Positions 1-64,000 of a stretch of DNA of 64,000 nucleotides are shown here, in pieces. The DNA is taken from contig MGDH01000004.1 of the NCBI GenBank assembly GCA_001790855.1, positions 2,350 to 66,349 of the forward strand. Direction: 5' to 3'. The first letter of the stretch is position 1. Each line of letters opens with the position of its first letter. This DNA comes from Candidatus Schekmanbacteria bacterium RIFCSPLOWO2_02_FULL_38_14. GTDB taxonomy: Bacteria > Schekmanbacteria > GWA2-38-11. The translations under genes and the position numbers were made by a program. The notes beneath the pieces are model-generated. The model did not search any database. It saw only the letters and a list, made by a program, of their open reading frames with translations, and was not told where the DNA came from.

Positions 1-184
1 ATTTCAACTCTGAAATTTTTGGCTTGCAGATATGCTTTGGATTTTCAGCTGTCCTGCCGCAGTAGTCGCAAACATAGGCATCCTTCAGCTCGGCATAAAC
101 AGGGTTGCACAGGTGGCTAACATCTGTTGATAACCTGCCGCAGGTTTTGCAGGTATAGGTTTTGTTCTTTTTTGCCTCAGCCAT
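1..184 (-). CDS. Small double zinc-ribbon protein, 3' end outside window
   Basis: Read on the minus strand from an ATG at 182-184, this open frame runs 61 codons and leaves the window without a stop. It starts after AGAAAGGAG, a good ribosome binding site four to eight bases upstream. The protein has two near-identical Cys units, each CxxC followed ten residues later by another Cys (CKTC...C and CDYC...C), so it is probably a small metal-binding protein. The family is not recognised and no reaction can be assigned. It follows the SDR gene by 86 bases on the same strand and may be cotranscribed with it. Confidence 0.7.
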   Translation of the reverse strand, partial: MAEAKKNKTYTCKTCGRLSTDVSHLCNPVYAELKDAYVCDYCGRTAENPKHICKPKISELK

Positions 185-270
185 TTTTGAGCTCCTTTCT
201 AATTTAAAATGGTTTATACTTGAATACAAACTCAAATTTCAAAAGTCAAATTACATGGCGTCAGCAACCA

Positions 271-1005
271 TCACTTCAGCATCAGTCCGCCGTCAACCAC
301 TATTGTCTGACCCGTGATGTAGCTTGAATCCTTACACAGGAAAACAACTGTTTTTACAATATCCCCGTAGTCTCCAAATCTTTTGAGCGGAATTTTTTTC
401 AGAAAACCTTCCTTTGCCTCTTCATTTACGTCATCCGGAAAGCTTATTGTGCCAGGGGCAATTGAATTGACCTGAATATGAGGCGCAAGAGAAAGGGCAA
501 GGCATTTTGTAAGCATTATTACACCTGCCTTTGATGCGCAGTACGCCATGTAAGAGGGCCATGCTTTTATTCCTCCGAGAGAAGAAATATTTATTATCTT
601 GCCATTTTTTCTTTTCTTCATTCTTTCAGAAACAATTTTAGAGCAGAAAAAAAGTCCCTTGAGATTTACATCCACAGTAGTATCCCATATTTCCTCTGTA
701 ACCTCTTCAAGTGGAGCCCTTTTTATAACTCCTGAACTATTAACTAGAATATCAATCCCGCCAAAATTTTCTTCTGCCGTTTTAACCATTTTCTGAATCT
801 GTGGAACTTTTGAAATATCAGCTCTAATCGCAATAGCATTCACTCCCATTTTTTCTGCTTCTGCTCTTGTTTCCTCAGCGCCTTTTTTTGAGGAAGAATA
901 GTTTATAATTAAATCTGCTCCTGCTTTAGCAAGTCCGAGTGCAATTGCCTTTCCCATATTCCTTCCTGAACCAGTGACTAATGCTACTTTGTTTTTAAGT
1001 TCCAT
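271..1005 (-). CDS. SDR-family oxidoreductase (FabG-like)
   Basis: A 244-residue classical short-chain dehydrogenase/reductase using NAD(P)H on an alcohol or ketone that cannot be named. Seen in the sequence: the Rossmann motif TGSGRNMGKAIA at residues 11-22, NSSG at 89-92 where most members have NNAG, Asn114, Ser141/142, and the catalytic pair Tyr155-x3-Lys159; it ends with the family's VDGG near 237. Length matches FabG and acetoacetyl-CoA reductases. It follows the aspartase gene on the same strand after a 184-base gap holding a palindromic repeat. Fatty-acid reductase and sugar or alcohol dehydrogenase are both possible; with no fab genes around, specificity stays open. Confidence 0.85.
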   Translation of the reverse strand: MELKNKVALVTGSGRNMGKAIALGLAKAGADLIINYSSSKKGAEETRAEAEKMGVNAIAIRADISKVPQIQKMVKTAEENFGGIDILVNSSGVIKRAPLEEVTEEIWDTTVDVNLKGLFFCSKIVSERMKKRKNGKIINISSLGGIKAWPSYMAYCASKAGVIMLTKCLALSLAPHIQVNSIAPGTISFPDDVNEEAKEGFLKKIPLKRFGDYGDIVKTVVFLCKDSSYITGQTIVVDGGLMLK

Positions 1006-1045
1006 AAAAAATAATTTTTAGTTCATAGTGATAGTTTAAGCTACC

Positions 1046-1145
1046 GTCATTGCGAGCGAAGCGAAGCAATCTCATCTTTTGCTACCAACTGACATTTGTC
1101 AACTCTGATGTGAGATTGCTTCGGGGCTTTGCCCCTCGCAATGAC
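1046..1145. repeat. GTCATTGCGAG palindromic element, copy 1
   Basis: An imperfect inverted repeat bounded by GTCATTGCGAG and CTCGCAATGAC. Internal arms are GCAATCTC and GAGATTGC, around a variable core. It lies between the SDR and aspartase genes. It is one of eight copies in the window, all intergenic. Confidence 0.9.
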
Positions 1146-1188
1146 ATTGGTTTTTTTTCAGTAACCTATCAAGTCAACAACAAACTTC

Positions 1189-2553
1189 TTACTGTTTAAA
1201 AATTCTCTCAATCTCCCCATCACTCATCAGCCTTTTTTCTCTAATGACATCAATGATTGACTTGCCGGTCCTGTTAGACTCCTTTGCAACCTCTGCTGCA
1301 GCTGCATACCCGATATAGGGGTTAAGGATTGTTGCCAAACCAAGGCTGTTTTCTGCATATCTCCTGCAAATATCTTTATTTGCGGTTATTCCCTCAACAC
1401 ATTTTTCTCTTAAAACTTTTAATGCATTTGTTAATATTCTTAGTGATATTACTACGTTAAAAGCAATCACAGGCATCATCACATTAAGTTCAAGCTGTCC
1501 TGCCTGTGCTGCCATTGATATCGTAAGGTCATTGCCAATGACCTGAAAAGCAACCATAGTTGTCATTTCTGCCATGACAGGATTGATTTTCCCGGGCATT
1601 ATTGAAGAGCCGGGCTGCACAGAAGGAAGGTTGATTTCATCAAAACCTGTTCTTGGTCCTGAGCTCAAAAGCCTCAAGTCATTGCAAATTCTCACAAGGT
1701 CAAAGCAGAAGCCTTTCAGGCTTCCTGAAAGCTCGACAAATGGCGCCATGCTTTCCATTGCCTCAAAAAGGTCAGGAGATGATTTCAAATCCAATCCTGT
1801 AATCCCTCTTAAATTTTTCACAACCCTTTCTCTGTATTTTGGATGGGTATTTATTCCGCTTCCCACTGCGCTACCGCCAATTCCAAGGAGTCCCAGAGAG
1901 ACGATTGCATTTTCCGCTCTTTTCTTCCATTTTCTGACAGATTCTCCATAGGCGCCAAACTCATTTCCAAGAGTCATCGGCACAGCGTCCTGAAGATGGG
2001 TTCTTCCTGATTTAATAATAAATTTAAACTCCCTTCCCTTTAACTTAAAAGCCTTTCCCAGAGAATCCATTTCAGAAAGAAGTTTTCCCAAAAGTTTCAG
2101 TGATGCAATTCTTATTGCTGTGGGGAAAACGTCATTGGTAGACTGACTCATATTTACATGGTCATTTGGATGGACAAGGCTGTTGTCTCCCTTTTTTCCG
2201 CCAAGGATTTCACAAGCCCTGTTGGCAATTACTTCATTTAAATTCATATGGGATGATGTTCCTGCGCCTGCCTGAAAAGCATCCACAGGGAAATCCCCCT
2301 CAAACCTTCCCTCCAGAACTTCCTTTGCAGCTTTAATTATTGCCTCGCCTTTTTTTTTATCCAGTTTTTCAAGCTCCATATTCGCCTTTGCAGCTGCTAT
2401 TTTAATTTCTGAAATGGCATTTATCATTTCCTTTGAAAGAGTGAATCCGCTGATAGGAAAATTGTCCACAGCCCTTGAAGTCTGAACACCGTAGTATTTA
2501 TCATCAGGTATTAGTTTTTCACCAAGATAATCCTTTTCTTTCCTGTATTTCAC
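1189..2553 (-). CDS. aspA: Aspartate ammonia-lyase (fumarase/aspartase superfamily)
   Basis: A 454-residue member of the class II fumarase/aspartase family, which removes ammonia from aspartate to give fumarate. The start is GTG at 2551-2553, preceded by GGAG. Seen: GTSSHMNLNE at about 98-107, GRTHLQDAVP at 183-192, and the catalytic loop signature GSSxMPxKxNP at 315-325. The early segment YGVQTSRAVDNF resembles aspartases (GVQT) rather than FumC (GAQT), so aspartase is preferred. Fumarase remains the alternative; active-site loop comparison would decide. It would feed the same central carbon pool as the 2-oxoacid dehydrogenase genes upstream. Confidence 0.8.
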   Translation of the reverse strand: MKYRKEKDYLGEKLIPDDKYYGVQTSRAVDNFPISGFTLSKEMINAISEIKIAAAKANMELEKLDKKKGEAIIKAAKEVLEGRFEGDFPVDAFQAGAGTSSHMNLNEVIANRACEILGGKKGDNSLVHPNDHVNMSQSTNDVFPTAIRIASLKLLGKLLSEMDSLGKAFKLKGREFKFIIKSGRTHLQDAVPMTLGNEFGAYGESVRKWKKRAENAIVSLGLLGIGGSAVGSGINTHPKYRERVVKNLRGITGLDLKSSPDLFEAMESMAPFVELSGSLKGFCFDLVRICNDLRLLSSGPRTGFDEINLPSVQPGSSIMPGKINPVMAEMTTMVAFQVIGNDLTISMAAQAGQLELNVMMPVIAFNVVISLRILTNALKVLREKCVEGITANKDICRRYAENSLGLATILNPYIGYAAAAEVAKESNRTGKSIIDVIREKRLMSDGEIERIFKQ

Positions 2554-2637
2554 TTAATACTCCAGTTGTTTTTCAAAACATGCAATGAGATAAACAATGG
2601 TGCAAATTCTGCCCCAGCAATGTGACAGGCAATTTGT

Positions 2638-2681
2638 AATCCCCCTTTACCCCCTTTAGGAAAGGGGGGATGGGGGGATTT
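2638..2681. repeat. C-rich hairpin repeat (AATCCCCC type)
   Basis: An inverted repeat: AATCCCCCTTTACCCCCTTT, a short loop, then AAAGGGGG and TGGGGGGATT. It sits between the E2 gene and the aspartase gene. A related AATCCCCCTTTG...GGGGGATT tract occurs inside the coding sequence at 62.7 kb, so it is a dispersed repeat and not simply a terminator. Confidence 0.75.
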
Positions 2682-2708
2682 TTGTACACCTAACTCGAAA
2701 TGATTAAC

Positions 2709-3953
2709 TCAGAAAAATTCAAATATCCAGAGTTCCGGTTCTTCAAGATATGCCTTTACTCTGTTCAGGAACTGGACAGCAGGCACGCCGTCAACAACCC
2801 TGTGGTCAAAGGAAAGGCAGAGATTCGTCATCCACCTCTTTGTTATTTCTCCCTTAACAACAACAGGCCTTTCCATTATCCTGTGGACACCAAGGATTGC
2901 AACCTCAGGGTAATTTATAATTGGCGTTGAAGCAATTGCCCCGAAAACTCCGGCATTTGTTATTGTAAAACTACCTTCGTGTATATCCTGAAGGGTTAGC
3001 TTGTCGCTCTGTGCCTTGATTCTGAGTTCATCAATCTCTTTTGCAAGCTCAACGACGCATTTCTTGTCTGCTGAATGAATTACAGGAACAACCAGGCCTG
3101 ATTCTCTTGCAACAGCAATACCAATGTTATAGTATTTCTTAATCCGAATCTCATCTCCAACAAGGGAAGAGTTGATCATTGGATATTCTTTCAGCGCCTG
3201 CACCACTGACTTGATTATAAAAGGCATGTATGTCAGCTTTATCCCGTATTTTTCTTTTATTTCATCTTTTCGCTTGCTTAAAAAATCAACCCACCGTGTC
3301 ATATCAACTTCATCCCATGTGGTAACATGGGGAGCCTCGCGCTTGCTCTTTACCATATGCTGGGCAATCATTTTCCTTACAGCTGTCAGATGAACAAACT
3401 CCTCTTTCTTTGAATCAGCGGGTTTCCAGAATTCAGGGCTTATCTCTGCCTGCTCCTCTTCAACTATTGCCTCAATACGTCTTTCAACTAAAGCCATTAT
3501 ATCTTCCTTTGTCACTCTTCCGCCTGCGCCTGTTCCCTGAATAATGGCAGGGTCAACTCCGTATTCATTTGCAAGTTTTCTCACTGCAGGAGAATACCTC
3601 TTCTTTTCAGTTTCTCCTGCCTCCACTGCTTTTAAAATATCTTCAGGTTCTCTGAGGGTTCTGGGTTTTTCTTCTGTTTTTGCATCTGAAACAGTTTCTT
3701 CAGCAAGTTTTTCTCCCGGCAAAAGAATGATTGCAAGTTTAGCCCCTATAGGAACTGTCTCTCCCTCCCTGACAAGTATTCTGGCAAGAATCCCGTTCTC
3801 AAGGCATGGCACCTCAACATTCACCTTATCAGTAATTATTTCAACTAACGGCTCATCTTTTTTTATCTTTTCGCCCTCTTTTTTATGCCATTTCGAGATA
3901 GTCCCTTCAACTACACTCTCGCCCATTTGAGGCATTTGTATTTGAACAGGCAT
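2709..3953 (-). CDS. 2-oxoacid dehydrogenase E2, dihydrolipoyl acyltransferase
   Basis: A 414-residue E2 core of a pyruvate or branched-chain 2-oxoacid dehydrogenase complex; it transfers the acyl group from lipoamide to CoA. Domains in order: one N-terminal lipoyl domain with the lipoylated lysine at 43 (ITDKVNVE), a peripheral subunit-binding domain at about 119-155 (YSPAVRKLANEYGVD...GRVTKEDI), and a catalytic domain ending with HRVVDG, His384 and Asp388. It is the third gene of E1 alpha-E1 beta-E2, 15 bases after E1 beta. No dihydrolipoamide dehydrogenase (E3) follows. Pyruvate versus branched-chain substrate cannot be settled by reading. Confidence 0.9.
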   Translation of the reverse strand: MPVQIQMPQMGESVVEGTISKWHKKEGEKIKKDEPLVEIITDKVNVEVPCLENGILARILVREGETVPIGAKLAIILLPGEKLAEETVSDAKTEEKPRTLREPEDILKAVEAGETEKKRYSPAVRKLANEYGVDPAIIQGTGAGGRVTKEDIMALVERRIEAIVEEEQAEISPEFWKPADSKKEEFVHLTAVRKMIAQHMVKSKREAPHVTTWDEVDMTRWVDFLSKRKDEIKEKYGIKLTYMPFIIKSVVQALKEYPMINSSLVGDEIRIKKYYNIGIAVARESGLVVPVIHSADKKCVVELAKEIDELRIKAQSDKLTLQDIHEGSFTITNAGVFGAIASTPIINYPEVAILGVHRIMERPVVVKGEITKRWMTNLCLSFDHRVVDGVPAVQFLNRVKAYLEEPELWIFEFF

Positions 3954-3968
3954 TTTATTAACTCCTTA

Positions 3969-4958
3969 CTAATATGCTGCAACTTTCCTCACAGCATTTA
4001 TAATCTTTTTAGGATTCACCATAAAAAAATCCTCCATTGGAGGAGCAAAGGGCATTGTTGGAATATCAGGTCCCGCAACCCTTGTGACAGGAGCATCCAA
4101 ATATTCAAAAGCCTCTTCTGCAATGATTGCTGCAATTTCACCTCCAACACCTCCGGTCTTGTTAGCCTCGTGAACTATTACGGCTTTTCCTGTTTTCTTC
4201 ACTGATTCAAGAATTGTTTCTTTATCAATTGGAAGCAATGTCCTCAAATCTATTACTTCAGCAGATATTCCTTCCTTTGAAAGTTTCGCAGCAGCTTCAA
4301 GAGAATAATGAACCATTAATCCATAAGTTATTATGCTGACCTTGTCACCTTTTGTCCTAACTTGAGCCTTGCCAATAGGAACAATATAATCTTCCTCTGG
4401 TATATCCTGTTTTATGCTGCGGTATAGTTTCTTATGTTCAAAGTATATCACAGGATTACCATCACGGATAGAGGCTTTCAGAAGCCCTTTTGCATCATAT
4501 GGTGTTGAAGGAAATACAACCTTTAATCCCGGCTGGTCAACAAACCATGCCTCATTGCTCTGTGAATGGTAAAGCCCTCCGCCGATTCCTCCGCCACAGC
4601 AGACTCTGAAAACAACAGGAACCTTGTAACTCCCTCCTGACCTGTATCTCAGTTTTGCAGCCTGCTGTATTATCTGGTCCATTGCAGGAGTAATGAAATC
4701 AGCAAACTGTATCTCAGGTACTGCCCTCATTCCCATCAATGCAGCCCCGACAGCCCCTCCTGCAATAAATGCCTCAGAGATAGGAGTGTCAATCACCCTC
4801 ATTGGACCAAATTTTTCCTGCAACCCTTTGGTCGCTTTGAAAACTCCTCCGTATAACCCGATATCTTCTCCCATAAGAAACACTCTCTCATCCCTTTCCA
4901 TCTCTTCTGCAAGGGCTTCAGTTATTGCTTCGATAAAGGTTACTTTTTTCACTTTCAT
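3969..4958 (-). CDS. 2-oxoacid dehydrogenase E1 component, beta subunit
   Basis: A 329-residue transketolase-like E1 beta subunit (PdhB/BkdB family). It pairs with the alpha subunit to decarboxylate a 2-oxoacid using thiamine diphosphate. The pyrimidine-binding half begins VTFIEAITEALAEEMERD and contains GEDIGLYGGVFKAT; the C-terminal half has VIDLRTLLPID and VHEANKTGGVGGEIAA, typical of the transketolase C-terminal domain. The start ATG overlaps the E1 alpha stop by four bases (ATGA), indicating translational coupling. The length is normal for the family. Confidence 0.92.
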   Translation of the reverse strand: MKVKKVTFIEAITEALAEEMERDERVFLMGEDIGLYGGVFKATKGLQEKFGPMRVIDTPISEAFIAGGAVGAALMGMRAVPEIQFADFITPAMDQIIQQAAKLRYRSGGSYKVPVVFRVCCGGGIGGGLYHSQSNEAWFVDQPGLKVVFPSTPYDAKGLLKASIRDGNPVIYFEHKKLYRSIKQDIPEEDYIVPIGKAQVRTKGDKVSIITYGLMVHYSLEAAAKLSKEGISAEVIDLRTLLPIDKETILESVKKTGKAVIVHEANKTGGVGGEIAAIIAEEAFEYLDAPVTRVAGPDIPTMPFAPPMEDFFMVNPKKIINAVRKVAAY

Positions 4959-5944
4959 TCTCCTTCATAATATACATCCTCAAGTGCTTCTTCCGGAGCC
5001 GGATAAGGGCTCTTTTCAGCAAACTCCACAGCCTCGTCTATCTCTTTCTCAATCCTTCCAAAAATCTGATTTTTTTCCTGCTCACTCAAAATCTTTTTCC
5101 CCAAAAGGTATTTCTCAAAACGGGGAATCGGGTCTTTCTTTTTCCACTCTTCCACTTCTTCGCTTGCCCTGTAATTTGCAGGGTCTATTTCTGAATGGCC
5201 ATACCAGCGATAGGTTCTGCATTCTATGAATGTGGGTCCGTCGCCTTTTCGCGCTTTTTCAATGGCTGCACCTGCAGCTTTCTTTACTTCAACGACATCA
5301 TTCCCATCAATCGTAACTCCTTCAAAACCATACGCCTTAGCCCTCTCTGAAAGAACTGTAAGCGCGGTCTGAAGATTTAAAGGTACTGATTCAGCCCAAA
5401 GGTTGTTCTGGCAGATGTACACAATTGGCAGTTTATGAATTCCCGCAAAATTTAATGCCTCGTGGAAACCTCCCCTGCTTGTAGCCCCATCTCCAAAAAA
5501 ACTCAAAACCACATTGTCAGTTTTCTTTATCTTAAAAGCCAGTGCTGCTCCTGTTCCAACAACAACCTGCCCTGCCACAGTGCTTGCAGGGGTTATGACA
5601 TTCAGCGGGGCATAGCCATAATGGCAGGGATGTGATTTCCCTTTATCAGGGCTGGTTTTGCGGGCATAAATCTGAGCCATAATATATTTTATTGGAACGC
5701 CTTTTGCAACGTTTGCGCCTATCTCTCTGTGTGACGGCGCAATAACATCCTCCTTTTTCAATCCATAGGTTGGAACTACTGTTGTTGCCTCCTGTCCAAC
5801 AGCGGAAAAATAGGTGCCTGTAAACCTTGCCTGCTTGAACAGTTTTCGCGCTCTCTCATCAAGGTTTCTTGTTAATAATAATAAATAATATAATTCCTTT
5901 AGCTGGTTATTTTCTGGTTTGTTAGCTATTGCAATCACCCCCAT
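4955..5944 (-). CDS. 2-oxoacid dehydrogenase E1 component, alpha subunit
   Basis: A 329-residue E1 alpha subunit. The thiamine diphosphate motif is clear: GDGATSRGGFHEALN followed by ICQNN (GDG...NN). Near the C-terminus TYRWYGHSEIDPANYR is the conserved segment carrying the phosphorylation-loop region of the family. It is the first gene of the E1 alpha-E1 beta-E2 operon; the upstream gap of about 270 bases carries a dispersed repeat that may separate it from its promoter. The start ATG at 5942-5944 has only a weak ribosome binding site, so a slightly different start is possible. Confidence 0.92.
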   Translation of the reverse strand: MGVIAIANKPENNQLKELYYLLLLTRNLDERARKLFKQARFTGTYFSAVGQEATTVVPTYGLKKEDVIAPSHREIGANVAKGVPIKYIMAQIYARKTSPDKGKSHPCHYGYAPLNVITPASTVAGQVVVGTGAALAFKIKKTDNVVLSFFGDGATSRGGFHEALNFAGIHKLPIVYICQNNLWAESVPLNLQTALTVLSERAKAYGFEGVTIDGNDVVEVKKAAGAAIEKARKGDGPTFIECRTYRWYGHSEIDPANYRASEEVEEWKKKDPIPRFEKYLLGKKILSEQEKNQIFGRIEKEIDEAVEFAEKSPYPAPEEALEDVYYEGE

Positions 5945-6011
5945 CTGATAAAATAATTACATAGTGAGTACATTCCCTGTAGCTTGCAGGCTGTTCGACA
6001 ATTCCTTTTCC

Positions 6012-6119
6012 GTCATTGCGAGCGACCAAAGGGAGCGTGGCAATCTCAGTTTTAGCTGTAAGCTGATAGCTGTCAGCTTTAAAGCGAGATTGCTTCGTCG
6101 CTTCGCTTCTCGCAATGAC
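6012..6119. repeat. GTCATTGCGAG palindromic element, copy 2
   Basis: Begins GTCATTGCGAGCGACCAAAG and ends CTCGCAATGAC; internal arms GCAATCTC and GAGATTGC. The core holds an AGCTGTAAGCTGATAGCTGTC tract, also seen in copies 5 and 6 and in an insertion inside ubiE. Short open frames here are translations of the repeat, not genes. Confidence 0.9.
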
Positions 6120-6213
6120 ATTGTCGGGCAACTTGCTTGGCTGTGGAGAGCTTTAGTTTGGTATTTATTTGGAATTTGAGATTTGAAATTTACCATAATA
6201 CATCCTCATAACC

Positions 6214-6708
6214 TTATGGTCCCACATGAGTAAACCTGAAACCGTCTTCTTCTTCAAACCATTTGGGAAACCGTTCAAGAATTTCAAGCTCAGTCTTTAA
6301 AATCCTTTCATGGTTTTTTTCAAAACCTGCCAGGTATTCAAGCATACACTTTCCGCTTAAATCCTTGGCTTTTGACGCTCCGAGGGAATAGAGCTTATAT
6401 GCCTCTCTCTCTTTGCTGATAGCTATCTGAATAAGTTCCTTTATGGCAATCTCTTCAGTATTGATGGTTTCTTTTCTTTCTCTCCCCCTTGGCGGGATAG
6501 GGGGAAACTTTTCTCCTGTAAGCTCGTTGTATTTCTTCAGGAGCATTTCTTTATGAAGTTTTTCTTCTCTGGCAAGGCTTAAAAGCTTTTCCTTTACAAT
6601 TTTGTTTTTTACTTTCTGGGCTAATTTTCTGTAAAGTTTATAAGATTCCTCTTCTGACCTTGCACCGATTCCCAGAATTTCAACTGCTGTCAAATCCTTG
6701 TCAATCAT
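6214..6708 (-). CDS. Rubrerythrin/ferritin-like domain protein
   Basis: A four-helix ferritin-like protein with two repeats carrying E...ExxH type metal ligands (EEESYKLYRKLA...EEKLHKEM and KEREAYKLYSLGA...FEKNHERIL), as in rubrerythrin-related proteins that reduce peroxide at a di-iron site. The frame is open back to 6759, but that upstream ATG lies in the loop of a perfect hairpin. I therefore prefer the ATG at 6706-6708, giving about 164 residues. It is the last gene of a ferredoxin-rubredoxin-ferritin cassette on the minus strand. Two similar genes follow at 8.3-9.4 kb. The exact substrate is inferred from the family. Confidence 0.8.
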   Translation of the reverse strand: MIDKDLTAVEILGIGARSEEESYKLYRKLAQKVKNKIVKEKLLSLAREEKLHKEMLLKKYNELTGEKFPPIPPRGRERKETINTEEIAIKELIQIAISKEREAYKLYSLGASKAKDLSGKCMLEYLAGFEKNHERILKTELEILERFPKWFEEEDGFRFTHVGP

Positions 6709-6735
6709 TGTAGGCCTTTTCTTTTTAAAAGCTTT

Positions 6736-6763
6736 CCCCTTGCCTCTGCATTGAGGCAAGGGG
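6736..6763 (-). other. Perfect 11-bp hairpin between rubredoxin and ferritin-like genes
   Basis: Arms CCCCTTGCCTC and GAGGCAAGGGG surround a six-base loop. On the minus strand it lies 15 bases after the rubredoxin stop and 28 bases before the preferred start of the ferritin-like gene. It is not followed by a clean T run, so it is more likely an mRNA-processing or attenuating stem, or a dispersed repeat, than a classical terminator. Confidence 0.55.
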
Positions 6764-6777
6764 GATATTCTTATAAT

Positions 6778-6891
6778 TTAATTCAAAATCTCAACAAACT
6801 TTTCTCTTGGTGCCCCGCATCGCGGACATTTTTCAGGCGGTTCTGAACCTGTGTAAATATATCCGCACACACCGCACCTCCATTTTCTCAC
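6778..6891 (-). CDS. Rubredoxin-like protein (37 aa)
   Basis: A 37-residue frame on the minus strand from a GTG at 6889-6891 to TAA at 6778-6780, with AGGGAG upstream. It reads [13 protein letters not shown] and later [11 protein letters not shown]: two CxxCG knuckles as in rubredoxins and the rubrerythrin C-terminal domain, which bind one iron. It is shorter than classical rubredoxin (about 52 residues) because the stretch between the knuckles is short, as in rubrerythrin. Placed between a ferredoxin and a ferritin-like protein, it probably donates electrons to the di-iron protein (inference). Confidence 0.85.
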
Positions 6892-6909
6892 TTACATATC
6901 TCCCTATTA

Positions 6910-7080
6910 TTATGCAGGTTTGCATGCATCCACAGGACATACCTCGGCACATGTTCCACAATCAGTGCATTTTGCCGGATCAATTACATATATTGTTTCA
7001 CCAGAACTTATAGCCTTTTCAGGGCAACTTTCAGCACAGGCTCCGCAGGCAATACATTCCTCAATTATCTTGTGAGACAT
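6910..7080 (-). CDS. 2[4Fe-4S] ferredoxin (56 aa)
   Basis: A 56-residue bacterial ferredoxin, ATG at 7078-7080, stop TAA at 6910-6912, with AGGAGAG just upstream. Two cluster motifs are visible: CIACGACAESCP and CTDCGTCAEVCP (CxxCxxCxxxCP twice). It is the first of three closely spaced genes (ferredoxin, rubredoxin, ferritin-like). It likely supplies low-potential electrons to them or to cytoplasmic oxidoreductases. Confidence 0.93.
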   Translation of the reverse strand: MSHKIIEECIACGACAESCPEKAISSGETIYVIDPAKCTDCGTCAEVCPVDACKPA

Positions 7081-7142
7081 TTTCTCTCCTTATTCTTTAA
7101 GAACTATAATTTTGTATTTCTCTACCAATATGAGCCAATTAT

Positions 7143-8123
7143 CTATTCTTTTGTCAAATATTTTTTGACTTCGCCAAGAACTTTTTCAATTGCTTCCTTC
7201 AGTGAAGCTTCCATTAATATTCCTGCCGCGCGCACATGTCCGCCGCCATTTAAACGGTTGGCAATTTTGTTCACATTATAATCATCTTTTGACCGCAGGC
7301 TGACTTTTACCTCTTTTCCGTTTCTTTCTAAAAAGAATATTGAAACTATAACTTCTCTGATATCGCCAAGCATATTGACAAAACCGTCAGTTTCTTCTGT
7401 ATTCAGGTTAAACTCTTCAAGCATTTCTTTGGTAACATAAAACCAGGCAACTTTTCCTTCGCATTCTATATTTAAATTTGAAAGGGCTCTCCCTAGTACT
7501 TTCATTCTTGATGGTGAACGTCTCTCATGAATCTCCCTGTAAATCTTTTCAGGCCTGATACCTTTCTCAAGAAGCCTTGAGACAATCATATGGACTCTTG
7601 AAGTGGTGCTTGGGAACCTGAATGAACCTGTATCTGTCATTATTGCAACATAAATCCCTGTAGCTATATCTTCATTAAGAGGAATCTCAAGAGATTCTCC
7701 AAGGTCATATATCAACTCCCCTGTTGAAGAAGCCCTCTCATCTATTATATTTAAATCTGCAAAACCTGAGTTTGACGGATGATGGTCAACACAGATTTTC
7801 AATGCCTTGCTCTCTCTCATAATAAGAGAACCAAACTCCCCGACTCTTTCCCAGTTGCTGATATCAACAACAAAAATCACATCAGCCTTCCGTATGATGT
7901 TTATATACTCTTTTGAAAAAACTTTTATGTCACCATATTTACTTAAAAACAGATAGTTCTCAGGTATTGGACTTTCATTTATAATAAAAGCCTCTTTGCC
8001 AATTTTTTTAAGCATAGCTGCAAGAGCAACTTCTGAACCAAGCCCGTCACCATCAGGATTTATATGGGTTGTAATTAGGAACTTAGAATGTTCCCTTATG
8101 ATTTCTACTACTTTTTCAAACAT
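7143..8123 (-). CDS. nrnA: DHH-family phosphoesterase, NrnA-like oligoribonuclease/pAp phosphatase
   Basis: A 326-residue DHH/DHHA1 protein. The N-terminal DHH domain shows NPDGDGLGSEVAL near residues 23-35 and VDHHPSNSGF near 111-120, the Mn-binding DHH motif. The C-terminal DHHA1 domain shows GGGHVRAAG near 300. Length and motifs fit NrnA, which degrades nanoRNA and hydrolyses 3'-phosphoadenosine 5'-phosphate. It stands 62 bases upstream of the ferredoxin gene on the same strand. RecJ is excluded by length. Confidence 0.88.
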   Translation of the reverse strand: MFEKVVEIIREHSKFLITTHINPDGDGLGSEVALAAMLKKIGKEAFIINESPIPENYLFLSKYGDIKVFSKEYINIIRKADVIFVVDISNWERVGEFGSLIMRESKALKICVDHHPSNSGFADLNIIDERASSTGELIYDLGESLEIPLNEDIATGIYVAIMTDTGSFRFPSTTSRVHMIVSRLLEKGIRPEKIYREIHERRSPSRMKVLGRALSNLNIECEGKVAWFYVTKEMLEEFNLNTEETDGFVNMLGDIREVIVSIFFLERNGKEVKVSLRSKDDYNVNKIANRLNGGGHVRAAGILMEASLKEAIEKVLGEVKKYLTKE

Positions 8124-8277
8124 ATTTCGTTATTCTTCTATCCTTAGCTTATTTACTTTTATGTTAAAAAATTCTAAATCCAAAATCCTAAACAATATCT
8201 AAATCCAAAATTCAAATGTTCAAAAATGGTTTGGATTAATGTTTTGGATTTAGGTCATTAGAATTTTGAATTTGTTT

Positions 8278-8310
8278 ACCCCGCTTAGAAATTTTAATTT
8301 CTAACGGGGT
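8278..8310. repeat. ACCCCG...GGGGT hairpin in AT-rich repeat tract
   Basis: An inverted repeat with arms ACCCCGCTTAGAAATT and AATTTCTAACGGGGT. It lies in the 223-base gap between nrnA and the next ferritin-like gene. The rest of that gap is AT-rich tract made of CTAAATCCAAAAT-type units, a dispersed repeat seen again near 9.5, 28.05 and 62.2 kb. No gene is visible in the gap. Confidence 0.7.
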
Positions 8311-8346
8311 TTAGAATTCAGAAATTAGGATTTAGGATTTCATTAT

Positions 8347-8829
8347 TTATTCCCTTACATAAAGATCAAGCTCATAATCATCAAACGGCTGGTGAGTCAG
8401 TGCCCTGTACTCTGCAACCAGTATCTGCTCGTGTCCCCGCTCATCCTGAGCAAGGAGTTCCATTACCTCTTCAAGAAGCTTGTCTTCAGCCTTATCAGCC
8501 ATCTTCATATAGTGGTTATGGGCTTTTCTCTCAGCATTTATGGCAATCCTCAGGGCATCAATCTGGTTGGTCTTGCTCTCGACCATATTTCTTGCCATTT
8601 TTATCCATTTTGCCCTTGGCTTCATTTCAGGCAAAGGGTCACTTGTAAGGCTTTTATGTCTTTCTGTCAGGATTTTTTCATGCCTCTTCTCATCCCCTTC
8701 AAGAAGATTGAACACTCTTTTTGCTTCCTTCTTTTTGGTGCACTTTGCCGCTTCTTTATAAAAACCCTGCGAATCAATTTCAGCGTGAATAGCCTCCTTC
8801 ATCAATTTTATTATGTCTTTTAAACTCAT
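8347..8829 (-). CDS. Ferritin-like (rubrerythrin-type) protein
   Basis: A 160-residue all-helical protein with two ferritin-like half repeats: AIHAEIDSQGFYKEAA...EGDEKRHEKI and AINAERKAHNHYMKMAD...AQDERGHEQI. Each ends in a DE(K/R)xHE signature that would supply carboxylate and His ligands to a di-iron centre. There is no rubredoxin domain. It precedes the stand-alone ferredoxin/rubredoxin/ferritin genes' paralog at 6.2 kb and follows another at 8.9 kb, all on the minus strand. Peroxide or oxygen detoxification is likely, from the family. Confidence 0.82.
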   Translation of the reverse strand: MSLKDIIKLMKEAIHAEIDSQGFYKEAAKCTKKKEAKRVFNLLEGDEKRHEKILTERHKSLTSDPLPEMKPRAKWIKMARNMVESKTNQIDALRIAINAERKAHNHYMKMADKAEDKLLEEVMELLAQDERGHEQILVAEYRALTHQPFDDYELDLYVRE

Positions 8830-8887
8830 TAATTCCTCCTCCTCTGAATAAAATTATTTCAGGTTACTATATAAAACATGAGATTCA

Positions 8888-9424
8888 TCATCCCTCATAA
8901 ATCGGTCTCTCTTTATTTGAAAACCAGTCGCTCGGATTTGACAGATATTCATAAGTGTTTTCTAAAATTTCATAATGATTGCTTTCTTCTTTAACAAGTT
9001 CTTCATAAAATGCCCTTTCAAGAGGATTATCTGTTTCATCTGCTCTCTTCTGGTAAAATTTATACCCCTTTGCCTCCATCTCTTTTGCTATCTTCAGGGC
9101 TTCTACATCTCCGGAATCAGCCCTGAGAATTTTTATAATCTCACCCTTTACTCTTGTAAAAATAGTTTCAAAGTCCGCAACTTTTTTCTTCCCCACACTC
9201 TTTTTACTTGCTTTGGGCCACTCGCCAGATTTCTTAAGCTTCTCATAAATTGACTTGACTTTTTCAATGTGTTTTTTTTCTTCATCAGCAATATATTTAA
9301 ACATTTCCCTGCCAACTAAATTCTTGGTTTTTTTGTTTGCCTTTGTATAAAAATTATACCCGTCTTTCTCAAATTTTATAGCAAATTTAAGAGCCTCAAG
9401 AGCATCCTTATTACCACTTGCCAT
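8888..9424 (-). CDS. Ferritin-like (rubrerythrin-type) protein
   Basis: A 178-residue ferritin-like protein. The first half has AIKFEKDGYNFYTKANK...IADEEKKHIEKV; the second has AKEMEAKGYKFYQKRAD...LVKEESNHYEIL, giving the ExxxY and E(E/S)xxH pattern of rubrerythrin-like di-iron carboxylate proteins. A lysine-rich linker at about 62-80 separates the halves. It is 58 bases upstream of the 160-residue paralog on the same strand. Function is inferred only from the fold. Confidence 0.8.
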   Translation of the reverse strand: MASGNKDALEALKFAIKFEKDGYNFYTKANKKTKNLVGREMFKYIADEEKKHIEKVKSIYEKLKKSGEWPKASKKSVGKKKVADFETIFTRVKGEIIKILRADSGDVEALKIAKEMEAKGYKFYQKRADETDNPLERAFYEELVKEESNHYEILENTYEYLSNPSDWFSNKERPIYEG

Positions 9425-9535
9425 ACTGCTACCCCCTTTTTTTCTCTTATTGGTTTTAAACTTTGTTACTTACTAAATTCCAAATTTCAAAACTCAAATT
9501 ACCAAACCTGAAACTCTTCACAAAATTTTATAAAA

Positions 9536-10531
9536 TCACCATCTCTCCGCAAGCCTTTTCCCGTACAGCTTATGAAAAAATTTATCTTCATCTGAAATAT
9601 AGACTACATTTCCGCCAGCCATATTCTGCCCTGCTGTTTTCCCCTGTACAGAGGCACTATGCCATCCAAAATTTATTCTGTTAATCTTTTTATTTATATC
9701 ATAAACCTGCGCAACATCCCCTGCTGCATAGATATTTGCAATGTTTGTCCTCAACTCCTCACTAACTAAAATCCCTTTATCGCATTTTATACCGCTGCCA
9801 GTCAAAAAGTCTGTATCAGGCTCAAGTCCGAGAGCCACACCTATAAACTGGCATTTTATCTCTTTGCCTTCGTCTGTAAAAACCAGGTATTCTTTCCCGT
9901 TGCTGTCTATAATATCATTTATTCCCTCATCAGGAAAAACGGAAATTCCTTCATCCCTGAGTTTTTTCTCTACCTCTTTTTCTGAAATATCTGTAAGTCC
10001 TGACGGCCAGAACAGTCCGGATTTGCTCAGATATATTATTTCTACCTCCTGTCTTTTGAGCGCTCTCAGCAGTTCAACTCCAATATATCCGCCGCCAAAA
10101 ACAAGTATTCTTAAGGCGTTTTGAACCCTTTCTTTTAATCTGTATGCGTCAGCAAATGTTTTCAGTGTAAATACTTTTTCCCTGTGAACCAAAAGTTTCT
10201 GAGGAAATTTCTGTTTTCCTCCTGTAGCAAGAAGGAGAAAATTATATTTTTCCTTTTTACCATCGCTTAAAACAACTGCATTCTCATCAGGCAAGACCTT
10301 TAAAACTTTTTTACCGCTTATTACAGTTATGCCTTCTGAAACAGATTCACTTTTGAAAAATAAATCATCTTCTTTAAGCTCTCCTGACAGAAAATCGCAA
10401 ATAGCAGGTCTTATATAAAAAGGGTTAACCTCATCTGAGATTAAAACAACCTCATTTTTTGCGTCCGAATCCCTGATCTCTTTTGCAGCGCTCAAACCTG
10501 CTGCCCCGCATCCAACAATTATGTATCTCAT
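9536..10531 (-). CDS. FAD/NAD(P)-dependent oxidoreductase (NADH-rubredoxin reductase-like)
   Basis: A 331-residue pyridine nucleotide-disulfide oxidoreductase fold protein. An FAD-binding GCGAAGLSAA is near residue 8, an NAD-binding GGGYIGVELLRAL near 145, and the second FAD motif IYAAGDVAQV near 270. There is no CxxxxC redox disulfide after the first motif, so it resembles NADH:rubredoxin reductase, NirB-N-terminal and Nox-type flavoproteins. Given the rubredoxin and rubrerythrin-like genes just downstream, reduction of rubredoxin is a reasonable guess. Its start overlaps the pepA stop by four bases. Confidence 0.82.
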   Translation of the reverse strand: MRYIIVGCGAAGLSAAKEIRDSDAKNEVVLISDEVNPFYIRPAICDFLSGELKEDDLFFKSESVSEGITVISGKKVLKVLPDENAVVLSDGKKEKYNFLLLATGGKQKFPQKLLVHREKVFTLKTFADAYRLKERVQNALRILVFGGGYIGVELLRALKRQEVEIIYLSKSGLFWPSGLTDISEKEVEKKLRDEGISVFPDEGINDIIDSNGKEYLVFTDEGKEIKCQFIGVALGLEPDTDFLTGSGIKCDKGILVSEELRTNIANIYAAGDVAQVYDINKKINRINFGWHSASVQGKTAGQNMAGGNVVYISDEDKFFHKLYGKRLAERW

Positions 10532-12036
10532 ATATCTCTCCAGTTTCTCAATACCTCAGTAATAAGCCTTACGCCAACCCCTGTTGCTCCCCTTGGACTA
10601 TAATCCCTGTCCCTGTCATTCCAGGCAGTACCCGCAATATCAAGATGCACCCACGGAAAATCATTAACGAATTTCTTCAGAAAAATCCCGCCAAGGATTG
10701 CTCCTGCACCGCCGTCGCTTCCGATATTTTTAACATCTGCTATATCGCTTTTAATCTGCTCGTCATATTCCTTCCACAGGGGCAGTTCCCATACCCTTTC
10801 AAATGTTTTTTCACCTGCCTTCCTGAACATATCCATCAGACCGTTATTGTTCCCCATCATCCCTATTGCCTGGTCACCAAGGGCAACAAAGCATGCGCCT
10901 GTTAATGTGGCAAGGTCTATAATTGCATCAGGATTGAATCTTTTTGCATAGTAGAGAGCATCAGCAAGTATCAGGCGGCCCTCAGCATCAGTGTTCTGTA
11001 TCTCTATAGTTTTGCCTGAAAGGGAAACAACGACGTCTCCGGGTTTGGTGGCAGAGCCGCCGGGAAGGTTCTCAGTGGCAGGAATAAGCCCGACTATTCT
11101 CAAAGGAAGTTTTAAAGAAGCCGCAGCCTGAATCACTCCAAGAACAACAGCTCCTCCTGCCATGTCATACTTCATTTTGTGAAGGTTCCGGCTCGGTTTC
11201 AAAGAGATTCCCCCGCTGTCAAAAGTAATTCCCTTGCCAACAAGGGCTACAGTTTTATTGCCAGCATTTTTGGGACAATAATCAAGTATAATAAACTTCG
11301 GAGGCTCATAGCTCCCCTTGGTAACTGACAGAAATGCCCCCATTTTGAGTTTTCTAATCTCTCTTTCCCCAAGTACCCTGCATTTAAGCCTCAGTCGCCC
11401 GGATATTTCTCTTGCCTTTTCAGCCAGAAATGTCGGAGTTGTATAGTTTGCAGGTTTTACAATCAGCTCACGGCTCATATTAACTGCATCAGAAATTTTT
11501 TTCCCTATCTCAACCCCTTTTGATGCCTTACCAAAAGTTTTTTTGTTATTCAAAAGGAGAACTAGCTCTTTAATCTCTTTTTTCTCTTCTTTCTTTGCTG
11601 TTGCCAGTTTATCAAATTCAAAAAGAGCAAGCTCACTGCCCTCTGCTATGCTCTGGCAGAGTTCTTCTGTCTTAATATTGTTTGGAATTTTTTCCGGAAT
11701 AGCTATGACAGCCTTGCTTATTCTTGCATCTCTGAGTCTTTTCAGAGCATTTCCTGTCTTTCTGCGGATTATATCAATATGTAAATCTTTACCCTTGCCA
11801 AGACCTGTAAGAAGCAGCCTTTTTGCATTAATAAACTGGTTTGTATGAAGGAGTGTGCTCTGGTCAATTTTTCCTGTAAATTCACCGCTTCCTGCTACAT
11901 CCGCAAGCATCCCCTTAAGTGCTGAATTCAGTTTTTTGTATACCTCGCTGTCTTTATTGAACCCTTCAAAAAAGAATAGTATTATAGCTTCAGCTTTTTC
12001 TTTTTCAACTCTGCCGGTTTTAATTGATATTCTCAT
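10528..12036 (-). CDS. pepA: Cytosol (leucyl) aminopeptidase, M17 family
   Basis: A 502-residue M17 metallo-aminopeptidase that releases N-terminal residues from peptides using two metal ions. The signature NTDAEGRLILADAL and the metal/catalytic segments VGKGITFDSGGISLKP and MKYDMAGGAV are all intact. Length is normal for PepA. It is the promoter-proximal gene of a two-gene overlap with the flavoprotein; coupling to redox enzymes may be incidental. PepA in some bacteria also binds DNA, which cannot be judged here. Confidence 0.93.
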   Translation of the reverse strand: MRISIKTGRVEKEKAEAIILFFFEGFNKDSEVYKKLNSALKGMLADVAGSGEFTGKIDQSTLLHTNQFINAKRLLLTGLGKGKDLHIDIIRRKTGNALKRLRDARISKAVIAIPEKIPNNIKTEELCQSIAEGSELALFEFDKLATAKKEEKKEIKELVLLLNNKKTFGKASKGVEIGKKISDAVNMSRELIVKPANYTTPTFLAEKAREISGRLRLKCRVLGEREIRKLKMGAFLSVTKGSYEPPKFIILDYCPKNAGNKTVALVGKGITFDSGGISLKPSRNLHKMKYDMAGGAVVLGVIQAAASLKLPLRIVGLIPATENLPGGSATKPGDVVVSLSGKTIEIQNTDAEGRLILADALYYAKRFNPDAIIDLATLTGACFVALGDQAIGMMGNNNGLMDMFRKAGEKTFERVWELPLWKEYDEQIKSDIADVKNIGSDGGAGAILGGIFLKKFVNDFPWVHLDIAGTAWNDRDRDYSPRGATGVGVRLITEVLRNWRDI

Positions 12037-12162
12037 AAAAAACCAGGTTCCTTTCTAACGATTAGGTATCTTAAAATTCCTTTACTTCATACTAAGGTTT
12101 AATTTCTAAGTCAACGGATTTTGAAGCCCCTTGCAGCAAGTTTGCGAGCAGGTCCCTTGCTC

Positions 12163-12277
12163 GTCATTGCGAAAGGCTTTAGCCCTAGCAATCTCGCTCG
12201 GGATAAACTCCGCAATCTCGGTTTCTTATAAATCAATGAGTTCCAGATTGCTTCGTCACTTCGTTCCTCGCAATGAC
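12163..12277. repeat. GTCATTGCGAG palindromic element, copy 3
   Basis: A diverged copy, starting GTCATTGCGAAAGGC and ending CTCGCAATGAC, with internal GCAATCTCG and CAGATTGCTTCG. It fills most of the 357-base gap between pepA and rpoD. The remainder of the gap holds a palindrome at 12327-12356 and no gene. Confidence 0.8.
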
Positions 12278-12326
12278 GGTCAAAAAGGGACTTTTTCAGA
12301 AAACTGCTATTTAAGGATACAAACTA

Positions 12327-12356
12327 AGCAGGGGTTCAAAATTTTGAACCCCTGCT
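12327..12356 (-). terminator. Perfect 30-bp palindrome downstream of rpoD
   Basis: Arms AGCAGGGGTTCAAAA and TTTTGAACCCCTGCT are fully complementary with no loop. It lies 38 bases beyond the rpoD stop on the minus strand. The run after it (TTAGTTTGT) is only moderately T-rich, so termination is plausible but unproven. The GGGGTTCAA arm also resembles the GGGTTCAAGG repeat family elsewhere in the window. Confidence 0.5.
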
Positions 12357-12393
12357 ATAATATTTTCTTTGAATCAAAGGATTAAATCTGTTT

Positions 12394-13917
12394 TCAGTTC
12401 AGAAATGATTTTAACTTTCTGATTCCCATGATTCTTCTCAGTTTATTGATTGCCTCTTCCTCTATCTGCCTTACCCTTTCTCTTGAAAGAGAGAAATCTT
12501 CTCCTATCTCTTCAAGTGTATGGTTCACATTAAAATCTATTCCAAAGCGCATTCTCACAATCCTTGCCTCTCTTGGAGATAAGGACTTCAAAACCTCGCG
12601 CAGTTGCTTCTGAAGCTCCTTGTCGCTCAAATCGTTTTCAGGTGAAGGAGAATCTGTATCCTCAACAAAACCCATTAATGTCGATTCATTCTCTTCTTCC
12701 TCATTGGTTTTATCAAGAGAAATAGGCTCCTTCTGAATATTCAATACCATTCTTGCAAAATCCTCAGGAACCTTTACCTTCTCTGCCATTTCTCTTATTG
12801 TTGGTTTTCTTTTAAACTCCTGAGACAGGGTTCTGAAAGCCCATTTGAGCTTTCTTATCTTTTCTACAATATGAACAGGTATTCTTATGGTTTTTGCCTG
12901 TCCCATAAGGGCTTTCATAATCATTTGCTGTATCCACCAGTGAGCATAACTGCAAAATTTTATCCCTCTCTTGTAGTCAAACTTGTCAATGGCAGTCATC
13001 AGACCAATATTCCCTTCCTGAACCAGGTCAAGCAACTGAAGCCCTCTGTTTTCAAACTTCTTTGATACGCTGACAACAAAACGGAGATTTGCTTTTATCA
13101 GTTTATCTTTTGTTTGTTTGTAAATTAACTGACCTTCCCTTATACTATTTGCAAGTTTCTTTAACTCCTCAGCAGAAACTACCGGTTCCCATTTCCCCCA
13201 TTCATCCCTGTTCCCTGCCAGCCTTTTATCTGCTGTTAAATCCTTTCTCTTTGCACGCTTTCCCTCTTTCTTGCTGTTCAAAACCCCATTTGCTATCTCA
13301 ATTGTTCTTTGACCAAGCGCCTCAATCTGGTCAAGGTTAAACGGAATATTTTTTATAAGGGATATAATTTCTCCGTGGCATTTCCTTGTGTCATTTTTTA
13401 TTTTCTCAAATTTTCTGCCTTCCCTGCTGCACCTTTTCAGGAGCTTCAGATAAGAGTTTATCTGCTTTTCCTTATCTATTACCCTATCTATTACTGAAAT
13501 AATCTGTTCTCTTTTTTTCTCAGCTCCCATCAGATACATTTCATCAAAGGGGTTTACCCCAAGCACCTCTTTTACTTTAATATTGCGCCCTTTTAGTTCC
13601 GTTCCGAGCCTGATTATCTCTGAAATGGAAAATGGGGACGCTATTACTGCTTTAGTGGCTTCATCCCGTGCTTTCTGAAGAATCTCAAAACTCTCAAGTT
13701 CCTTTTCACGGGTAAGGTAGGAGTTCACGCCTATCTCTCTGTAATATTTCAAAATAGGGTCTTCTTCAAAATCACCGGATTTATTTGAAGCGGACAAAAA
13801 ACCCTTCTCGCCACTATTATCATTGAGCTCTTCTGAAACAATTTTTTCAGGTTCACTGTAAAGAGCAGTCTTAAGTTCATCATTTGACTCAGTTAATTCG
13901 TCATTAAGGGTTCTCAT
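12394..13917 (-). CDS. rpoD: RNA polymerase sigma-70 factor, RpoD/SigA group
   Basis: A 507-residue sigma factor. Region 1.2 shows DPILKYYREIGVNSYLTREKE near residue 52. Region 2 shows NLRFVVSVSKKFENRGLQLLDLVQEGN then FCSYAHWWIQQMIMKAL, and region 4 shows LSPREARIVRMRFG and TLEEIGEDFSLSRERVRQIE. A non-conserved insert lies between 1.2 and 2. The core 2.3-2.4 segment differs from the usual housekeeping sequence (YAHWWIQQMIMKALMG instead of YATWWIRQAI), so it may be a second group 1/2 sigma and not the only RpoD. The upstream gap to merR is AT-rich. Confidence 0.85.
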   Translation of the reverse strand: MRTLNDELTESNDELKTALYSEPEKIVSEELNDNSGEKGFLSASNKSGDFEEDPILKYYREIGVNSYLTREKELESFEILQKARDEATKAVIASPFSISEIIRLGTELKGRNIKVKEVLGVNPFDEMYLMGAEKKREQIISVIDRVIDKEKQINSYLKLLKRCSREGRKFEKIKNDTRKCHGEIISLIKNIPFNLDQIEALGQRTIEIANGVLNSKKEGKRAKRKDLTADKRLAGNRDEWGKWEPVVSAEELKKLANSIREGQLIYKQTKDKLIKANLRFVVSVSKKFENRGLQLLDLVQEGNIGLMTAIDKFDYKRGIKFCSYAHWWIQQMIMKALMGQAKTIRIPVHIVEKIRKLKWAFRTLSQEFKRKPTIREMAEKVKVPEDFARMVLNIQKEPISLDKTNEEEENESTLMGFVEDTDSPSPENDLSDKELQKQLREVLKSLSPREARIVRMRFGIDFNVNHTLEEIGEDFSLSRERVRQIEEEAINKLRRIMGIRKLKSFLN

Positions 13918-14041
13918 TGTTTTCCTTTCATAGATAAAAAAATGAAGGTTTATTTTAAACTCTGTTTATAAATCATTATTAATTTTAATCCTTCTCTCTA
14001 ATCTAATTTCTTACGTAAACATCATTTTTATTAAAAAAAAC

Positions 14042-14491
14042 TTAAATTACTGCGCTGAACAATTTGGGAACTTCTTTATACTTGCCTTTAATATTACATT
14101 CCCTGAGACAATTATTAATCTTCCTCTTGCATTCAAAACACTTCTTTACCAGTTCCTTGGATACCTCAATATCTTCCTTTATCTGCTGAAACTTCTCTAT
14201 CCGCTCATCCAGACCAAAAGACCTCTTTTCAAGAAAATCATATATTTTTCTTGCAGCCTCCCCGCCAACACTGCTTTTTTTGCGTATAGTGAAGAGCTCT
14301 TTTATTTCAGAAAGGGTTAGTCCAACTGACTTAAGCCTCTGAATTGTCATAACTTTGTTAAAATCTTTCTTATCGTATCTTCTGAAGCCTCCTGCTGACC
14401 TCTCTGCAGGAAGTAAAATACCTAATTCCTCGTAATATCTGATAGTCCTCAGCGATATATTTGCCTTTTTTGCTAAATCTCCAATCTGCAT
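14042..14491 (-). CDS. MerR-family transcriptional regulator with Cys-rich tail
   Basis: About 149 residues, starting at the ATG at 14489-14491 with GAGG eight bases upstream (a GTG three codons earlier is the alternative). The N-terminal winged helix reads IGDLAKKANISLRTIRYYEELGIL...FRRYDKKD, typical MerR, followed by the dimerisation helix. The C-terminal end carries four cysteines (CFEC...CLREC), suggesting metal or redox sensing. It is transcribed away from a flavoprotein gene at 14788; the gap contains a strong promoter with MerR-like geometry, implying autoregulation. The effector is unknown. Confidence 0.85.
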   Translation of the reverse strand: MQIGDLAKKANISLRTIRYYEELGILLPAERSAGGFRRYDKKDFNKVMTIQRLKSVGLTLSEIKELFTIRKKSSVGGEAARKIYDFLEKRSFGLDERIEKFQQIKEDIEVSKELVKKCFECKRKINNCLRECNIKGKYKEVPKLFSAVI

Positions 14492-14532
14492 TTTAAGCAC
14501 CTCATTTTATTAATCAATCTTTATCTGCGCCC

Positions 14533-14561
14533 AATATATATAACCCTTACGTTAATGTCAA
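14533..14561 (-). promoter_or_regulatory. Sigma-70 promoter with MerR-type dyad for the merR gene
   Basis: On the minus strand, TTGACA (14556-14561) and TATATT (14533-14538) are separated by exactly 17 bases. The spacer contains TTAACGTAAGGGTTA, a weak dyad with AAC/GTT arms placed between the -35 and -10 boxes. MerR regulators characteristically bind there. It lies 42 bases upstream of the merR start. Confidence 0.6.
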
Positions 14562-14787
14562 GTTTTATTTGAGATTTCTAAAAATATTTTAAGTTTTTTC
14601 ATTAAGCCAGCCTTTTAGAGAAAATTCAATTGAAATCCATCCCTTGTTCCTTTAGGATTGAACCATTGTGAATAGATTTAGTTAACAGTAGTTAGTACTA
14701 TTAACTTAGAACTAAATACTGACTACTATTCACTGTTCACTATATACTATCCGCTGTTAACTAACAGCTGACCAATGAAGGGAAAAC

Positions 14788-15738
14788 TTGGCAGGCAGAA
14801 AAAAGTTTGACGTCATAATAGTCGGCGCTGGAGCTGCAGGGCTTACAGCAGGTATCTTTTGCAGGATGCGAAAACTCTCAACCCTGATAATTGATTACAG
14901 GGAGCCCGGCGGACAATTAACCTCTGTCTATTCATCCAAGCCAATAATGGATTATCCATCTTATGACCTGATTCTCGCAGCAGAGCTTGCAGGCAGCATA
15001 ATCAGGCAGACAAAAAAACTTGGGATCGATTTCATTTCAGAAGAAAGGGCAGAAGATATAAAACCTGCAAAAGACGGGTTTGATATAACAACCTCCAGCA
15101 GTTCATACAGGGCAAAAGCAGTAATACTGTCCATGGGAATAGGAGTATTCAAGCCAAGGGCGCTTGGAATTATCGGCGAACAGGAGTTAATCGGATGCGG
15201 CGTCGCATATGGAATTCCTGAGATGAAAGCTGTAAAAGATAAAAGAATATTATGTGTTGGAGGAGGAAACAGTTCCCTTGAAGCAGCCCTCACAACAAAA
15301 GATGCGGCAAAGGAAGTAACTTTAATCCACCGCAATAAATCCTTTGAAGCCTATGAGTTTTACAGGGAAGCAATAATGAATTCTAAAGTTAAAGTAAAAT
15401 TCCATACAGAGCTTAAGGAAATTTTAGGAGCTGAAAGGGTAAATGAAGCAATCCTCTTTAACCGTGAAGAAAAAAAATATGAAAAACTGAAAACTGATAT
15501 GGTTGTAATAAATGCAGGGCTAATACCGAATTTCAAAAAACTCAAAGACTGGGGTCTTGAAGTTGACAGCGCAGGAGTAAAGGTCGATTCAGAAATGATG
15601 ACATCAAAGGAAGGAATTTTTGCCTGTGGTGATATGGTTTCCTATAAAGGAAAACTGAAGCTTTTAATCTCTGCAAGCGGTGAAGGCTCTATTGCCGCAG
15701 AATCCGCGTTTAAGTATATATCAGAAAGATCTAAGTAA
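14788..15738 (+). CDS. Thioredoxin reductase-like ferredoxin/flavodoxin--NADP+ reductase
   Basis: A 316-residue flavoprotein, start TTG at 14788-14790 after GAAGGG; the nearer ATG at 14775 is out of frame. The FAD motif GAGAAGLTAG is near residue 12, GGQLTSVYSSKPIMDYP follows, the NAD(P) motif CVGGGNSSLEAAL is near 155, and FACGDM near 280. The TrxB CxxC site is missing: the expected position reads GCGVAYGIPEM. That and the GDMVSYKGKLKL ending fit the TrxR-like ferredoxin--NADP reductases (YumC type). It transfers electrons between NADPH and ferredoxin or flavodoxin. It is divergent from merR and may be its target (inference). Confidence 0.8.
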   Translation: MAGRKKFDVIIVGAGAAGLTAGIFCRMRKLSTLIIDYREPGGQLTSVYSSKPIMDYPSYDLILAAELAGSIIRQTKKLGIDFISEERAEDIKPAKDGFDITTSSSSYRAKAVILSMGIGVFKPRALGIIGEQELIGCGVAYGIPEMKAVKDKRILCVGGGNSSLEAALTTKDAAKEVTLIHRNKSFEAYEFYREAIMNSKVKVKFHTELKEILGAERVNEAILFNREEKKYEKLKTDMVVINAGLIPNFKKLKDWGLEVDSAGVKVDSEMMTSKEGIFACGDMVSYKGKLKLLISASGEGSIAAESAFKYISERSK

Positions 15739-15779
15739 AAAAGCCATTACTTCCCATGCTGTCTGACAATTCCATGTCT

Positions 15780-15883
15780 GTCATTGCGAGCGACCAAAGG
15801 GAGCGTGGCAATCTCGATTTTAAGCTGTCAGCATTCAGTCATCAGCTATTAGATGAGATTGCTTCGCTATCGCTCGCAATGAC
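15780..15883. repeat. GTCATTGCGAG palindromic element, copy 4
   Basis: Starts GTCATTGCGAGCGACCAAAG and ends GCTCGCAATGAC, with internal GGCAATCTC and GAGATTGC. The core contains AAGCTGTCAGCATTCAG. It lies between the convergent flavoprotein and histidine kinase genes. Confidence 0.9.
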
Positions 15884-15942
15884 ATTGCCAAAGAGCCTAC
15901 TTTACTGAGAGATAATTCATTTTTTAATCTTTGATTTTATCA

Positions 15943-17136
15943 TCACACCAACGGCATCCTCACCACAAACTCAGTCCCTCTTCCAACCTCGCTGTCAACA
16001 TCTATTGAACCGTCGTGCTTCAGAATAATTTCATATACAGTTGAAAGTCCAAGCCCGAACCCCTCTCCTTCATCCCTTGTGGTATAAAAATAATCAAATA
16101 TTGAATTAAGGTTTTCTTTTGGTATGCCGCACCCTGAGTCTCTTACTCTTATAACTACATTCTTCCTTTCTTTTGCAACTGATATAGTTATTTTTTTAAG
16201 CTCTCTGTTTTCAACCGCATTTAAGGCATTTGCAATCAGACTCATGAACACCTGCTGGAGCTCCCATTTATTCCCCATTGTCTCAATTGCATCGTTGCCA
16301 GAGTTAAAATCTATTTTAACTCCAAGCTCTTTGAAGCGACTCTTTGCAAGGCTCAGGGCTTTCTGCACAACCTCCTTTACGCTGACCTTTGACGGCGACC
16401 ACTTGCGCTGTGCTGATGAATAAGACAGAAGTTCTCCGACAATCTTACTGCACCTTCTGCCTCCCTTTATTGCAAGGTCAAGCATTCTTTTCTTTTTCTC
16501 CTCTGTCTTTTTCAGTTCAGCAAAATATGTATTTAAGTTTTTAAATGCCTTCCCTTTTATTTTATTTTTTTTACATATACTTTTAAATTCATCCTCATTT
16601 AATCTGTCGCTCATATTCTTAAGCATCTCTATGTTTGTAACAACACCTGTCAGGGGGTTATTAATCTCGTGAGCAACCCCTCCTGCAAGCCTTCCAAGCG
16701 AGGTAAGCCTTTCAAGAAGAACAATCTCATAGTTTTTCCTCTTCATTTCAAGAAGGCGATTAACCCTGAAACAAAGTTCTCTTTTTTCAACAGGCCTTGT
16801 AATATAGTCATCAGCCCCTGAATTCATTGCCTTTATTCTGTCATCCTGCTCACGCAGGGAAGTTATTACAAGGACCGGTATCAGCCGTGTCTTGTTATTC
16901 TCTTTTAATCTGGAGCAGGTTTTAAAACCGTTTAACACAGGCATTATGTCATCAAGAATAATCAGGTCAGGAAATTTTTCTGCTGCAAGTTTTAATGCTT
17001 CAAGACCATTCCCTGCAGGGATGACCTCAAAATTCTCGTCCTCAAGAAATTTCCTGATTATGCGGCAGGATGCCTCTGAATCGTCAGCAAGAAGGATTGA
17101 AATCTTTCCTGTCCCGGTTTTTATCTTCTCAGTCAT
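15943..17136 (-). CDS. Response regulator receiver--histidine kinase hybrid
   Basis: About 397 residues from the ATG at 17134-17136, chosen because GGAAGGGG precedes it; the frame is open 23 codons further, but that would overlap the upstream nitroreductase deeply. An N-terminal receiver domain has LADDSEASC and the phospho-acceptor in LIILDDIMP. A HisKA domain follows with GGVAHEINNPL, then an HATPase with NALNAV, RDSGCGIP and GEGFGLGLS. There is no membrane segment, so it is cytoplasmic. It overlaps the nitroreductase gene by eight bases and forms a three-gene operon with the larger kinase. The signal is unknown. Confidence 0.85.
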   Translation of the reverse strand: MTEKIKTGTGKISILLADDSEASCRIIRKFLEDENFEVIPAGNGLEALKLAAEKFPDLIILDDIMPVLNGFKTCSRLKENNKTRLIPVLVITSLREQDDRIKAMNSGADDYITRPVEKRELCFRVNRLLEMKRKNYEIVLLERLTSLGRLAGGVAHEINNPLTGVVTNIEMLKNMSDRLNEDEFKSICKKNKIKGKAFKNLNTYFAELKKTEEKKKRMLDLAIKGGRRCSKIVGELLSYSSAQRKWSPSKVSVKEVVQKALSLAKSRFKELGVKIDFNSGNDAIETMGNKWELQQVFMSLIANALNAVENRELKKITISVAKERKNVVIRVRDSGCGIPKENLNSIFDYFYTTRDEGEGFGLGLSTVYEIILKHDGSIDVDSEVGRGTEFVVRMPLV

Positions 17137-17698
17137 CAAACCCCTTCCAGATAACTTTATCAGGCTTTCTCTGGTGCGGAGAGGGAGATTCGTCCGGGTA
17201 GCCAAGGGTTATTAATGCGACAAGCTCCTTATCAAGGATATTCAAAAAATTTCCTACATCCTCTGATATATATATTACCCCGCTTGTCCAGCAGCTTCCA
17301 AGCCCTTTTGAATAGGCTGCAAGAAGAAGGTTTTCTATTGATGCCGCAACCGAGAGGATTGCATTGTGGCTTGAAGAGGAGCTTATCTCTGAAAAAACCA
17401 CAATCAGTACAGGCGCTCTTCCTGAAGAGCTGAGGAACTGTGCTGTAATCGTCTTGGTCCTCTCTGAAAGCTCACCCTCCATGGCGCTTACAATATACTG
17501 GAAGCGTTCATTCAGGAAAGAATAAAGCCTCTCTTTTTCTTCTCCTGTTAAGACAACAAACCACCAGTTCTGGTGGTCAAGGTATGAGGGAGCCCACAAA
17601 GCCGCCTTAATAACCTCAGCAACTATCTTTTTATCAATCCTGTCAGGCTTAAACTTCCTGACACTCCTTCGTCCCCTAATAGCTTCAAACAGTTCCAC
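17129..17698 (-). CDS. Nitroreductase-family FMN oxidoreductase
   Basis: A 189-residue nitroreductase. The N-terminal IRGRRSVRKFKPDRID is the classical FMN-binding Arg-Arg-Ser-x-Arg motif; WAPSYLDHQNWWFVV follows, and GLGSCWTSG and ALITLGYPDE are near the end. The family reduces nitro compounds, quinones or flavins with NAD(P)H. It overlaps the upstream hybrid kinase by 14 bases and the downstream kinase by eight, so it is translated together with two sensor kinases. That is an unusual setting which suggests the enzyme is part of a redox-sensing response (inference). Confidence 0.88.
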   Translation of the reverse strand: MELFEAIRGRRSVRKFKPDRIDKKIVAEVIKAALWAPSYLDHQNWWFVVLTGEEKERLYSFLNERFQYIVSAMEGELSERTKTITAQFLSSSGRAPVLIVVFSEISSSSSHNAILSVAASIENLLLAAYSKGLGSCWTSGVIYISEDVGNFLNILDKELVALITLGYPDESPSPHQRKPDKVIWKGFDD

Positions 17699-20120
17699 TG
17701 TCCAGTATCTCTCTTAATTTTTTTAAAAGTTCTGTTGGCAAAACAGGTTTGGAAATAAAATTAAATCCTTCCTCAACAAACCCCTTATTATATATGATAT
17801 CTGCTGTGTATCCGCTTGTAAAAAGCGCCTTAATATCACTTTTTATCTTTCTTATCTCCTCATATGCCTCTTTTCCGTTTTTATTAGGCATCACCACGTC
17901 AAGGACGAGGAAATCTATTTTATCTTTATTCTCAATAAATTTTTTTATTGCATCATTCCCGTCAACTGCCTCAATCACCTTATAACCATATTCCTCAAGA
18001 ATACTTTTTACAAACCCCCTGACTCCGCTGTCATCCTCTGCCACAAGCACTGTTTCTTTTCCAAATACTGAAACCGTCTTTTCTGCCGCTTCTGTTTTCT
18101 CAACCTTAGATTCAGTTAATGGCAGATATATACTAAACCTTGTTTCCTTCCCGGGCTCGCTGTAGCAATTAATATAACCATTGTGCTTCTTGATTATTCC
18201 GTAAGCCATTGACAGTCCAAGCCCTGTCCCTTTGCCAACCTCCTTGGTTGTAAAAAATGGTTCAAATACCTTTCCTATTGTTTCTCTGTCCATACCAACA
18301 CCTGTATCTGTAACAGAAATGCTGGCATACCTTCCGGTGTTCCCGTAGCCATAGGTTTTTTTGAATTTCTCATCCAGTTCCTTAATATTTGTGCTTATTG
18401 TTAAAACTCCTCCCTTTGGCATTGCATCCCTTGCATTTGTAACAAGATTCATCAATACCTGCTCCATCTGGCCAGAATCTGCCATCACAATAAGATTTTT
18501 ATCTGCAAGGGTTAAATTAAGCTCAATATCCTCCCCAATAACCCTTCTAAGAAATTTCTCCATTCCTTTCACACTATCATTGATATTTAACGGCCTCGAA
18601 TCGGTTAATTGTTTTCTGCTGAAGGCAAGGAGACTCTGAATTAAATCAGCAGCCCTCTTTGAAGATTTAAATATCTGCTCAACATAATTACTTAACTGTT
18701 CATCTCCTCTGGTTTTAGAAGCAAGGATTTCACTATAACCTATTATTGCTGTAAGGATATTGTTAAAGTCATGCGCAATACCTCCTGTAAGATTGCCAAT
18801 CGCTTCCATCTTCTGCGCCTGACGGAGTTGGTTTTCAAGTTTTCTGTGCTCTGTAATATCTCTGGCAATCTCAAGTATATTCACTACCTTCCCTTTTTCA
18901 TCCTTTACAGGAAATGCCCGTAAATCCCACTTCCTGCCATCAGGGCTTACATTTTCTAAATTTTCTATATTCCCTGTCTGAAAGCTCATCAAAACAGGGC
19001 ATTTAGCACAAGGAATTGAACGTTTATGCCACAATTCATAACAATGCTTTCCCTCTATATCTGAAACCTCTATACCCAAACCCTCTGCAGCTCCACGATT
19101 TGCCCAGATTATTTTCAGGTCAGGATTCTGTAAAACCAGCGTGTCAGGAATAGCATCAAGCAATGTATTAAATTCCTGAAACAGCCTCCGGTATTTTTTT
19201 TCACTTTCAATAAGCACCTCCTCTGCCTCTCTGCGCCTGGTTTCAGCGATATCAATTTCTCTTCCAATCACACGAGATATTTTCGATATGAGGAAAGAGG
19301 CAATAATCAACGAAAGGATTGCCACTAATGATGATAGCAATGTATGGCTGGTTACCCGCGATAAAAATATATTTTCCAGCAAATGACCAAGCATGATAAT
19401 GACAAGAACAAATGGAAGGAATGCCCGCATCATACGGGAATAAACTGATGAACCGATGAATAATTTTGTTGGCCAGCAGGCTGAACCCTGAGAAAAAATA
19501 ATTCCCAAGCCAAAAAATACAAAAGCGATTCCTGTTGTAAGCGCTACCGGTATTACTTTCCCGCCATATAATAACGGGCTTCCATACAAATAACCTATCA
19601 ATACTATAAAACCTATAAGAACTACAGCAACAGCAAGCTCTCCTGACAGATTTCTGACCCTTTCTCTGTTTTTTGATGAGGCGAAAAGCATTAACAGAAG
19701 CGCCAAACCGGATAGTAAAAAAAGAGAAGCCGTAATTGGCGACATTCTACCTATTAAAACTTCACCAAATCTTTCCGGCTCAGGAACAAACAGGTTTTCA
19801 ATATCAAAACCTGTTAAGCCAAAAAAATTGCCAGCTATAATAGAATTCATAAGTAAAGACAGAAATACGTTAATTCTGGAAATTATCTTGCCAAAATTAC
19901 TCAATGGCAGACGTGCATGAAAAAACAATGCGCTGCTCAACAGGATAAACGACATAGCAGTGCTTGGAGCCATTGGAATATATTTATTGCTGATTCTTGT
20001 AATGATAAGGAAATTAGTCATCCAGCCTGCAATCGCAAGCAAACTGAAGCCTACTGTTACTGCAATGCACAGCAGTGAAAGTTTTTTTATTGTAGACTCA
20101 GAATGGATATCATCGCTCAT
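17685..20120 (-). CDS. Membrane-bound PAS hybrid sensor histidine kinase
   Basis: About 811 residues from the ATG at 20118-20120 (preceded by GGAG; the frame extends to a TTG at 20186). The N-terminal third has about eight hydrophobic segments. A PAS domain follows with HCYELWHKRSIPCAKCP, a Cys-containing pattern common in PAS domains of anaerobes. Then come HisKA (GGIAHDFNNILTAIIGYSE), HATPase (NARDAMPKGG, DTGVGMD, GTGLGLS) and a C-terminal receiver with LVLDVVMPNKNG. It is the first gene of the kinase-nitroreductase-kinase operon. TATAAT at 20171-20182 on the minus strand could be a -10 box, but the -35 is poor. Confidence 0.88.
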   Translation of the reverse strand: MSDDIHSESTIKKLSLLCIAVTVGFSLLAIAGWMTNFLIITRISNKYIPMAPSTAMSFILLSSALFFHARLPLSNFGKIISRINVFLSLLMNSIIAGNFFGLTGFDIENLFVPEPERFGEVLIGRMSPITASLFLLSGLALLLMLFASSKNRERVRNLSGELAVAVVLIGFIVLIGYLYGSPLLYGGKVIPVALTTGIAFVFFGLGIIFSQGSACWPTKLFIGSSVYSRMMRAFLPFVLVIIMLGHLLENIFLSRVTSHTLLSSLVAILSLIIASFLISKISRVIGREIDIAETRRREAEEVLIESEKKYRRLFQEFNTLLDAIPDTLVLQNPDLKIIWANRGAAEGLGIEVSDIEGKHCYELWHKRSIPCAKCPVLMSFQTGNIENLENVSPDGRKWDLRAFPVKDEKGKVVNILEIARDITEHRKLENQLRQAQKMEAIGNLTGGIAHDFNNILTAIIGYSEILASKTRGDEQLSNYVEQIFKSSKRAADLIQSLLAFSRKQLTDSRPLNINDSVKGMEKFLRRVIGEDIELNLTLADKNLIVMADSGQMEQVLMNLVTNARDAMPKGGVLTISTNIKELDEKFKKTYGYGNTGRYASISVTDTGVGMDRETIGKVFEPFFTTKEVGKGTGLGLSMAYGIIKKHNGYINCYSEPGKETRFSIYLPLTESKVEKTEAAEKTVSVFGKETVLVAEDDSGVRGFVKSILEEYGYKVIEAVDGNDAIKKFIENKDKIDFLVLDVVMPNKNGKEAYEEIRKIKSDIKALFTSGYTADIIYNKGFVEEGFNFISKPVLPTELLKKLREILDSGTV

Positions 20121-20360
20121 AAACATTCTCCATTCCCCGGAAGGTTCTCCTGCAACAGGAAGTGTTTCAGAAGTATTATAAAGCAAAAAAATTTTGAGAA
20201 TTTTCTTTGGTAGGAATCTTACAACAACATATCCCCGATGTCAACTACATGCTATCCGCCAACAATTGCCTGTTTTTTAATACCTTTATCCAAGACATTC
20301 CCTGCCTTTCTTGAAAACCCCTGTATTGAAAACGGTGTTTGAAAAAGAGAATTTCAGAAA

Positions 20361-20543
20361 TCAAAACTCCGCCTTGAACCCAACATCAAAAACCTGACTG
20401 CAGTTAGGACAGATTAGTTTTATTTTATATTTTGACTTTTCACTTCTTCCAGACCTTTCAAACATTATGTGAAAACCGTTTCTATAGCCGCATTTAGGGC
20501 AGACCTTGAAGCTTTTCCCTATTTTTTTCTTAACTGCCTTCAT
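20361..20543 (-). CDS. Small zinc-ribbon protein (60 aa)
   Basis: A 60-residue basic protein with two Cys knuckles: VCPKCGYRNG near 14-22 and ICPNCSQVF near 44-52, a zinc-ribbon pair about 30 residues apart. The family is not recognised. It is the last minus-strand gene downstream of the chelatase/metal operon, separated from the NicO-like gene by 189 bases containing a relic. It could be a nucleic-acid or metal-binding accessory; nothing in the sequence decides. Confidence 0.6.
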   Translation of the reverse strand: MKAVKKKIGKSFKVCPKCGYRNGFHIMFERSGRSEKSKYKIKLICPNCSQVFDVGFKAEF

Positions 20544-20655
20544 AAAAATATCCTTTTAATAAAATACTAACTACTGTTCACTGACTACTTATTTCAAACT
20601 CACAGCTTTTTTATCCCCAGCTCCTTCATCTTTCTCCAGTTCGACTTTCGACTTT

Positions 20656-20742
20656 TTAAAGTATCCAGTCCGGTTTCAGATGTTTGAAGCTTTCAAACTG
20701 GACAAGCGCCATGTAGATACCAAAAAGTGTTATTAGAATCCA
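20656..20742 (-). pseudogene. Relic C-terminal end of a second NicO-like gene
   Basis: In a frame different from the adjoining gene, the minus strand reads WILITLFGIYMALVQFESF and then a stop at 20656-20658. This matches the tail of the NicO-like protein beside it (VLIAIFGLYMALEELNHI) at most positions. The body of the second gene is absent. The likely history is a tandem duplication followed by deletion between the copies, leaving one full gene and one orphan tail. Confidence 0.55.
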
Positions 20743-21518
20743 GGCAATCCAAATCCATAAATATGATTAAGTTCCTCCAACGCCATATAAAGGCCAAAAA
20801 TAGCTATCAGAACCCCACTAATCCTTGTAAACATAACTTCATATTTTTCCTGATTCAACTTCTTCAAAAACATTGAAGCCCTGCCAATAAAATAGGTCAT
20901 TATCAAAACAACAAGCGTAGTAGCTATAGCGTAGGCTAAAAAAATTAACACACTGGAAAGAATGCTATCTGATTTAAGAGCTAATGTATACATTGGTAGA
21001 GTAGCAGGACACGGGAGAATCATATTGATAAAGCTTAGCGAAAACATTCCCCAGTAGATTCCGTGTTTAAATTTTTTCTTGCCTGGCTTTGCAGGTTTTT
21101 CTCTGTGGTCTTTGCTGTGGCTGTGGCTGGTTTCATGGCTATGGCTATGTCCATGGTCATGGTCGTGGTCATCATGTTCGTGGTCAAAATGAAGCCACGT
21201 CGGCTTAAATATTAGAATAATTCCAAGAATAATCAGAATACCTGCTGTGCCTGCCCCCATGTAAGCACTCCAGTTCATAGGGATGAAATCACCTATAACA
21301 CCAAAAGCTATCCCTAAAAGAATACAGGCAACAGTCGTTCCAGCGCAAAACATTAAACTTATATAGAACAGCTTTTTCATAGTCTTTGCAGTTATTGCAA
21401 AAGGCGCTAATATAGGCCATGAATGTTCACACGGACTTAAGCCATGGAGAAGCCCAAGAAGTATGGGCAGTCCTAACAGCCCCAAAATAGAAGTAAAATT
21501 AGAAATCACACCGTTCAT
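20733..21518 (-). CDS. NicO/UreH-like membrane protein with His-rich loop
   Basis: A 261-residue protein with six or so membrane segments. Between TM3 and TM4 a loop near residues 112-140 is packed with His and Asp (HEHDDHDHDHGHSHSH), as in nickel/cobalt efflux proteins of the RcnA/NicO group. The first helix has GLLHGLSPCEHSWPILAP and the fourth ILPCPATLP; paired Cys-Pro motifs at these places also occur in DsbD/CcdA-like transporters, so a thiol-redox transporter is the alternative. It follows the P-type ATPase gene, supporting a metal role. Ni or Co export is the favoured guess, not shown. Confidence 0.7.
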   Translation of the reverse strand: MNGVISNFTSILGLLGLPILLGLLHGLSPCEHSWPILAPFAITAKTMKKLFYISLMFCAGTTVACILLGIAFGVIGDFIPMNWSAYMGAGTAGILIILGIILIFKPTWLHFDHEHDDHDHDHGHSHSHETSHSHSKDHREKPAKPGKKKFKHGIYWGMFSLSFINMILPCPATLPMYTLALKSDSILSSVLIFLAYAIATTLVVLIMTYFIGRASMFLKKLNQEKYEVMFTRISGVLIAIFGLYMALEELNHIYGFGLPGF

Positions 21519-21535
21519 AAAATTTTCCCTTTCGT

Positions 21536-21620
21536 AAAAAAGGGTTCAAGGGGTCTAGGGTTCTAGGATTTAAGTGAAAATCAAATCCCAACCCTCGAAC
21601 CCTTGAATCCTCGAACCCCT
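21536..21620. repeat. GGGTTCAAGG-family repeat, inverted pair
   Basis: AAGGGTTCAAGGGGTCTAGG on one side and, inverted, CGAACCCTTGAATCCTCGAA on the other, with an AT-rich centre. It fills the 104-base gap between the P-type ATPase and NicO-like genes. The same family appears at 23576-23688, 47814-47835, 55375-55410 and 63877-63911. Confidence 0.8.
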
Positions 21621-21622
21621 GA

Positions 21623-23560
21623 TTAATCTTTATACTTGTACCCTATCAGCCTTGATGAATTCCCTACAACAACCAGAGAGCCTATGTTGTGAACAACTGC
21701 CCCTGCAACAGGACCTATTGTTCCAAAAGATGCAAGGAGAAGGGCAAAGGCATTTATGGCTATAGAAATAGCAAGGCTCTGTTTTATAATCTGGACAGTC
21801 TTCCTGCTAAGAGCGATCCCTTCCGTCACTTTTGCTATATCATCAGAGACAAGTGCAATATGGGCTGCTTCAATTGCTGCATCAGTTCCGATTGCGCCCA
21901 TTGCAATGCCAACATCTGCCATCGCAAGGGCCGGAGCATCATTTATTCCGTCTCCAACCATTGCAACCCTCTCTCCGCTATCTTTTAATTTTTTGATGTA
22001 ATCAACCTTTCCTTCAGGCAAAAGGTCAGCTACAATCTCGTCAAACCCGGCACCCCTTGCAGTAGCCTCAGCAGCTTTTTTGTTATCTCCGGTAAGAAGT
22101 ATTACCTTTTTTATTCCAAGAGACCTGATATCTTTTACTGTCTGAAAAACTTCTTCCTTTATTTTATCAGCTATGCTTATACCCCCTATTATTCTGTTAT
22201 CTCTTGAAACAAGGACTGATGTTTTCCCATCATCAAGCTCTCTGTTTATGAACTCATTTGCCTCATCAGGAATATCTACTCCCATTTCTTCATAAAGCCT
22301 TGTGTTTCCAACAAGTATTCTTTCTCCAAAAGCCATGGCTTCAACTCCCTTTCCAACAATTGCTCTTGTCTTTTCAGGAGACGGAACACTTATTCCAGAC
22401 TGCCCTGCTTTTTTAAGAATTGCCCCGCCAAGGGAATGTTCAGAATATTTTTCAGCAGTTGCAGCTATCTCCAGAACTTCAGACTCAGAAGCACTGTTAA
22501 ACCCCTTAATATTTTTCACCTCAGGAGTCCCATAAGTAAGAGTCCCTGTTTTATCAAACACAAAGGCTGAAAGCTTTCCCATTGCTTCAAGTGTTGCCCC
22601 GCCCTTAATTAAAATCCCTTTTCTTGCTGCATTGCCTATCCCTGCAACAACTGCTGTTGGAGTAGCTATTACAAGGGCACACGGGCAGGCAACTACAAGC
22701 ACAGTAACAGCCCTCAGAACACTCCCTGTCAGCAAATATACCATTATGGCAAGTGTTAACATTGATGGTGTAAACCAGGTTGAGAACCTGTCAGCAATTC
22801 TTTCAATTGGTGGTTTTGATGCCTGCGCTTTTTTCACAAGCTCAATTATCTTTGAAAGAGTCGTATCCTTTCCAATCTTTGTTGTTTTAATTATCAGAAC
22901 CCCTGCCCTGTTTATTGTCCCTCCGAAAACCTCATCACCCATCTTTTTGTAGACTGCCATTGATTCTCCGGTGATTGATGCCTGGTCAACCTCACCTTCT
23001 CCAACATCAATTATACCGTCAACAGGTATCCTTTCACCGGGTTTTACAACCACAAGGTCGCCAACCACGACTTCATCTATATCAACAACTGCTTCTTCCC
23101 TTCCCCTTATGACTGTTGCTGTTTCAGGAGATAATTCCATCAACTTTCTTATTGCCTGTCCTGTTCTTGCAATGGTTATATCCTCAAGGAGTTCTCCAAC
23201 ATTCATCATCAGGACAACAATTGCGCCTGCAAGGTATTCGCCAACCCGGATTGATGCAAAAAGAGCACACGCAACAAGAACCTCTGCATTGAGCTTTCTG
23301 TTTTCTATTGTTGAGATTATTGCATTTTTGACTATTGGATAACCGCTTAAAACAATTGCAACAAAAGAGAGGTTAATCCCAAAAGTGGTTTTATCAGAGC
23401 CTGAAATCCAGCTTGCAATTATAAAAATCACGGAAAGAACCGGGCTTAAAAAATCTTCCCATCTTTTAACAGCCTCTTCGAGCCCTCTGTGAGATTTATT
23501 CTCACGGGAATGCGAAGAAGCTGCCATCTCAATCAGACATTCCCTTGCTACATCATGCAT
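21623..23560 (-). CDS. P1B-type heavy-metal translocating ATPase
   Basis: About 645 residues from the ATG at 23558-23560 (GGAG five bases upstream; the frame extends five codons to a TTG). A metal exporter or importer energised by ATP. Seen, in numbering from the TTG: TGES at 202-205, the metal-binding CPC at 297-299, phosphorylated Asp341 in DKTGTLT, and GDGINDAPAL. There is no N-terminal HMA domain. The last helix reads HNIGSLVVVGNSSRL. The nearly invariant SEHPL is SEHSL here: one base changes Pro to Ser at residue 381. CPC excludes the cobalt SPC subgroup; Zn, Cd, Ni or Mn remain. It begins MHDVAREC, like the His-rich protein upstream. Confidence 0.9.
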   Translation of the reverse strand: MHDVARECLIEMAASSHSRENKSHRGLEEAVKRWEDFLSPVLSVIFIIASWISGSDKTTFGINLSFVAIVLSGYPIVKNAIISTIENRKLNAEVLVACALFASIRVGEYLAGAIVVLMMNVGELLEDITIARTGQAIRKLMELSPETATVIRGREEAVVDIDEVVVGDLVVVKPGERIPVDGIIDVGEGEVDQASITGESMAVYKKMGDEVFGGTINRAGVLIIKTTKIGKDTTLSKIIELVKKAQASKPPIERIADRFSTWFTPSMLTLAIMVYLLTGSVLRAVTVLVVACPCALVIATPTAVVAGIGNAARKGILIKGGATLEAMGKLSAFVFDKTGTLTYGTPEVKNIKGFNSASESEVLEIAATAEKYSEHSLGGAILKKAGQSGISVPSPEKTRAIVGKGVEAMAFGERILVGNTRLYEEMGVDIPDEANEFINRELDDGKTSVLVSRDNRIIGGISIADKIKEEVFQTVKDIRSLGIKKVILLTGDNKKAAEATARGAGFDEIVADLLPEGKVDYIKKLKDSGERVAMVGDGINDAPALAMADVGIAMGAIGTDAAIEAAHIALVSDDIAKVTEGIALSRKTVQIIKQSLAISIAINAFALLLASFGTIGPVAGAVVHNIGSLVVVGNSSRLIGYKYKD

Positions 23561-23575
23561 ATCTGCTCCAAACAA

Positions 23576-23688
23576 AAGGGTTCAAGGATTCGAGGGTTCA
23601 AGGAAAATACAAAGTAAAAAAATAAAAATATGGGGTTTGGGTTTATCTCACTTGATCCCTGGAATCCTTGACCCCTTGAACCCTTTTA
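23576..23688. repeat. GGGTTCAAGG-family repeat, inverted pair
   Basis: AAAGGGTTCAAGGATTCGAG at one end and, inverted, CCTTGACCCCTTGAACCCTT at the other, around an AT-rich centre. It fills the junction between the His-rich protein and P-type ATPase genes. Confidence 0.8.
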
Positions 23689-23690
23689 CT

Positions 23691-24395
23691 TCACTTATTC
23701 CACGAAAAATCCAATCTCAAAAAACTGCCAAGCAGAATTAAAAACAGAGTCACTGCCACATAGAACATCTGCCCATAAATCATGGCAATTATTAAAACAA
23801 GACTCACCGCCAAATCAGCATTAAATCTCTTTTCAATAATACCTCTTATAACTGAATTCTTTACCAGAGGGAAAAGTCCAATTACTGAAGCCATTACAAG
23901 AAACCCCCTGCCAAGAGTTCCACCCACCACACCAAGCCCGCTCAAAGCTGTCAGCAATCCGACAACAATAAGGGCAAACCAGTCCCTTGCAGGGTTATTG
24001 AACCATTTGTGTACAACGCTTGCCTCCTCCCTGTGGTGAACATGGTGATGAGAATGTAAAAGCTGGTGGCCATGATCATGAAGATGTTCAAAAGCCCTGT
24101 CAGAAAAAGTATCTCTCGGATGATTGTGATGGTGCTCATCCTCGTCTTCGTGGGCATGGTATTCTTCTTCTTCATGGTTGGAGTCGTGGTCATGACCTTG
24201 GTAATCCTCTTGTTCGCCGTGGTCGTGTTCTTCATCATCCTCATGCACATGCCTGAGTTCATAACCAGGATATTTTGATGCAAGCTTTTCATCGTGGTCA
24301 TGCTCGTCTCCATGAGAATGATGAGACTTCTTACTCACATGTTTTTTCTTTGACCCTTTATCTTCAAACAAAGAATCTCTTTTGACATCATGCAT
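23691..24395 (-). CDS. His-rich membrane protein, N-terminal half of a P1B-ATPase
   Basis: About 234 residues from the ATG at 24393-24395 (AGGAG eight bases upstream). The first 120 residues hold dozens of His with Asp and Glu, a clear metal-binding tail. Four hydrophobic segments follow and the protein ends. The membrane part aligns with the first helices of the ATPase encoded next: FPLVKNSVIRGIIEKRFNAD against YPIVKNAIISTIENRKLNAE, and both proteins start MHDV-R. The actuator, phosphorylation and CPC parts are missing. It is thus a truncated duplicate, possibly reused as a metal buffer or partner subunit. No frame continues it into ATPase sequence. Confidence 0.8.
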   Translation of the reverse strand: MHDVKRDSLFEDKGSKKKHVSKKSHHSHGDEHDHDEKLASKYPGYELRHVHEDDEEHDHGEQEDYQGHDHDSNHEEEEYHAHEDEDEHHHNHPRDTFSDRAFEHLHDHGHQLLHSHHHVHHREEASVVHKWFNNPARDWFALIVVGLLTALSGLGVVGGTLGRGFLVMASVIGLFPLVKNSVIRGIIEKRFNADLAVSLVLIIAMIYGQMFYVAVTLFLILLGSFLRLDFSWNK

Positions 24396-24429
24396 GGCTA
24401 ATTCTCCTGAATATTTCATTAACATTAAA

Positions 24430-24502
24430 GGACAGCCAAGACGGCTATCCTACATTAGTAAATAATTTATTCTAAACCAGTAGGACAGGCGTCCCGCCTG
24501 TC
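24430..24502. repeat. Divergent pair of REP-like palindromes (GTAGGACAGG family)
   Basis: GTAG followed by GACAGGCG-TCC-CGCCTGTC at 24480-24502, and on the other strand GTAG followed by GATAGCCG...GGCTGTC at 24430-24453. The two point away from each other, as in BIME structures. The GTAG foot is the hallmark of REP elements moved by RAYT transposases. The pair occupies the junction between the His-rich gene and the third ChlI gene. Confidence 0.65.
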
Positions 24503-24514
24503 ATGTTATAATAT

Positions 24515-25708
24515 TTATTTTGCACCTTGAACCTTTGCTTTTTTCTTCGTAGCTTTTGCCTTTACTTTTTCAAGTTTAATTAGCTTCCCCTTCTTCTTTT
24601 CAGCCGCACTCTTTTCTTCCATCTCTTTAGCATATTCCATTACCTGTTTGAATTTCTCAACACCCAGTGCTGCATTTTCAAATGGAGTCCTTCTCATCCT
24701 GAACCCTAAAGTCATCTCACTTGCAAGCCTGATGTCATCTTCGTTGACCTCTGTCCTGCTATCATAGGCAGCCTTTGCCTTTGAACCTCTTGTTATGATT
24801 ATGTCAGGCCTGTGACCGTCAACATCAAGTTCTATGCACATCCTTGCTATTATTCTCAGAAAATGCTTATCCATATTAACTTTTGGAAGCAGTTCCTTTG
24901 CATGAATTATACGCTTTGTTATATCCCTGTTTGCAATCTCATATTTTTCTTTAAAAAGAATTGGATCCTTTTCAAACTCCTGAATATGCTTTACAATCTG
25001 AAGTCTGCTGTTCAAATCATGGACCCCTTTTACCGCAACGTGGAATGCCATGCGGTCATGGAGCTGAGGCCTCAATTCCCCTTCATCAGGATTCATTGTG
25101 CCAACAAGCATAAAACTTGCAGGATGGGAAACCGATACCCCTTCCCTTTCAACAATGTTGACTCCCATTGCCGCAGAATCAAGAAGCACATCCATTACAT
25201 GGTCATCAAGAAGGTTAATGTTGTCAATATAGAGAATCCCGCGGTTTGCTTCAGCAAGTATTCCAACATCAAGGGCTTTAACTCCCTCTTTGATAGCTCT
25301 TTCTATGTTCAGAGTTCCGACAACCCTGTCCTCAGTTGCACCAACAGGAAGCTCTGCTATGTGCATCTTCTGCATCACAGATGGAAGTTTCTCCCCCTTC
25401 TCAAATTTTGACCTGCATATAGAGCACATCTTGCTTATATCCCTTGCGTCACATCTGAATTTGCAGTTCTTCACCACTTCTATTTCAGGAAGAACATCTG
25501 CAAGTCCCCTCACAGCCACTGTCTTGCCGCTCCCTCTCTCCCCTCTTACGAGTACTCCCCCAATCTGTGGATTGATGGCATTAAGGATTAAGGCTAACTT
25601 CATCTTCTCCTGCCCTATTATTGCTGAAAAGGGAAAATTGGTCCTTCCTGTTGTAAATCTCTTTGATTCAGTTTCATGTTTTTCTAAAGCTAAGGCTTTC
25701 TTTGACAT
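24515..25708 (-). CDS. ChlI/BchI-like AAA+ ATPase with altered Walker B
   Basis: About 397 residues from the ATG at 25706-25708, preceded by GGAGGAGAAG. An AAA+ chelatase ATPase with Walker A GERGSGKT at residues 65-72 of the longer frame, and a four-Cys insert (CKFRC...CSIC) at 91-107. Walker B reads [12 protein letters not shown]: the catalytic Glu is Asn172 (codon 25220-25222), whereas both sister genes have [17 protein letters not shown] keeps the arginine-finger region. The tail is Lys-rich. It would bind but hardly hydrolyse ATP. It is third of three I-type genes downstream of the BchH-like gene; a regulatory or structural ring subunit is a sensible inference. Confidence 0.85.
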
Positions 25709-25762
25709 TACTTCTCCTCCAAATTTCTTGTACATAGAAATTTATTAAAAATTCCCGACTAT

Positions 25763-25879
25763 GTCATTGCGAGGAGCAAAGCGACGAAGCAATCTCATCT
25801 TTTAGCTGTTAGCTGACAGCTGTCAGCTTTTCAATGAGATTGCCACGCCCATTCGGTAAGCTCATGGGCTCGCAATGAC
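25763..25879. repeat. GTCATTGCGAG palindromic element, copy 5
   Basis: GTCATTGCGAGGAGCAAAGC at one end, GGCTCGCAATGAC at the other; internal AGCAATCTC and GAGATTGCC. The core is an AGCTGTTAGCTGACAGCTG tract. It lies between the ChlI-ChlD and third ChlI genes. Confidence 0.9.
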
Positions 25880-25938
25880 ACCATCAAAAACAAAATTTTT
25901 CATTAACCTTGCTAATTTCATAAAATCCTAAATTATAT

Positions 25939-27999
25939 TCACACGGCAGCCTGATGGCTTATTTTATCCAAGACAAAATTCTTCTCCATTGTTATCAATG
26001 TCCCCAGACTCTGCTGGTCTAACTGGTCAATCCTGAAATACTTTGCCCCCATCTTCTCCGCAATGTCTTTTGCAAATTCAAAGGAAAAATTCAGAAACCT
26101 CATATTCTTTGTAACCTCTGTATCAATAACTATTGAATAGATACCTTCAACATTTATCATCTCTGCCAGTTTTTCTATTTCCTCCATTGGGTCAGCACCC
26201 GGAATTATTGAAATGTTAGCCCTGCCGTCTGTTAAAAGAACCATGATTGGAATGATTGTTTCATCTTTTTTTCTCTCATTCTTTATAAGGTTAAGAGCCT
26301 TCATAAGCCCGAGGGCAAGGGGTGTTTTCCCGCCTGTTGGCAAATCAGTCAAAAGCTTTTTTGCAAGCTCAACTCCGTTTGTCGGAGGAAGGATTACCTG
26401 CGCATCATTCCCCCTGAAAGCAATCATCGCAATTCTGTCTCTGCTCTGGTAGGCATCCATGAGAAGCGAAAATACCGTTCCCTTTGCGCACTCCATCCTG
26501 TCAAGCGCTCCCATTGTACCGCTTGCATCAACAACCATAACAATAAGAGAGGAAACCTTGCTCTGCCTCACTTTGCCCCTTATGTCTTCACTGTGTATGA
26601 TTATTGCGTGGTTTGTTTCTGCCTTTTCTCTTCTGGTTTTCTGATGGGGTGCTGAAGCCCTGACAGTCGCATCAAATGCTATATCAGTGATAGTTCCCTT
26701 GGGAATATTGTGCTTTATATATCTTCCCTTCCTTCCAACAGAGATAGATTTTATTCTTTTCCCGGAGCCTGAACGCATTTTGCGGTCAGCCTTTCTTTTT
26801 GTCATATCCTTTGGTATCTGGACAGGTGTCCCGATTCTGTGAATCTTTCCTTCAACTTTTTCTTTCTGTTCCTCTGTTGGTTCAAGGTCAGGCTTGTCCT
26901 CATTTTCCGGCGGAAAAAAATCATCCATATCCTTGCTGAGTTCATCCACAAGCTGGTCAATTATGTCATCTGATGCAGCATCATTTCCAAAAGGATTTGC
27001 CCTCATCCTGAATGGGAATATCAACTCCCCTGCTCTTTTTATGTCATCCTTTGTAAGCTCTGTTCTTCCGTTGTATGCTGCAAGTGTGGCAGCTGTTTTG
27101 GCAACCATCGTATCAGGCCTGTGCCCTTCAATATCAAGCTCCTTGCACATCTTGCAAATAAGTATCAGGATATTGTCTGATATATTTATCTCCCTTAAAA
27201 TCTTCTGGGCTTTTTCAATCTTTTTTGCAAGCCTCCTGCTTTCACTCTCAAACTTCTCGCTGAAAGCAACAGGGTTTGCTTCAAATTCATTCCTTAAAGA
27301 TACAATTTTGACACGCTCATCCACATCATCAATTCCCTTTACATCAATGTGGAGTGCAATCCTGTCAAGAAGCTGAGGCCTGAGCTCCCCTTCCTCGGGA
27401 TTCATTGTTCCCACAAGAATAAACCTTGACGGATGAGAGAACGAAATTCCTTCTCTCTCAACAACATTGACACCTGAAGTAGATGCATCAAGAATCACAT
27501 CAATCACATGGTCATCCAGAAGATTAATTTCATCAACGTAGAGTATTCCCTGATTGACTTCTGCAAGTATTCCCGGCTCAAGTTCTTTTTTCCCTAACTT
27601 CACAGCTTTCTCAAGGTCAAGGCTTCCGAGAAGCCTGTCTTCAGTTGAGCCAAGAGGAAGATCAACAACTTTAATCCTTCTCTTTTCCGCTTCAATTCTT
27701 CTTCCCCTTCCGGAAGCCTTTTCCAGAACCCTTTCCTTGCAGTAAGGGCACAGTTCAGTAAAAATATGAGGATTACAGCTAAACGGACACCCCCTTACCA
27801 CATCTACCTTTGGAAGAATCTCAGCAAGGGCTCTGACTGCTGTTGACTTCCCTGTTCCCTTTTCTCCCCTTATCAGAACACCGCCAACCTGTGTATTAAT
27901 GGCATTAAGAATAAGCGCCAATTTCATACTCTCCTGCCCTACAAGGGCTGCAAAGGGATACAGAATCCTTTCTACGCGTTGTATTTTTTCCACAGACAA
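25939..27999 (-). CDS. Chelatase ChlI-ChlD fusion (AAA+ with VWA domain)
   Basis: A 686-residue protein combining an I-type AAA+ ATPase and a D-type von Willebrand A domain. Walker A GEKGTGKS is at 45-52, the four-Cys insert at 71, 75, 84 and 87, and Walker [12 protein letters not shown] at about 150. An acidic/proline stretch at about 370-385 precedes a basic linker and the VWA domain with MIDAS DASGTMG at about 488. In Mg- and Co-chelatases the I and D rings drive metal insertion by the H/CobN subunit, encoded two genes upstream. Length and fusion match cobaltochelatase-type D subunits of non-phototrophs as well as BchD. Confidence 0.9.
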   Translation of the reverse strand: MSVEKIQRVERILYPFAALVGQESMKLALILNAINTQVGGVLIRGEKGTGKSTAVRALAEILPKVDVVRGCPFSCNPHIFTELCPYCKERVLEKASGRGRRIEAEKRRIKVVDLPLGSTEDRLLGSLDLEKAVKLGKKELEPGILAEVNQGILYVDEINLLDDHVIDVILDASTSGVNVVEREGISFSHPSRFILVGTMNPEEGELRPQLLDRIALHIDVKGIDDVDERVKIVSLRNEFEANPVAFSEKFESESRRLAKKIEKAQKILREINISDNILILICKMCKELDIEGHRPDTMVAKTAATLAAYNGRTELTKDDIKRAGELIFPFRMRANPFGNDAASDDIIDQLVDELSKDMDDFFPPENEDKPDLEPTEEQKEKVEGKIHRIGTPVQIPKDMTKRKADRKMRSGSGKRIKSISVGRKGRYIKHNIPKGTITDIAFDATVRASAPHQKTRREKAETNHAIIIHSEDIRGKVRQSKVSSLIVMVVDASGTMGALDRMECAKGTVFSLLMDAYQSRDRIAMIAFRGNDAQVILPPTNGVELAKKLLTDLPTGGKTPLALGLMKALNLIKNERKKDETIIPIMVLLTDGRANISIIPGADPMEEIEKLAEMINVEGIYSIVIDTEVTKNMRFLNFSFEFAKDIAEKMGAKYFRIDQLDQQSLGTLITMEKNFVLDKISHQAAV

Positions 28000-28009
28000 C
28001 CTTCTCTGA

Positions 28010-28125
28010 GTTTAAAATCCAAAGTTCAAAATCCAAATGTCAAATAAATCTCAAATATCAAAATAAAAAAAATAAGTAATTTTTAAATTTGACATTCATT
28101 TGAAATTTGAAATTTACCTATAGAT
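28010..28125. repeat. AT-rich AAATCCAAA/AAATTTGAAATTT repeat tract
   Basis: AAAATCCAAAGTTCAAAATC and CAAATGTCAAATAAATCTC on one side, inverted TTTGACATTCATTTGAAATT on the other. This is the same dispersed AT-rich family seen at 8.2 and 9.5 kb and in the tail of the gene at 62.2 kb. It fills the gap between the ChlI and ChlI-ChlD genes. Confidence 0.7.
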
Positions 28126-28133
28126 AATTTAAA

Positions 28134-29210
28134 TCATACCTCTGCATATGTCCTGTTAACAATATCTTCAAAAATATCCACTGTCTTTTCATCGCTTTTA
28201 AACATAGTCTTCCTTGTTCTGAATGGAAGTATCAGTTTTACAGCCTCTTTAACATCATCCCTTGTAATCCTTTTCTTTCCTCTGAATGCAGCAAGGGTTT
28301 TGACTGTCTTGACAATCATTGCATCAGGCCTGTGCCCTTCAACTTCCAGCTCATTGCAGATATTGCAGATAATTCTTAAAAGGCTTTCATCTGTCTTAAC
28401 TTTTTCCATAAGCTTCTGAGTAGTTATTATTTTTTTTCTTAACTCCTCGCTCTGCTTTTCAAATTTTTTGCTGAACGCCATCGGGTCTTTCTCAAACTCA
28501 TTCCTGAGAATGGTTATCTTCACCCTCTCATTAACACTCTTTAAACCCTCTACATCTATATGAAGGGCAATCCTGTCAAGAAGCTGAGGTCTGAGTTCCC
28601 CCTCTTCTGGATTCATTGTTCCAACAAGGATAAACCTTGACGGATGGGAAAATGAAATTCCCTCTCTTTCAACAACATTTACTCCGGAGGTTGCTGTATC
28701 AAGAAGCATATCCACAACATGGTCATCAAGAAGATTTATTTCATCAACATAGAGAATCCCGCGGTTAACATCAGCCAGTATTCCCGGCTCAAGCTCTTTT
28801 TTTCCGCTTTTTATGGCTTTCTCGATATCAAGGCTTCCAAGAAGCCTGTCTTCTGTTGAGCCAAGAGGAAGGTCAACGACCTTCATCTTCCGCTTCTCCG
28901 TTGGAACCTTGCCGCCGTTCCACTCGCCTCTTTCAACCTTCTCCATGCAATACGGGCACATCTCCGAAGTCCTTTTTGGATTGCAGTTAAAAGGGCATCC
29001 CTTTATCACTTCAATCTCTGGAAGAACCTCAGCAAGGGCTCTGACAGCAGTAGATTTTCCTGTCCCTTTTTCTCCTCTTACAAGAACTCCTCCGACCTGA
29101 GGATTAATGGCATTAAGAAGCAGAGCAAGCTTCATCCCCTCCTGTCCAACTATGGCTACAAAAGGGTATAGAATCCGTTTAAAGCGTTCTTTAGAACTAT
29201 TACTTCCCAT
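28134..29210 (-). CDS. Magnesium/cobalt chelatase ATPase subunit I
   Basis: About 358 residues from the ATG at 29208-29210 (AGGAGG ten bases upstream; a TTG three codons earlier is too close to it). A canonical ChlI/BchI AAA+ ATPase: Walker A GEKGTGKS, Cys insert CPFNC...[26 protein letters not shown], Walker [29 protein letters not shown] with the arginine finger. It supplies ATP hydrolysis for metal insertion. It is the gene next to the BchH-like subunit. The AAA+ half of the ChlI-ChlD fusion is closely similar, so the pair probably arose by duplication. Confidence 0.92.
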
Positions 29211-29250
29211 TATCTTCAAACCTCCTAATTTCTCTTCTAAAATCTCTTTT

Positions 29251-29350
29251 CACCCTCCCCTTAATCCCCTCCTGTCAAGGGAGGGGAAGTAAAGGAATAT
29301 CACTGCTCACTACCCTCTCCCCTTGCGGGAGAGGGACAGGGTGAGGGGTT
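29251..29350. repeat. C/G-rich hairpin repeats (CCCTCTCCC type)
   Basis: Two adjacent units: CCCTCCCCTTAATCCCCTCC...GGGAGGGG near 29253-29287, then a hairpin with arms CCCTCTCCC (29313-29321) and GGGAGAGGG (29327-29335) followed by ACAGGGTGAGGGGT. It occupies the junction between the BchH-like and ChlI genes. Confidence 0.75.
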
Positions 29351-29356
29351 TCCCCT

Positions 29357-32300
29357 CTATTCCTCCTGCTCTTCAATCTGGGATTCAATCTCAAGATATA
29401 TCTGCTTTAATTTTTCCAGTTCCTCAGGAGATGCCTCCCATTTCCCTCTGTTATAAGCCTCCATCAGGCGGTTAAGGGAATGTTCTACAGCCCAGATATT
29501 TTCCTGCATCATCTTCTTTCTTACTTCATCATCAAACATATACTTTTCAGCCACACCGCTCCATACCCAGTTATCAACAGAACCCGCAGTAACAGACCAC
29601 CCAAGTAAGTGTTCAACCCTCTGGCCAATATTTCTTATTCCTTTGTAACCGCTGTCAATCTGGCCTTTTATCCATTCAGGATTCAAAAGTTTTGTTTTTG
29701 CTTCATAATCAAGGGTTGACCTTATGCTTTTAGTCTTAATTTTATCTCTTGTGCTGTCCGCAACAAGAATTGTAGGCATGGTTTTGCCTCTTCCAGGATT
29801 CTTCTTCCTCACAGTCTCAACAGACTTTGAAAGACCTCCAAGAAATTCATAGTAATGGTCCAAATCTGCCATACCGTATTCCTCACTGCTTCTTACCTGA
29901 GCAACAACATCTACTTTATCAAGCACCTCTTTGAATGTATCAACACTTGAGAAGGCGTGGAATTTGTCACCATAGATATGAGCCATTTTTGATATGTGCA
30001 AATCTGCTATCTGGCTTTCATCCTCCCATTCAGAGGTTTCAATTATCTGTGTTACATCAGTTCCATAATTGGATGAAGAGGGACCGAAAATTCTTGCCTG
30101 TGCAAGGCTTTCTGCCTGTTCTTTTGGCACTCCCTTGCCTTCAAGAACTTTCTGGATTTCAAGCGAGTGCTTCCTCATAAAATTCTGCCCAGATGGCTCA
30201 TCAAGAGAGGCAACAATTTTAAATGCCCGGTCAATCATTCTTAAAAGCAGGGGAAAGGTATCCCTGAATATACCGCATATCTCAACAACAACATCTACTC
30301 TTGGTCTGCCGAGTTCCTTGAGAGGAATTGGAGAGACTCCGACAAAACCACCAACCCCCGACCACCTTGGCTTCACACCAAGGAGCCTGAAAATCTCAGC
30401 CACTGTTTCACCCTGCGTTTTCATTGTTTCAAATCCCCACAGGATGACAGCAACAGTTTCAGGCAAATTATTGTCATTTTCTGCCTTATAGTTTTCAATA
30501 ACCTGATCAGCTATTGCCTCTCCCCTCTCACATGCAAGTGGTGTTGGTATGAGGTCAGGATTGAACTGATATATATTCCTTCCGGTTGGAACAACACTTG
30601 GGCTCCTGATTGGGTCTCCGCCAAGTCCCGGAGGAATATATGAACCCTTCATTGCCTCTATAAGGGCTTCACCCTCTTTATTGGAAGATAAACTCTTTGC
30701 AAAGGTCTTGGCAAACTCCAGAGTTTTCTCAAATTCTTCCGCATGCTCTGTCTTGAGTTTAAACTTAACATTCTTTTTTATAAGCTTTTTGACAGGAGAA
30801 TTATTTTGAATCACCAGAGAAAGAATACTTCTTGCATCCTTATCTATTTCATCTAAAACCGCTCCCATCAGTTTGCCGCCTTTAGTTATTTTTGACGGAG
30901 TTGTGCGGGCTTCATCCCAGTCTATCCCTCTTGAAGCAGCAATCATCTTGTGAAGCGACACCATATCGCCCCTGTCAAACCTCACGACTCCAAGAACATA
31001 ATTTATTAACTCTTCTCCATTCAGAGAGTCTCCAAGCACATGAACTCCCTTGGTCATCATGCTCCCTTTCATCTCATTAAGGGAATCATAGAGCTTATTG
31101 ATATCAACATCCGCAGCCTCTACATCAACCATGTTTGCTTCCTTTGCCTTATCAAGTATCCCCTCTTTTATTTTCTTAGCCTGCGCAGGACTCTGCTCCT
31201 TCTGTTGGAAAAAATTATGGATATCCATTTCAAGCTCTGCATATTTTCCGTAAAGGTCAGAGATTATCATTGGTGGAGTCATATAATCTACCGTCGTGGC
31301 ATATATTCTCCTTTTCGCTATTGAGGATTCAGATGGATTGCTGCAGGTATAAAAATACAGATTTGGAAGATTTCCTATAAGAATGTCAGGATAACAGGTC
31401 TTGGACATTGCAACATGCTTTCCGGGAAGAAACTCAAGTGTTCCGTGAGTTCCAAAATGCAGTATGGCATCAGCCCTGAAAGTATCTTCAATCCATCTGT
31501 AAAAAGCAAGGTACTGATGGTGCGGAACAATTGCCTGGTCATGGTATGTCTTTGAAGGGTCTTCAAAATATCCGCGGGGTGGCTGGAAACCTACAAATAC
31601 ATTTCCAAAAGCGATTCCGGGAACGAATATGTTTTTATCATCACACATTATTTTCCCCGGAGGATCACCCCAAGCTCCTATCATCTCATCCTGACAGGAC
31701 TTTGGCACATTTTCAAACCATTTTTTATAATCATCAAGCGACACCTTGAAAGAATTTTCCTTTACCTTTTGTAGCGCTGTCCAGTTGCTCTGGTTAATTA
31801 TATTTTTCTTTGTAACAAGCCTGATAAATTCATGCCTTGTTCTTGGATAGCCCGAAACAACATATCCATCATCTTTCATTTTATCCAAAAGCCTTATAAT
31901 ACTTTCAAATGTATCAAGGTTTCCTGCACTGCCCAGATTATCTTTTCCCGGAGGGTAGTTGAAAAGAACTATTGCAACCTTTTTATCCTTGTTCTGCTTA
32001 TGTCTCAGCTTAATCCAGTTAACTGTCCTTGCTACAGCCTTATCAACCCTGTCCTCAATCGGTTCCATTATTCTTACTATGTTTTTCCCTGTTGATATAT
32101 CCCTGTGTCCTGCAACCAGCAATCCCTCAATCAAGCCATCAAGCTCAGGAAGAATTACTGTTATTGTGGTCTCAAGCGGAGCCATTCCCTCTGGCTTTTC
32201 CTTCCATTCATCAATGGTTGTATACCCCATGCACAGATAGTGTATGAATGGAATATTCATCTTCTTGCAGAGATTCACAAAACCCTCATAGTCCCCTCCA

Positions 32301-33247
32301 AGCGGACCTCCCTCTATGCGGAAGAAAAGGAAGCTTATGATGGCGTCAACAGTTGGCCCCTTCTCATTAATGAAATGCCTTTTGATATTGCGAACATTTT
32401 CAGAGCCTTCTGAGAGCACTGTAACGACTCTAACTCCCTTTTCCTCTAACTTTTCAATAACCATGTTCAGGTCTTTTATGTCTTCACTCTGGTAGCGCTG
32501 CAGATAAAAAAGTATCCCGATAAGGGGTCTTTTTTTCCATCCATTGTTTTTTACAAGGTTTGTTTTATCATACCATTTCAGGTATTCATCAAGCGAGAGA
32601 AAAAAGTCCTGGGCTTTTGGATGGTAGATAGCTGTTGGCGGAACTTCTACAGGGTCTTTATAGCTGACTTTGTAGCCATAATATTCTGCCATTATAAAGT
32701 AGAGCATATTTATAATGTTTTCTCTTCCACCCTTGTAAAAATATTTCCACAACCTGACATAGTTGCCGGCATCCTTCCATTTTCCAAACCTCAATACCTT
32801 TAAAAACACATCAGATATCTCAAGAAGTTTTCTCACTTCCATTGGGCTTTTGCTGCTTACCATAAGCCCTTTCAGAACTGACAACACCTTCATTATTTTT
32901 GATTCTGCAACAGCATCAACAAGCTCACCAAGTTTGAATTTTCCGAGTTTTGTAAGCTTGATTCCCCTTGGAACCGAGGCAAGAACAATGAATGATTTCT
33001 CCTTATTGTGGTACTTCTCAAGAATGGCAAGAACAACATCATCAAAAACCATATTAACAATTATTACATCTGCCTTTGAAACATTCTCCTCCATCTGATC
33101 CAGCTGTTTTTTGGAAAACGGCTGATGTCTCAGACAGAACTGATAAGTAAGTTCCACTTCCCCCTTGAACATCTCTTTTAATTTATCTGATGCATCTGAG
33201 AATGATTTGCTGAAGGTATAATCACCAACTATGGCAGTAATATGCAT
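29357..33247 (-). CDS. BchH/CobN-family chelatase large subunit
   Basis: A 1296-residue porphyrin- or corrin-binding chelatase subunit. The N-terminal region (about 1-190) matches the BchH-type domain: PRGIKLTKLGKFKLGEL and KDAGNYVRLWKYFYKGGREN correspond to the LNKLGSFSM and ARxYxLxLxFWLGGxxDN regions of BchH. The metal/porphyrin segment HFGTHGTLEFLPGKH is near residue 596, and the end has TAGSVDNWVWSGVAEKY...NIWAVEHSL. BchH family is thus favoured over CobN, but the metal (Mg, Co, Ni) is not readable. It lies 30 bases after marR and heads the I, ID, I genes. No bch, puf or cob biosynthesis genes are nearby. Confidence 0.9.
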   Translation of the reverse strand: MHITAIVGDYTFSKSFSDASDKLKEMFKGEVELTYQFCLRHQPFSKKQLDQMEENVSKADVIIVNMVFDDVVLAILEKYHNKEKSFIVLASVPRGIKLTKLGKFKLGELVDAVAESKIMKVLSVLKGLMVSSKSPMEVRKLLEISDVFLKVLRFGKWKDAGNYVRLWKYFYKGGRENIINMLYFIMAEYYGYKVSYKDPVEVPPTAIYHPKAQDFFLSLDEYLKWYDKTNLVKNNGWKKRPLIGILFYLQRYQSEDIKDLNMVIEKLEEKGVRVVTVLSEGSENVRNIKRHFINEKGPTVDAIISFLFFRIEGGPLGGDYEGFVNLCKKMNIPFIHYLCMGYTTIDEWKEKPEGMAPLETTITVILPELDGLIEGLLVAGHRDISTGKNIVRIMEPIEDRVDKAVARTVNWIKLRHKQNKDKKVAIVLFNYPPGKDNLGSAGNLDTFESIIRLLDKMKDDGYVVSGYPRTRHEFIRLVTKKNIINQSNWTALQKVKENSFKVSLDDYKKWFENVPKSCQDEMIGAWGDPPGKIMCDDKNIFVPGIAFGNVFVGFQPPRGYFEDPSKTYHDQAIVPHHQYLAFYRWIEDTFRADAILHFGTHGTLEFLPGKHVAMSKTCYPDILIGNLPNLYFYTCSNPSESSIAKRRIYATTVDYMTPPMIISDLYGKYAELEMDIHNFFQQKEQSPAQAKKIKEGILDKAKEANMVDVEAADVDINKLYDSLNEMKGSMMTKGVHVLGDSLNGEELINYVLGVVRFDRGDMVSLHKMIAASRGIDWDEARTTPSKITKGGKLMGAVLDEIDKDARSILSLVIQNNSPVKKLIKKNVKFKLKTEHAEEFEKTLEFAKTFAKSLSSNKEGEALIEAMKGSYIPPGLGGDPIRSPSVVPTGRNIYQFNPDLIPTPLACERGEAIADQVIENYKAENDNNLPETVAVILWGFETMKTQGETVAEIFRLLGVKPRWSGVGGFVGVSPIPLKELGRPRVDVVVEICGIFRDTFPLLLRMIDRAFKIVASLDEPSGQNFMRKHSLEIQKVLEGKGVPKEQAESLAQARIFGPSSSNYGTDVTQIIETSEWEDESQIADLHISKMAHIYGDKFHAFSSVDTFKEVLDKVDVVAQVRSSEEYGMADLDHYYEFLGGLSKSVETVRKKNPGRGKTMPTILVADSTRDKIKTKSIRSTLDYEAKTKLLNPEWIKGQIDSGYKGIRNIGQRVEHLLGWSVTAGSVDNWVWSGVAEKYMFDDEVRKKMMQENIWAVEHSLNRLMEAYNRGKWEASPEELEKLKQIYLEIESQIEEQEE

Positions 33248-33277
33248 ACTTTCCTCCTCAAGAAATTAACTTATAAC

Positions 33278-33754
33278 CTATCCAATTTTTTTAAGTATCT
33301 GGCTTGCCTTCTCAAGATTCTTTATGAGCTCATCCCAATCCTCACTGCTAAGTTTGCTGAAGATATTTTCAAGCTCTTCCCTTCTTCGTTCCATAAATTC
33401 CTTTCGCATCTTCTTACCCTTTTCTGTCAATTTAACCCGCACAACCCTTCTATCATCAGGGTCTCTCCATCTTTCCACTATACCAACCTCTTCTAAACCA
33501 TCTATCATCTCGGTCATACTCGGCATTGCTACCTGAATATTTCTGCTCAACTCTCCCATGGTGTAGTCTTTATCTTCTTTAAAGGCTGATAAGGCTTTAA
33601 GCTGTGAAAGGTTGAAATCAAACTTTAGCTTTTCCTTGTCAATGCTTATTACACGATTGGTAAACTCAACAAAAAACTCCCTGACTTTTGATATCTGGCT
33701 TTCTAATTTGTCAATTTGCTGTATTGTCGCAAAGGCTTTATTTGAATCACCCAT
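33278..33754 (-). CDS. MarR-family transcriptional regulator
   Basis: A 158-residue winged-helix regulator: LSQLKALSAFKEDKDYTMGELSRNIQVAMPSMTEMIDGLEEVGIVERWRDPDDRRVVRVKLTEKG has the typical order, with the DxRxxxVxLTxxG wing. It has no obvious metal-binding cluster. It is the first gene of the chelatase/metal operon, and a palindrome lies 52 bases upstream of its start. It probably represses its own operon and responds to a tetrapyrrole, metal or related ligand (inference). Confidence 0.9.
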   Translation of the reverse strand: MGDSNKAFATIQQIDKLESQISKVREFFVEFTNRVISIDKEKLKFDFNLSQLKALSAFKEDKDYTMGELSRNIQVAMPSMTEMIDGLEEVGIVERWRDPDDRRVVRVKLTEKGKKMRKEFMERRREELENIFSKLSSEDWDELIKNLEKASQILKKIG

Positions 33755-33784
33755 TTTTTTATCTCCACAAAGTAATTAGATTTT

Positions 33785-33817
33785 GAATAATTAGTTTTAT
33801 AATAATTAGTTTACTAA
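33785..33817 (-). promoter_or_regulatory. Candidate MarR operator: repeated TAATTAGTTT sites
   Basis: AATAATTAGTTT occurs at 33787-33797 and again at 33801-33812. The second copy forms a palindrome TTAGT-TT-ACTAA at 33806-33817, upstream of the marR start at 33754. Palindromes of this AT-rich type are typical MarR operators. A third related AATAATTTAGTTT is near 33870. No footprint evidence is available; the whole region is AT-rich, so chance is possible. Confidence 0.4.
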
Positions 33818-34270
33818 ATATTATATACCTAATTAAATTCTTGTCAAGTAGATTTTAAAATTTTTTTTTAAAATAATTTAGTTTTTACAATCACATAAAC
33901 ATTAAGATATGACAGCAAAATTTATTAATTTTTAAATACAACTTAACTATATGATATATTGTATTATTTTAAATATTATGCCAATTATATGACAATATTG
34001 ATGTCAATCTATTGGCACATATTATATATTTAACATATTGATTTATAATATAGTTTATGGAAAGAAATTTTATTTCAACTTTTTTTTCTGTAAAAAATTA
34101 AACTATAAACAACTAACTATTATAGTAGAAAATATAATTATAATTAAAATACAAAGAGTTATTCCTCTTGTTAAAAAGATGGCACATCTTTTGCTATTTA
34201 TATAAATCTAAGTTATACAAGATTTTATTAAATTTTCATTTAACCCTCTTCTTTAATAAGGAGATCTTTT
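33818..34270. other. AT-rich 450-base non-coding stretch
   Basis: Very AT-rich, with no open frame longer than about 30 codons having a ribosome binding site, and no tRNA-like or strong hairpin structure. It separates marR (minus) from a small plus-strand gene. It presumably contains the promoter regions of both; clear -35/-10 pairs could not be singled out against the AT background. Confidence 0.6.
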
Positions 34271-34417
34271 ATGAGATGTCCAAGATGTAGTGGAGTTATG
34301 GTAATTCAGAAATTTTTTGATATGTATTACAGCTTTGAGGGTTGGCGATGTGTAAACTGTGGGTCCATTATAGACAATTTAATTCTGGAAAACAGAAGAA
34401 GGAAAATAAAGAACTAG
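34271..34417 (+). CDS. Small zinc-ribbon protein (48 aa)
   Basis: A 48-residue frame with ATG at 34271 and AAGGAG seven bases upstream, a strong ribosome binding site. It reads MRCPRCSGVMV and later WRCVNCGSIIDN: two CxxC knuckles about 21 residues apart, followed by a basic tail. It resembles short zinc-ribbon proteins common in anaerobic delta-type bacteria, of unknown role. Its stop is two bases from the rsmI stop (convergent). It is too short for many gene finders. Confidence 0.75.
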   Translation: MRCPRCSGVMVIQKFFDMYYSFEGWRCVNCGSIIDNLILENRRRKIKN

Positions 34418-34418
34418 C

Positions 34419-35177
34419 CTAAAAATATGTTGCAGACCGGAGAGGTTCTTCTGTAATGGAGTTTACTCCTCCTACTACAAGAGTAAATTCTCCTTTAATC
34501 TGTTTTCTTTTTAAAAACTCCTTGATTCCATCTGAAATTTGTCCTCTGAAAATCTCTTCATACATTTTTGTAAGTTCCCTGCATATAGCGACCTTCCTGT
34601 CTCCCATCACTTCTTTGATATCCTCCAGTGTCTTTATCAATCGATAGGGAGATTCGAATATGATTATTGTCTCTTCGCTCTCCTTGAATTTTTCAAGATA
34701 AGTTTTTTTTTTGTTCCTTTTTACCGGTAGAAATCCTGAAAAATAAAATCTGCTTGTTGGAAGTCCTGATACAGACAGGGCTGCATTTAAGGCAGAAACC
34801 CCGCAGACAGGAACTATATTAATACCCTGCTCGAGAGACTGCTTTATCAAAAGATATCCCGGGTCTGAAATCCCGGGGGTTCCTGCATCTGAAACAAGAG
34901 CAACATTTTTCCCATTCAAAAGCTCTTTTACAATTAACTTCCCTTTGTATATTTTATTGTGTTCAAAATAGCTAATCAGGGGGTTTTTAATTTGGTAGTG
35001 GTTTAGAAGAATCCTTGTCCGTCTTGTATCTTCTGCTGCGATAATATCTGCTTCTTTTAAAATTCGTATTGCTCTTAGAGTTATATCTTCAAGATTTCCT
35101 ATTGGAGTGCTGACAATGAAAAGGCTGCCCTTCCCTCCATTCATTTTATTATTTTCCATCACTTGCATTTCAACCAA
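34419..35177 (-). CDS. rsmI: 16S rRNA (cytidine1402-2'-O)-methyltransferase
   Basis: A 252-residue tetrapyrrole-methylase-fold enzyme, RsmI, which uses SAM to 2'-O-methylate C1402 in the ribosomal decoding centre. Seen: LFIVSTPIGNLEDITLRAIRIL, ADIIAAEDTRRTRILLNHY, and ALVSDAGTPGISDPGYLL, all diagnostic of RsmI. The frame begins at TTG 35175-35177; ATGs at 35166-35168 and 35157-35159 are alternatives with no better ribosome binding site. It is downstream of the PfkB kinase on the same strand. Confidence 0.93.
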   Translation of the reverse strand: MVEMQVMENNKMNGGKGSLFIVSTPIGNLEDITLRAIRILKEADIIAAEDTRRTRILLNHYQIKNPLISYFEHNKIYKGKLIVKELLNGKNVALVSDAGTPGISDPGYLLIKQSLEQGINIVPVCGVSALNAALSVSGLPTSRFYFSGFLPVKRNKKKTYLEKFKESEETIIIFESPYRLIKTLEDIKEVMGDRKVAICRELTKMYEEIFRGQISDGIKEFLKRKQIKGEFTLVVGGVNSITEEPLRSATYF

Positions 35178-35209
35178 TAAACAATAAACAGATTAAATAT
35201 AATCATAAC

Positions 35210-36136
35210 CTAAATTCCAAATGTCTCATGGAAGTCATCAAAATGAGAAAGTTTTTTAAACTCTTTAAACCTTTTCCTTATTTCATCTTTTTCAAGTCTC
35301 ATCAGACGGTTCAGGCTGAAATCCTCAACTGCAAAGGATGCCATTACACTCCCAAAAATTATCCCCTGTCTTATTGCAGGTTCATCAAACCTGTCTATGG
35401 AAGCTATGTAACCCATAAAACCACCGGCAAAGGTATCACCTGCTCCTGTGGGGTCATTTATTGTATGAAGAGGGTATGCCGGTGTTGCAAAAACTGAGTT
35501 GTCTGAAAACATCATTGCACCATATTCTCCTCTCTTCACAATAATCATTTTGGGACCGTATTTAAGAATCTTCTGTGCAGCCCTGACTATATTTGGCTCC
35601 TTTGCGAACTCTCTTGTTTCACCATCATTTATAATCAGAATGTCAATGTTTGCCATTGCCTTTTTTAATTCATTTGGCTTGCCTTCAATCCAGAAGTTCA
35701 TTGTATCAAGCGCAATAAGTTTGGGCTTTTCAACTGATTTTAATACCTTTGATTGGAGGTCGGGGTCAATATTTGCAAGAAAAACATATTCTGCATTTCT
35801 GTAACTATCAGGAATAACAGGGGTGAAGTTTTCAAATACGTTAAGCTTTGTATCAAGGGTAATAGCCTCGTTTAAGTCATATCCGTATTTCCCTTTCCAC
35901 CTGAAAGTTTTTCCGGGTCTTTTCTGAAGCCCTGATAAATCTATTGACCTGGATTCAAGCAACTTTATGTGAGTCTCAGGAAAATCTTCGCCAACAACAG
36001 CAACAAGTTTTACATCAGTGAAAAAAGACGCTGAAACAGAGAAATATGTTGCTGAGCCTCCCAAAACCTCCTGCACTTCACCAAATGGTGTTTTAACTGA
36101 ATCCAGAGCAACAGAACCAACAACGACAATACTCAT
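35210..36136 (-). CDS. PfkB-family carbohydrate/nucleoside kinase
   Basis: A 308-residue PfkB kinase. The C-terminal signature DPTGAGDTFAGGFMGY near 228-243 contains the anion hole and catalytic Asp. The N-terminal GSVALDSVKTPFGEVQEVLGGSATYFSV is the substrate-lid region with the conserved GG. It phosphorylates a sugar or nucleoside with ATP; ribokinase and adenosine-kinase types cannot be separated here. It sits between a Yip1 membrane protein and rsmI, all on the minus strand. Confidence 0.87.
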   Translation of the reverse strand: MSIVVVGSVALDSVKTPFGEVQEVLGGSATYFSVSASFFTDVKLVAVVGEDFPETHIKLLESRSIDLSGLQKRPGKTFRWKGKYGYDLNEAITLDTKLNVFENFTPVIPDSYRNAEYVFLANIDPDLQSKVLKSVEKPKLIALDTMNFWIEGKPNELKKAMANIDILIINDGETREFAKEPNIVRAAQKILKYGPKMIIVKRGEYGAMMFSDNSVFATPAYPLHTINDPTGAGDTFAGGFMGYIASIDRFDEPAIRQGIIFGSVMASFAVEDFSLNRLMRLEKDEIRKRFKEFKKLSHFDDFHETFGI

Positions 36137-36169
36137 AAGTTCTCCTTAAATTAAGCTATAAGTTATCAG

Positions 36170-36757
36170 TTAAATGAAAATCCTCACTGTATTGAAGGCT
36201 AAAAAGATTAAGATTATCAGAGCAAATAATAAAGTCATAAGAATCATGAAAAGAAGAGGAAATAAATAAACTGCCAAGGTGCGGAACAGAGAAAATTCAT
36301 AAATTCTCTTTATGAGAAAAACCTGCAACCCAATAATCCAGAACACTAATATCAATCCAGAAAAAGCATATAAACTTTCAAGGTTAAAACCATTACAGAT
36401 TAATGAAAGAGGCGTCTTAAATATCCACGGAACAAATGAAAATCCCAAAAGGGTTAAAACTCTGGTCACTTTCTCCTTACGCCCGAAAATTTCAGCAATG
36501 AAATTATAGAGCAAAGAGATTGGAAACAGGAATAAATATAAAAGAAAAAACCTTACAAAAATTCCTGCAGCAAGACTTGCAGTGAAAATTTCTGATGACA
36601 CACCAATACTGCTTCCAATGAAACTGCTCGTTAAAGATAAAGCTGCTATGAATAAGGACAGGAAAAAGAAATTTTTCTCCCTTACAGCCTCAACTCCTTC
36701 TTTTGGTGAGGCAATGATGTAATAAACCATGTCTGTATTTGTAGTGTCTCTTACCAT
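36170..36757 (-). CDS. Yip1-domain integral membrane protein
   Basis: A 195-residue protein with five hydrophobic segments (about 29-50, 58-85, 98-115, 123-145 and 160-190). The layout, beginning with IIASPKEGVEAVREK and ending in two long helices, matches bacterial Yip1-family proteins of unknown role. It starts one base after the sppA stop, so the two are cotranscribed. No active-site motif is visible. Confidence 0.7.
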   Translation of the reverse strand: MVRDTTNTDMVYYIIASPKEGVEAVREKNFFFLSLFIAALSLTSSFIGSSIGVSSEIFTASLAAGIFVRFFLLYLFLFPISLLYNFIAEIFGRKEKVTRVLTLLGFSFVPWIFKTPLSLICNGFNLESLYAFSGLILVFWIIGLQVFLIKRIYEFSLFRTLAVYLFPLLFMILMTLLFALIILIFLAFNTVRIFI

Positions 36758-36758
36758 C

Positions 36759-37760
36759 TTACCTGACAGGAGAAAACATTCTTTCTAAATCATTTATATA
36801 AGCAAATTGGGGAAGGTACTGGTATTTGACAGGAGATTCCTGTTCAATCTGAAAAGGGTTTGTTTTGAGATTTGCCATATTGGATAAAAGTTCGAAAATC
36901 TGTTCAAGAGGCTTGACTGGTTCCTTAATAATCAAAGGTTCTCCTTTTATCCCTGCAAGCTTTCCGGCAATCAATTTTGCATCTTCAAAACCACCAAGCT
37001 CATCGACAAATTTAATCTTTTTCGCCTGTTCTCCGCTGAAGATTCTTCCATCAGCAAACCTCTTTACCTCTTCCGGACTAATATGTCTTCCTTCTGAAAC
37101 TGCACCCAAAAACTGGGAATAGACATTATCAACAGTATCCTGAAGAATCTCTTTTTCTTCTTTTGATAACTCTTTCCAGACAGAAAGTATATCCTTGTAT
37201 TGTCCGCTTTTAACTATATTGTATTTAATACCATACTTATCCATAAAATCCTTAATGTTTAAAGAACCTATATAAACCCCTACGCTTCCTGTAATTGTTC
37301 CACGGTTGGCAACTATTTTATCAGCTCCGCAGGCAATATAATATGCCCCTGAAGCAGCTATGTCACCAAAGGATGCAACTACCTTTATCCCTTTTTTTCT
37401 CGCCTTTTTAACCTCATCATATATCTCCTGGGTTGCACCAACAGTCCCGCCAGGACTGTTAATCCTGAGTATGATTGCTTTAACTCTTGGGTTTTTGGCG
37501 CAGGTTCTTATTCTGTCAACAACAGCATCAGCTCCTCTAAATCTTACTCCAAAAGGGATAGAGGTTGGCTGGAAGGAAATCTCACCGTAAATATCAACCA
37601 CAGCAATTCCTTCTTTGGATGGCATTCTGCTAAAGAAACCGCTGCTATTCTCCTCATTATCCTTTTCATTAACTCCTTTTCTGAGAAGCAAAGCGCCAAT
37701 AATTACAGATAAAATGCAGAGGATTAATATGATTGAAGTTAGAACTCTCTCTTTTCTCAT
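36759..37760 (-). CDS. sppA: Signal peptide peptidase SppA (36K type)
   Basis: About 333 residues from the ATG at 37758-37760, placed just before the hydrophobic anchor (RVLTSIILILCILSVIIGALLL); the frame is open 19 codons further to 37817. A membrane-bound serine protease of family S49 that digests cleaved signal peptides. The nucleophile serine is in GDIAASGAYYIACGAD, and the general-base lysine probably in IVKSGQYKDI. The domain is followed by GRIFSGEQAKKIKFVDELGG. GGAGG lies upstream but 12 bases away, so the start is not certain. Confidence 0.9.
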   Translation of the reverse strand: MRKERVLTSIILILCILSVIIGALLLRKGVNEKDNEENSSGFFSRMPSKEGIAVVDIYGEISFQPTSIPFGVRFRGADAVVDRIRTCAKNPRVKAIILRINSPGGTVGATQEIYDEVKKARKKGIKVVASFGDIAASGAYYIACGADKIVANRGTITGSVGVYIGSLNIKDFMDKYGIKYNIVKSGQYKDILSVWKELSKEEKEILQDTVDNVYSQFLGAVSEGRHISPEEVKRFADGRIFSGEQAKKIKFVDELGGFEDAKLIAGKLAGIKGEPLIIKEPVKPLEQIFELLSNMANLKTNPFQIEQESPVKYQYLPQFAYINDLERMFSPVR

Positions 37761-37863
37761 TATTTTTCCAAACCTCCAATATTGTTGTGAGTATAATTTA
37801 AGAACCTCCCTTGTCAATTAAAAACTATGGTCTTTTTTATGTCTGTTATATAAAATATTGTTT

Positions 37864-38316
37864 ATGAAAAAAGTTTTTTGCCACATTTCTGAAAACATAG
37901 AAGAGATTTCCGAATGCTACAGGATACGCAGAGAAGTCTTTGTCAGAGAACAGAAGCTTTTTAAAAACTCTGACAGAGACAAATTTGACAAAAACGCCAT
38001 TCACATTTGCGCTGAATATAATGGTGAAATAGTTGGAACAGTGAGAGTATTTGAAATAAAGGATGGGGTATGGTTTGGCGGAAGGCTCGCAGTTTTGAAA
38101 AAAGCAAGAAGAGGAGATACTGCAAAGCTTCTTGTTAAAAAAGCAGTTCAAACAGCTAAAAGCAAAGCTGCAAAGAAATTTCTTGCATGGGTTCAGGAGG
38201 CAAATGTGAATTTTTTTTTAAGACTTGGATGGAAAAAAACTGGCAGAGAAAAAATTTATTTAGGTAAATCTCATCAGCTAATGGAGGCAAACCTTTCTTT
38301 ATCCTCTGAAAAATAA
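37864..38316 (+). CDS. GNAT-family N-acetyltransferase (nitrogen-starvation type)
   Basis: About 150 residues. Starts are ATG 37864 or TTG 37858, neither with a strong ribosome binding site. It has the GNAT layout: CYRIRREVFVREQKLF near the N-terminus, GEIVGTVRVFEIKDGVWFGGRLAVLKKARRG as the acetyl-CoA region, and NFFLRLGWKKTGRE near the end. This arrangement recalls the MSMEG_0567/Sll0786-type acetyltransferases. The substrate is unknown. It is convergent with a response-regulator gene. Confidence 0.75.
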   Translation: MKKVFCHISENIEEISECYRIRREVFVREQKLFKNSDRDKFDKNAIHICAEYNGEIVGTVRVFEIKDGVWFGGRLAVLKKARRGDTAKLLVKKAVQTAKSKAAKKFLAWVQEANVNFFLRLGWKKTGREKIYLGKSHQLMEANLSLSSEK

Positions 38317-38343
38317 AGCGGAGATCTCTAAATTACACTAAAC

Positions 38344-38712
38344 TCAGAGCCCTAATATTTTATCAACCACTGCAGAAAGCTCATTGATGTCAACCGGCTT
38401 ATGAAGGTAATCAAATGCACCCAAGTTTAGCACTTTTACATACGAATTCATTTCACCATATGCTGTTAAAACAACAACTTTAGGGGTTTTGTTATTATCT
38501 TTTAATTTTTTCAAAAACTCGATGCCATCCATTACTGGCATCCTTATATCAGTCAGTACCAAATCAAATTCTTTTTTCTCAACCTCATTGAAACCTTCAA
38601 GCCCGTTTTGAACTGCTGTAACTTCAAAAGATCGCTTGGTAAAATACTTGATCAGGAAATCTCTGTAGAGGTCATCATCCTCAACAATTAGAACAGATTT
38701 TTTTTCTTCCAT
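38344..38712 (-). CDS. Stand-alone response regulator receiver
   Basis: A 122-residue CheY-like receiver with no output domain: VEDDDLYRDFL has the acidic pair near 11-13, LVLTDIRMPVMDGIEFL the phospho-acceptor Asp near 56, VVLTAYGE the Thr, and YLHKPVD the Lys. It may be a phospho-relay partner of one of the two kinases at 16-20 kb or of one elsewhere. Confidence 0.88.
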   Translation of the reverse strand: MEEKKSVLIVEDDDLYRDFLIKYFTKRSFEVTAVQNGLEGFNEVEKKEFDLVLTDIRMPVMDGIEFLKKLKDNNKTPKVVVLTAYGEMNSYVKVLNLGAFDYLHKPVDINELSAVVDKILGL

Positions 38713-38852
38713 TTATGCCAATATTTAGATTTAAAACAGTTGAAAAACTAATATATTAACCAAAGCTTACCATCAAAAGTCAAGGTATTAATAAATAGAT
38801 ACCTTTTGTTTAGACACCTTGAATTCTCCAGTCTATATGACAAACCTATTTT

Positions 38853-39014
38853 GTCATTGCCTGCCTGCGGTAGGCAGGCGAGCGACCCCTTCGACATGCT
38901 CAGGATAAATTTTGGGAGCGTGGCAATCTCGTCTTTTAGCTGAAAGCTATCAGCTTTATAATTCGAGATTACTTCGTCGCTCCTGCCTGCCGGCAGGTTG
39001 CTCCTCGTAATGAC
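38853..39014. repeat. GTCATTGCGAG palindromic element, copy 6, with nested palindromes
   Basis: The longest copy. GTCATTG is followed by an inserted CCTGCCTGCGGTAGGCAGG palindrome before GCGAGCGACC resumes. The right half contains another CCTGCCTGCCGGCAGG before GTTGCTCCTCGTAATGAC. The core holds AGCTGAAAGCTATCAGCTTT. The 367-base gap around it, between the response regulator and aminotransferase genes, has no gene. Confidence 0.85.
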
Positions 39015-39079
39015 AATTGTAGGACAACTTCTATCTGTCGCGGTGGTAGTTAGTTTTCTAAGTTTTCAAACCTGCTCTT

Positions 39080-40273
39080 CTAAGACAGCTTTCCTACAAA
39101 CTCTTCTATTCTGTCCAGCCCTTTTTTAATGTTATCCATTGAGGTAGCATAAGAAAGCCTGATATAGGCATCATCTCCAAATGCAACTCCTGGAACTACA
39201 GCTACTTTTACTTCTGTCAAGAGAAGTTCAGAAAGGTCTGATGAGGAATTAATTGTTCTGTCATTCAATTTTTTACCATAAAGTTTTGAGAAATTAGGGA
39301 AGGCATAGAAAGCCCCCTGAGGGTTAAAACAGGATACCCCCTTTATTGAGTTTAATCTCTTTACAATATATTTTCTTCTCTCATCAAAAGCCTTAACCAT
39401 TTCTTCAACCGCTTTCTGGTCTCCGCGAAGAGCTTCAACGCTTGCCTTCTGTGAAATTGAGGTTGGATTTGATGTGCTCTGGCTTTGTATGTTTACAATT
39501 GCAGAAATCACATCCTTATTCCCTGCAACATAGCCAATTCTCCATCCGGTCATTGAATATGTTTTTGAAACACCATTCACTACAAGTGTGTTTTCTTTTA
39601 TCTTATCTGACAAAGAGGCAATGCTTACATGTTTGAATCCATCATAAACCATTCTTTCATAGATTTCATCAGAAATTATAATAAGATTGCTTTTTAGTGC
39701 GATCTCTGCAATTTCCTCAAGATGCTTTGCCTCATAACTTCCTCCGGTTGGATTTGATGGGCTATTAATTACAACTGCTTTTGTTTTTGAAGTAATATGC
39801 TTTTTGAAGTCATCACCTGTCATTCTGAAGCCATTTTCTTCTTTTGTTGGAACAATTACAGGAGTTCCGCCTGCAAGAATTACCTGGTCAGGATAGGAGA
39901 CCCAGTAAGGGGCAGGGATTATAACCTCGTCTCCCCCTTCAAACAAAACCTGAGCTATATTATAAAGAACATCCTTTGCTCCGGCACAGATTACAACCTG
40001 GCTCCTCTCATATTTTAAATTATTATCCTTTTTAAACTTCTCTACGACCGCATCCCTCAGGTCATCTATTCCTGCAGATGGCGTATATTTTGTAAATCCT
40101 GATTTTATGGCTTTTATTCCAGCTTCTTTAATATTCTCTGGAGTATCAAAATCAGGTTCTCCAGCACCAAATCCTACCACATCAATCCCTTCTGCCTTCA
40201 TTTTGTTAGCCTTTGCTGTAATAGCCAATGTTGGTGAAGGCTTAATACTCATCGCTCTCTTTGTAAGCTTCAT
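39080..40273 (-). CDS. Aspartate aminotransferase, class I (subgroup I-gamma)
   Basis: About 397 residues from the ATG at 40271-40273, with AAGGAG seven bases upstream (a GTG two codons earlier is also open). PLP enzyme with the family segments GAGEPDFDTP, INSPSNPTGGSYE, ISDEIYERMVYDG and the PLP-lysine motif VNGVSKTYSMTGWRIGY. It transfers the amino group of aspartate to 2-oxoglutarate; prephenate as a second acceptor is known in this subgroup. It is monocistronic, followed by repeats on both sides. Confidence 0.9.
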   Translation of the reverse strand: MKLTKRAMSIKPSPTLAITAKANKMKAEGIDVVGFGAGEPDFDTPENIKEAGIKAIKSGFTKYTPSAGIDDLRDAVVEKFKKDNNLKYERSQVVICAGAKDVLYNIAQVLFEGGDEVIIPAPYWVSYPDQVILAGGTPVIVPTKEENGFRMTGDDFKKHITSKTKAVVINSPSNPTGGSYEAKHLEEIAEIALKSNLIIISDEIYERMVYDGFKHVSIASLSDKIKENTLVVNGVSKTYSMTGWRIGYVAGNKDVISAIVNIQSQSTSNPTSISQKASVEALRGDQKAVEEMVKAFDERRKYIVKRLNSIKGVSCFNPQGAFYAFPNFSKLYGKKLNDRTINSSSDLSELLLTEVKVAVVPGVAFGDDAYIRLSYATSMDNIKKGLDRIEEFVGKLS

Positions 40274-40386
40274 TTCCACACTCCTTAAAATAAAAAATAC
40301 TTACTTTTTGAAACGGAAATGATAATAAGAAAAAGAGAATTTTTAGTCAATGAATTTTTGGAAGGTTTTTAAACTATTTCACAAAC

Positions 40387-40482
40387 GTCATTGCGAGAAG
40401 CGATAGCGACGAAGCAATCTCATTTTCAAACTTTCGGCTAAAAGATTAGGAAGGGAGATTGCTTCGCTTCGCTCGCAATGAC
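40387..40482. repeat. GTCATTGCGAG palindromic element, copy 7
   Basis: Begins GTCATTGCGAGAAGCGATAG and ends CTTCGCTCGCAATGAC; internal AGCAATCTC and GAGATTGC. It lies about 20 bases upstream of the ubiE start, in the divergent gap between the aminotransferase and ubiE genes. Confidence 0.9.
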
Positions 40483-40501
40483 ACTGACCTGGAGCTAAGT
40501 T

Positions 40502-41245
40502 TTGGAAAAGAATAAAGAGTTCATAAGAAAGATGTTTTCCTCTATATCCTCAAGGTATGACTTCTTAAACCATCTTTTAAGCCTTGGGTTTGACAGGAAA
40601 TGGAGAGAAAATACTGCAAAATCCATTCTGTCTGATGGCTCAAGCAGAGTTCTTGATGTATGCGCCGGTACTCTTGACTTATCAATAGCTGTCTCATCAT
40701 ACAATGGTTTTAATGGTATGGTAGTTGGAACTGATTTCTGTAAGGAGATGATAGAGATTGGGAAAAAGAAAATATCAGAAAGCAATCAGCTTTCAGCTAT
40801 CAGCAGTCAGACCTCAGAACTCAAAACTCAAAACTCAAAGCTTATACCTCTCTGCGCTGACACACTGCATCTGCCCTTCAAAGACAACTCCTTTGATGCC
40901 ATTACCTCTGCTTTCGGGATAAGGAACATTCAGAACCTAAGAAATGCTCTGATTGAGATGCGAAGGGTTATAAGAAATGGCGGGAAAGCTGTCATACTTG
41001 AATTCTACCGCCCCAAAAACTCTCTCCTTTTTTCCCTATATCTTTTTTATTTCAGAAACATTCTTCCTTCATTGGGAAGAATAATCTCAGGAGATAAGAA
41101 AGCCTACTCTTACCTCAGGGATTCAGTAACAGCATTCCTTACACAGGAAGAGATGAAAAAAGAAATGGAACTTGCCGGGTTTAAAAATGTAGGTTATGAA
41201 AATTTAACTTTTGGAATAGTGACTATCCATATTGGAAGAAAATGA
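40502..41245 (+). CDS. ubiE: UbiE/MenG quinone C-methyltransferase with repeat insertion
   Basis: A 247-residue SAM methyltransferase methylating demethylmenaquinone (or the ubiquinone ring). It starts at TTG 40502 after GGAG. UbiE motifs: RYDFLNHLLSLGFDRKWR, VLDVCAGTLDLS (SAM motif I), AFGIRNIQNL, and NGGKAVILEF. Between the SAM half (KKISE) and LCADTLHLPF are about 21 extra residues (40781-40841) encoding an AGCTTTCAGCTATCAGC-type repeat, also found in the core of the dispersed elements. The frame survives. It overlaps the UbiA-like gene by four bases. Confidence 0.88.
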   Translation: MEKNKEFIRKMFSSISSRYDFLNHLLSLGFDRKWRENTAKSILSDGSSRVLDVCAGTLDLSIAVSSYNGFNGMVVGTDFCKEMIEIGKKKISESNQLSAISSQTSELKTQNSKLIPLCADTLHLPFKDNSFDAITSAFGIRNIQNLRNALIEMRRVIRNGGKAVILEFYRPKNSLLFSLYLFYFRNILPSLGRIISGDKKAYSYLRDSVTAFLTQEEMKKEMELAGFKNVGYENLTFGIVTIHIGRK

Positions 41246-42105
41246 GCTTTTTGAAAGAAATTAAAACTTTTTTTACAGACATAAAAATTGAGCATACTGT
41301 CTTTGCCCTTCCCTTTGCGGTAATGAGCGCCTTCATAGCCTCAGAAGGGATTCCTCAGAAAGAGAAAATCTTCTGGATAATAATTGCAATGATTGGAGCA
41401 AGAAGCTGGGCAATGGCATTTAACAGGGTTGCTGATTCAGGGCTTGATGCTGTAAATCCGCGAACAAAAAACAGGGCAATCCCTTCAGGGCTGTTGAGCA
41501 AGCAGAAAATGTGGGTATTCGGGATATTTTCAATCCTGATTTTTGAGTTTGCAGCCTACAGTCTTAACAGGTTAGCCTTTATTCTTTCACCATTAGCTCT
41601 TCTTATTATTTCTTTCTATTCCTACACCAAACGTTTTACCTCGCTATCTCACCTTTTTTTAGGACTCTCTCTGAGCATTGCCCCTGTTGGCGCATGGGTT
41701 GCAATTAGAGAAGAGATTTCCATTGTATCAGCAGAGCTTGCCCTTGCAGTAATGCTCTGGACAGCAGGGTTTGACATACTATATTCACTTCAAGACCTTG
41801 ACTTTGACAGAACCTATGGACTTTATTCCATACCAAAAAAAATCGGTGTTAAAAATTCACTCACCCTTTCAAAATCCCTTCATATCCTGACTGTCCTGAT
41901 ACTCTTTTCCGTCATCTTTTTTTCTTTTCTTGGAAAAATCTATCTCCTTGGAGTTATTCTCTCTTCTTTTTTCCTTATCTATGAACACCTCTTAATTAAA
42001 GAAAATGACCTCTCAAAAATCAACAAAGCCTTCTTCAATATGAATGGTATTGTAAGCTTAACTTTGATGTTTTTTACCATTGTAGATTGTTTGTTTGGAA
42101 AGTAA
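41242..42105 (+). CDS. UbiA-family prenyltransferase (MqnP/UbiA type)
   Basis: A 287-residue membrane prenyltransferase with about eight helices. The first Asp-rich motif is NRVADSGLDAVNPRTKNR near 68-85, the second SLQDLDFDRTYG near 180-191, both binding the prenyl diphosphate with Mg. It attaches a polyprenyl tail to an aromatic acid. Next to UbiE and without other ubi genes, it fits MqnP of the futalosine menaquinone route as well as 4-hydroxybenzoate polyprenyltransferase. It starts within the ubiE stop (ATGA). Confidence 0.88.
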   Translation: MSFLKEIKTFFTDIKIEHTVFALPFAVMSAFIASEGIPQKEKIFWIIIAMIGARSWAMAFNRVADSGLDAVNPRTKNRAIPSGLLSKQKMWVFGIFSILIFEFAAYSLNRLAFILSPLALLIISFYSYTKRFTSLSHLFLGLSLSIAPVGAWVAIREEISIVSAELALAVMLWTAGFDILYSLQDLDFDRTYGLYSIPKKIGVKNSLTLSKSLHILTVLILFSVIFFSFLGKIYLLGVILSSFFLIYEHLLIKENDLSKINKAFFNMNGIVSLTLMFFTIVDCLFGK

Positions 42106-42168
42106 ATTTTTTAATTGGCTGGAGTTGAGGAAAGAGTTATACTCTTTAAAAAATGATCATTATCATCT

Positions 42169-42377
42169 TTAATCTTTAGAAAAAAGCTTATAGGTATAAA
42201 ATTTACCCTTCTGAATCTCTTCCTCTTGAAGCAATACTCTTTTTGAATTTTATCTTTCCACTGTCATCTTTCTCTTCTCTTGTGATGTAAAATCCCTTTA
42301 TCCCGTATTTCGGGGCTTGTCTGCCATGTCAAAATTGCCTTCTTCCCATCTAATTTCGCATTAAAGGATATAACCTC
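42169..42377 (-). pseudogene. Cut-off C-terminal domain of the LVIVD protein
   Basis: Just past the stop of the upstream gene the minus strand still encodes, in two other frames, VISFNAKLDGKKAILTWQTSPEIRDKG, then GFYITREEKDDSGKIKFKK...RGRDSEG, then GKFYTYKLFSKD and a stop at 42169-42171. This is the fibronectin-like domain often found at the C-terminus of secreted proteins (pattern SFxAxxxxxxxxLxWxTxxEIxxxGF). At least two frameshifts and the earlier stop separate it from the gene. It is either a recent pseudogenised tail or a set of sequencing errors. Confidence 0.7.
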
Positions 42378-43917
42378 AAGATCCTACTTGAAGACCTGTT
42401 AACTTAAAGATTTCAAAAACGGTCCCGAGTGGATCGTTAATAATAGAATGAGACCCCCCTTCAACAATTAAATAGTTATCTATGAAATCTGAAAGCATAT
42501 ATCTTATCGCTACAGATGAGGGTTTAACCTTTAATGGCCAGGAAAAGTAAAAATCATTCATTAACTTAATATTTGATGGTTCGCTTATATCAAACACATA
42601 TAATTTAAATTCATTCTTAATCCCTTTCTTAATTTCATTTAGAATAAACACATATTTATTATATTTATCATTTGATAAAAAACTAAAATTTCCATCTATA
42701 TCCAGCAAATCGTGGGAATCAGTTATATAAATTTCAGAGGGATTTTTTAAATCTAAAATAATAAGCTTGGAATTTTTCGATATTAAATAAGCATAATCAT
42801 TTCTTATGAATAATTTGTCATAAGATAATACTTCATTTATTCCTAAAATTTCTTCAAGTATATATTCTTTTATCAGTTGAAGATTTAATGGGTTCGAAAT
42901 ATCAAAAATAGCTAAACCAGATTTACCAGGATTAAAATCTGAATTATAAGCAAAGGGGATATAAAAATATTTATCAGAAACAAAAGGATAAATAAGGTTA
43001 TATGGAGCAAGACCTATTATAAAATCCTTTATCCTATAGCTTGCTATTTGTTTAATATTATTTGAGTCTGCTATATCTATTATAATTAATGATGAAGAAA
43101 ATGGGTCAGAGTTATCAATCCAGCTATTGATATCAATTAGATAAAGGTAATTTCCATTTATCAAACGCAAGGAACGAATACCATATGTATGATAGGTTGA
43201 ATCTAAAAATATATCGTATGGATTCTTTATATCAAATCTTGTGATTCTAAGCTGAGAAGGGTCATCTTTATATCCGGGGCTGAAAAAGTAGGAAAAAATA
43301 TAATCACCATATATCTCAAAATCTTGTGAAATATCTGTAGTATTCCAGAATTTAATATGAGTAATTTTTGGCAATTTAGATATATCAAAAACCCATAATC
43401 CTTTATGAAAATTACTTGTTTTTCCAGTCAGAATTTTTGTATCAGTATTTGTATTTGCAATAGAAACAGAATTGCCACCATTTTCATTTTCTGTTTCTGC
43501 ATACGCATAGGCTATATTTCCTTTAATTTTGAGGGTTGTTATCCTTTTAATATTATAATTAGAATAACTATCAATAATCTTGCCAGGTTTAGCCAACCTT
43601 TTTATATCAATATCTGTGAAAATATAGTTCCCCTTAATGGTTATTACCTTTGCTGGAAAGCAAAAGTATTTTTTACAGCTTACACCATAAATTTTTTTAA
43701 TTTCAATCTGAGAATTATTATATGGGGTGTTATATACCTTGCTGCTCAGAGCAGGAGTTTTTAAACTTATTTGCTCAGGTGATTTTTCTATATCAGCATC
43801 AAGAGAAAGGGGGTGGCCTGCAAAAGAAGAAGACGTTAGAAGAAAGAAGAAAAATATTATTATAAAAAAAAATTTTCTAGGTGAAGAAGGATGTAGATGA
43901 ATGGATTTTATTGCCAT
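42376..43917 (-). CDS. Secreted LVIVD-repeat beta-propeller protein (C-terminally truncated)
   Basis: A 513-residue protein with a signal peptide (basic start, then a long Phe/Ile-rich core ending SSFAG). The rest is a series of LVIVD-type blades: LWVFDISKLPKITHI, LIIIDIADSNNIKQI, LAIFDISNPLNLQLI, LIILDLKNPSEIYI, LYVFDISEPSNIKLM. Such proteins are exported and of unknown function. It ends abruptly at LTGLQVGS, after which a fibronectin-like tail follows out of frame. It is notably richer in A and T than its neighbours, so acquisition by transfer is possible. Confidence 0.78.
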   Translation of the reverse strand: MAIKSIHLHPSSPRKFFFIIIFFFFLLTSSSFAGHPLSLDADIEKSPEQISLKTPALSSKVYNTPYNNSQIEIKKIYGVSCKKYFCFPAKVITIKGNYIFTDIDIKRLAKPGKIIDSYSNYNIKRITTLKIKGNIAYAYAETENENGGNSVSIANTNTDTKILTGKTSNFHKGLWVFDISKLPKITHIKFWNTTDISQDFEIYGDYIFSYFFSPGYKDDPSQLRITRFDIKNPYDIFLDSTYHTYGIRSLRLINGNYLYLIDINSWIDNSDPFSSSLIIIDIADSNNIKQIASYRIKDFIIGLAPYNLIYPFVSDKYFYIPFAYNSDFNPGKSGLAIFDISNPLNLQLIKEYILEEILGINEVLSYDKLFIRNDYAYLISKNSKLIILDLKNPSEIYITDSHDLLDIDGNFSFLSNDKYNKYVFILNEIKKGIKNEFKLYVFDISEPSNIKLMNDFYFSWPLKVKPSSVAIRYMLSDFIDNYLIVEGGSHSIINDPLGTVFEIFKLTGLQVGS

Positions 43918-44150
43918 CTTTTATCCCAAATAATGACAGTTTTTAATGCACAAAATTATATAGTTAATATAATATCATACTGGGAAACTGTCAATTGAAT
44001 ACTTCTTCTCTCATTTTAAATTTTTTATAGACATTTTTTTTCAATTTATGTATTCCCATAAAATAGATATTAGGATTTACCCTTGACTTTATTAATATAT
44101 TTAAGCATGAAAGAGCAAAATTGTTAAGTTTTTGTAGGAGGAGTTGAAAA

Positions 44151-46079
44151 GTGGCACTGAATTTAACGCAGAAGATATTGAAAGCGCATTTGGTTTCAGG
44201 GGAGTTAAAAGCAGGAACAGAAATAGCAATTAAAATAGACCAGACCCTTACTCAGGATGCAACAGGGACAATGGCTTATCTTCAGTTTGAGGCAATGGGA
44301 ATCCCGAGGGTCAAGACAAAGCTTTCGGTAAGCTATGTTGACCACAACACCCTTCAGACAGGTTTTGAAAATGCTGATGACCACCGCTATCTTCAGAGCG
44401 TGGCAGCAAAGTACGGGATATATTTTTCAAGACCCGGAAACGGAATCTGCCATCAGGTTCATTTAGAACGGTTCGGAGTTCCAGGACAAACACTCCTTGG
44501 TTCTGACAGCCACACGCCAACAGGCGGGGGCTTGGGAATGATAGCAATAGGTGCAGGAGGACTTGATGTTGCTGTTGCAATGGGCGGCGGACCATTCTAT
44601 CTGACAAATCCTAAAGTTGTTCTTGTGGAGTTAAAAGGCGCTTTAAAACCCTGGGTTTCAGGAAAAGACATAATCCTTGAACTTTTAAGAAGGCTGACTG
44701 TAAAAGGCGGAGTAGAAAAAATTATTGAATATGGAGGAGAGGGAGTCAAGTCGCTGACAGTCCCTGAAAGGGCTACCATTACAAACATGGGAGCAGAGCT
44801 TGGAGCAACAACATCAATATTCCCGAGCGATGAGCAGACAAGGAAATTTCTGAAAGCCCAGAAAAGAGAGAAGATATGGAAAGAGTTTTCCTCTGACAAA
44901 GGGGCGACTTACTATGAAGTTATTACCATTGACCTTGATAAACTTGAGCCAATGATAGCAAAGCCTCACAGCCCTGATAATGTCTGCAAGGTTAAGGAAA
45001 TCCAAGGAGAAAAGGTAAACCAGATATTGATTGGAAGTTGTACAAATTCATCCTACAGGGATTTGATGCTTGTGGCATCCGCCTTAAAAGGCAAAAAAGT
45101 ACACCCCGATGTAAGCCTTGGAATCTCACCCGGGTCAAAACAGGTTTTTCAGATGATAGCCAAAAACGGAGCCCTTGCTGATATAATAGCATCAGGCGCA
45201 AGGATTCTTGAATCCGCCTGCGGTCCATGCATCGGGATGGGGCAATCACCCTGTAGCAAAGGAGCCTCCATTAGAACCTTTAACAGAAACTTTGAAGGCA
45301 GGTCAGGAACAAAAGATGGACTCATCTATCTCGCAAGTCCTGAAGTAGCAGTCGCGGCAGCAATAAAGGGAGTAATAACTGACCCAAAAAAACTTGGAAA
45401 ATATCCGAAGATAAAATCCCCTGACAAATTTCTCATAGACGACAACATGGTAATTCCTCCGTCAAAAAATCCTGATAAGGTTGAAATAATAAGAGGACCG
45501 AATATTGCACCACTTCCAGTAAAAGAACCTCTTCCGTACACACTTGAAGGAAAAGTATTATTAAAAGTCGGTGACAATATCACAACAGACCACATAATGC
45601 CTGCCGGAGCCAAGATTCTGCCGCTGCGCTCCAACATACCACGAATTTCAGAGTATGTATTTGAAGTGGTAGACCCTGAATTTCCCAAAAGGGCAAAAGC
45701 AGAACACGGAGGTTTTATAATAGGCGGCGAAAACTATGGACAGGGGTCAAGCCGTGAACACGCTGCGCTTGCGCCAATGTATCTTGGAATAAAATTTGTG
45801 CTTACAAAATCCTTTGCAAGGATACACAGGGCAAACCTGATTAACTTCGGAATTCTTCCTCTGACCTTCTCAAACCCTGATGATTACAACCGTCTTGAGC
45901 AGGGTAACAGGCTTGAGATAAAAGATGTCCACAAATTACTTAAAGAAAACAATAAGCTGACAATAATAAATATTTCCAAAGGAAGCGAATTCAAAGCCTC
46001 TTATGACTTAACCAAACGGCAGAAAGAAATAATTCTGGCAGGAGGCTTATTAAATTATACTAAAAGAAATTCAATCTGA
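44151..46079 (+). CDS. Aconitate hydratase, Aquifex type
   Basis: A 642-residue aconitase that isomerises citrate and isocitrate in the TCA cycle. The [4Fe-4S] ligands are Cys297 (IGSCTNSS), Cys357 and Cys360 (ACGPCIGMG). The swivel domain contains the GDNITTDHIMPAG and GGENYGQGSSREHAALAP segments. The length, shorter than AcnA (about 890) and AcnB, matches the compact Aquifex-type subfamily. The start is GTG at 44151 with GGAGGAG upstream. Downstream is a small HTH gene with no evident link. Confidence 0.93.
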   Translation: MALNLTQKILKAHLVSGELKAGTEIAIKIDQTLTQDATGTMAYLQFEAMGIPRVKTKLSVSYVDHNTLQTGFENADDHRYLQSVAAKYGIYFSRPGNGICHQVHLERFGVPGQTLLGSDSHTPTGGGLGMIAIGAGGLDVAVAMGGGPFYLTNPKVVLVELKGALKPWVSGKDIILELLRRLTVKGGVEKIIEYGGEGVKSLTVPERATITNMGAELGATTSIFPSDEQTRKFLKAQKREKIWKEFSSDKGATYYEVITIDLDKLEPMIAKPHSPDNVCKVKEIQGEKVNQILIGSCTNSSYRDLMLVASALKGKKVHPDVSLGISPGSKQVFQMIAKNGALADIIASGARILESACGPCIGMGQSPCSKGASIRTFNRNFEGRSGTKDGLIYLASPEVAVAAAIKGVITDPKKLGKYPKIKSPDKFLIDDNMVIPPSKNPDKVEIIRGPNIAPLPVKEPLPYTLEGKVLLKVGDNITTDHIMPAGAKILPLRSNIPRISEYVFEVVDPEFPKRAKAEHGGFIIGGENYGQGSSREHAALAPMYLGIKFVLTKSFARIHRANLINFGILPLTFSNPDDYNRLEQGNRLEIKDVHKLLKENNKLTIINISKGSEFKASYDLTKRQKEIILAGGLLNYTKRNSI

Positions 46080-46222
46080 AATTTATTTAGAAAAAAACAA
46101 AATTCCACTTGATAAATATTTCAGTATTTAATATATAAAAATGCAAGCAAATAATATAAAAAAACTAAGTTTTCTTTTATAAGACAACAGAGAAAAAAAA
46201 CTTTTTTAAAAGGGTGAAAAAA

Positions 46223-46438
46223 ATGAAGATATTAACAATCAGGGAGGCAGCAAAAATATTAAAAATCAATCCACATACTGCTTACAGGTATGCCAAAGAA
46301 GGAAAAATACCTGCTGTAAGAGTTGGAAGAAACTGGAGAGTCATGGAAGAAGTTTTGGAAGAATGGCTTGTTAAAAAAGCAGGAAAAGACATTGGTGCCT
46401 GGCACAGGAAAAAACCTGAAAAAAAAGGCAAGAATTAA
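46223..46438 (+). CDS. Small helix-turn-helix (excisionase/HTH_17 family) protein
   Basis: About 71 residues, ATG at 46223 with AGGG eight bases upstream (an in-frame GTG at 46214 is also possible). It contains ILTIREAAKILKINPHTAYRYAKEGKIPAVRVGRNWRVMEEVLEEWL, the winged-helix of excisionase-like and MerR-like DNA-binding proteins, and a basic tail. No integrase or phage gene is nearby, so it is more likely a small regulator than a phage excisionase. The target is unknown. Confidence 0.75.
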   Translation: MKILTIREAAKILKINPHTAYRYAKEGKIPAVRVGRNWRVMEEVLEEWLVKKAGKDIGAWHRKKPEKKGKN

Positions 46439-46719
46439 TTAATCCAAGTTCTCGAATCGAGTTATTTTCATAAACCTGTCATTTTCCGGTTTTAGCTGCA
46501 AAGTCGTCTTGTTAAGAACTGTTTTTGTATTTAAAAAGTCCTAATTTTTCTTAATTTGCTTATCCCATTTTCTGATACCACTCTATAAAAAATATCGGAA
46601 TCTGTCTTCACTACTTTTTTTTTCTTAACAAACGATTAAAAAACCTGCTATAAATTTTAGAAATTTTATTGAAATAGATTTCTATTCAATATATCAATAT
46701 CAAAAGAAAAGGAGGATTT

Positions 46720-47814
46720 ATAAAAATTTTAAAATCTGGAATATTCTTTTTTCTGCTTTTTCTTTTTATTGCTACAGGAATACACGCTGAGGTTGCGATT
46801 GTTTCTCTGGCAGGAAAGGGAGAATTTGGTTTTTCTGATGGAGAAGGCAATAATGCAAGATTCAATATTCCCATACGTCTTGCCTGTGATAAGGAAGGTA
46901 ATATAATAGTAGCAGATATATTTAATAATTGCATAAGGAAGGTCACCCCAAACGGTTCTGTCAGCACAATTGCCGGAACAAAAGAAGGTGGTTACATAGA
47001 CGGAGATTTGGGAAAGGCTAAATTTGGCGCTCCCCATGGTGTTGGCGTGGACAGCAAAGGGAATATCTTTGTTGCTGACCTTGGAAGTTCTACCATAAGA
47101 AAGATATCAACTGATAAAACAGTAACCACATTTGCAGGTTCAGGAAAACCAGGATTTAAAGATGGCAAAGGGAAAGAGGCTGAATTTTCATTCCCCCATG
47201 CAATAGCAATTGATAGCGAAGATAATCTTTTCATTGCAGATATCTCAAATAACAGAATCAGAAAAATAACTCCTGATGGAACCGTCTCAACATATGCAGG
47301 CAGCGGAGAAAAAGGATTCCGCGACGGCAATGCAAGCTCTGCGCAGTTCAATATGCCAATTGATGTGGCTGTTGACAAGAATGGAAATTTATATGTTGCT
47401 GATATAGGAAACCAGAGAATTCGCAAAATCCAAGCGTCTCCATCGAATTTCTGGGATGCTCTTTTAAGGTTTTTTGGTATAAAAAAAATTAATGTATATA
47501 CTCTTGCTGGCAATGGAAGAACCGGATACAAAAATGGTAAAGGGAATGAAGCAAAGTTTAACGGACCCCACGGAATTGCAGTAGACAATAATGGAAATTT
47601 AATTGTAGCAGAACTTTATAACCATGTTATCCGCAGCATAAGCCAGGACGGAAAAGTATCAACGCTTTGCGGAAATGGAGAGAAAGGCGATATTGATGGA
47701 GATGGAATCAAAGCACAGTTTAACCAGCCCGGAGGTGTTACAATAGATAAGGATGGGAATATAATCATTGCAGACCTTTATAACCATAAGGTTAAGAAAA
47801 TCATACTTAAATAG
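46720..47814 (+). CDS. Secreted NHL-repeat beta-propeller protein, no canonical start
   Basis: The frame is open from 46681, but its 5' end has no ATG, GTG or TTG before an internal TTG at 47008. After GGAGG (46711-46715) come ATA at 46720 and ATT at 46726, then a signal peptide ending ATGIHA. An ATG in place of ATA would read MKILKSGIFFFLLFLFIA. NHL blades follow: LACDKEGNIIVADIFNNCIRKV, VGVDSKGNIFVADLGSSTIRKI and four more. The protein is about 360 residues and extracytoplasmic. The start is either a rare ATA/ATT or a mutated ATG. It precedes a PNPOx-like gene. Confidence 0.7.
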   Translation: MKILKSGIFFFLLFLFIATGIHAEVAIVSLAGKGEFGFSDGEGNNARFNIPIRLACDKEGNIIVADIFNNCIRKVTPNGSVSTIAGTKEGGYIDGDLGKAKFGAPHGVGVDSKGNIFVADLGSSTIRKISTDKTVTTFAGSGKPGFKDGKGKEAEFSFPHAIAIDSEDNLFIADISNNRIRKITPDGTVSTYAGSGEKGFRDGNASSAQFNMPIDVAVDKNGNLYVADIGNQRIRKIQASPSNFWDALLRFFGIKKINVYTLAGNGRTGYKNGKGNEAKFNGPHGIAVDNNGNLIVAELYNHVIRSISQDGKVSTLCGNGEKGDIDGDGIKAQFNQPGGVTIDKDGNIIIADLYNHKVKKIILK

Positions 47815-47850
47815 GGTTCAAGGATTCGAGGGGTTAGCTGACAGCCGGGA
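47814..47850. repeat. GGGTTCAAGG-family fragment with AGCTGACAGC
   Basis: A single arm, GGGTTCAAGGATTCGAGGGG, followed by TTAGCTGACAGCCGGG, joining two of the window's repeat families. It lies between the NHL gene and the PNPOx-like gene. Confidence 0.6.
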
Positions 47851-47878
47851 AAATTTTTTTTTACCAGGAGGACCTTTA

Positions 47879-48310
47879 ATGCGTGATATGACAAGAGAAG
47901 AAATAAACCAGTTAATTAACGAATGGACATGGGGAACCCTGATGGTTGTTGATGAAAATAAACCCTACGGGGTTGAAGTTGCTTACTACACTGATGGTGA
48001 ATATATCTATATGATTTCAAGCCCTATGGGAAGAACAGCAAAATGTTTTACCATTAATCCAAAAGTAGCCTTCAAAATCTGTGACACTGATTTAAAATTC
48101 AAGCGCTGGAAAGCCGTTATAGTTGAAGGAAAACTTGAAAAGGTAACTAATAAGGAAGATATTCTGAAAGCGTTCAAACTGTTAGCAAAAAAAATGGGAA
48201 GGCGTAAAGACATATACGAAGAAATTGCTGAAAAGCATTCAAAAAATTCTGAAAAGTCCCCTGTGCACCGCATCCGCATTGAAACAGTTGGAGGTAGATG
48301 TAATTTCTGA
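47879..48310 (+). CDS. Pyridoxamine 5'-phosphate oxidase-like FMN-binding protein
   Basis: About 143 residues, ATG at 47879 with AGGAGG eight bases upstream. The flavin split-barrel fold is indicated by MTREEINQLINEWTWGTLMVVDE, YYTDGEYIYMISSPMGRTAKCFTINPKVAFKIC and VHRIRIETVGGR at the end. This arrangement is that of PNPOx-like and NimA-like nitroimidazole-resistance proteins. Which flavin and substrate it uses cannot be read. Confidence 0.8.
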   Translation: MRDMTREEINQLINEWTWGTLMVVDENKPYGVEVAYYTDGEYIYMISSPMGRTAKCFTINPKVAFKICDTDLKFKRWKAVIVEGKLEKVTNKEDILKAFKLLAKKMGRRKDIYEEIAEKHSKNSEKSPVHRIRIETVGGRCNF

Positions 48311-48350
48311 AGAGATACTTCTTGCCTTTTGAGGAGAATTTTAAAATCTA

Positions 48351-51300
48351 ATGTCTTTAGCAATAAAAATATTTGCCATTTTTCTGTTAGTTGTTATCCT
48401 CTCAGTAACAGCGCTTTACCTGTTAATCCCCTATTTTATTGACATTAACCAGATTAAATCAACCGTTGCACAGGGACTGGAAAAATCTACAAACCGCAAA
48501 ACATCAATAGATAAAATTACTCCGTCATTTGTCCGCGGTCCGGGGATAAAACTGGAAGGACTGAAAATTTTTGAAGAAAACGGAAAAGATGTTTTTCTTT
48601 CTGTTGACAGCCTGTACATAACTATTCGTATCACTTCGCTTTTTTCAGGCAAATTCAATCCAAAAAATATAATCATCAAAAACCCCGACATAAAGATAAA
48701 AAGAAATGAAAACGGTGAATTCAATATTAAAGGTATTATAGAAGCTTTAAAGAAAATAAAAAGAGATCCTGAGCTTCTTTCAAAAATCCTTCTTAGAAAT
48801 ATCTTAATAAAAAAAGGGGAAATTAGTTTTGATGACTTTTTCAATTTAAAAAAGCCATTTGAATCTCAGTATGAGGAGCTTGAAATAAATATTAAAAATT
48901 TTTCCTTTGTTAAACCTGTCAGCATCTTTTTTCTGTCGAATTTTCAGAACGAAAAAGGAGGAACAAGCTCGATTGAAGTTAAAGGGATGGTTGAAAAAAT
49001 CCCGATGGATTTTGACCCGAGCAAAATCAAGATCACAGCAAGACTTGAAATAAATTCATTCAATCTTATTCAGTTTTTTCATTACTATAAAAACTTCTCA
49101 CCATTTTCAAATCTTGACGGGATAACAAACATAAAAGCAGAATTGTCAGGAAATCTTCTGGGCAATTTTACTCTTAAAGGAGATGTACAGTTCAAGTCGC
49201 TGTTAGTTGCTTACCCAAAATTCTACACCAAACCGCTCCAGTCAAACTCTGGAAATTTAAGGTTTGATATGAAATCAGACAAAGACTCAGTTAATATTAA
49301 GGATTATCAGATTAAAATGGATAATTTAATCCTTAACGGATCCTTTTACCTGAAAAACCTTAAAGCAGAAGACAAGAGTATAAATTTAAATATAAGTTCC
49401 AACTCTTTTCCCTATGATGAATACAAGAAATATCTCCCTGAAAAAGTAATGCCCCAATCAGTTATAAGTTTTTTAAAAGAAAAACTCAAAGGAGGAGAAA
49501 CAAAGTTAAACTCCTTAAGATTTGAAGGAAAAACAGAAGATTTTAAAAACCATAAATATCCTGAAAATCCAAATTTGATAACCCTTGATGCTGATGTTAA
49601 CAATGTAGATATGCTTTTAAGAAACAACCTGAGTCCAATTAAAATTGTAAAAGGAAATATTTCCATGAAAGACGGAGAATTAATATTTGCAAACTTGAAT
49701 GGAACCTTTGGGAAATCTCCATTGCAATTAACTTCAGGGAAAATTTTGAGCATATATAAATCTCCTGAACTGATTCTCAATTTAAAAGGTAATACAAGAA
49801 TCTATGAAATAACAGAATTTTTTAAAGCAGGCTTTATGCCTAAATCTGTCAGTGCTGAAGCAAGAAAAATTCAGTCGTCAAACGGTTTTGCAAATTTAAA
49901 CCTTTCAATTGGAAAACTTTTAAAAGAAAATTCTCCATTCAGTTATAGCGGTGAATTGGTTTTAAACGGAGGGAGTTTTCTTTACCAAAAATTGAATTTC
50001 CCTTTTTATAACCTGAATGGAATCGTTAAATTCAACAGCGATGAGATAAATATCAATAATCTGGCTGCAAAGATAAAAGACTCACGCATTACATTGAAAG
50101 GAACAATAAAAGATTACAGGAAAAACTCCTCTTCAGTCTCTTTATCTTTTAACGGAAATATATCCTCCGCAGTAATCAAACCGTTTTTTGGAAAAAACTC
50201 TGAAAAAATCAAGCCTGACGGTTTTCTGGAACTCAGCATAAAAGCTAAAGGAAAAACCATCAGCCCAAATCTTATTGGCAAAATTGATTTATCTGAAATG
50301 GGCTATAAGATTGGAGAGGGATTCAGCAAACAGAAGTTTCATCCAAATGAGTTAAGCATTGAAGGTCATCTGTTTGAAAAGAATACCCTTCATATTGACA
50401 AATCAACAATAATCCTGGGAACAAATGAACTCACAGCCACAGGAGATATTTATGATTTTAAAAGCCCCTCTCTTAGCATCTCCTTAAAATCAAAAGGATT
50501 TGATTTAAAAGAAGCACAGCAATCATTCCCGTTTCTTTTCAGACACGATACCACAGGAAAACTCGCTGGGGAAATTAAAATACTGGGAAAAGTTTCTGAT
50601 GTAAAGGAATTAAAGCTTTCACCAAACTTTGGCTTGGAAGATGTGACTTTTAAAATAGGAAAATTCAGGGAAACACTGAATAAAATAGACGGCAACATTA
50701 CATTTGATAAAGATTCCCTTTCTCTTTCCAACACAGACATAACTATTGGCAAAAGCAGGTTAATTCTGAATGGCAGGATATCAAATTTTAAAACCCCAAA
50801 GATGGATTTTGATATAAAATCGCCATCATTAAATCTTAATGACTTTTTCACGAAAGAAACTGCAGATAAAGATAAACGTGAAGGATTTAAATTCAGCAAT
50901 CTTGAATTATCAGACCTCGCTGGAAGGCTTGATTACAATAACGGACTGGTTAGTATTGAAAACTTAAAATCCAAATGCTGGGATGGAAATATTATTTTAA
51001 ACGGTATGTTTGATTTCAGCAGGAAGAATGAATACCGTTTCCAGTTCTCTAATGAAACAAAAAATAACGACATAAAAAAAATTCTTGGTTACCTTGGTAT
51101 TAAGGATTCTGATATGCGTGGGAAAATAGACATCAAGGGAAATTTAGGAAGTTTAGGAGAAAACGGTGAAGAAATTAAAAATAATCTCAACGGAAATATA
51201 TCCATAGATTCAAAGAATGGAAAAATTAAGAAAACAGGGCTTAATATTTTTTCAAAGGTTCTGACATTTTTCAATGTTTTTAAATGGCACGAATTCTGGA

Positions 51301-51692
51301 TCAAGGACGTTCAGGTTAACGGAATGCCATATAAAAACCTCACAGGAGATTTTTTAATAAAAAATGGAATTGTATCTACTGAAAACCTTTTCCTTGACGG
51401 AAATGCAATGAAAATATCTGCAATTGGCAGTATTGACATACCTAAGGGTACAATAGATATGAAATTAGGGGTTCAGCCTTTAAGCACAGTAGATACCATA
51501 GTAAGCAATATCCCTGTAATCGGGTATATTCTCGGAGGTGAAAACAAGAGCATTGTAATTGCACATTTTAAAGTAACAGGGGATTTAAAAAATCCTGATG
51601 TTGAATCAATACCTATCCAGAGTCTTGGCACTGGAATTCTTGGAATATTTAAGAGGATCTTTACCTATCCAAAATATCTTATATCACCATAG
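48351..51692 (+). CDS. AsmA/TamB-like envelope protein
   Basis: A 1113-residue protein with one N-terminal membrane helix (about 5-27), then a long periplasmic region of short beta-rich repeats. It begins FAIFLLVVILSVTALYLLIPYFIDINQIK, the AsmA start pattern, with many GxxxLxxGxFxLK-like units. The C-terminal region has the AsmA-family ending (ISIDSKNGKIKKTGLNIFSKVL...GVQPLSTVDTIVSNIPVIGYILGG). AsmA proteins bridge the periplasm and help phospholipid delivery to the outer membrane, so a two-membrane envelope is likely. It converges with rlmN; the two overlap by 14 bases. Confidence 0.87.
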   Translation: MSLAIKIFAIFLLVVILSVTALYLLIPYFIDINQIKSTVAQGLEKSTNRKTSIDKITPSFVRGPGIKLEGLKIFEENGKDVFLSVDSLYITIRITSLFSGKFNPKNIIIKNPDIKIKRNENGEFNIKGIIEALKKIKRDPELLSKILLRNILIKKGEISFDDFFNLKKPFESQYEELEINIKNFSFVKPVSIFFLSNFQNEKGGTSSIEVKGMVEKIPMDFDPSKIKITARLEINSFNLIQFFHYYKNFSPFSNLDGITNIKAELSGNLLGNFTLKGDVQFKSLLVAYPKFYTKPLQSNSGNLRFDMKSDKDSVNIKDYQIKMDNLILNGSFYLKNLKAEDKSINLNISSNSFPYDEYKKYLPEKVMPQSVISFLKEKLKGGETKLNSLRFEGKTEDFKNHKYPENPNLITLDADVNNVDMLLRNNLSPIKIVKGNISMKDGELIFANLNGTFGKSPLQLTSGKILSIYKSPELILNLKGNTRIYEITEFFKAGFMPKSVSAEARKIQSSNGFANLNLSIGKLLKENSPFSYSGELVLNGGSFLYQKLNFPFYNLNGIVKFNSDEININNLAAKIKDSRITLKGTIKDYRKNSSSVSLSFNGNISSAVIKPFFGKNSEKIKPDGFLELSIKAKGKTISPNLIGKIDLSEMGYKIGEGFSKQKFHPNELSIEGHLFEKNTLHIDKSTIILGTNELTATGDIYDFKSPSLSISLKSKGFDLKEAQQSFPFLFRHDTTGKLAGEIKILGKVSDVKELKLSPNFGLEDVTFKIGKFRETLNKIDGNITFDKDSLSLSNTDITIGKSRLILNGRISNFKTPKMDFDIKSPSLNLNDFFTKETADKDKREGFKFSNLELSDLAGRLDYNNGLVSIENLKSKCWDGNIILNGMFDFSRKNEYRFQFSNETKNNDIKKILGYLGIKDSDMRGKIDIKGNLGSLGENGEEIKNNLNGNISIDSKNGKIKKTGLNIFSKVLTFFNVFKWHEFWIKDVQVNGMPYKNLTGDFLIKNGIVSTENLFLDGNAMKISAIGSIDIPKGTIDMKLGVQPLSTVDTIVSNIPVIGYILGGENKSIVIAHFKVTGDLKNPDVESIPIQSLGTGILGIFKRIFTYPKYLISP

Positions 51693-52719
51693 AAGCAGTA
51701 TTTCCCAGTTGTCCGCATGCAGCAAGAATATCAGTTCCTCTGCTTTTCCTTAAGTTCACAGTGATTTTTTTTGACTTCAGAAAGCTCTGAAATTCCAAAA
51801 CCCTTTCAGGAGGAGATGGCAGGAACTCTGAATCAGGGAAAATATTGAAATTAAGCAGGTTAATCTTTGCTTTTATTCCTTTAAGAATCCGCACAAGTTC
51901 TTTTGCGTCTTCTATGCTGTCATTGAAATCCTTTATTAAGATATACTCAAAAGTAATCATGCTTTTTTTCTGCAAAGGATAAGTTCTAATCGCTTCCATC
52001 AACTCTTTGAGAGGAAAAAATCTGTTAACAGGCATTAGTTTTCTTCTTTTTGCATCATTTGGAGCATTTAATGAAACAGCAATGCTTATGTTTAAACCGG
52101 ACTCCATCAGCTTTTTTATCCCCGGGATAACTCCGCAGGTTGAAAGGGTAATGCGGCGCGATGAAAAATCAAATCCACCCCTGTCAATCATTATCTCCAC
52201 AGCTTTTTTAACATTTTCAAAATTATCAAGCGGCTCTCCCATCCCCATTATTACAAGATTTGTTAGCTCGTTGCTCTTTTCCAAATCTCTTTTTACTTCC
52301 AGAATCTGGTTTAAAATTTCTGCGCTGGTGAGGTTTCGTTTAAATCCTTTTTTCCCTGTAAGGCAAAACCTGCATCCTCTTGCGCATCCGACCTGAGTCG
52401 AAATACAAAGCGTAATCCTCTTCTTGTTAGGAATCAGGACACTCTCAATAAAATTCTTGTCAGCAAGAGCAAATATATATTTCCTTGTGTTGTCAGAGGA
52501 GGATAAGATTTTTTTAATTGCCAACCTGCTTAAAAAAGCCTTTTCAGAAATCAGTGACCTGTTGCTCTTGGAAGCATTGCTCATCTGGCTGAAACAGGTG
52601 ATTCCTTCCTTGAAAACCCATTTTTTTATCTGGGAAGCCCTGTAACCCTCAAGTCCAAGTTCAGCAAGAAAGATATCAATTTCAGGCAGACTCAGATTCA
52701 ATAAGTCAGTTTTTTCCAT
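51679..52719 (-). CDS. rlmN: Dual-specificity 23S rRNA/tRNA methyltransferase RlmN
   Basis: A 346-residue radical-SAM methyltransferase, methylating C2 of A2503 in 23S rRNA and A37 in some tRNAs. The radical-SAM CxxxCxxC is at 112, 116 and 119 (CARGCRFC). The C-terminal catalytic Cys335 is in AACGQL. GEPLDN and the internal residues of RlmN are in place. It has the usual length. Its end overlaps the AsmA-like gene's tail on the other strand. Confidence 0.93.
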   Translation of the reverse strand: MEKTDLLNLSLPEIDIFLAELGLEGYRASQIKKWVFKEGITCFSQMSNASKSNRSLISEKAFLSRLAIKKILSSSDNTRKYIFALADKNFIESVLIPNKKRITLCISTQVGCARGCRFCLTGKKGFKRNLTSAEILNQILEVKRDLEKSNELTNLVIMGMGEPLDNFENVKKAVEIMIDRGGFDFSSRRITLSTCGVIPGIKKLMESGLNISIAVSLNAPNDAKRRKLMPVNRFFPLKELMEAIRTYPLQKKSMITFEYILIKDFNDSIEDAKELVRILKGIKAKINLLNFNIFPDSEFLPSPPERVLEFQSFLKSKKITVNLRKSRGTDILAACGQLGNTASMVI

Positions 52720-52792
52720 AATTATATATCAAATCCAAATGACGAAGGAATTTCAAAATTTTAGTATGCTGTCATAATTAGTTCTTTGTATT

Positions 52793-52859
52793 GTCATTGC
52801 GAGGGACGAAGTCCCGAAGCAATCTCAAAAGGAGATTCCTTCGCTTCGCTCGGAATGAC
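52793..52859. repeat. GTCATTGCGAG palindromic element, copy 8 (short form)
   Basis: The shortest copy: GTCATTGCGAGGGACGAAG, AGCAATCTC, then GGAGATTCC and CGCTCGGAATGAC, with hardly any core. It lies upstream of rlmN on its 5' side, near the decayed AOR locus. Confidence 0.8.
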
Positions 52860-52936
52860 AATAGGGTAAAGTTATTTACAGGACAGGACAATAGCTTACA
52901 GCTATCAAAGCTATTTTGACCTTAGAGCTTTAAACT

Positions 52937-53221
52937 TTATCTATGGTATAAATCTTCAGCTATATCCTCTAACTCCAGTTCCAGCAATTTTTCCTTTTTA
53001 GGAGCCGTAGTTTCTTTGTCCCAACCGCGGCAGTCATAATAGTCGTCAAGCATTTTTTCAATACCCTCTTTTTTAAACGTTTTTCCCCTCCATTTATCAC
53101 CATCAGCTGGTTTTTCAAAAAACATTGACGGCACTCTGTCATTCTTTCTGCTAAAGCCGCCAACTCTGAGATTAAACGCCTGCTCAACAGGCAAAACATC
53201 ATCTATTATCAATCCCCGCAA
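52937..53221 (-). pseudogene. C-terminal remnant of aldehyde ferredoxin oxidoreductase
   Basis: A 94-codon frame, TTG-initiated, matching the C-terminal end of tungsten aldehyde:ferredoxin oxidoreductases: AFNLRVGGFSRKNDRVP, MLDDYYDCRGWDKETTAP, KLLELELEDIAEDLYHR. Full enzymes are about 600 residues, so 500 are absent. It is adjacent to, and overlaps, the ferredoxin-AOR chimera upstream in another frame. The enzyme is not functional. Confidence 0.7.
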
Positions 53222-53628
53222 ATGGTCTGTTCAAATTCCTCGCTCCCTTTCCCGATTCTTGATGCTGCAACCTTCTGCCCATCACACAGAATTTCTCCAA
53301 ATCCCTTTTTATGAGCCATCTGCTCAATAAGCGAATAGACTGTTTTAAAATTTCCCCATTCAAGCTTTATCCCTTCTGTATCCTCGCTTTTTGAAATTGC
53401 ATTAACAGGGCATGCTTTCTGGCACGGAGGGTTTTTGCAGAGCTTGCAGGTTACAGGGTAATCTATGAGATGTTCAACTGTAACAACCCTTATTCTTGAA
53501 AGCCAGGGGGCAAAAATTCCTTCATGCCTGAATGAACAGACTATCTCGCATAGCCTGCAACCAGAGCAAACAGCAGGGAATTTACCTTCTTCAAGAATTA
53601 TTTTTTTATCTTTAACCATAATTTTCAT
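53209..53628 (-). pseudogene. Ferredoxin joined to internal AOR segment (deletion product)
   Basis: 139 residues. Residues 1-80 are a 4Fe-4S ferredoxin with CSGCRLCEIVCSF and CKLCKNPPCQKACPVNAI; after that the expected second CxxCxxCxxxCP is missing. From about residue 86 the sequence is that of the middle of an aldehyde oxidoreductase (LEWGNFKTVYSLIEQMAHKKGFGEIL, SRIGKGSEEF). A deletion has therefore fused the ferredoxin gene to the AOR gene. It then stops while the C-terminal AOR end continues in another frame. The ferredoxin domain may still fold; the enzyme is lost. Confidence 0.65.
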
Positions 53629-53694
53629 TTGAATTTATAAACAAAAACTGTAATGTCAAATGAAATATGGCAAACAAACTTGATTCAACTTTGG

Positions 53695-53719
53695 GTAGTG
53701 GCAGGTCTCCTGACCTGCC
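53695..53719 (+). repeat. REP palindrome, family 1 (GTAG foot)
   Basis: GTAG at 53695-53698, then the palindrome GGCAGGTC-TCCT-GACCTGCC at 53700-53719. It is one of the two REPs flanking the transposase remnant, at its 5' end. Confidence 0.8.
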
Positions 53720-54004
53720 ATCAAGAAATATGAAATATAGTGAAGGCTATCACTTTATTACAATAGTGACAAACAATCGTATCAAGGCATTTAAATACAA
53801 AGAAATAGCTATGATAGCTATAAAGGTAATTTCATTTTATGAAAAGAGGTTTGATTACAAACTTATAGGATTTATTATTATGCCATATCATATTCACTTT
53901 ATCTGTGAACCAATTAAAAATATTTCTAGTTATGAAAATCCTCTTAGGAAAGGTTTATGCAATGATATATTTGATTACGAGTTCTCAGATATTAGACGGT
54001 ATTT

Positions 54005-54027
54005 CGGGTCAGGAGACCCGAAGCTAC
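54005..54027 (-). repeat. REP palindrome, family 1 (GTAG foot), inverted
   Basis: On the minus strand, GTAG (54024-54027), then CTTC and the palindrome GGGTCTCCTGACCC. It is the opposite-orientation partner of the REP at 53695, at the 3' end of the transposase remnant. Confidence 0.78.
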
Positions 54028-54053
54028 CCTGACTTATAAACAATTTCATATTC

Positions 54054-55208
54054 ATGGCACAAACTGCTGACTGCATAATAATTGGTGGCGGGATTATAGG
54101 AATAAGCATTGCCTATAATCTTGTTAAATGCGGATTAAAAAATGTAATCCTTCTTGAAAAGAAGGAATTTCTTGGAACAGGCTCAACTGCAAAATCTGCA
54201 GGAGGAATAAGGCACCAGCATTCAACTGAAATAAATATCAGAATGACTCTTGAAAGCGTTAAAATCTTAAAAACCTTTGAAGATGAGATGGAAGTTAATA
54301 TTGATTTCCGGCAACACGGTTATCTGCTCCTTGCTGCAAGTGAAATAACCCTTTCAGAATTAAAAAAAAATGCAAAACTTCAGAAATCGCTCGGAGTAGA
54401 AGTAAGCCTCTTGTCTCCAATAGAAATAAAAACTATTGTTCCTCAATTAAATATTGATGATATCCTTGGCGGAACATTCTGCCATCAGGATGGTTATCTT
54501 GACCCCAATGGACTTATGTACGGCTATTCCAAAAATTTTAAAAAACTCGGAGGAGAAATTCTTACTTCAACTGAAGTGACAGGAATAAAGGTAAAAAATG
54601 GAAAAGTTTTTTCAGCAGTGACCAACAAGGGGGAAATCCAGTCAGATATAATTATCAACGCCGCAGGTCCCTATGGCGGCAAAATCGCAGAAATGTCCGG
54701 ACTGAAACTCCCTCTCACGCCTCTTAAACGGCAGGTCTTTGTTACTGATGTCTTCAAAGAAATCAGCCCGACTACGCCAATGGTAATAGACCTTGATGCC
54801 CCGTTTTACTTTAGACCCGAACAAAGCGGAGCAATTCTTATGAGCATGGCGGACAAACAGGAAACTTCCGGATTTGACACAACCCTTGACTGGAGTCTTC
54901 TTGAAAAGGTTGTAGAAAAAGCAATCCACAGGGTCCCTGTTTTAGAAAACGCAAAGATTATAACAGGCTGGGCAGGATTGAGGACGCTTACTCCTGACCA
55001 GAATGCAATTCTCGGAGAGGTTGCCGCCTTAAAAGGTTTTATCTGCGCTGCCGGATTCAGCGGTCACGGCATAACACACGCCCCGATAGCAGGGAAACTA
55101 ATCTCCGAGCTTATTATTGATGGAAAAACAGAAACCCTTCCAATCATTGAAATGAGCCCTGAAAGGTTTGCAGACGGAAAATCAGGTTATGCAAATGGCG
55201 TGATTTAA
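54054..55208 (+). CDS. FAD-dependent oxidoreductase, DAO family
   Basis: A 384-residue flavoenzyme of the D-amino-acid oxidase family. The FAD motif IIGGGIIGISIAYNL is near residue 8, SAGGIRHQHSTE near 49, and the C-terminal GWAGLRTLTPDQNAILGEV and GFSGHGITHAPIAGKL are typical of sarcosine oxidase beta and glycine oxidase. The substrate is a secondary or small amino acid, not identifiable. No adjoining alpha subunit or ferredoxin partner is visible. It starts 22 bases after the transposase remnant. Confidence 0.88.
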   Translation: MAQTADCIIIGGGIIGISIAYNLVKCGLKNVILLEKKEFLGTGSTAKSAGGIRHQHSTEINIRMTLESVKILKTFEDEMEVNIDFRQHGYLLLAASEITLSELKKNAKLQKSLGVEVSLLSPIEIKTIVPQLNIDDILGGTFCHQDGYLDPNGLMYGYSKNFKKLGGEILTSTEVTGIKVKNGKVFSAVTNKGEIQSDIIINAAGPYGGKIAEMSGLKLPLTPLKRQVFVTDVFKEISPTTPMVIDLDAPFYFRPEQSGAILMSMADKQETSGFDTTLDWSLLEKVVEKAIHRVPVLENAKIITGWAGLRTLTPDQNAILGEVAALKGFICAAGFSGHGITHAPIAGKLISELIIDGKTETLPIIEMSPERFADGKSGYANGVI

Positions 55209-55374
55209 TTTATAAAAATTTCCCTTTACAGATTTTTTTAATCTGTGATAATGAAAAAAATAGTCAGAAGGGTTTAATGGTTTAATGATTGAAGATTTTA
55301 GATTTTAAAAATTAAAAAGCTGAGAGCTGTATGGTGACAGCTTATATCAAACTTTTGCCTTTTGATTTTCACTT

Positions 55375-55410
55375 GAATCCTTGAACCCTCAAACCCTTGA
55401 AACCTTTTTT
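55375..55410. repeat. GGGTTCAAGG-family repeat arm
   Basis: The reverse-complement arm, GAATCCTTGAACCCTCAAAC and CCTTGAAACC, immediately upstream of recA in a 216-base gap. An AGCTGTATGGTGACAGCTT tract precedes it. There is no gene in the gap. Confidence 0.65.
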
Positions 55411-55424
55411 ACAGGAGACAAACC

Positions 55425-56438
55425 ATGGCTGGAGAACGCAAGGAAAAGGAAAAAGCTATTGATTTAGCCTTTGCCCAGATTGAAAAGCAGTTTGGCAAGG
55501 GTTCAATAATGAGGCTTGGTGCTGAACACGTTGTGCAGGATATTCCTGTTATCTCAACAGGTTCTTTAAGCCTTGACATTGCCCTTGGTGTTGGAGGTCT
55601 GCCTCGGGGAAGAATAATAGAAATCTTTGGTCCTGAATCATCAGGTAAAACAACCCTTGCCCTTCACGCTGCTGCAGAAGCGCAGAAAATCGGAGGAATA
55701 ACTGCCTTCATAGATGCTGAACACGCACTGGATGTCTCCTATGCAAAGAGGCTTGGCGTAAGGACAGATGACCTTTTAATCTCCCAGCCTGATACAGGTG
55801 AACAGGCGCTTGAAATAGCAGAAGTCCTTGTAAGAAGCGGTGCAATTGACCTGATAATAATTGACTCTGTTGCAGCATTGGTCCCAAAAGCCGAGATTGA
55901 AGGTGAGATGGGGGATGCCCATATGGGCTTACAGGCAAGGCTGATGTCTCAGGCTCTCAGAAAGCTTACAGGCATTGTGAGCAAGTCAAACAACATACTA
56001 ATATTCACAAACCAGATAAGACATAAAATTGGTATCTTTTTTGGTAATCCTGAAACAACATCAGGCGGAAATGCTCTCAAATTTTATGCCTCTGTGCGGC
56101 TTGACATCAGGAGAATTGCCTCAATAAAAGAAGGACAGGATATTGTTGGAAACAGGACAAAAGTAAAGGTTGTCAAAAACAAAGTCTGCCCGCCCTTTAA
56201 AGAGGCTGAGTTTGATATAATGTATGGAGAGGGTATTTCCTCTGAAGGAGACATTCTTGATAAGGGAGTTGAATTGGGAATAGTAGAAAAAGGCGGTGCT
56301 TGGTTTTCCTACGATGGCGACAGGATTGGTCAGGGCAGGGAAAATGCAAAACTCTTTCTCAAGGAACACAAGGATACCTGTCTTGAGATAAAGAAAAAGG
56401 TTTTGGAAAAAAAGGACTTGTTGAAAACTAGTAAATAA
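55425..56438 (+). CDS. recA: Recombinase RecA
   Basis: A 337-residue RecA, the homologous recombination and SOS co-protease. Walker A is GPESSGKTT near 66-74, the Walker B-type segment [22 protein letters not shown] near 140, and loop 2 EGxxxGG region [24 protein letters not shown]. The start ATG has GGAG eight bases upstream. It has a short acidic-less C-terminus ending LLKTSK, compared with about 350 residues in E. coli. No lexA or recX follows. Confidence 0.97.
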
Positions 56439-56561
56439 CCCCACGCTTTCGCACAGGGTATTCAGGTTGTGTTTTTCATAAACAAAAATTCGGTTAGATT
56501 ATTTTGAGTAAGCGTTAAGAAGCTTGATTGGTAGTCAGGCTAAGATAAGCCTATACCTGTT

Positions 56562-57320
56562 TTATACAATACCAACAAACCCCTTCTCCACCCATCCCCT
56601 CATATCCTTTGAACCATGGGGAAGTTTTATTTTTAACCACCCATCGCTCTCATCAAGAATTTCAATTTCTGTCCCTTCATGGAGTTTAAACAGGATTGTA
56701 TCATTACTGCTATTTCCGGACCTCACCGAAACCTCTTCTGCAAGCACAACTCCATCCTTAAGGTTTTCCATCACGTAAAACTTTGTTGCTGCTGAAATTC
56801 CGCTTGAAAGCATTATAAAGAGTGAAACAAAGAAAACGGCTCTTAAGAGAGGCAAGGGTTTAAAAATCTTCAAAATAGCTGAAATCCAGAATATTCCATT
56901 GAAGACAAGAAATATCATGAAAAGCTCTTTAAGATTTAAACTGTAATACCAGAAAAAAATTCTTCTGCGAATTTCCGGGTCTTTTATTTCTGTTCTATCT
57001 TTAATATTCTGCCTTGCATAATTAAGATTTGCAGTTAAATCCTCATCCCGAGGACTATATAACTTACCATTCTTGTAATTGAAAATAGCCCTTCCTGTTT
57101 CTCCTTTTCTGAAATAGCAGTTCCCAAGGTTATAATAGAGCAAACCATTTCTGATTCCTGAGTTTAAAAGCTTCTCGTATAATGAAATAGCCCCGTCATA
57201 GTCGCCTTTATTGTATGCCTGGTTTGCTTCAAGAAAAATATTAGAGGGTTCATCTGAAGAAAAAACCGGAAGGGAAATCAGCATTATGGAAAACAGGAAA
57301 AAAAGAACAAAAACTTTCAT
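56562..57320 (-). CDS. batE: BatE-like TPR and SH3 protein
   Basis: A 252-residue protein: signal peptide (VLFFLFSIMLISLPVFSS), TPR repeats (ANQAYNKGDYDGAISLYEKLL, YYNLGNCYFRKGETGRAIFNYKNGKLYSPRDEDLTANL), two membrane helices, and an SH3-like C-terminal domain (VRSGNSSNDTILFKLHEGTEIEILDES). The organisation matches BatE of aerotolerance clusters. It is the last gene, overlapping batD by four bases. Confidence 0.85.
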   Translation of the reverse strand: MKVFVLFFLFSIMLISLPVFSSDEPSNIFLEANQAYNKGDYDGAISLYEKLLNSGIRNGLLYYNLGNCYFRKGETGRAIFNYKNGKLYSPRDEDLTANLNYARQNIKDRTEIKDPEIRRRIFFWYYSLNLKELFMIFLVFNGIFWISAILKIFKPLPLLRAVFFVSLFIMLSSGISAATKFYVMENLKDGVVLAEEVSVRSGNSSNDTILFKLHEGTEIEILDESDGWLKIKLPHGSKDMRGWVEKGFVGIV

Positions 57321-59116
57321 ATAGGAAATCTCCTGAAATCCCTTTCAAGAACATTCAACAGCTCTTCACCGGATATCAAAAGCTCTTTTTTCTCCTCAGG
57401 AGATAAGCCTCCGGAAACAAACTTTTTATACTCAAGGTTCTCAAGGAAACTTTTAACTTTTTCAACAGTCTTCTCATTTATTCCTGCAGTTCCAAGCCTT
57501 TCCCCTATTTCAGCAGGGGTAAGAGCAGAACCTGCAACATTCAGTTTATCTCCAAGATATTCCCTGACAGTCTTGGACAGAATAGTAAAGAAGGCATCTT
57601 TATAATTCTCCCTGCACTTCCTGGCTTCTTTAAGTCTTTTTTTTGCCTCCCCGATGGCTCTCCTGTTTCTTGCAAATTTTATGTCCTTCATGTAACGGTC
57701 ACTTCTTTTTTTATACACAAGACATGACAGATAGGACAGAAAAGGGATTATTGAAAAAGCAATATAAAGAGGGTCTGACAAATTTAGCCTCTGGTCTTTC
57801 AAAGATGAAATTGATGTGTTTATTGGAAGGATATCTCTTTTTAAAACCTTAATTGACTCCTGCAAACTTTGTCCTTTAAAACCTTCTGCAATACGCAATC
57901 TTTCATCCTCGCCTCCGGGCAATCCTGTGAAAACAATCTTCTTAGAGCTTATAGTTTCATATTTTCCGGTTTCAGGATTAAAAAATGAAATTGTTACAGG
58001 AGGAATATTCAGAATTTCTGTTTTTAAAGGAATAATTGCTTTCTTGAAAATTTTTTCCCCGATTAAAGAATCCCCGTCAATACCAATTTCAACCCTTGGC
58101 TGGTCATTATAGATTTTAAATTCAGAAGATTCTTTTAAAAAAGGTTCAGGAATATTTCTGATATTCCCTTTTCCTGAAATTTCCAGATCAAGAGTAGCTG
58201 ATTCTCCAACCTTAATCTCATTTTTGCTTAAGCTTGCAGCGATTTTAAAATTTCCAACAAGGTTGTTAAAGTCTTTAGGTCTGTTTTCTTTTGGCAGAGG
58301 CTTTACATTTACAATAATCGGTTTTGTGCTGAGTATTTTTTGTTCAATTCTTCCGCTACCGAAAAAAGGGTCATCAAAAAAACCTCTGCTTTTTGATCTC
58401 CTGACAATTCCAAACTTAATTCTTGAAGAAAAAATCTCAAGCTTGCCTGCTTTTAATGGAAAAAGAACTGTTCTGATTTCATATACAAGGTACTGTTCTC
58501 CGTTAATTACCTTGCTAAGTTCTCTCTCTTTTCCAAGCTCCTCAGCGATAAAACCCTCAAAGGCAGGTTTTTCAATACTTGCTTCCGAGACAGGAATTTT
58601 TCTGAAAAAGCGGATTGTATAAACTATCTGCTCATTCATATAGGGGTTTGGGTTGTTTATCTCCGCGGTCAGGAAAAACTCCTTTGAATCTGAATCTTTT
58701 CTTGATTCACCTGACAAAGACAGAACTTTTATCTTTATTGGTGCTGTTCTGTAAACCTTTCCTTGGACTTCAACCTGTACCTGACCAATAGTGAAATCTC
58801 CCTCTTTCTGAGGAACCAGAATGTAGTTAAAAGACTTAGAGGCGCTTAAAGTGCCATTGATTATTTTCACTTCAGAAGATGTTCCGCTTGACATGACCTG
58901 AAAGCCCTGAAGAGACGGAAGAACCGGATCTCCCATTCTCTGTGCCCCGTTCACAGCCACAGACAGGGTTATCTGGTCATCCATTGTCGCCTCTGTTTTG
59001 TCAACTGTTGCTGTAACAGTAATCTCAGAAGCTGATGCTGGAAAGATAAAAAATAAAAAAATAAATATTGATGCTAATATAATTGGTTTCAGCTTTACCA
59101 TAATCTTATCAGTCAT
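57317..59116 (-). CDS. batD: BatD-like membrane protein
   Basis: A 599-residue BatD: signal peptide ending in FPASAS, a large periplasmic immunoglobulin-like region (SEITVTATVDKTEATMDDQITLSV... FTIGQVQVEVQGKVYRTAPIKIKVLS), a single membrane helix near 460-475, and a cytoplasmic helical tail ending FRRFPI. Bat proteins support stress or oxygen tolerance, with biochemistry unknown. The start at 59116 (ATG) has no strong ribosome binding site; ATG 59101 is an alternative. Confidence 0.85.
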   Translation of the reverse strand: MTDKIMVKLKPIILASIFIFLFFIFPASASEITVTATVDKTEATMDDQITLSVAVNGAQRMGDPVLPSLQGFQVMSSGTSSEVKIINGTLSASKSFNYILVPQKEGDFTIGQVQVEVQGKVYRTAPIKIKVLSLSGESRKDSDSKEFFLTAEINNPNPYMNEQIVYTIRFFRKIPVSEASIEKPAFEGFIAEELGKERELSKVINGEQYLVYEIRTVLFPLKAGKLEIFSSRIKFGIVRRSKSRGFFDDPFFGSGRIEQKILSTKPIIVNVKPLPKENRPKDFNNLVGNFKIAASLSKNEIKVGESATLDLEISGKGNIRNIPEPFLKESSEFKIYNDQPRVEIGIDGDSLIGEKIFKKAIIPLKTEILNIPPVTISFFNPETGKYETISSKKIVFTGLPGGEDERLRIAEGFKGQSLQESIKVLKRDILPINTSISSLKDQRLNLSDPLYIAFSIIPFLSYLSCLVYKKRSDRYMKDIKFARNRRAIGEAKKRLKEARKCRENYKDAFFTILSKTVREYLGDKLNVAGSALTPAEIGERLGTAGINEKTVEKVKSFLENLEYKKFVSGGLSPEEKKELLISGEELLNVLERDFRRFPI

Positions 59117-59274
59117 AATAAATTATCACGTGCTTTCGCGCGTGGCTTTTGAGTTTATTTTGTTTGTTTGTCATTGACCCAAAAATTCCATCGGACAGGC
59201 GGGAATGATAAACTTTGACTCTTTCTATCCACTAACTACTCTTTATTCCCTACTATTACAGCTTATAGCTGAAA

Positions 59275-60084
59275 TCACCAGTCCCTTGATGGAGTGTAAG
59301 GCATTACTCTTCTTTTCATCGCATCTCCCAAAACAGGGTTTTTCTTCTCCTCCTTAAGGCTGTTTAACAGCATTTCAGCTTCTTCTTTTGAAAGCTGCCT
59401 TGTATTCATTTTGGATTTCCCTTCATCCTTGGGTTTCTCGTTTTCCTTTTCTCCTTGTTGTTGACCACTCTGATTCTGTTTATCTTTCTGCTTGTCCTGC
59501 TGAGCAGAATTCTTTAAATCCTCTCCCTCCTTCTTATTCTCTTTTCCTCCATCTTTTTTATCTTCACCCTTCTTGTTTTCATCCTTTCCTTTCTCATTCT
59601 TATCTTTACCAGCCTCCTTTTGCTCATCCATCTCTTTTTCCAATTTCTCCATTACAAGTTCCAGATTATGCCTGGCATCTTTATCCTCAGGGTCAAGTTC
59701 CAGAGCTTTTTTATAATATTCAGCTGATTTATTTAAATTCCCTTTTCTGTAGAAGCAGTTTCCAATATTATAATAAGCGTTTTCCTTAAGTGGTTTCAAA
59801 TGAGTATCCTTGCTGTTATTTACTACATCAAGATATCCCTTTATTGCTTCATTATAGTTTTTAGTCTTATACTGAGCATTTGATACATTATACTTCACTC
59901 TGATATCCTTAGGATTTTCAACCTGAGCTTTAAAAAAGGTATTTAATGCCTCCTTATAATTTTTTTTATCAAAATGCTCTTTTCCTTCTTTGAAATAGCC
60001 ATATATTGATTTTGCAGAAGCAATAGACGGATTAAAAAATATTGCAAAAAACAACAGGCAGATTATTCCGTAATTAAATACCAT
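59275..60084 (-). CDS. batC: BatC-like TPR protein
   Basis: About 269 residues from the ATG at 60082-60084, which overlaps the batB stop as TAATG; the frame is open 30 codons further but that would run into batB. Signal peptide (CLLFFAIFFNPSIASA), TPR repeats (YFKEGKEHFDKKNYKEALNTFFKAQ, YYNIGNCFYRKGNLNKSAEYYKKALELDPEDKDARHNL), and a long Lys/Glu/Asn/Asp-rich linker at about 170-240. This matches BatC, which connects the VWA proteins to BatD/BatE. Confidence 0.83.
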   Translation of the reverse strand: MVFNYGIICLLFFAIFFNPSIASAKSIYGYFKEGKEHFDKKNYKEALNTFFKAQVENPKDIRVKYNVSNAQYKTKNYNEAIKGYLDVVNNSKDTHLKPLKENAYYNIGNCFYRKGNLNKSAEYYKKALELDPEDKDARHNLELVMEKLEKEMDEQKEAGKDKNEKGKDENKKGEDKKDGGKENKKEGEDLKNSAQQDKQKDKQNQSGQQQGEKENEKPKDEGKSKMNTRQLSKEEAEMLLNSLKEEKKNPVLGDAMKRRVMPYTPSRDW

Positions 60085-61085
60085 TATAATGCCTTTCTTC
60101 TCTCTCTGATAAAAAACTCTCCAACCACAAAACATAACCCTGCAAAAACAAACCACTGGAATCTCTCTTCCCAAACCTTTTCTCTTGTTGCTTTAAAAAC
60201 CTTCTTTTCTGTTTTCTCTTTTATTTCCTCTCTGTAGATTTTTTCAAGGTCCAAATCCCCTGCCACAGACCTTACATAGCTTCCGTCTGTTTCAAGCGCA
60301 ATTTTCTCCAGAGTCGACTCATCAAGCCTTGAAATTACAATATCGCCTTCAGGATTTTTCTTAAAACCTCCCTGAGAACCCTTTAATGGAATTGGAGAAC
60401 CTCTGGCATTTCCTATCCCTATGCAGAAAATCTTAACCCCCTGTTTTTTTGCTTCTGATACAGCATTTATAACTTCTCCTTCCTGGTCTTCTCCGTCAGT
60501 AATAAGGATTAATGCTTTTGACCTGCTTTTTGCGCTTCCAAAAGCCTGAACTGATTTAATTATTGCATCAGCAATTGCTGTTCCTTTAACAGGAATTAAA
60601 TCAGGGCTTAAAAAGTCCAGAAAAATCTGGCACGCACCGTAATCAAGAGTGAGAGGACAGAAGACAAAGCTTATCCCAGAAAATGCCACAAGCCCTATCC
60701 TGTCTCCTTCAAGCATCCTGAGAAGATCTGAAACCTTTCTCTTGGCTCTTTCAAGCCTGTTTGGTTTTATATCTTCAGCTAACATACTGTCAGATACATC
60801 AATGGCAATTATAATATCAATCCCCTCCCTTTTTATTTCTTCCCAGTGAAACCCCCAGAGCGGTCTTATTAGCGCAAAAATCAAAAAAACAGATCCGAAG
60901 ATGAGAAGGCTTTTTTTCAGGATATATCTGCTCTTCTTTATCCCCGGAGCAAGTTTTTCAAGAAGAACCTTCCCGCAAAACTTTTCAAGAAGCCTCTCCC
61001 TTTTGCGGTAAGAATAGACAAAAAACCCGAGCATCAAAGGAATTATCCAAAACATATATAAAAATGAAAGGTTGCCAAATTTCAT
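60084..61085 (-). CDS. batB: BatB-like VWA membrane protein
   Basis: A 333-residue protein: an N-terminal membrane helix pair (FLYMFWIIPLMLGFFVYSYRK, ILKKSLLIFGSVFLIFALIRP), a VWA domain with MIDAS DVSDSM (a DxSxS pattern), GKIxG... ITDGEDQEG, and a C-terminal helix (WFVFAGLCFVVGEFFI). It overlaps batC at its end. The VWA site probably binds Mg and a partner protein. Confidence 0.87.
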   Translation of the reverse strand: MKFGNLSFLYMFWIIPLMLGFFVYSYRKRERLLEKFCGKVLLEKLAPGIKKSRYILKKSLLIFGSVFLIFALIRPLWGFHWEEIKREGIDIIIAIDVSDSMLAEDIKPNRLERAKRKVSDLLRMLEGDRIGLVAFSGISFVFCPLTLDYGACQIFLDFLSPDLIPVKGTAIADAIIKSVQAFGSAKSRSKALILITDGEDQEGEVINAVSEAKKQGVKIFCIGIGNARGSPIPLKGSQGGFKKNPEGDIVISRLDESTLEKIALETDGSYVRSVAGDLDLEKIYREEIKEKTEKKVFKATREKVWEERFQWFVFAGLCFVVGEFFIRERRKAL

Positions 61086-61123
61086 AGTATTAACTCAAAG
61101 GTATAAATCCTAAATTCTCCTTT

Positions 61124-62119
61124 TCACGGTATCTTTCTCAGCCACGTATTGCTGAAAATCATCTCCATTAGTATTGCAATTATCCCAATAACTAAAAAAT
61201 AATAAAATAGTTCATTATATTCATAAAAAGTTTTTATTTCCACTTTGGTTTTTTCCATCGCATCTATCTGCCTGTAAATCTTAATCAAAGCCTCTGAGTC
61301 CACAGCCTTGAAATACTGGCCTCCGGTAATCTTTGCTATGTCCTGAAGTGTCTCTTCATCAATGTCAACGCTCTGATAGATGTACCTTTTGCCAAAGAAT
61401 GTATCCACAAGAAACGGAACTTCTCCATGCGTTCCAACTCCTATTGTATATACCTTAATCCCGTAGGTACGGGCAATTTCCGCAGCCGTCTGAGGGAAAA
61501 GGCTTCCAAAATTGTTTCTTCCATCTGTAAGAAGAATAATCACTTTTGATTTGCTCTTGATGTTTTTTATTCTTTGTACTGCTATACCCAGCGCAGAACC
61601 GATGGCAGTACCATCCCCTGCAACTCCAATCTTTACATTCTGAAGAAAGCTCAGCAATATGTTGTAATCAAGCGTTAGAGGGCACTGGGTAAAAGCATGT
61701 TCAGCGAATACTACCATTCCGATTCTGTCATTCACTCTCTTGTTTATGAATTCTCGTACCACCCTTTTTGCAATTTCAAGTCTGTTGACCCTCTCACCGT
61801 TAATCTCAAAATCCATTGCCTGCATGCTTCCTGAAGTGTCAAGGACTAACATTATATCTATCCCCTCTGAAGTTACTTCTGTGAACTTGTTCCCGCTCTG
61901 AGGTCTTGCAAGACTGACTATTATCAGCATAATTCCGGCAATCCGCAGCAATACCAGAATGTATCTGAATCTTACAGTCCTTGGAATCCTGAGCCTTTTA
62001 AACCTCTCAATTGAAGAATACTGAATCCTTCCGCTTCTGCTTCCCTTTTTGTAATCATAAATGATAAAAGAAATTATTAATAGCAGGAGAAGAAACCATG
62101 GGTCATGGAATTTAAACAT
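61124..62119 (-). CDS. batA: BatA-like VWA membrane protein
   Basis: A 331-residue VWA protein: N-terminal helices (FLLLLLIISFIIYDYKK, FRYILVLLRIAGIMLIIVSLARP), MIDAS DTSGSMQAMD, VVFAEHAFTQCPLTLDYNILL, and ILLTDGRNNFG, then a C-terminal helix. It is clearly a sister of batB, with the same signature LARPQSGNKF and the same topology. It is 40 bases after the 62160 gene. Confidence 0.87.
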   Translation of the reverse strand: MFKFHDPWFLLLLLIISFIIYDYKKGSRSGRIQYSSIERFKRLRIPRTVRFRYILVLLRIAGIMLIIVSLARPQSGNKFTEVTSEGIDIMLVLDTSGSMQAMDFEINGERVNRLEIAKRVVREFINKRVNDRIGMVVFAEHAFTQCPLTLDYNILLSFLQNVKIGVAGDGTAIGSALGIAVQRIKNIKSKSKVIILLTDGRNNFGSLFPQTAAEIARTYGIKVYTIGVGTHGEVPFLVDTFFGKRYIYQSVDIDEETLQDIAKITGGQYFKAVDSEALIKIYRQIDAMEKTKVEIKTFYEYNELFYYFLVIGIIAILMEMIFSNTWLRKIP

Positions 62120-62159
62120 AATTAATCTCTGTGAAATATCTTCTTAAAAATTCTTATGT

Positions 62160-62951
62160 CTAGAACTGTTTTGAATTTGGAATTTGTGATTTGGAATTTA
62201 ATGCTTCCCCTTCCTCTTTTGTTCCTTCAATGAACTTCAAAAAATCCTCTTCAATTCTTTCTGTTTCTTCTTTTAAAGGAAAATGCTTGGCAAATTTTAC
62301 CAAATCAGTTGTCAGAAGAAAATCCCTGCCAATCAAAAAATGGCTTTCTGGAAAAATTCCTGTTTTCTGAATTAATGGAATAATCTCTTCCGAGGTTCGC
62401 TCAGTGGCAGGGAATAAAAACCTTTTTTCAAGGTATCTTCTGAAAATTTCAGAAAAGGCAAAATAAAACTTTTGGTATTCCCCGTTCTCTAAGAATCTTT
62501 TTTCCTTTAGCTGAGTAAGCTCCCTGAAAGCAATCTCATGTGGAGGTATGAAAATCTGAGCCTCAGTTTTTTTCTTCCTGTTCTTAAAATAAAAATAACC
62601 CAACAGGACAAGGCATATAAGGATTATTATTATTGCGGCAATTAATAAAATTTTTCTGTAGTCTCTTTCTATTTTCTCAAGTGGTTTAATATCAATAATA
62701 TCCCTTTCCCTGCCTTCTGATAATCCCCCTGAATCCCCCTTTGTCAAAGAGGGACTAAGGGGGATTTTTTCTTTTTCAAAGGAAGATGATAGCAGGTCAG
62801 GAGACCTGCCACTACCCTGGGTAGAATCGGGTCTCCTGACCCTATTTTCATTAATCCCTAAACTGTTCTGCGAAAAAAATGCTCCCATTGAAAGAGAATA
62901 GACTAACAGGATAAATATTAATGAAAACAACAGAACCTTTTTTGAAATCAT
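62160..62951 (-). CDS. Bat-cluster membrane protein (DUF4381-like) with repeat insertions
   Basis: A 263-residue protein: signal or anchor helix (1-27), a linker, then a second helix (KILLIAAIIIILICLVLLGYFYF, near 101-123) and a cytoplasmic helical domain typical of the small protein between DUF58 and BatA. The linker (about 36-80) is built of repeats read in frame: two REPs (62792-62842, giving RPDSTQGSGRSPDL) and a CCCCCTTT hairpin unit (62703-62767, giving SPSLTKGDSGG). The last residues (NSKSQIPNSKQF) come from the AT-rich repeat. Its start abuts the DUF58 stop. Confidence 0.8.
   Translation of the reverse strand: MISKKVLLFSLIFILLVYSLSMGAFFSQNSLGINENRVRRPDSTQGSGRSPDLLSSSFEKEKIPLSPSLTKGDSGGLSEGRERDIIDIKPLEKIERDYRKILLIAAIIIILICLVLLGYFYFKNRKKKTEAQIFIPPHEIAFRELTQLKEKRFLENGEYQKFYFAFSEIFRRYLEKRFLFPATERTSEEIIPLIQKTGIFPESHFLIGRDFLLTTDLVKFAKHFPLKEETERIEEDFLKFIEGTKEEGEALNSKSQIPNSKQF
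62792..62842. repeat. Head-to-head REP pair, family 1, inside a coding sequence
   Basis: GCAGGTCAGGAGACCTGCC with CTAC at 62812-62815 (GTAG on the minus strand), five bases, then GTAG (62821-62824) and GGGTCTCCTGACCC. It is the same family as the REPs at 53695 and 54005, arranged divergently (BIME-like), and lies in frame within the gene at 62160-62951. Confidence 0.8.
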
Positions 62952-63830
62952 CTATATCATCCTCTTTTCTCTCATCTTGAAAAACTTTATTATCGGGTGC
63001 ACATAGGGGGCATCAGTTCTTATATCTATGCTGTCAAGATTTATTGCTCTAAAGAAACTTTTCCTCTGGGCAAGCTCGCTTTTCACCAAAAAATCAAATC
63101 CTTTTCTGAACATGTAATCTCCTGTATCAACTAAAATATTCTCCCCTGTTTCAGCATCTTCTATTTCCATTAAACCGACTTCCGGAAGTTCTGTTTCCTT
63201 GGGGTCGGTTACAGTTATTGCTATCAAGTCATGCTCCTTGTTTGTAATCTTAAGAGGTTTTTCATAGCCTGCAGTTAAAAAATCAGATATTAAAAAACAT
63301 ATGGCTTTTCTGTTCAGAACTCTGTTCAAGAAATCAAGGGCAACCCCTATATCAGTTCCCTTATGCTTTGGAGTATAACTCAGTACCTCTCTTATTACTC
63401 TCCATACATAGCTTTTTCCTTTTTTGGGAGGGAGGAACTTTTCGACCCTGTCAGAAAAAATCAGAAGCCCGACCTTATCATTGTTCCTGATGGCAAGGCA
63501 TGCAAGAACTGCAGCTATTTCAGCAGAAAGCTCATTTTTAAAACGGCTGACTGTTCCAAACCTTCCTGAATAAGATACATCAACAAGGAGCATTACAGTC
63601 AGTTCTCTTTCTTCCCTGTAAACTTTTACAAAAGGTGTCCCCATCCGGGCTGTAACATTCCAGTCAATTGACCTTATATCATCACCTGGCTGGTATTCCC
63701 TGACCTCCTCAAACTCCATCCCTCTCCCCCTGAAAGCAGACTCATATTCACCAGCCATAACTGCATTTACAAGGTGTTTTGTCCGGATATGGATACTCTT
63801 TATTTTCTTTAGAATTTCAGAAGAAAGCAT
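62952..63830 (-). CDS. DUF58 domain protein (Bat cluster)
   Basis: A 292-residue DUF58/VWA-like protein: GRGMEFEEVREYQPGDDIRSIDWNVTARMGTPFVKVYREERELTVMLLVDVSYSG has the DUF58 motif and a degenerate MIDAS (DVSYSG). In Bat clusters it comes after the MoxR-type AAA ATPase, which would lie beyond the window's right edge. It is the first gene here of DUF58-membrane protein-batA-batB-batC-batD-batE. Confidence 0.88.
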   Translation of the reverse strand: MLSSEILKKIKSIHIRTKHLVNAVMAGEYESAFRGRGMEFEEVREYQPGDDIRSIDWNVTARMGTPFVKVYREERELTVMLLVDVSYSGRFGTVSRFKNELSAEIAAVLACLAIRNNDKVGLLIFSDRVEKFLPPKKGKSYVWRVIREVLSYTPKHKGTDIGVALDFLNRVLNRKAICFLISDFLTAGYEKPLKITNKEHDLIAITVTDPKETELPEVGLMEIEDAETGENILVDTGDYMFRKGFDFLVKSELAQRKSFFRAINLDSIDIRTDAPYVHPIIKFFKMREKRMI

Positions 63831-63840
63831 AAATTAACCT

Positions 63841-63950
63841 ATAACTTATGACTCATAACTTATGACTCATAATAAAAAGGGTTCAAGGAGTCCAGGTGTC
63901 AAGGGTTCAAGTTAAAATCAAAGTGCCTGCCTACCGTCAGGCAGGCAAAA
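63841..63950. repeat. Repeat cluster at the right edge
   Basis: Two tandem copies of ATAACTTATGACTC at 63841-63868, then GGGTTCAAGGAGTCCAGG and GTCAAGGGTTCAAG (63878-63911), then a palindrome TGCCTGCC-TACCG-TCAGGCAGGCA near 63926-63950. No coding region is visible between here and 64000. Confidence 0.65.
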
Positions 63951-64000
63951 TGACAAATTAAAATTTAAAGATTCAATTCAAAAATTTTGATATTTTATTT

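Follow-up and report, generated by a model that had tools for sequence, protein, structure and literature searches.

The systems described so far that come closest to the locus reported here are the BchHID/ChlHID magnesium chelatases, the HmuS/BtuS heme dechelatases of Bacteroidota, the cobaltochelatase CobN with its ChlI/ChlD-type subunits and, for metal transport, the CtpC-PacL1 zinc efflux platform of Mycobacterium. In HmuS, the two histidines sit at the heme-demetallation site, and most proteins of the CobN/ChlH superfamily outside three small groups are without known function (PMC12583661). HmuS is membrane-anchored and NADH-dependent, and is encoded in hmuYRSTUV together with TonB import and without I/D subunits, whereas the H subunit of our locus is predicted to be cytosolic and is accompanied by I, ID and I2 subunits and an export pump. 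Both share the HFGTHG and LDHxxEFxGG motifs with a H..E pair. The locus resembles BchHID/ChlHID in H fold and length, in the DUF3479 head, in the I/D AAA+ partners and in a porphyrin-type His in the second active-site motif. However, its H subunit is a sister lineage with H..E instead of the usual H..D, bch genes are missing, and an I2 subunit with a changed Walker B and P1B efflux are added. CobN has a homologous H fold, and TIGR02442, a putative cobaltochelatase subunit, is a relative of the ID fusion, but CobN carries D..Q or D..A and lies beside cob genes, whereas this operon contains no cobalamin gene. CtpC is a P1B-ATPase whose neighbouring gene encodes PacL1, a small His-containing membrane protein that binds metal (PMC9374683). 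A His-rich membrane partner likewise adjoins the P1B-ATPase here, but PacL1 is a DUF1490 protein while the partner in our operon derives from the P1B-ATPase itself. No description of such an operon was found in a literature search.

The operon was analyzed in a window of 64,000 nucleotides from Candidatus Schekmanbacteria bacterium RIFCSPLOWO2_02_FULL_38_14, an uncultured and non-photosynthetic organism whose genome is 99% complete. Eight genes run in one direction, in the order MarR, H, I1 (ChlI), ID (ChlI-ChlD fusion), I2 (second ChlI), His-rich membrane protein, CPC P1B-ATPase and NicO/DsbD-like protein:

33801-33847, minus strand: sigma-70-type promoter, read directly, with TTGACA at 33842-33847, a 16-base spacer and TATAAT at 33820-33825
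33788-33835, no strand: inverted repeat spanning the -10, a predicted operator for MarR with core TTTAGTAAACTAA, arms 33788-33810 and 33813-33835
33278-33754, minus strand: MarR-family repressor, 158 aa (PF01047)
29357-33247, minus strand: H subunit (1296 aa) of a class I chelatase of the BchH type, predicted to be cytosolic
28134-29219, minus strand: I1, a ChlI AAA+ ATPase, Walker A and B intact
25939-27999, minus strand: ID, a ChlI-ChlD fusion, Walker motifs and VWA MIDAS (DASGT..T..D) intact
24515-25735, minus strand: I2, a second ChlI in which Asn replaces the Walker-B Glu (YIDN), with ATG about 25708 as likely start
23691-24395, minus strand: His-rich membrane protein, truncated P1B-ATPase paralogue, likely start ATG 24395
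21623-23560, minus strand: P1B-ATPase, CPC in TM4 and HNIGS in TM6, likely start ATG 23560
20733-21518, minus strand: NicO/DsbD_2-like membrane protein with a His-rich loop (Pfam profiles), accessory, not conserved

An earlier note on this DNA had described this run of chelatase and metal-transport genes. The run is real: all eight genes lie on the minus strand, their products in the families named except for the NicO-like call, and the order recurs in two relatives, G003 and G002. The NicO call, the left edge at 20361 and the starts of the P1B-ATPase, the His-rich protein and I2 were amended, and the His-rich protein was recognized as a truncated P1B paralogue. Position 20361 is the end of a zinc-ribbon ORF of 60 residues (20361-20543). 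Rfam gave no matches within the window.

The first seven genes, from MarR to the P1B-ATPase, occur in the same order in G003, which belongs to another family of the same order, and the G002 locus shows this gene order plus a His-tailed MATE transporter. The operon is thus found in two other genera, with flanking genes that differ from those in the window genome. Large proteins are 58–77% identical to their G003/G002 orthologues, and MarR is 57% identical in G003 and 55% in G002. A scan of genome contigs for relatives found only one, on a short contig. Since the order is conserved with different flanks, the coupling of the seven genes is not accidental. Synteny, the check that the earlier note had named, thereby bears out its coupling of chelatase and metal transport, and accidental adjacency is rejected for the seven-gene core. 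It is accepted for the NicO-like gene, which had been counted as a coupled partner and has no meaningful match in the G002 and G003 loci.

The H subunit matches PF02514 with 1186 bits, contains PF11965 (DUF3479), and has its fold given by a full-length match to solved ChlH. It scores 1064 bits against the BchH equivalog TIGR02025 (cut-off 829), whereas the best two CobN models give lower scores, 724–805. That model would thus call H a magnesium chelatase, although the organism has no detected chlorophyll genes. That the locus is simply the Mg chelatase of a bacteriochlorophyll pathway which is cryptic or has been lost, as the passing of this cut-off would suggest, is nevertheless extremely improbable. 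Nesting of H with phototroph BchH (the BchH1 set) is rejected (AU p=0.0002), BchM, BchE, BchN/B and HemE were not found in the window genome, and the operon neighbours conserved in the relatives are metal pumps, not bch genes. In the tree, H forms a lineage of its own, sister to BchH and outside CobN, HmuS and phototroph BchH.

The active site of H comprises the HFGTHG and LDHxxEF motifs, with H601, H1131 and E1134. Its pair is His..Glu as in HmuS, whereas CobN has D..Q or D..A, and a porphyrin-class substrate is predicted from the active-site His pair. The H..E pair is also present in a Chloroflexota-type BchH (L032) and therefore cannot prove the direction of the reaction. Membership in HmuS was rejected: the HmuS proteins form their own clade with H outside, and H has no membrane helix (maximum 19-residue hydropathy 1.73 versus 2.97 in a Bacteroides HmuS). 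HmuS, which has a Met-rich insertion and a Met79/His254 heme site, is longer, at 1360–1560 aa in the two loci compared, than H with its 1296 aa. Membership in CobN was rejected as well, on the basis of its placement outside the CobN clade and of H..E rather than D..Q. Salvage or remodelling of imported corrinoids, with cobalt moved into or out of them, therefore appears very unlikely. It could draw on the best model for ID, the putative cobaltochelatase TIGR02442 (731 bits, below its cut-off of 779), and on genes of the H superfamily that adjoin TonB/ABC importers in other genomes, but H lies outside CobN without the D..Q pair, and the operon contains neither an importer nor a cobalamin gene.

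The H, I and D subunits are encoded together, and this set is conserved in G002 and G003; I1, ID and I2 all match ChlI/ChlD models. The change of the Walker-B Glu to Asn in I2 is common to the window genome, G002, G003 and the metagenome-assembled genome L002, and I2 should bind ATP but probably does not hydrolyse it. The H/I/D set is complete and of the ATP-dependent kind known from Mg and Co chelatases; this and the sister position of H to BchH would suit a forward chelatase that makes a dedicated metallo-tetrapyrrole from a porphyrin or a sirohydrochlorin-type ring by inserting Mg, Zn, Co or Ni, the P1B-ATPase clearing competing metals. The siroheme branch present in the window genome fits as well, as do the NifH/NifD-like proteins of the tetrapyrrole-reducing kind carried by G002 and G003. 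However, the operon has no tailoring enzyme, neither the Nif-like genes nor HemE are present in the window genome, and an exporting pump gives a chelatase no metal. We regard such a forward role as rather unlikely. The Nif-like reductases were also rejected as obligate partners of the operon, being present in G002/G003 and not in the window genome.

Markers of the tetrapyrrole routes were searched for in the window genome. No PF00148 match was found, nor any NifD-like or BchN/B protein, and TIGR02021 (BchM) and TIGR02026 (BchE) stayed below cut-off. With HemE also missing and the AU test above, a bacteriochlorophyll pathway is rejected. TP_methylases are only two, a HemD-CobA fusion and RsmI; with H outside CobN and without the D..Q pair, a cobalamin pathway is rejected too. 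A complete H/I/D chelatase thus stands outside both photosynthesis and B12 synthesis, as the earlier note had proposed. Of the results which that note had said would count against it, neither a bch set nor a place of H within CobN was observed. HemE, absent here, is present in G002/G003; AhbD is also absent from the window genome and near the cut-off in G001/G003. The sole PF00762 match (478 aa, hydrophobic N-terminus) reached 26.7 versus the hemH equivalog cut-off of 124.6 and was rejected as a canonical HemH. The window genome gave no matches to known porphyrin-making routes beyond uroporphyrinogen/precorrin-2. It does encode three ResB-CcsA pairs, multiheme cytochromes and cytochrome b. Because this genome was not seen to make chlorophyll, B12 or heme, the enzyme of the operon probably works on porphyrins from elsewhere, either removing their metal or inserting one. 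Salvage or demetallation of imported porphyrin hence fits better than the synthesis of a metallo-tetrapyrrole that had been suggested. The operon and the genes close around it do not form an hmu operon and include no TonB heme import. In G003 the operon coexists with HemE-like and AhbD-like genes, so heme auxotrophy does not generally accompany it.

The P1B-ATPase matches TIGR01525 with 603 bits. Its CPC, DKTGT and GDGINDAP motifs are kept in all three orthologues, and an N-terminal HMA domain was not found. The His of HNIGS in TM6 aligns with the TM6 HEGST His of 7qbz (P1B-4-like), although TM4 bears CPC; the alignment with CopA, a Cu pump, stops before TM6. The conserved P1B-ATPase is of the efflux type. 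The His-rich protein has an MHD N-terminus, a His-rich insert and a membrane part without catalytic domains, and is a truncated paralogue that arose by duplication of the P1B-ATPase next to it. The NicO-like protein matches DsbD_2 (54 bits) rather than NicO (21.5 versus a cut-off of 27.7), and RcnA weakly (41.5 versus 195). A role in metal supply, as put forward earlier, is unlikely, the conserved transporter being an efflux-type P1B and the NicO gene not being conserved. The operon could instead be a metal-stress module, in which excess toxic metal is loaded into porphyrin, or the chelatase serves as metal or porphyrin sensor, with export by the P1B-ATPase and its His-rich partner. This partner beside the pump is reminiscent of PacL1 and CtpC in zinc efflux (PMC9374683), and extra His-rich transporters occur, the NicO-like protein here and the MATE protein in G002. 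Yet a 1296-residue ATP-driven chelatase is an expensive sink and MarR lacks metal-binding His/Cys, which makes such a module quite unlikely. We know of no precedent for it.

The promoter of marR, TTGACA followed by TAATATTTAG, has the same arrangement upstream of marR in G002 and G003. The arms of the inverted repeat are complementary at 87%, and palindromes lie at the same place in both relatives, so that in three genomes a palindrome covers or adjoins the -10 at MarR's own promoter, as a predicted operator. Control by the MarR gene at the head of the operon, claimed previously, agrees with the PF01047 match and with the conserved promoter and palindrome. By composition, the MarR protein contains neither His nor Cys, and it is therefore unlikely to sense transition metals directly in the usual way.

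The explanation that we prefer, if tentatively, is that this MarR-repressed operon uses ATP to remove or exchange the metal of a scavenged porphyrin, heme being the likeliest, and exports the divalent metal set free. The MarR repressor would be released by an organic ligand, plausibly the porphyrin. In the cytoplasm, H would hold the metalloporphyrin between H601 and H1131/E1134, and an AAA+ ring would drive the reaction, with I1 and ID active and I2 binding ATP but probably not hydrolysing it. The metal released, probably Fe(II) and possibly Zn or Co, would pass to the truncated, His-rich paralogue of the P1B-ATPase, and the pump itself would export it. In this scheme we infer the identity of the porphyrin, the reaction direction, the metal, its export and the MarR ligand. 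The operon may more specifically encode a soluble AAA+-driven heme (metalloporphyrin) dechelatase with metal export, a class I chelatase working in reverse in bacteria that use heme but seem unable to make it, but this we consider doubtful. To our knowledge, no dechelatase uses I/D subunits, which counts against metal removal, as does the contrast between the membrane-bound, NADH-dependent HmuS and an H without a membrane helix. An iron-short cell should retain iron and not export it, so the dechelatase model needs an excess of heme or metal.

The H, I and D proteins are predicted to be soluble, and the direction, metal and porphyrin are therefore directly testable in E. coli. For the superfamily, an orphan H lineage gains a fixed context of a regulator, three AAA+ subunits, a metal pump and a His-rich partner that is derived from the pump. 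It also gains a predicted substrate class, porphyrin, and a genome that uses heme without known heme synthesis.

The chelatase and metal-transport operon described in the earlier note does exist, as eight genes in one run preceded by a palindrome read from the sequence:

33754-20733, minus strand: genes for, in order, MarR, the BchH-type chelatase subunit (H), ChlI (I1), a ChlI-ChlD fusion (ID), a second ChlI (I2), a His-rich membrane protein (HisTM), a CPC P1B-ATPase and a NicO/DsbD-like membrane protein
33788-33810 and 33813-33835: arms of the palindrome upstream of marR

The window is part of contig C4 of a 2.68 Mb assembly, 99.4% complete, with a single H gene. Among the H relatives found, the only ones above 50% identity belong to the order of the window genome or to a single MAG contig; G001, from the same family (assembly 70% complete), has no H gene. 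In G003, also of this order, the genes from marR to the P1B-ATPase are ordered as in the window, with small gaps. G002 differs by a MATE transporter with a His-rich N-terminus inserted between H and I1. Identities of the G002 and G003 proteins to those of the window are 65–66% for H, 68–75% for I1 (the G002 value over the portion present in one locus), 72% for ID, 73–77% for I2, 58–60% for the P1B-ATPase, 35–44% for HisTM and 55–57% for MarR. The NicO/DsbD-like protein has no counterpart at these two operons. Their downstream flanks are common to both and lack a counterpart in the window, so the cluster stayed intact while its surroundings changed. Intergenic gaps are wider in the window genome's operon and contain repeats. 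CCTTGAACCC repeats occur in several window gaps, some within the operon, and short dispersed intergenic elements edged by CATTGCGAG lie on both strands (1048-1143, 6014-6117, 15782-15881, 25765-25877 and 40389-40480). Directly downstream of the NicO-like gene is a 60-residue zinc-ribbon ORF (20361-20543) with CPKC and CPNC motifs.

Upstream of marR in the window, G002 and G003, TTGACA is followed by a spacer of 16 or 18 bases, TAATATTTAG and then the palindrome; MarR is naturally predicted to repress its own operon promoter. MarR of the window and of G003 contains neither His nor Cys, which makes a transition-metal site of the usual type unlikely, and an organic ligand is more plausible than a transition metal.

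The H protein reaches 1064 bits with the BchH equivalog model, whose cut-off is 829, and less with CobN models; it carries the DUF3479 head. In an IQ-TREE phylogeny of 36 H proteins, rooted at the midpoint only, one lineage (99/97) comprises H of the window, G002, G003 and the MAG, a second G002 paralogue and G017. This lineage is sister (96/94) to phototroph BchH/ChlH (100/100), with CobN and HmuS separate. A constrained tree nesting the window H group with BchH1 sequences was rejected (AU p=0.0002). The second G002 paralogue (L036/L037, G002:C3:420609-424502), 52% identical to window H, stands alone, with no adjoining I/D or metal genes. A separate H clade carries CC at the second active-site motif (e.g. 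GCCGYF, SCCSFF; L018, L019, L020, L024 and L009 in G113, G263, G259, G149 and G041). Among the members checked, the gene adjoins TonB-receptor-like and ABC-importer-like genes in G113 and G041, and another apparent outer-membrane gene in G259.

The catalytic motif HFGTHG of window H is unbroken (H601), and the second motif of its lineage is LDHYYEFLGG (H1131, E1134). HmuS likewise has H..E here (LDHVYEFMGG), whereas phototroph BchH/ChlH have mostly H..D and CobN D..Q or D..A. The HmuS equivalents, His-538, which is essential, and His-1209/Glu-1212, surround the presumed iron-removal site (PMC12583661). Since its motifs are HmuS-like and not CobN-like, H looks like an enzyme acting on a porphyrin rather than a corrin. 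Unlike HmuS, it has no predicted membrane helix. The H..E pair does not show whether metal is inserted or removed.

Walker A and B are unbroken in I1 and ID, and ID has the VWA MIDAS. I2 keeps Walker A, and its Walker-B Glu is replaced by Asn in all four available sequences. Loss of this Glu in AAA+ proteins allows ATP binding and impairs hydrolysis; I2 should therefore, by prediction, bind ATP yet hydrolyse it poorly.

The earlier note had offered metal supply as one reading of the transporters. P1B-ATPases export metal out of the cytoplasm, and as the conserved transporter is of this type, that role is unlikely. The pump has CPC in TM4. In TM6, its HNIGS lines up with 7qbz HEGST; the match to the copper pump CopA stops short of this helix. 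A divalent metal is the more likely substrate over Cu(I). HisTM and the pump have in common an N-terminal MHD..R and a membrane segment (hhalign probability 95%, E 3.5e-8, 72 columns), but HisTM lacks the actuator, phosphorylation and nucleotide domains. Its His residues, 31 to 50 per protein, fall mostly in the interval separating the two shared parts. The best reading is a truncated duplicate of the P1B-ATPase, now a putative membrane metal-binding partner, analogous to PacL1 beside CtpC (PMC9374683), although PacL1 differs in origin.

The window genome has no NifD-like protein, its BchM and BchE model scores are under cut-off, and its only TP_methylases are a HemD-CobA fusion and RsmI. The siroheme branch is present (HemB, HemC, HemD-CobA, precorrin-2 dehydrogenase). 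HemE was not found by a search that detects it in G002 and G003, nor was AhbD (best match 141 bits, against 475 in G003 and 413 in G001). Every known heme route requires one of these two enzymes. Three routes are named in PMC10320005. The genome nevertheless encodes three ResB-CcsA pairs, multiheme cytochromes and a b-type cytochrome, and thus appears to require heme that it cannot make by a known route, unless the assembly happens to lack the gene or the route is a novel one. Cytochrome b, Rieske-like, octaheme cytochrome and ResB-CcsA genes form one cluster (L106:115-9920, G000:C21), whose cytochrome b closely resembles ExtP from selenite/tellurite reduction operons. The four genomes of the order all encode a protein of 478–515 aa that has a hydrophobic stretch at its N-terminus and a part weakly similar to HemH, scoring far under the hemH cut-off; in the window genome (L072:9324-10760, G000:C42) its gene adjoins one for a CrtI/protoporphyrinogen-oxidase-like flavoprotein. 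G002 (L074:8985-12023, L073:9308-10735) and G003 (L077, L078) have two tandem NifH-like genes and one NifD-like gene, with a separate NifE/NifD-like protein encoded elsewhere. All score under every named nitrogenase, BchLNB and CfbCD cut-off, and may constitute an uncharacterised nitrogenase-like reductase.

Tentatively, we propose that the H/I/D complex would strip or exchange the metal of scavenged porphyrin, driven by ATP, and that the freed metal would be exported. The main rival, which we hold somewhat less likely, is a forward chelatase producing a dedicated metallo-tetrapyrrole. All operon parts fall in known families. A literature search found no paper describing the H lineage, the Walker-B-changed I2, the apparently pump-derived His-rich partner or the fixed coupling to metal efflux. 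Better supported, and common to metal removal and to forward chelation, is what we consider probable: an H/I/D complex that handles porphyrin, belongs to neither bacteriochlorophyll nor B12 synthesis and is linked in function to metal efflux.

Follow-up and report, generated by a model that had tools for sequence, protein, structure and literature searches.

A REP-associated tyrosine transposase gene with an internal deletion between inverted REPs in Candidatus Schekmanbacteria

In a REPtron, a gene for a Y1 HUH transposase is enclosed by a pair of GTAG-footed REPs in inverted orientation; the gene is present in single copy and the REPs are scattered (Nunvar et al. 2010, PMC2817692). The standard description of these REP-associated tyrosine transposase genes (RAYTs) is that they are single-copy and vertically inherited (PMC8049555). 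In E. coli TnpAREP, Tyr115 is the catalytic residue, and Y115F is a catalytic mutant (PMC8266576). In TnpAREP subclass 2.4, REPs are found in the transposase frame between the HUH motif and the tyrosine, and the frame is left unbroken (Quentin et al. 2018, PMC6006769). Di Nocera et al. 2013 (PMC3733652) describe REPs within ORFs as well as REPs that extend over the 5' or 3' end of a RAYT gene. Neither the overlap of REPs with RAYT ends nor the presence of in-frame REPs between HUH and Tyr is new to the literature. Schekmanbacteria, an uncultured phylum, do not appear in the accessible part of Di Nocera et al., and a literature search found no paper treating Schekmanbacteria together with transposases; a REP-RAYT system in this phylum seems not to have been described before.

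The DNA analysed here (the window) is a stretch of 64,000 nucleotides from a Candidatus Schekmanbacteria draft genome of 2.68 Mb in 43 contigs. It holds a REPtron with a shortened RAYT. The gene layout, the single copy, the scattered REPs and the position kept in orthologues are as in the REPtrons of Nunvar et al. 2010, but the window copy is without its catalytic half and the REPs lie inside its frame. The RAYT here is also more conserved than its neighbours, the opposite of the rapid evolution reported in PMC2817692. The arrangement of subclass 2.4 is seen in two relatives: L047, from a metagenome-assembled genome (MAG) labelled Nitrospinae, has a third REP after HIHMICEP, and L007 has two REPs after HIHGII. 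The window copy and its orthologue in Ca. Schekmanbacteria GWA2_38_11 (hereafter G001), in contrast, have no internal REP, and the window deletion begins near that position. Set against Di Nocera et al., the difference is that REP-encoded RAYT ends are conserved here between two phyla. Full-length relatives share the predicted fold and the WQ-x-Y-NP motifs of E. coli TnpAREP (PDB 4er8), at 23% identity over the fold, whereas the REP stems at the window locus are perfect and lack the E. coli bulge.

The shortened RAYT frame

The preliminary description of this DNA took the frame at 53667-54032 for an internally deleted REP-associated tyrosine transposase (RAYT/TnpAREP), an assignment that is confirmed. 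The features of the locus are as follows.

53667 to 54032, plus strand: internally deleted RAYT (TnpAREP) frame of 121 codons; the C-terminal tail is retained, as is the N-terminal half as far as the HUH strand
53693 to 53720, plus strand: left REP (subtype TGGCAGG) with a GGGTAG foot, a 9-bp stem and a 4-nt TCCT loop; in frame, encoding GSGRSPDLP; identical in the G001 orthologue
53889 to 53897, plus strand: HUH motif HIH in the context MPYHIH; the conserved Asp of MPDHIH is changed to Tyr
53928 to 53931, plus strand: deletion junction; net 195 bp (65 codons, in frame) absent relative to G001/L046, with the catalytic Tyr removed
54003 to 54029, minus strand: right REP (subtype CTTCGGG) with a GGGTAG foot, an 8-bp stem and a TCCT loop; in frame, encoding FGSGDPKLP, then a TGA stop

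Both the HIH motif and the YENPLRKG end attributed to this frame are present, and it contains zero stops and zero frameshifts. Pfam PF01797 (Y1_Tnp) matches the frame at profile positions 6-63 of 121 only. The NCBIfam model NF047646, 'REP-associated tyrosine transposase', gives a partial match of 44 bits against a cut-off of 80; the fragment falls under the cut-off because the frame is truncated, and full-length relatives exceed it with 93 and 103 bits. The IS200 model NF033573 scores 16 bits on the same fragment, placing its Y1 HUH domain nearer to RAYTs than to IS200.

A scan of the genome contigs and of related genomes identified a full-length orthologue (L046, G001:C146) in G001, which belongs to the same family as the window genome and to a different genus. 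The two loci are syntenic, with a 4Fe-4S protein gene upstream on the opposite strand, an FAD oxidoreductase gene downstream and alignable flanking DNA. The window frame is 66-67% identical to the full-length orthologue, and 81% identical across the globally aligned codons. The segment with the catalytic tyrosine had been proposed to be missing, and the syntenic orthologue demonstrates this directly. The deleted block spans from just past the HUH strand to just ahead of YENP and includes the WQ-FY helix and the catalytic Tyr. Five full-length relatives all have this Tyr, which corresponds in the alignment to Tyr115 of E. coli TnpAREP. The tyrosine that survives in YENP lies two residues downstream of the catalytic position. 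The window copy keeps HIH and has lost the catalytic Tyr; judged from these residues, it is a broken RAYT member, not a working one. It is the sole gene of its kind in the genome and occupies the same locus as in G001.

No convincing long microhomology for a direct-repeat deletion was seen at the RAYT junction. An in-frame internal REP such as that of L047 was considered as the cause of the deletion and rejected; the IKNIS residues at that place are kept in the window, and no REP remnant is present.

The AlphaFold model of the stump is uninformative, being a low-confidence half domain with a pLDDT of 49. The model of the full-length relative L047 has a pLDDT of 74.7 and matches TnpAREP 4er8 in Foldseek with an E of 2e-8, and this relative is predicted to share the TnpAREP fold.

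The REPs and their family

GTAG-footed palindromes had been reported at both ends of the unit (53695-53719 and, inverted, 54005-54027). They are present and intact, and they also lie within the reading frame. The left REP consists of GGGTAG at 53693-53698 and a stem-loop at 53699-53720 on the plus strand; the right REP consists of GGGTAG at 54029-54024 and a stem-loop at 54022-54003 on the minus strand and has one mismatch to the orthologue in about 30 bp. Folded as single-stranded DNA, the two REPs form much stronger structures than shuffled sequences do, with z values of -4.6 and -4.9. The TGA stop of the frame directly follows CTACCC. Two inverted GTAG-footed REPs likewise surround the gene in G001 and G060.

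The dispersed REPs were counted with a 24-nt REP pattern at <=3 mismatches, with the reversed pattern as control. The window genome has 33 matches (control 0), G001 has 36 (control 5) and the Nitrospinae MAG holding L047 has 15 (control 2); at <=2 mismatches the counts are 23, 23 and 12, respectively. With 33 matches against a control of 0, the REPs of the RAYT ends are dispersed in the window genome above chance, and the family thus holds up with many further copies. Most copies in both Schekmanbacteria are head-to-head pairs, CTACCC-(0-1 nt)-GGGTAG. The family members proposed at 62792-62842 are real and form one such pair.

62790 to 62846, no strand assigned: dispersed head-to-head REP pair; left subtype on the minus strand, right subtype on the plus strand; feet CTACCC-T-GGGTAG

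Each of the dispersed pairs checked (17/17) is composed of one left-type REP (GGCAGG or variant) and one right-type REP (ATCGGG or variant), the two subtypes found at the ends of the RAYT unit. Such a pair looks like those two ends joined together, and this may reflect the route by which pairs form. Two pairs have a counterpart at the orthologous site of the other Schekmanbacteria genome, one of them with compensatory stem changes; the others were not seen as shared. In the syntenic region L123/L107, each of the two genomes has a REP unit that is absent from the other. For the pair at 62.8 kb, no REP-bearing syntenic site was found in G001, G002 and G003.

Other repeats were observed as well. 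Another dispersed palindromic repeat, with many matches in G001, is located just upstream of the 62.8-kb pair at 62719-62781. In G001, a miniature unit (L107 1997-2073, G001:C144) has left and right REPs in the RAYT-unit orientation with only a short spacer, and resembles a fully deleted REPtron. A short repeat around GATTGCTTCGGG..CTCGCAATGAC has two copies, at 1114 and 52824.

Neither of the observations that would have spoken against the preliminary description was made: REPs of this family are numerous in the genome, and the nearest full-length relatives of the window frame carry the same pair of end REPs and are RAYTs, not unrelated IS200 elements. The complete gene that it proposed to look for is found in the sister genome G001, but not elsewhere in the window genome, where the other Y1 proteins have different palindromes or none. 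The REP family of the window genome looks orphaned, with no other gene bearing these REPs. A second REP family, GATAGGCGGG, has 64 copies in the window genome and 105 in G001. Its RAYT is intact and lies between the two subtypes of that family (L002 1384-1914, G000:C22), with an orthologue, L060, in G001. The third RAYT-like gene, L007 (1213-1767, G000:C15), contains its two REPs as an in-frame insert, placed after HUH and before Tyr, that encodes GATLAVAQKKRAGARPAPT; a similar REP pair is found at L005 2870-2930.

Inactivation of the RAYT and alternative readings

The preferred reading, with a probability of about 0.8, is that the REPtron was inherited at this site and that its RAYT was recently inactivated in the window lineage by the internal 195-bp deletion. 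The common ancestor of the two Schekmanbacteria genera would already have had a REPtron here, with a single RAYT gene enclosed by inverted REPs. By analogy with TnpAREP proteins, the intact enzyme would earlier have bound GTAG-footed single-stranded hairpins, used its catalytic tyrosine to cut near them and scattered the REP pairs. After the deletion, the stump would retain half the fold and the HUH histidines, and DNA cleavage would be impossible. Structural conservation, and the fact that they are scattered already, would explain why the hairpins have outlasted their own cognate enzyme.

Codon changes in the retained part of the RAYT were polarised with L047; the numbers are small and 11 codons are unpolarised. 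On the window branch, 9 changes are synonymous and 1 is nonsynonymous; the ratio is 6:5 for the G001 branch and 14:8 for that of L047. Under neutral drift, so few nonsynonymous changes on the window branch have a P of about 2.5e-5. The sole polarised nonsynonymous change on this branch is the Asp to Tyr change before the HUH motif. The synonymous excess means, therefore, that the RAYT worked until recently or that the stump is still constrained. The portrayal of the gene as decaying is still the best reading, in a weaker form than first stated, since the retained part shows no relaxed constraint so far: the break is probably recent or, less likely, the stump has been kept.

The adjacent genes have changed as well. 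At 52937-53628 on the minus strand, the 4Fe-4S (ferredoxin) gene continues in frame into internal sequence of an aldehyde ferredoxin oxidoreductase gene, to which it is fused. The oxidoreductase gene has lost further internal segments, and its frame is disrupted. Because these adjacent genes are intact in G001 and carry deletions in the window, the segment appears to be eroding, and the clean deletions in both genes favour such local erosion.

It is unlikely that the deletion arose in assembly, or represents a single allele in a mixed population, and that the living organism has a full-length gene. The draft state of the assembly, with its 43 contigs, would allow for this, as would the several clean deletions clustered nearby and a retained RAYT sequence that appears as conserved as in a working gene. 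However, clean internal deletions are rarely produced by assemblers, and the RAYT interior is unique and non-repetitive. The frame break caused by one neighbouring deletion and the mutation of the HUH Asp are both expected under real decay. The chance is minute that the frame is instead the remnant of an unrelated IS200/IS605 insertion lying among the REPs by accident. The Y1_Tnp domain is common to IS200/IS605 and this frame, but NF047646 outscores NF033573 in the window fragment and in every full-length relative, the gene is single copy and in three genomes has a REP at each end, and the nearest solved structure to a full-length relative is TnpAREP (Foldseek). The full-length orthologues already contradict an IS200/IS605 origin.

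A deletion has a 1 in 3 chance of being in frame. The in-frame deletion, the lack of stops and the 9:1 ratio fit a recent break and would also fit a stump under selection. The truncated frame might thus encode a REP-binding protein that is catalytically dead and has been retained, for instance as a repressor or a competitor whose target is either the REPs or the other RAYT, and the REPs are indeed untouched. This is distinctly unlikely, for the stump is seen in one genome only, its HUH context is mutated (D to Y), its predicted structure is of low confidence and the neighbouring genes are eroding likewise. Moreover, the GTAG-contacting residues of TnpAREP (Q95, R104 and neighbours; PMC6006769) align with the deleted block. 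It is very improbable that the in-frame stump has been domesticated as a cleavage-dead REP-binding protein now in control of either the REP population or the second RAYT, with the REP hairpins doubling as conserved coding sequence for its ends.

If the RAYT was inactivated recently, as preferred here, the two related genomes represent a roughly dated natural knock-out, in which a common REPtron locus has an intact RAYT in one genome and a broken RAYT in the other. The second REP family, whose RAYT is intact in either genome, serves as an internal control, and the pair could reveal the decay rate of an orphaned REP population. The locus also extends REP-RAYT systems to Schekmanbacteria.

A related RAYT in a Nitrospinae MAG

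L047 (1979-2551) is the RAYT of the MAG labelled Nitrospinae, with REPs at both ends and the third in frame between HUH and Tyr. It is found at another locus than the RAYT of the window and G001. The interior of this RAYT is 32% GC, compared to 45-47% GC in its flanks. Its nucleotide identity to the window fragment, at 75%, is no lower than the 73% that separates the two Schekmanbacteria in the neighbouring FAD gene. Among 289 relatives of the Nitrospinae MAG that were searched, only distant RAYTs (24-40% identity) were found besides that MAG. That such a close relative, itself AT-rich, sits in a higher-GC genome from a different phylum points to horizontal transfer in a system usually called vertically inherited, and these comparisons suggest that the RAYT unit was transferred between phyla, with mis-binning of L047 a residual possibility. 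REPs of the RAYT-end family are also present on other contigs of the Nitrospinae MAG.
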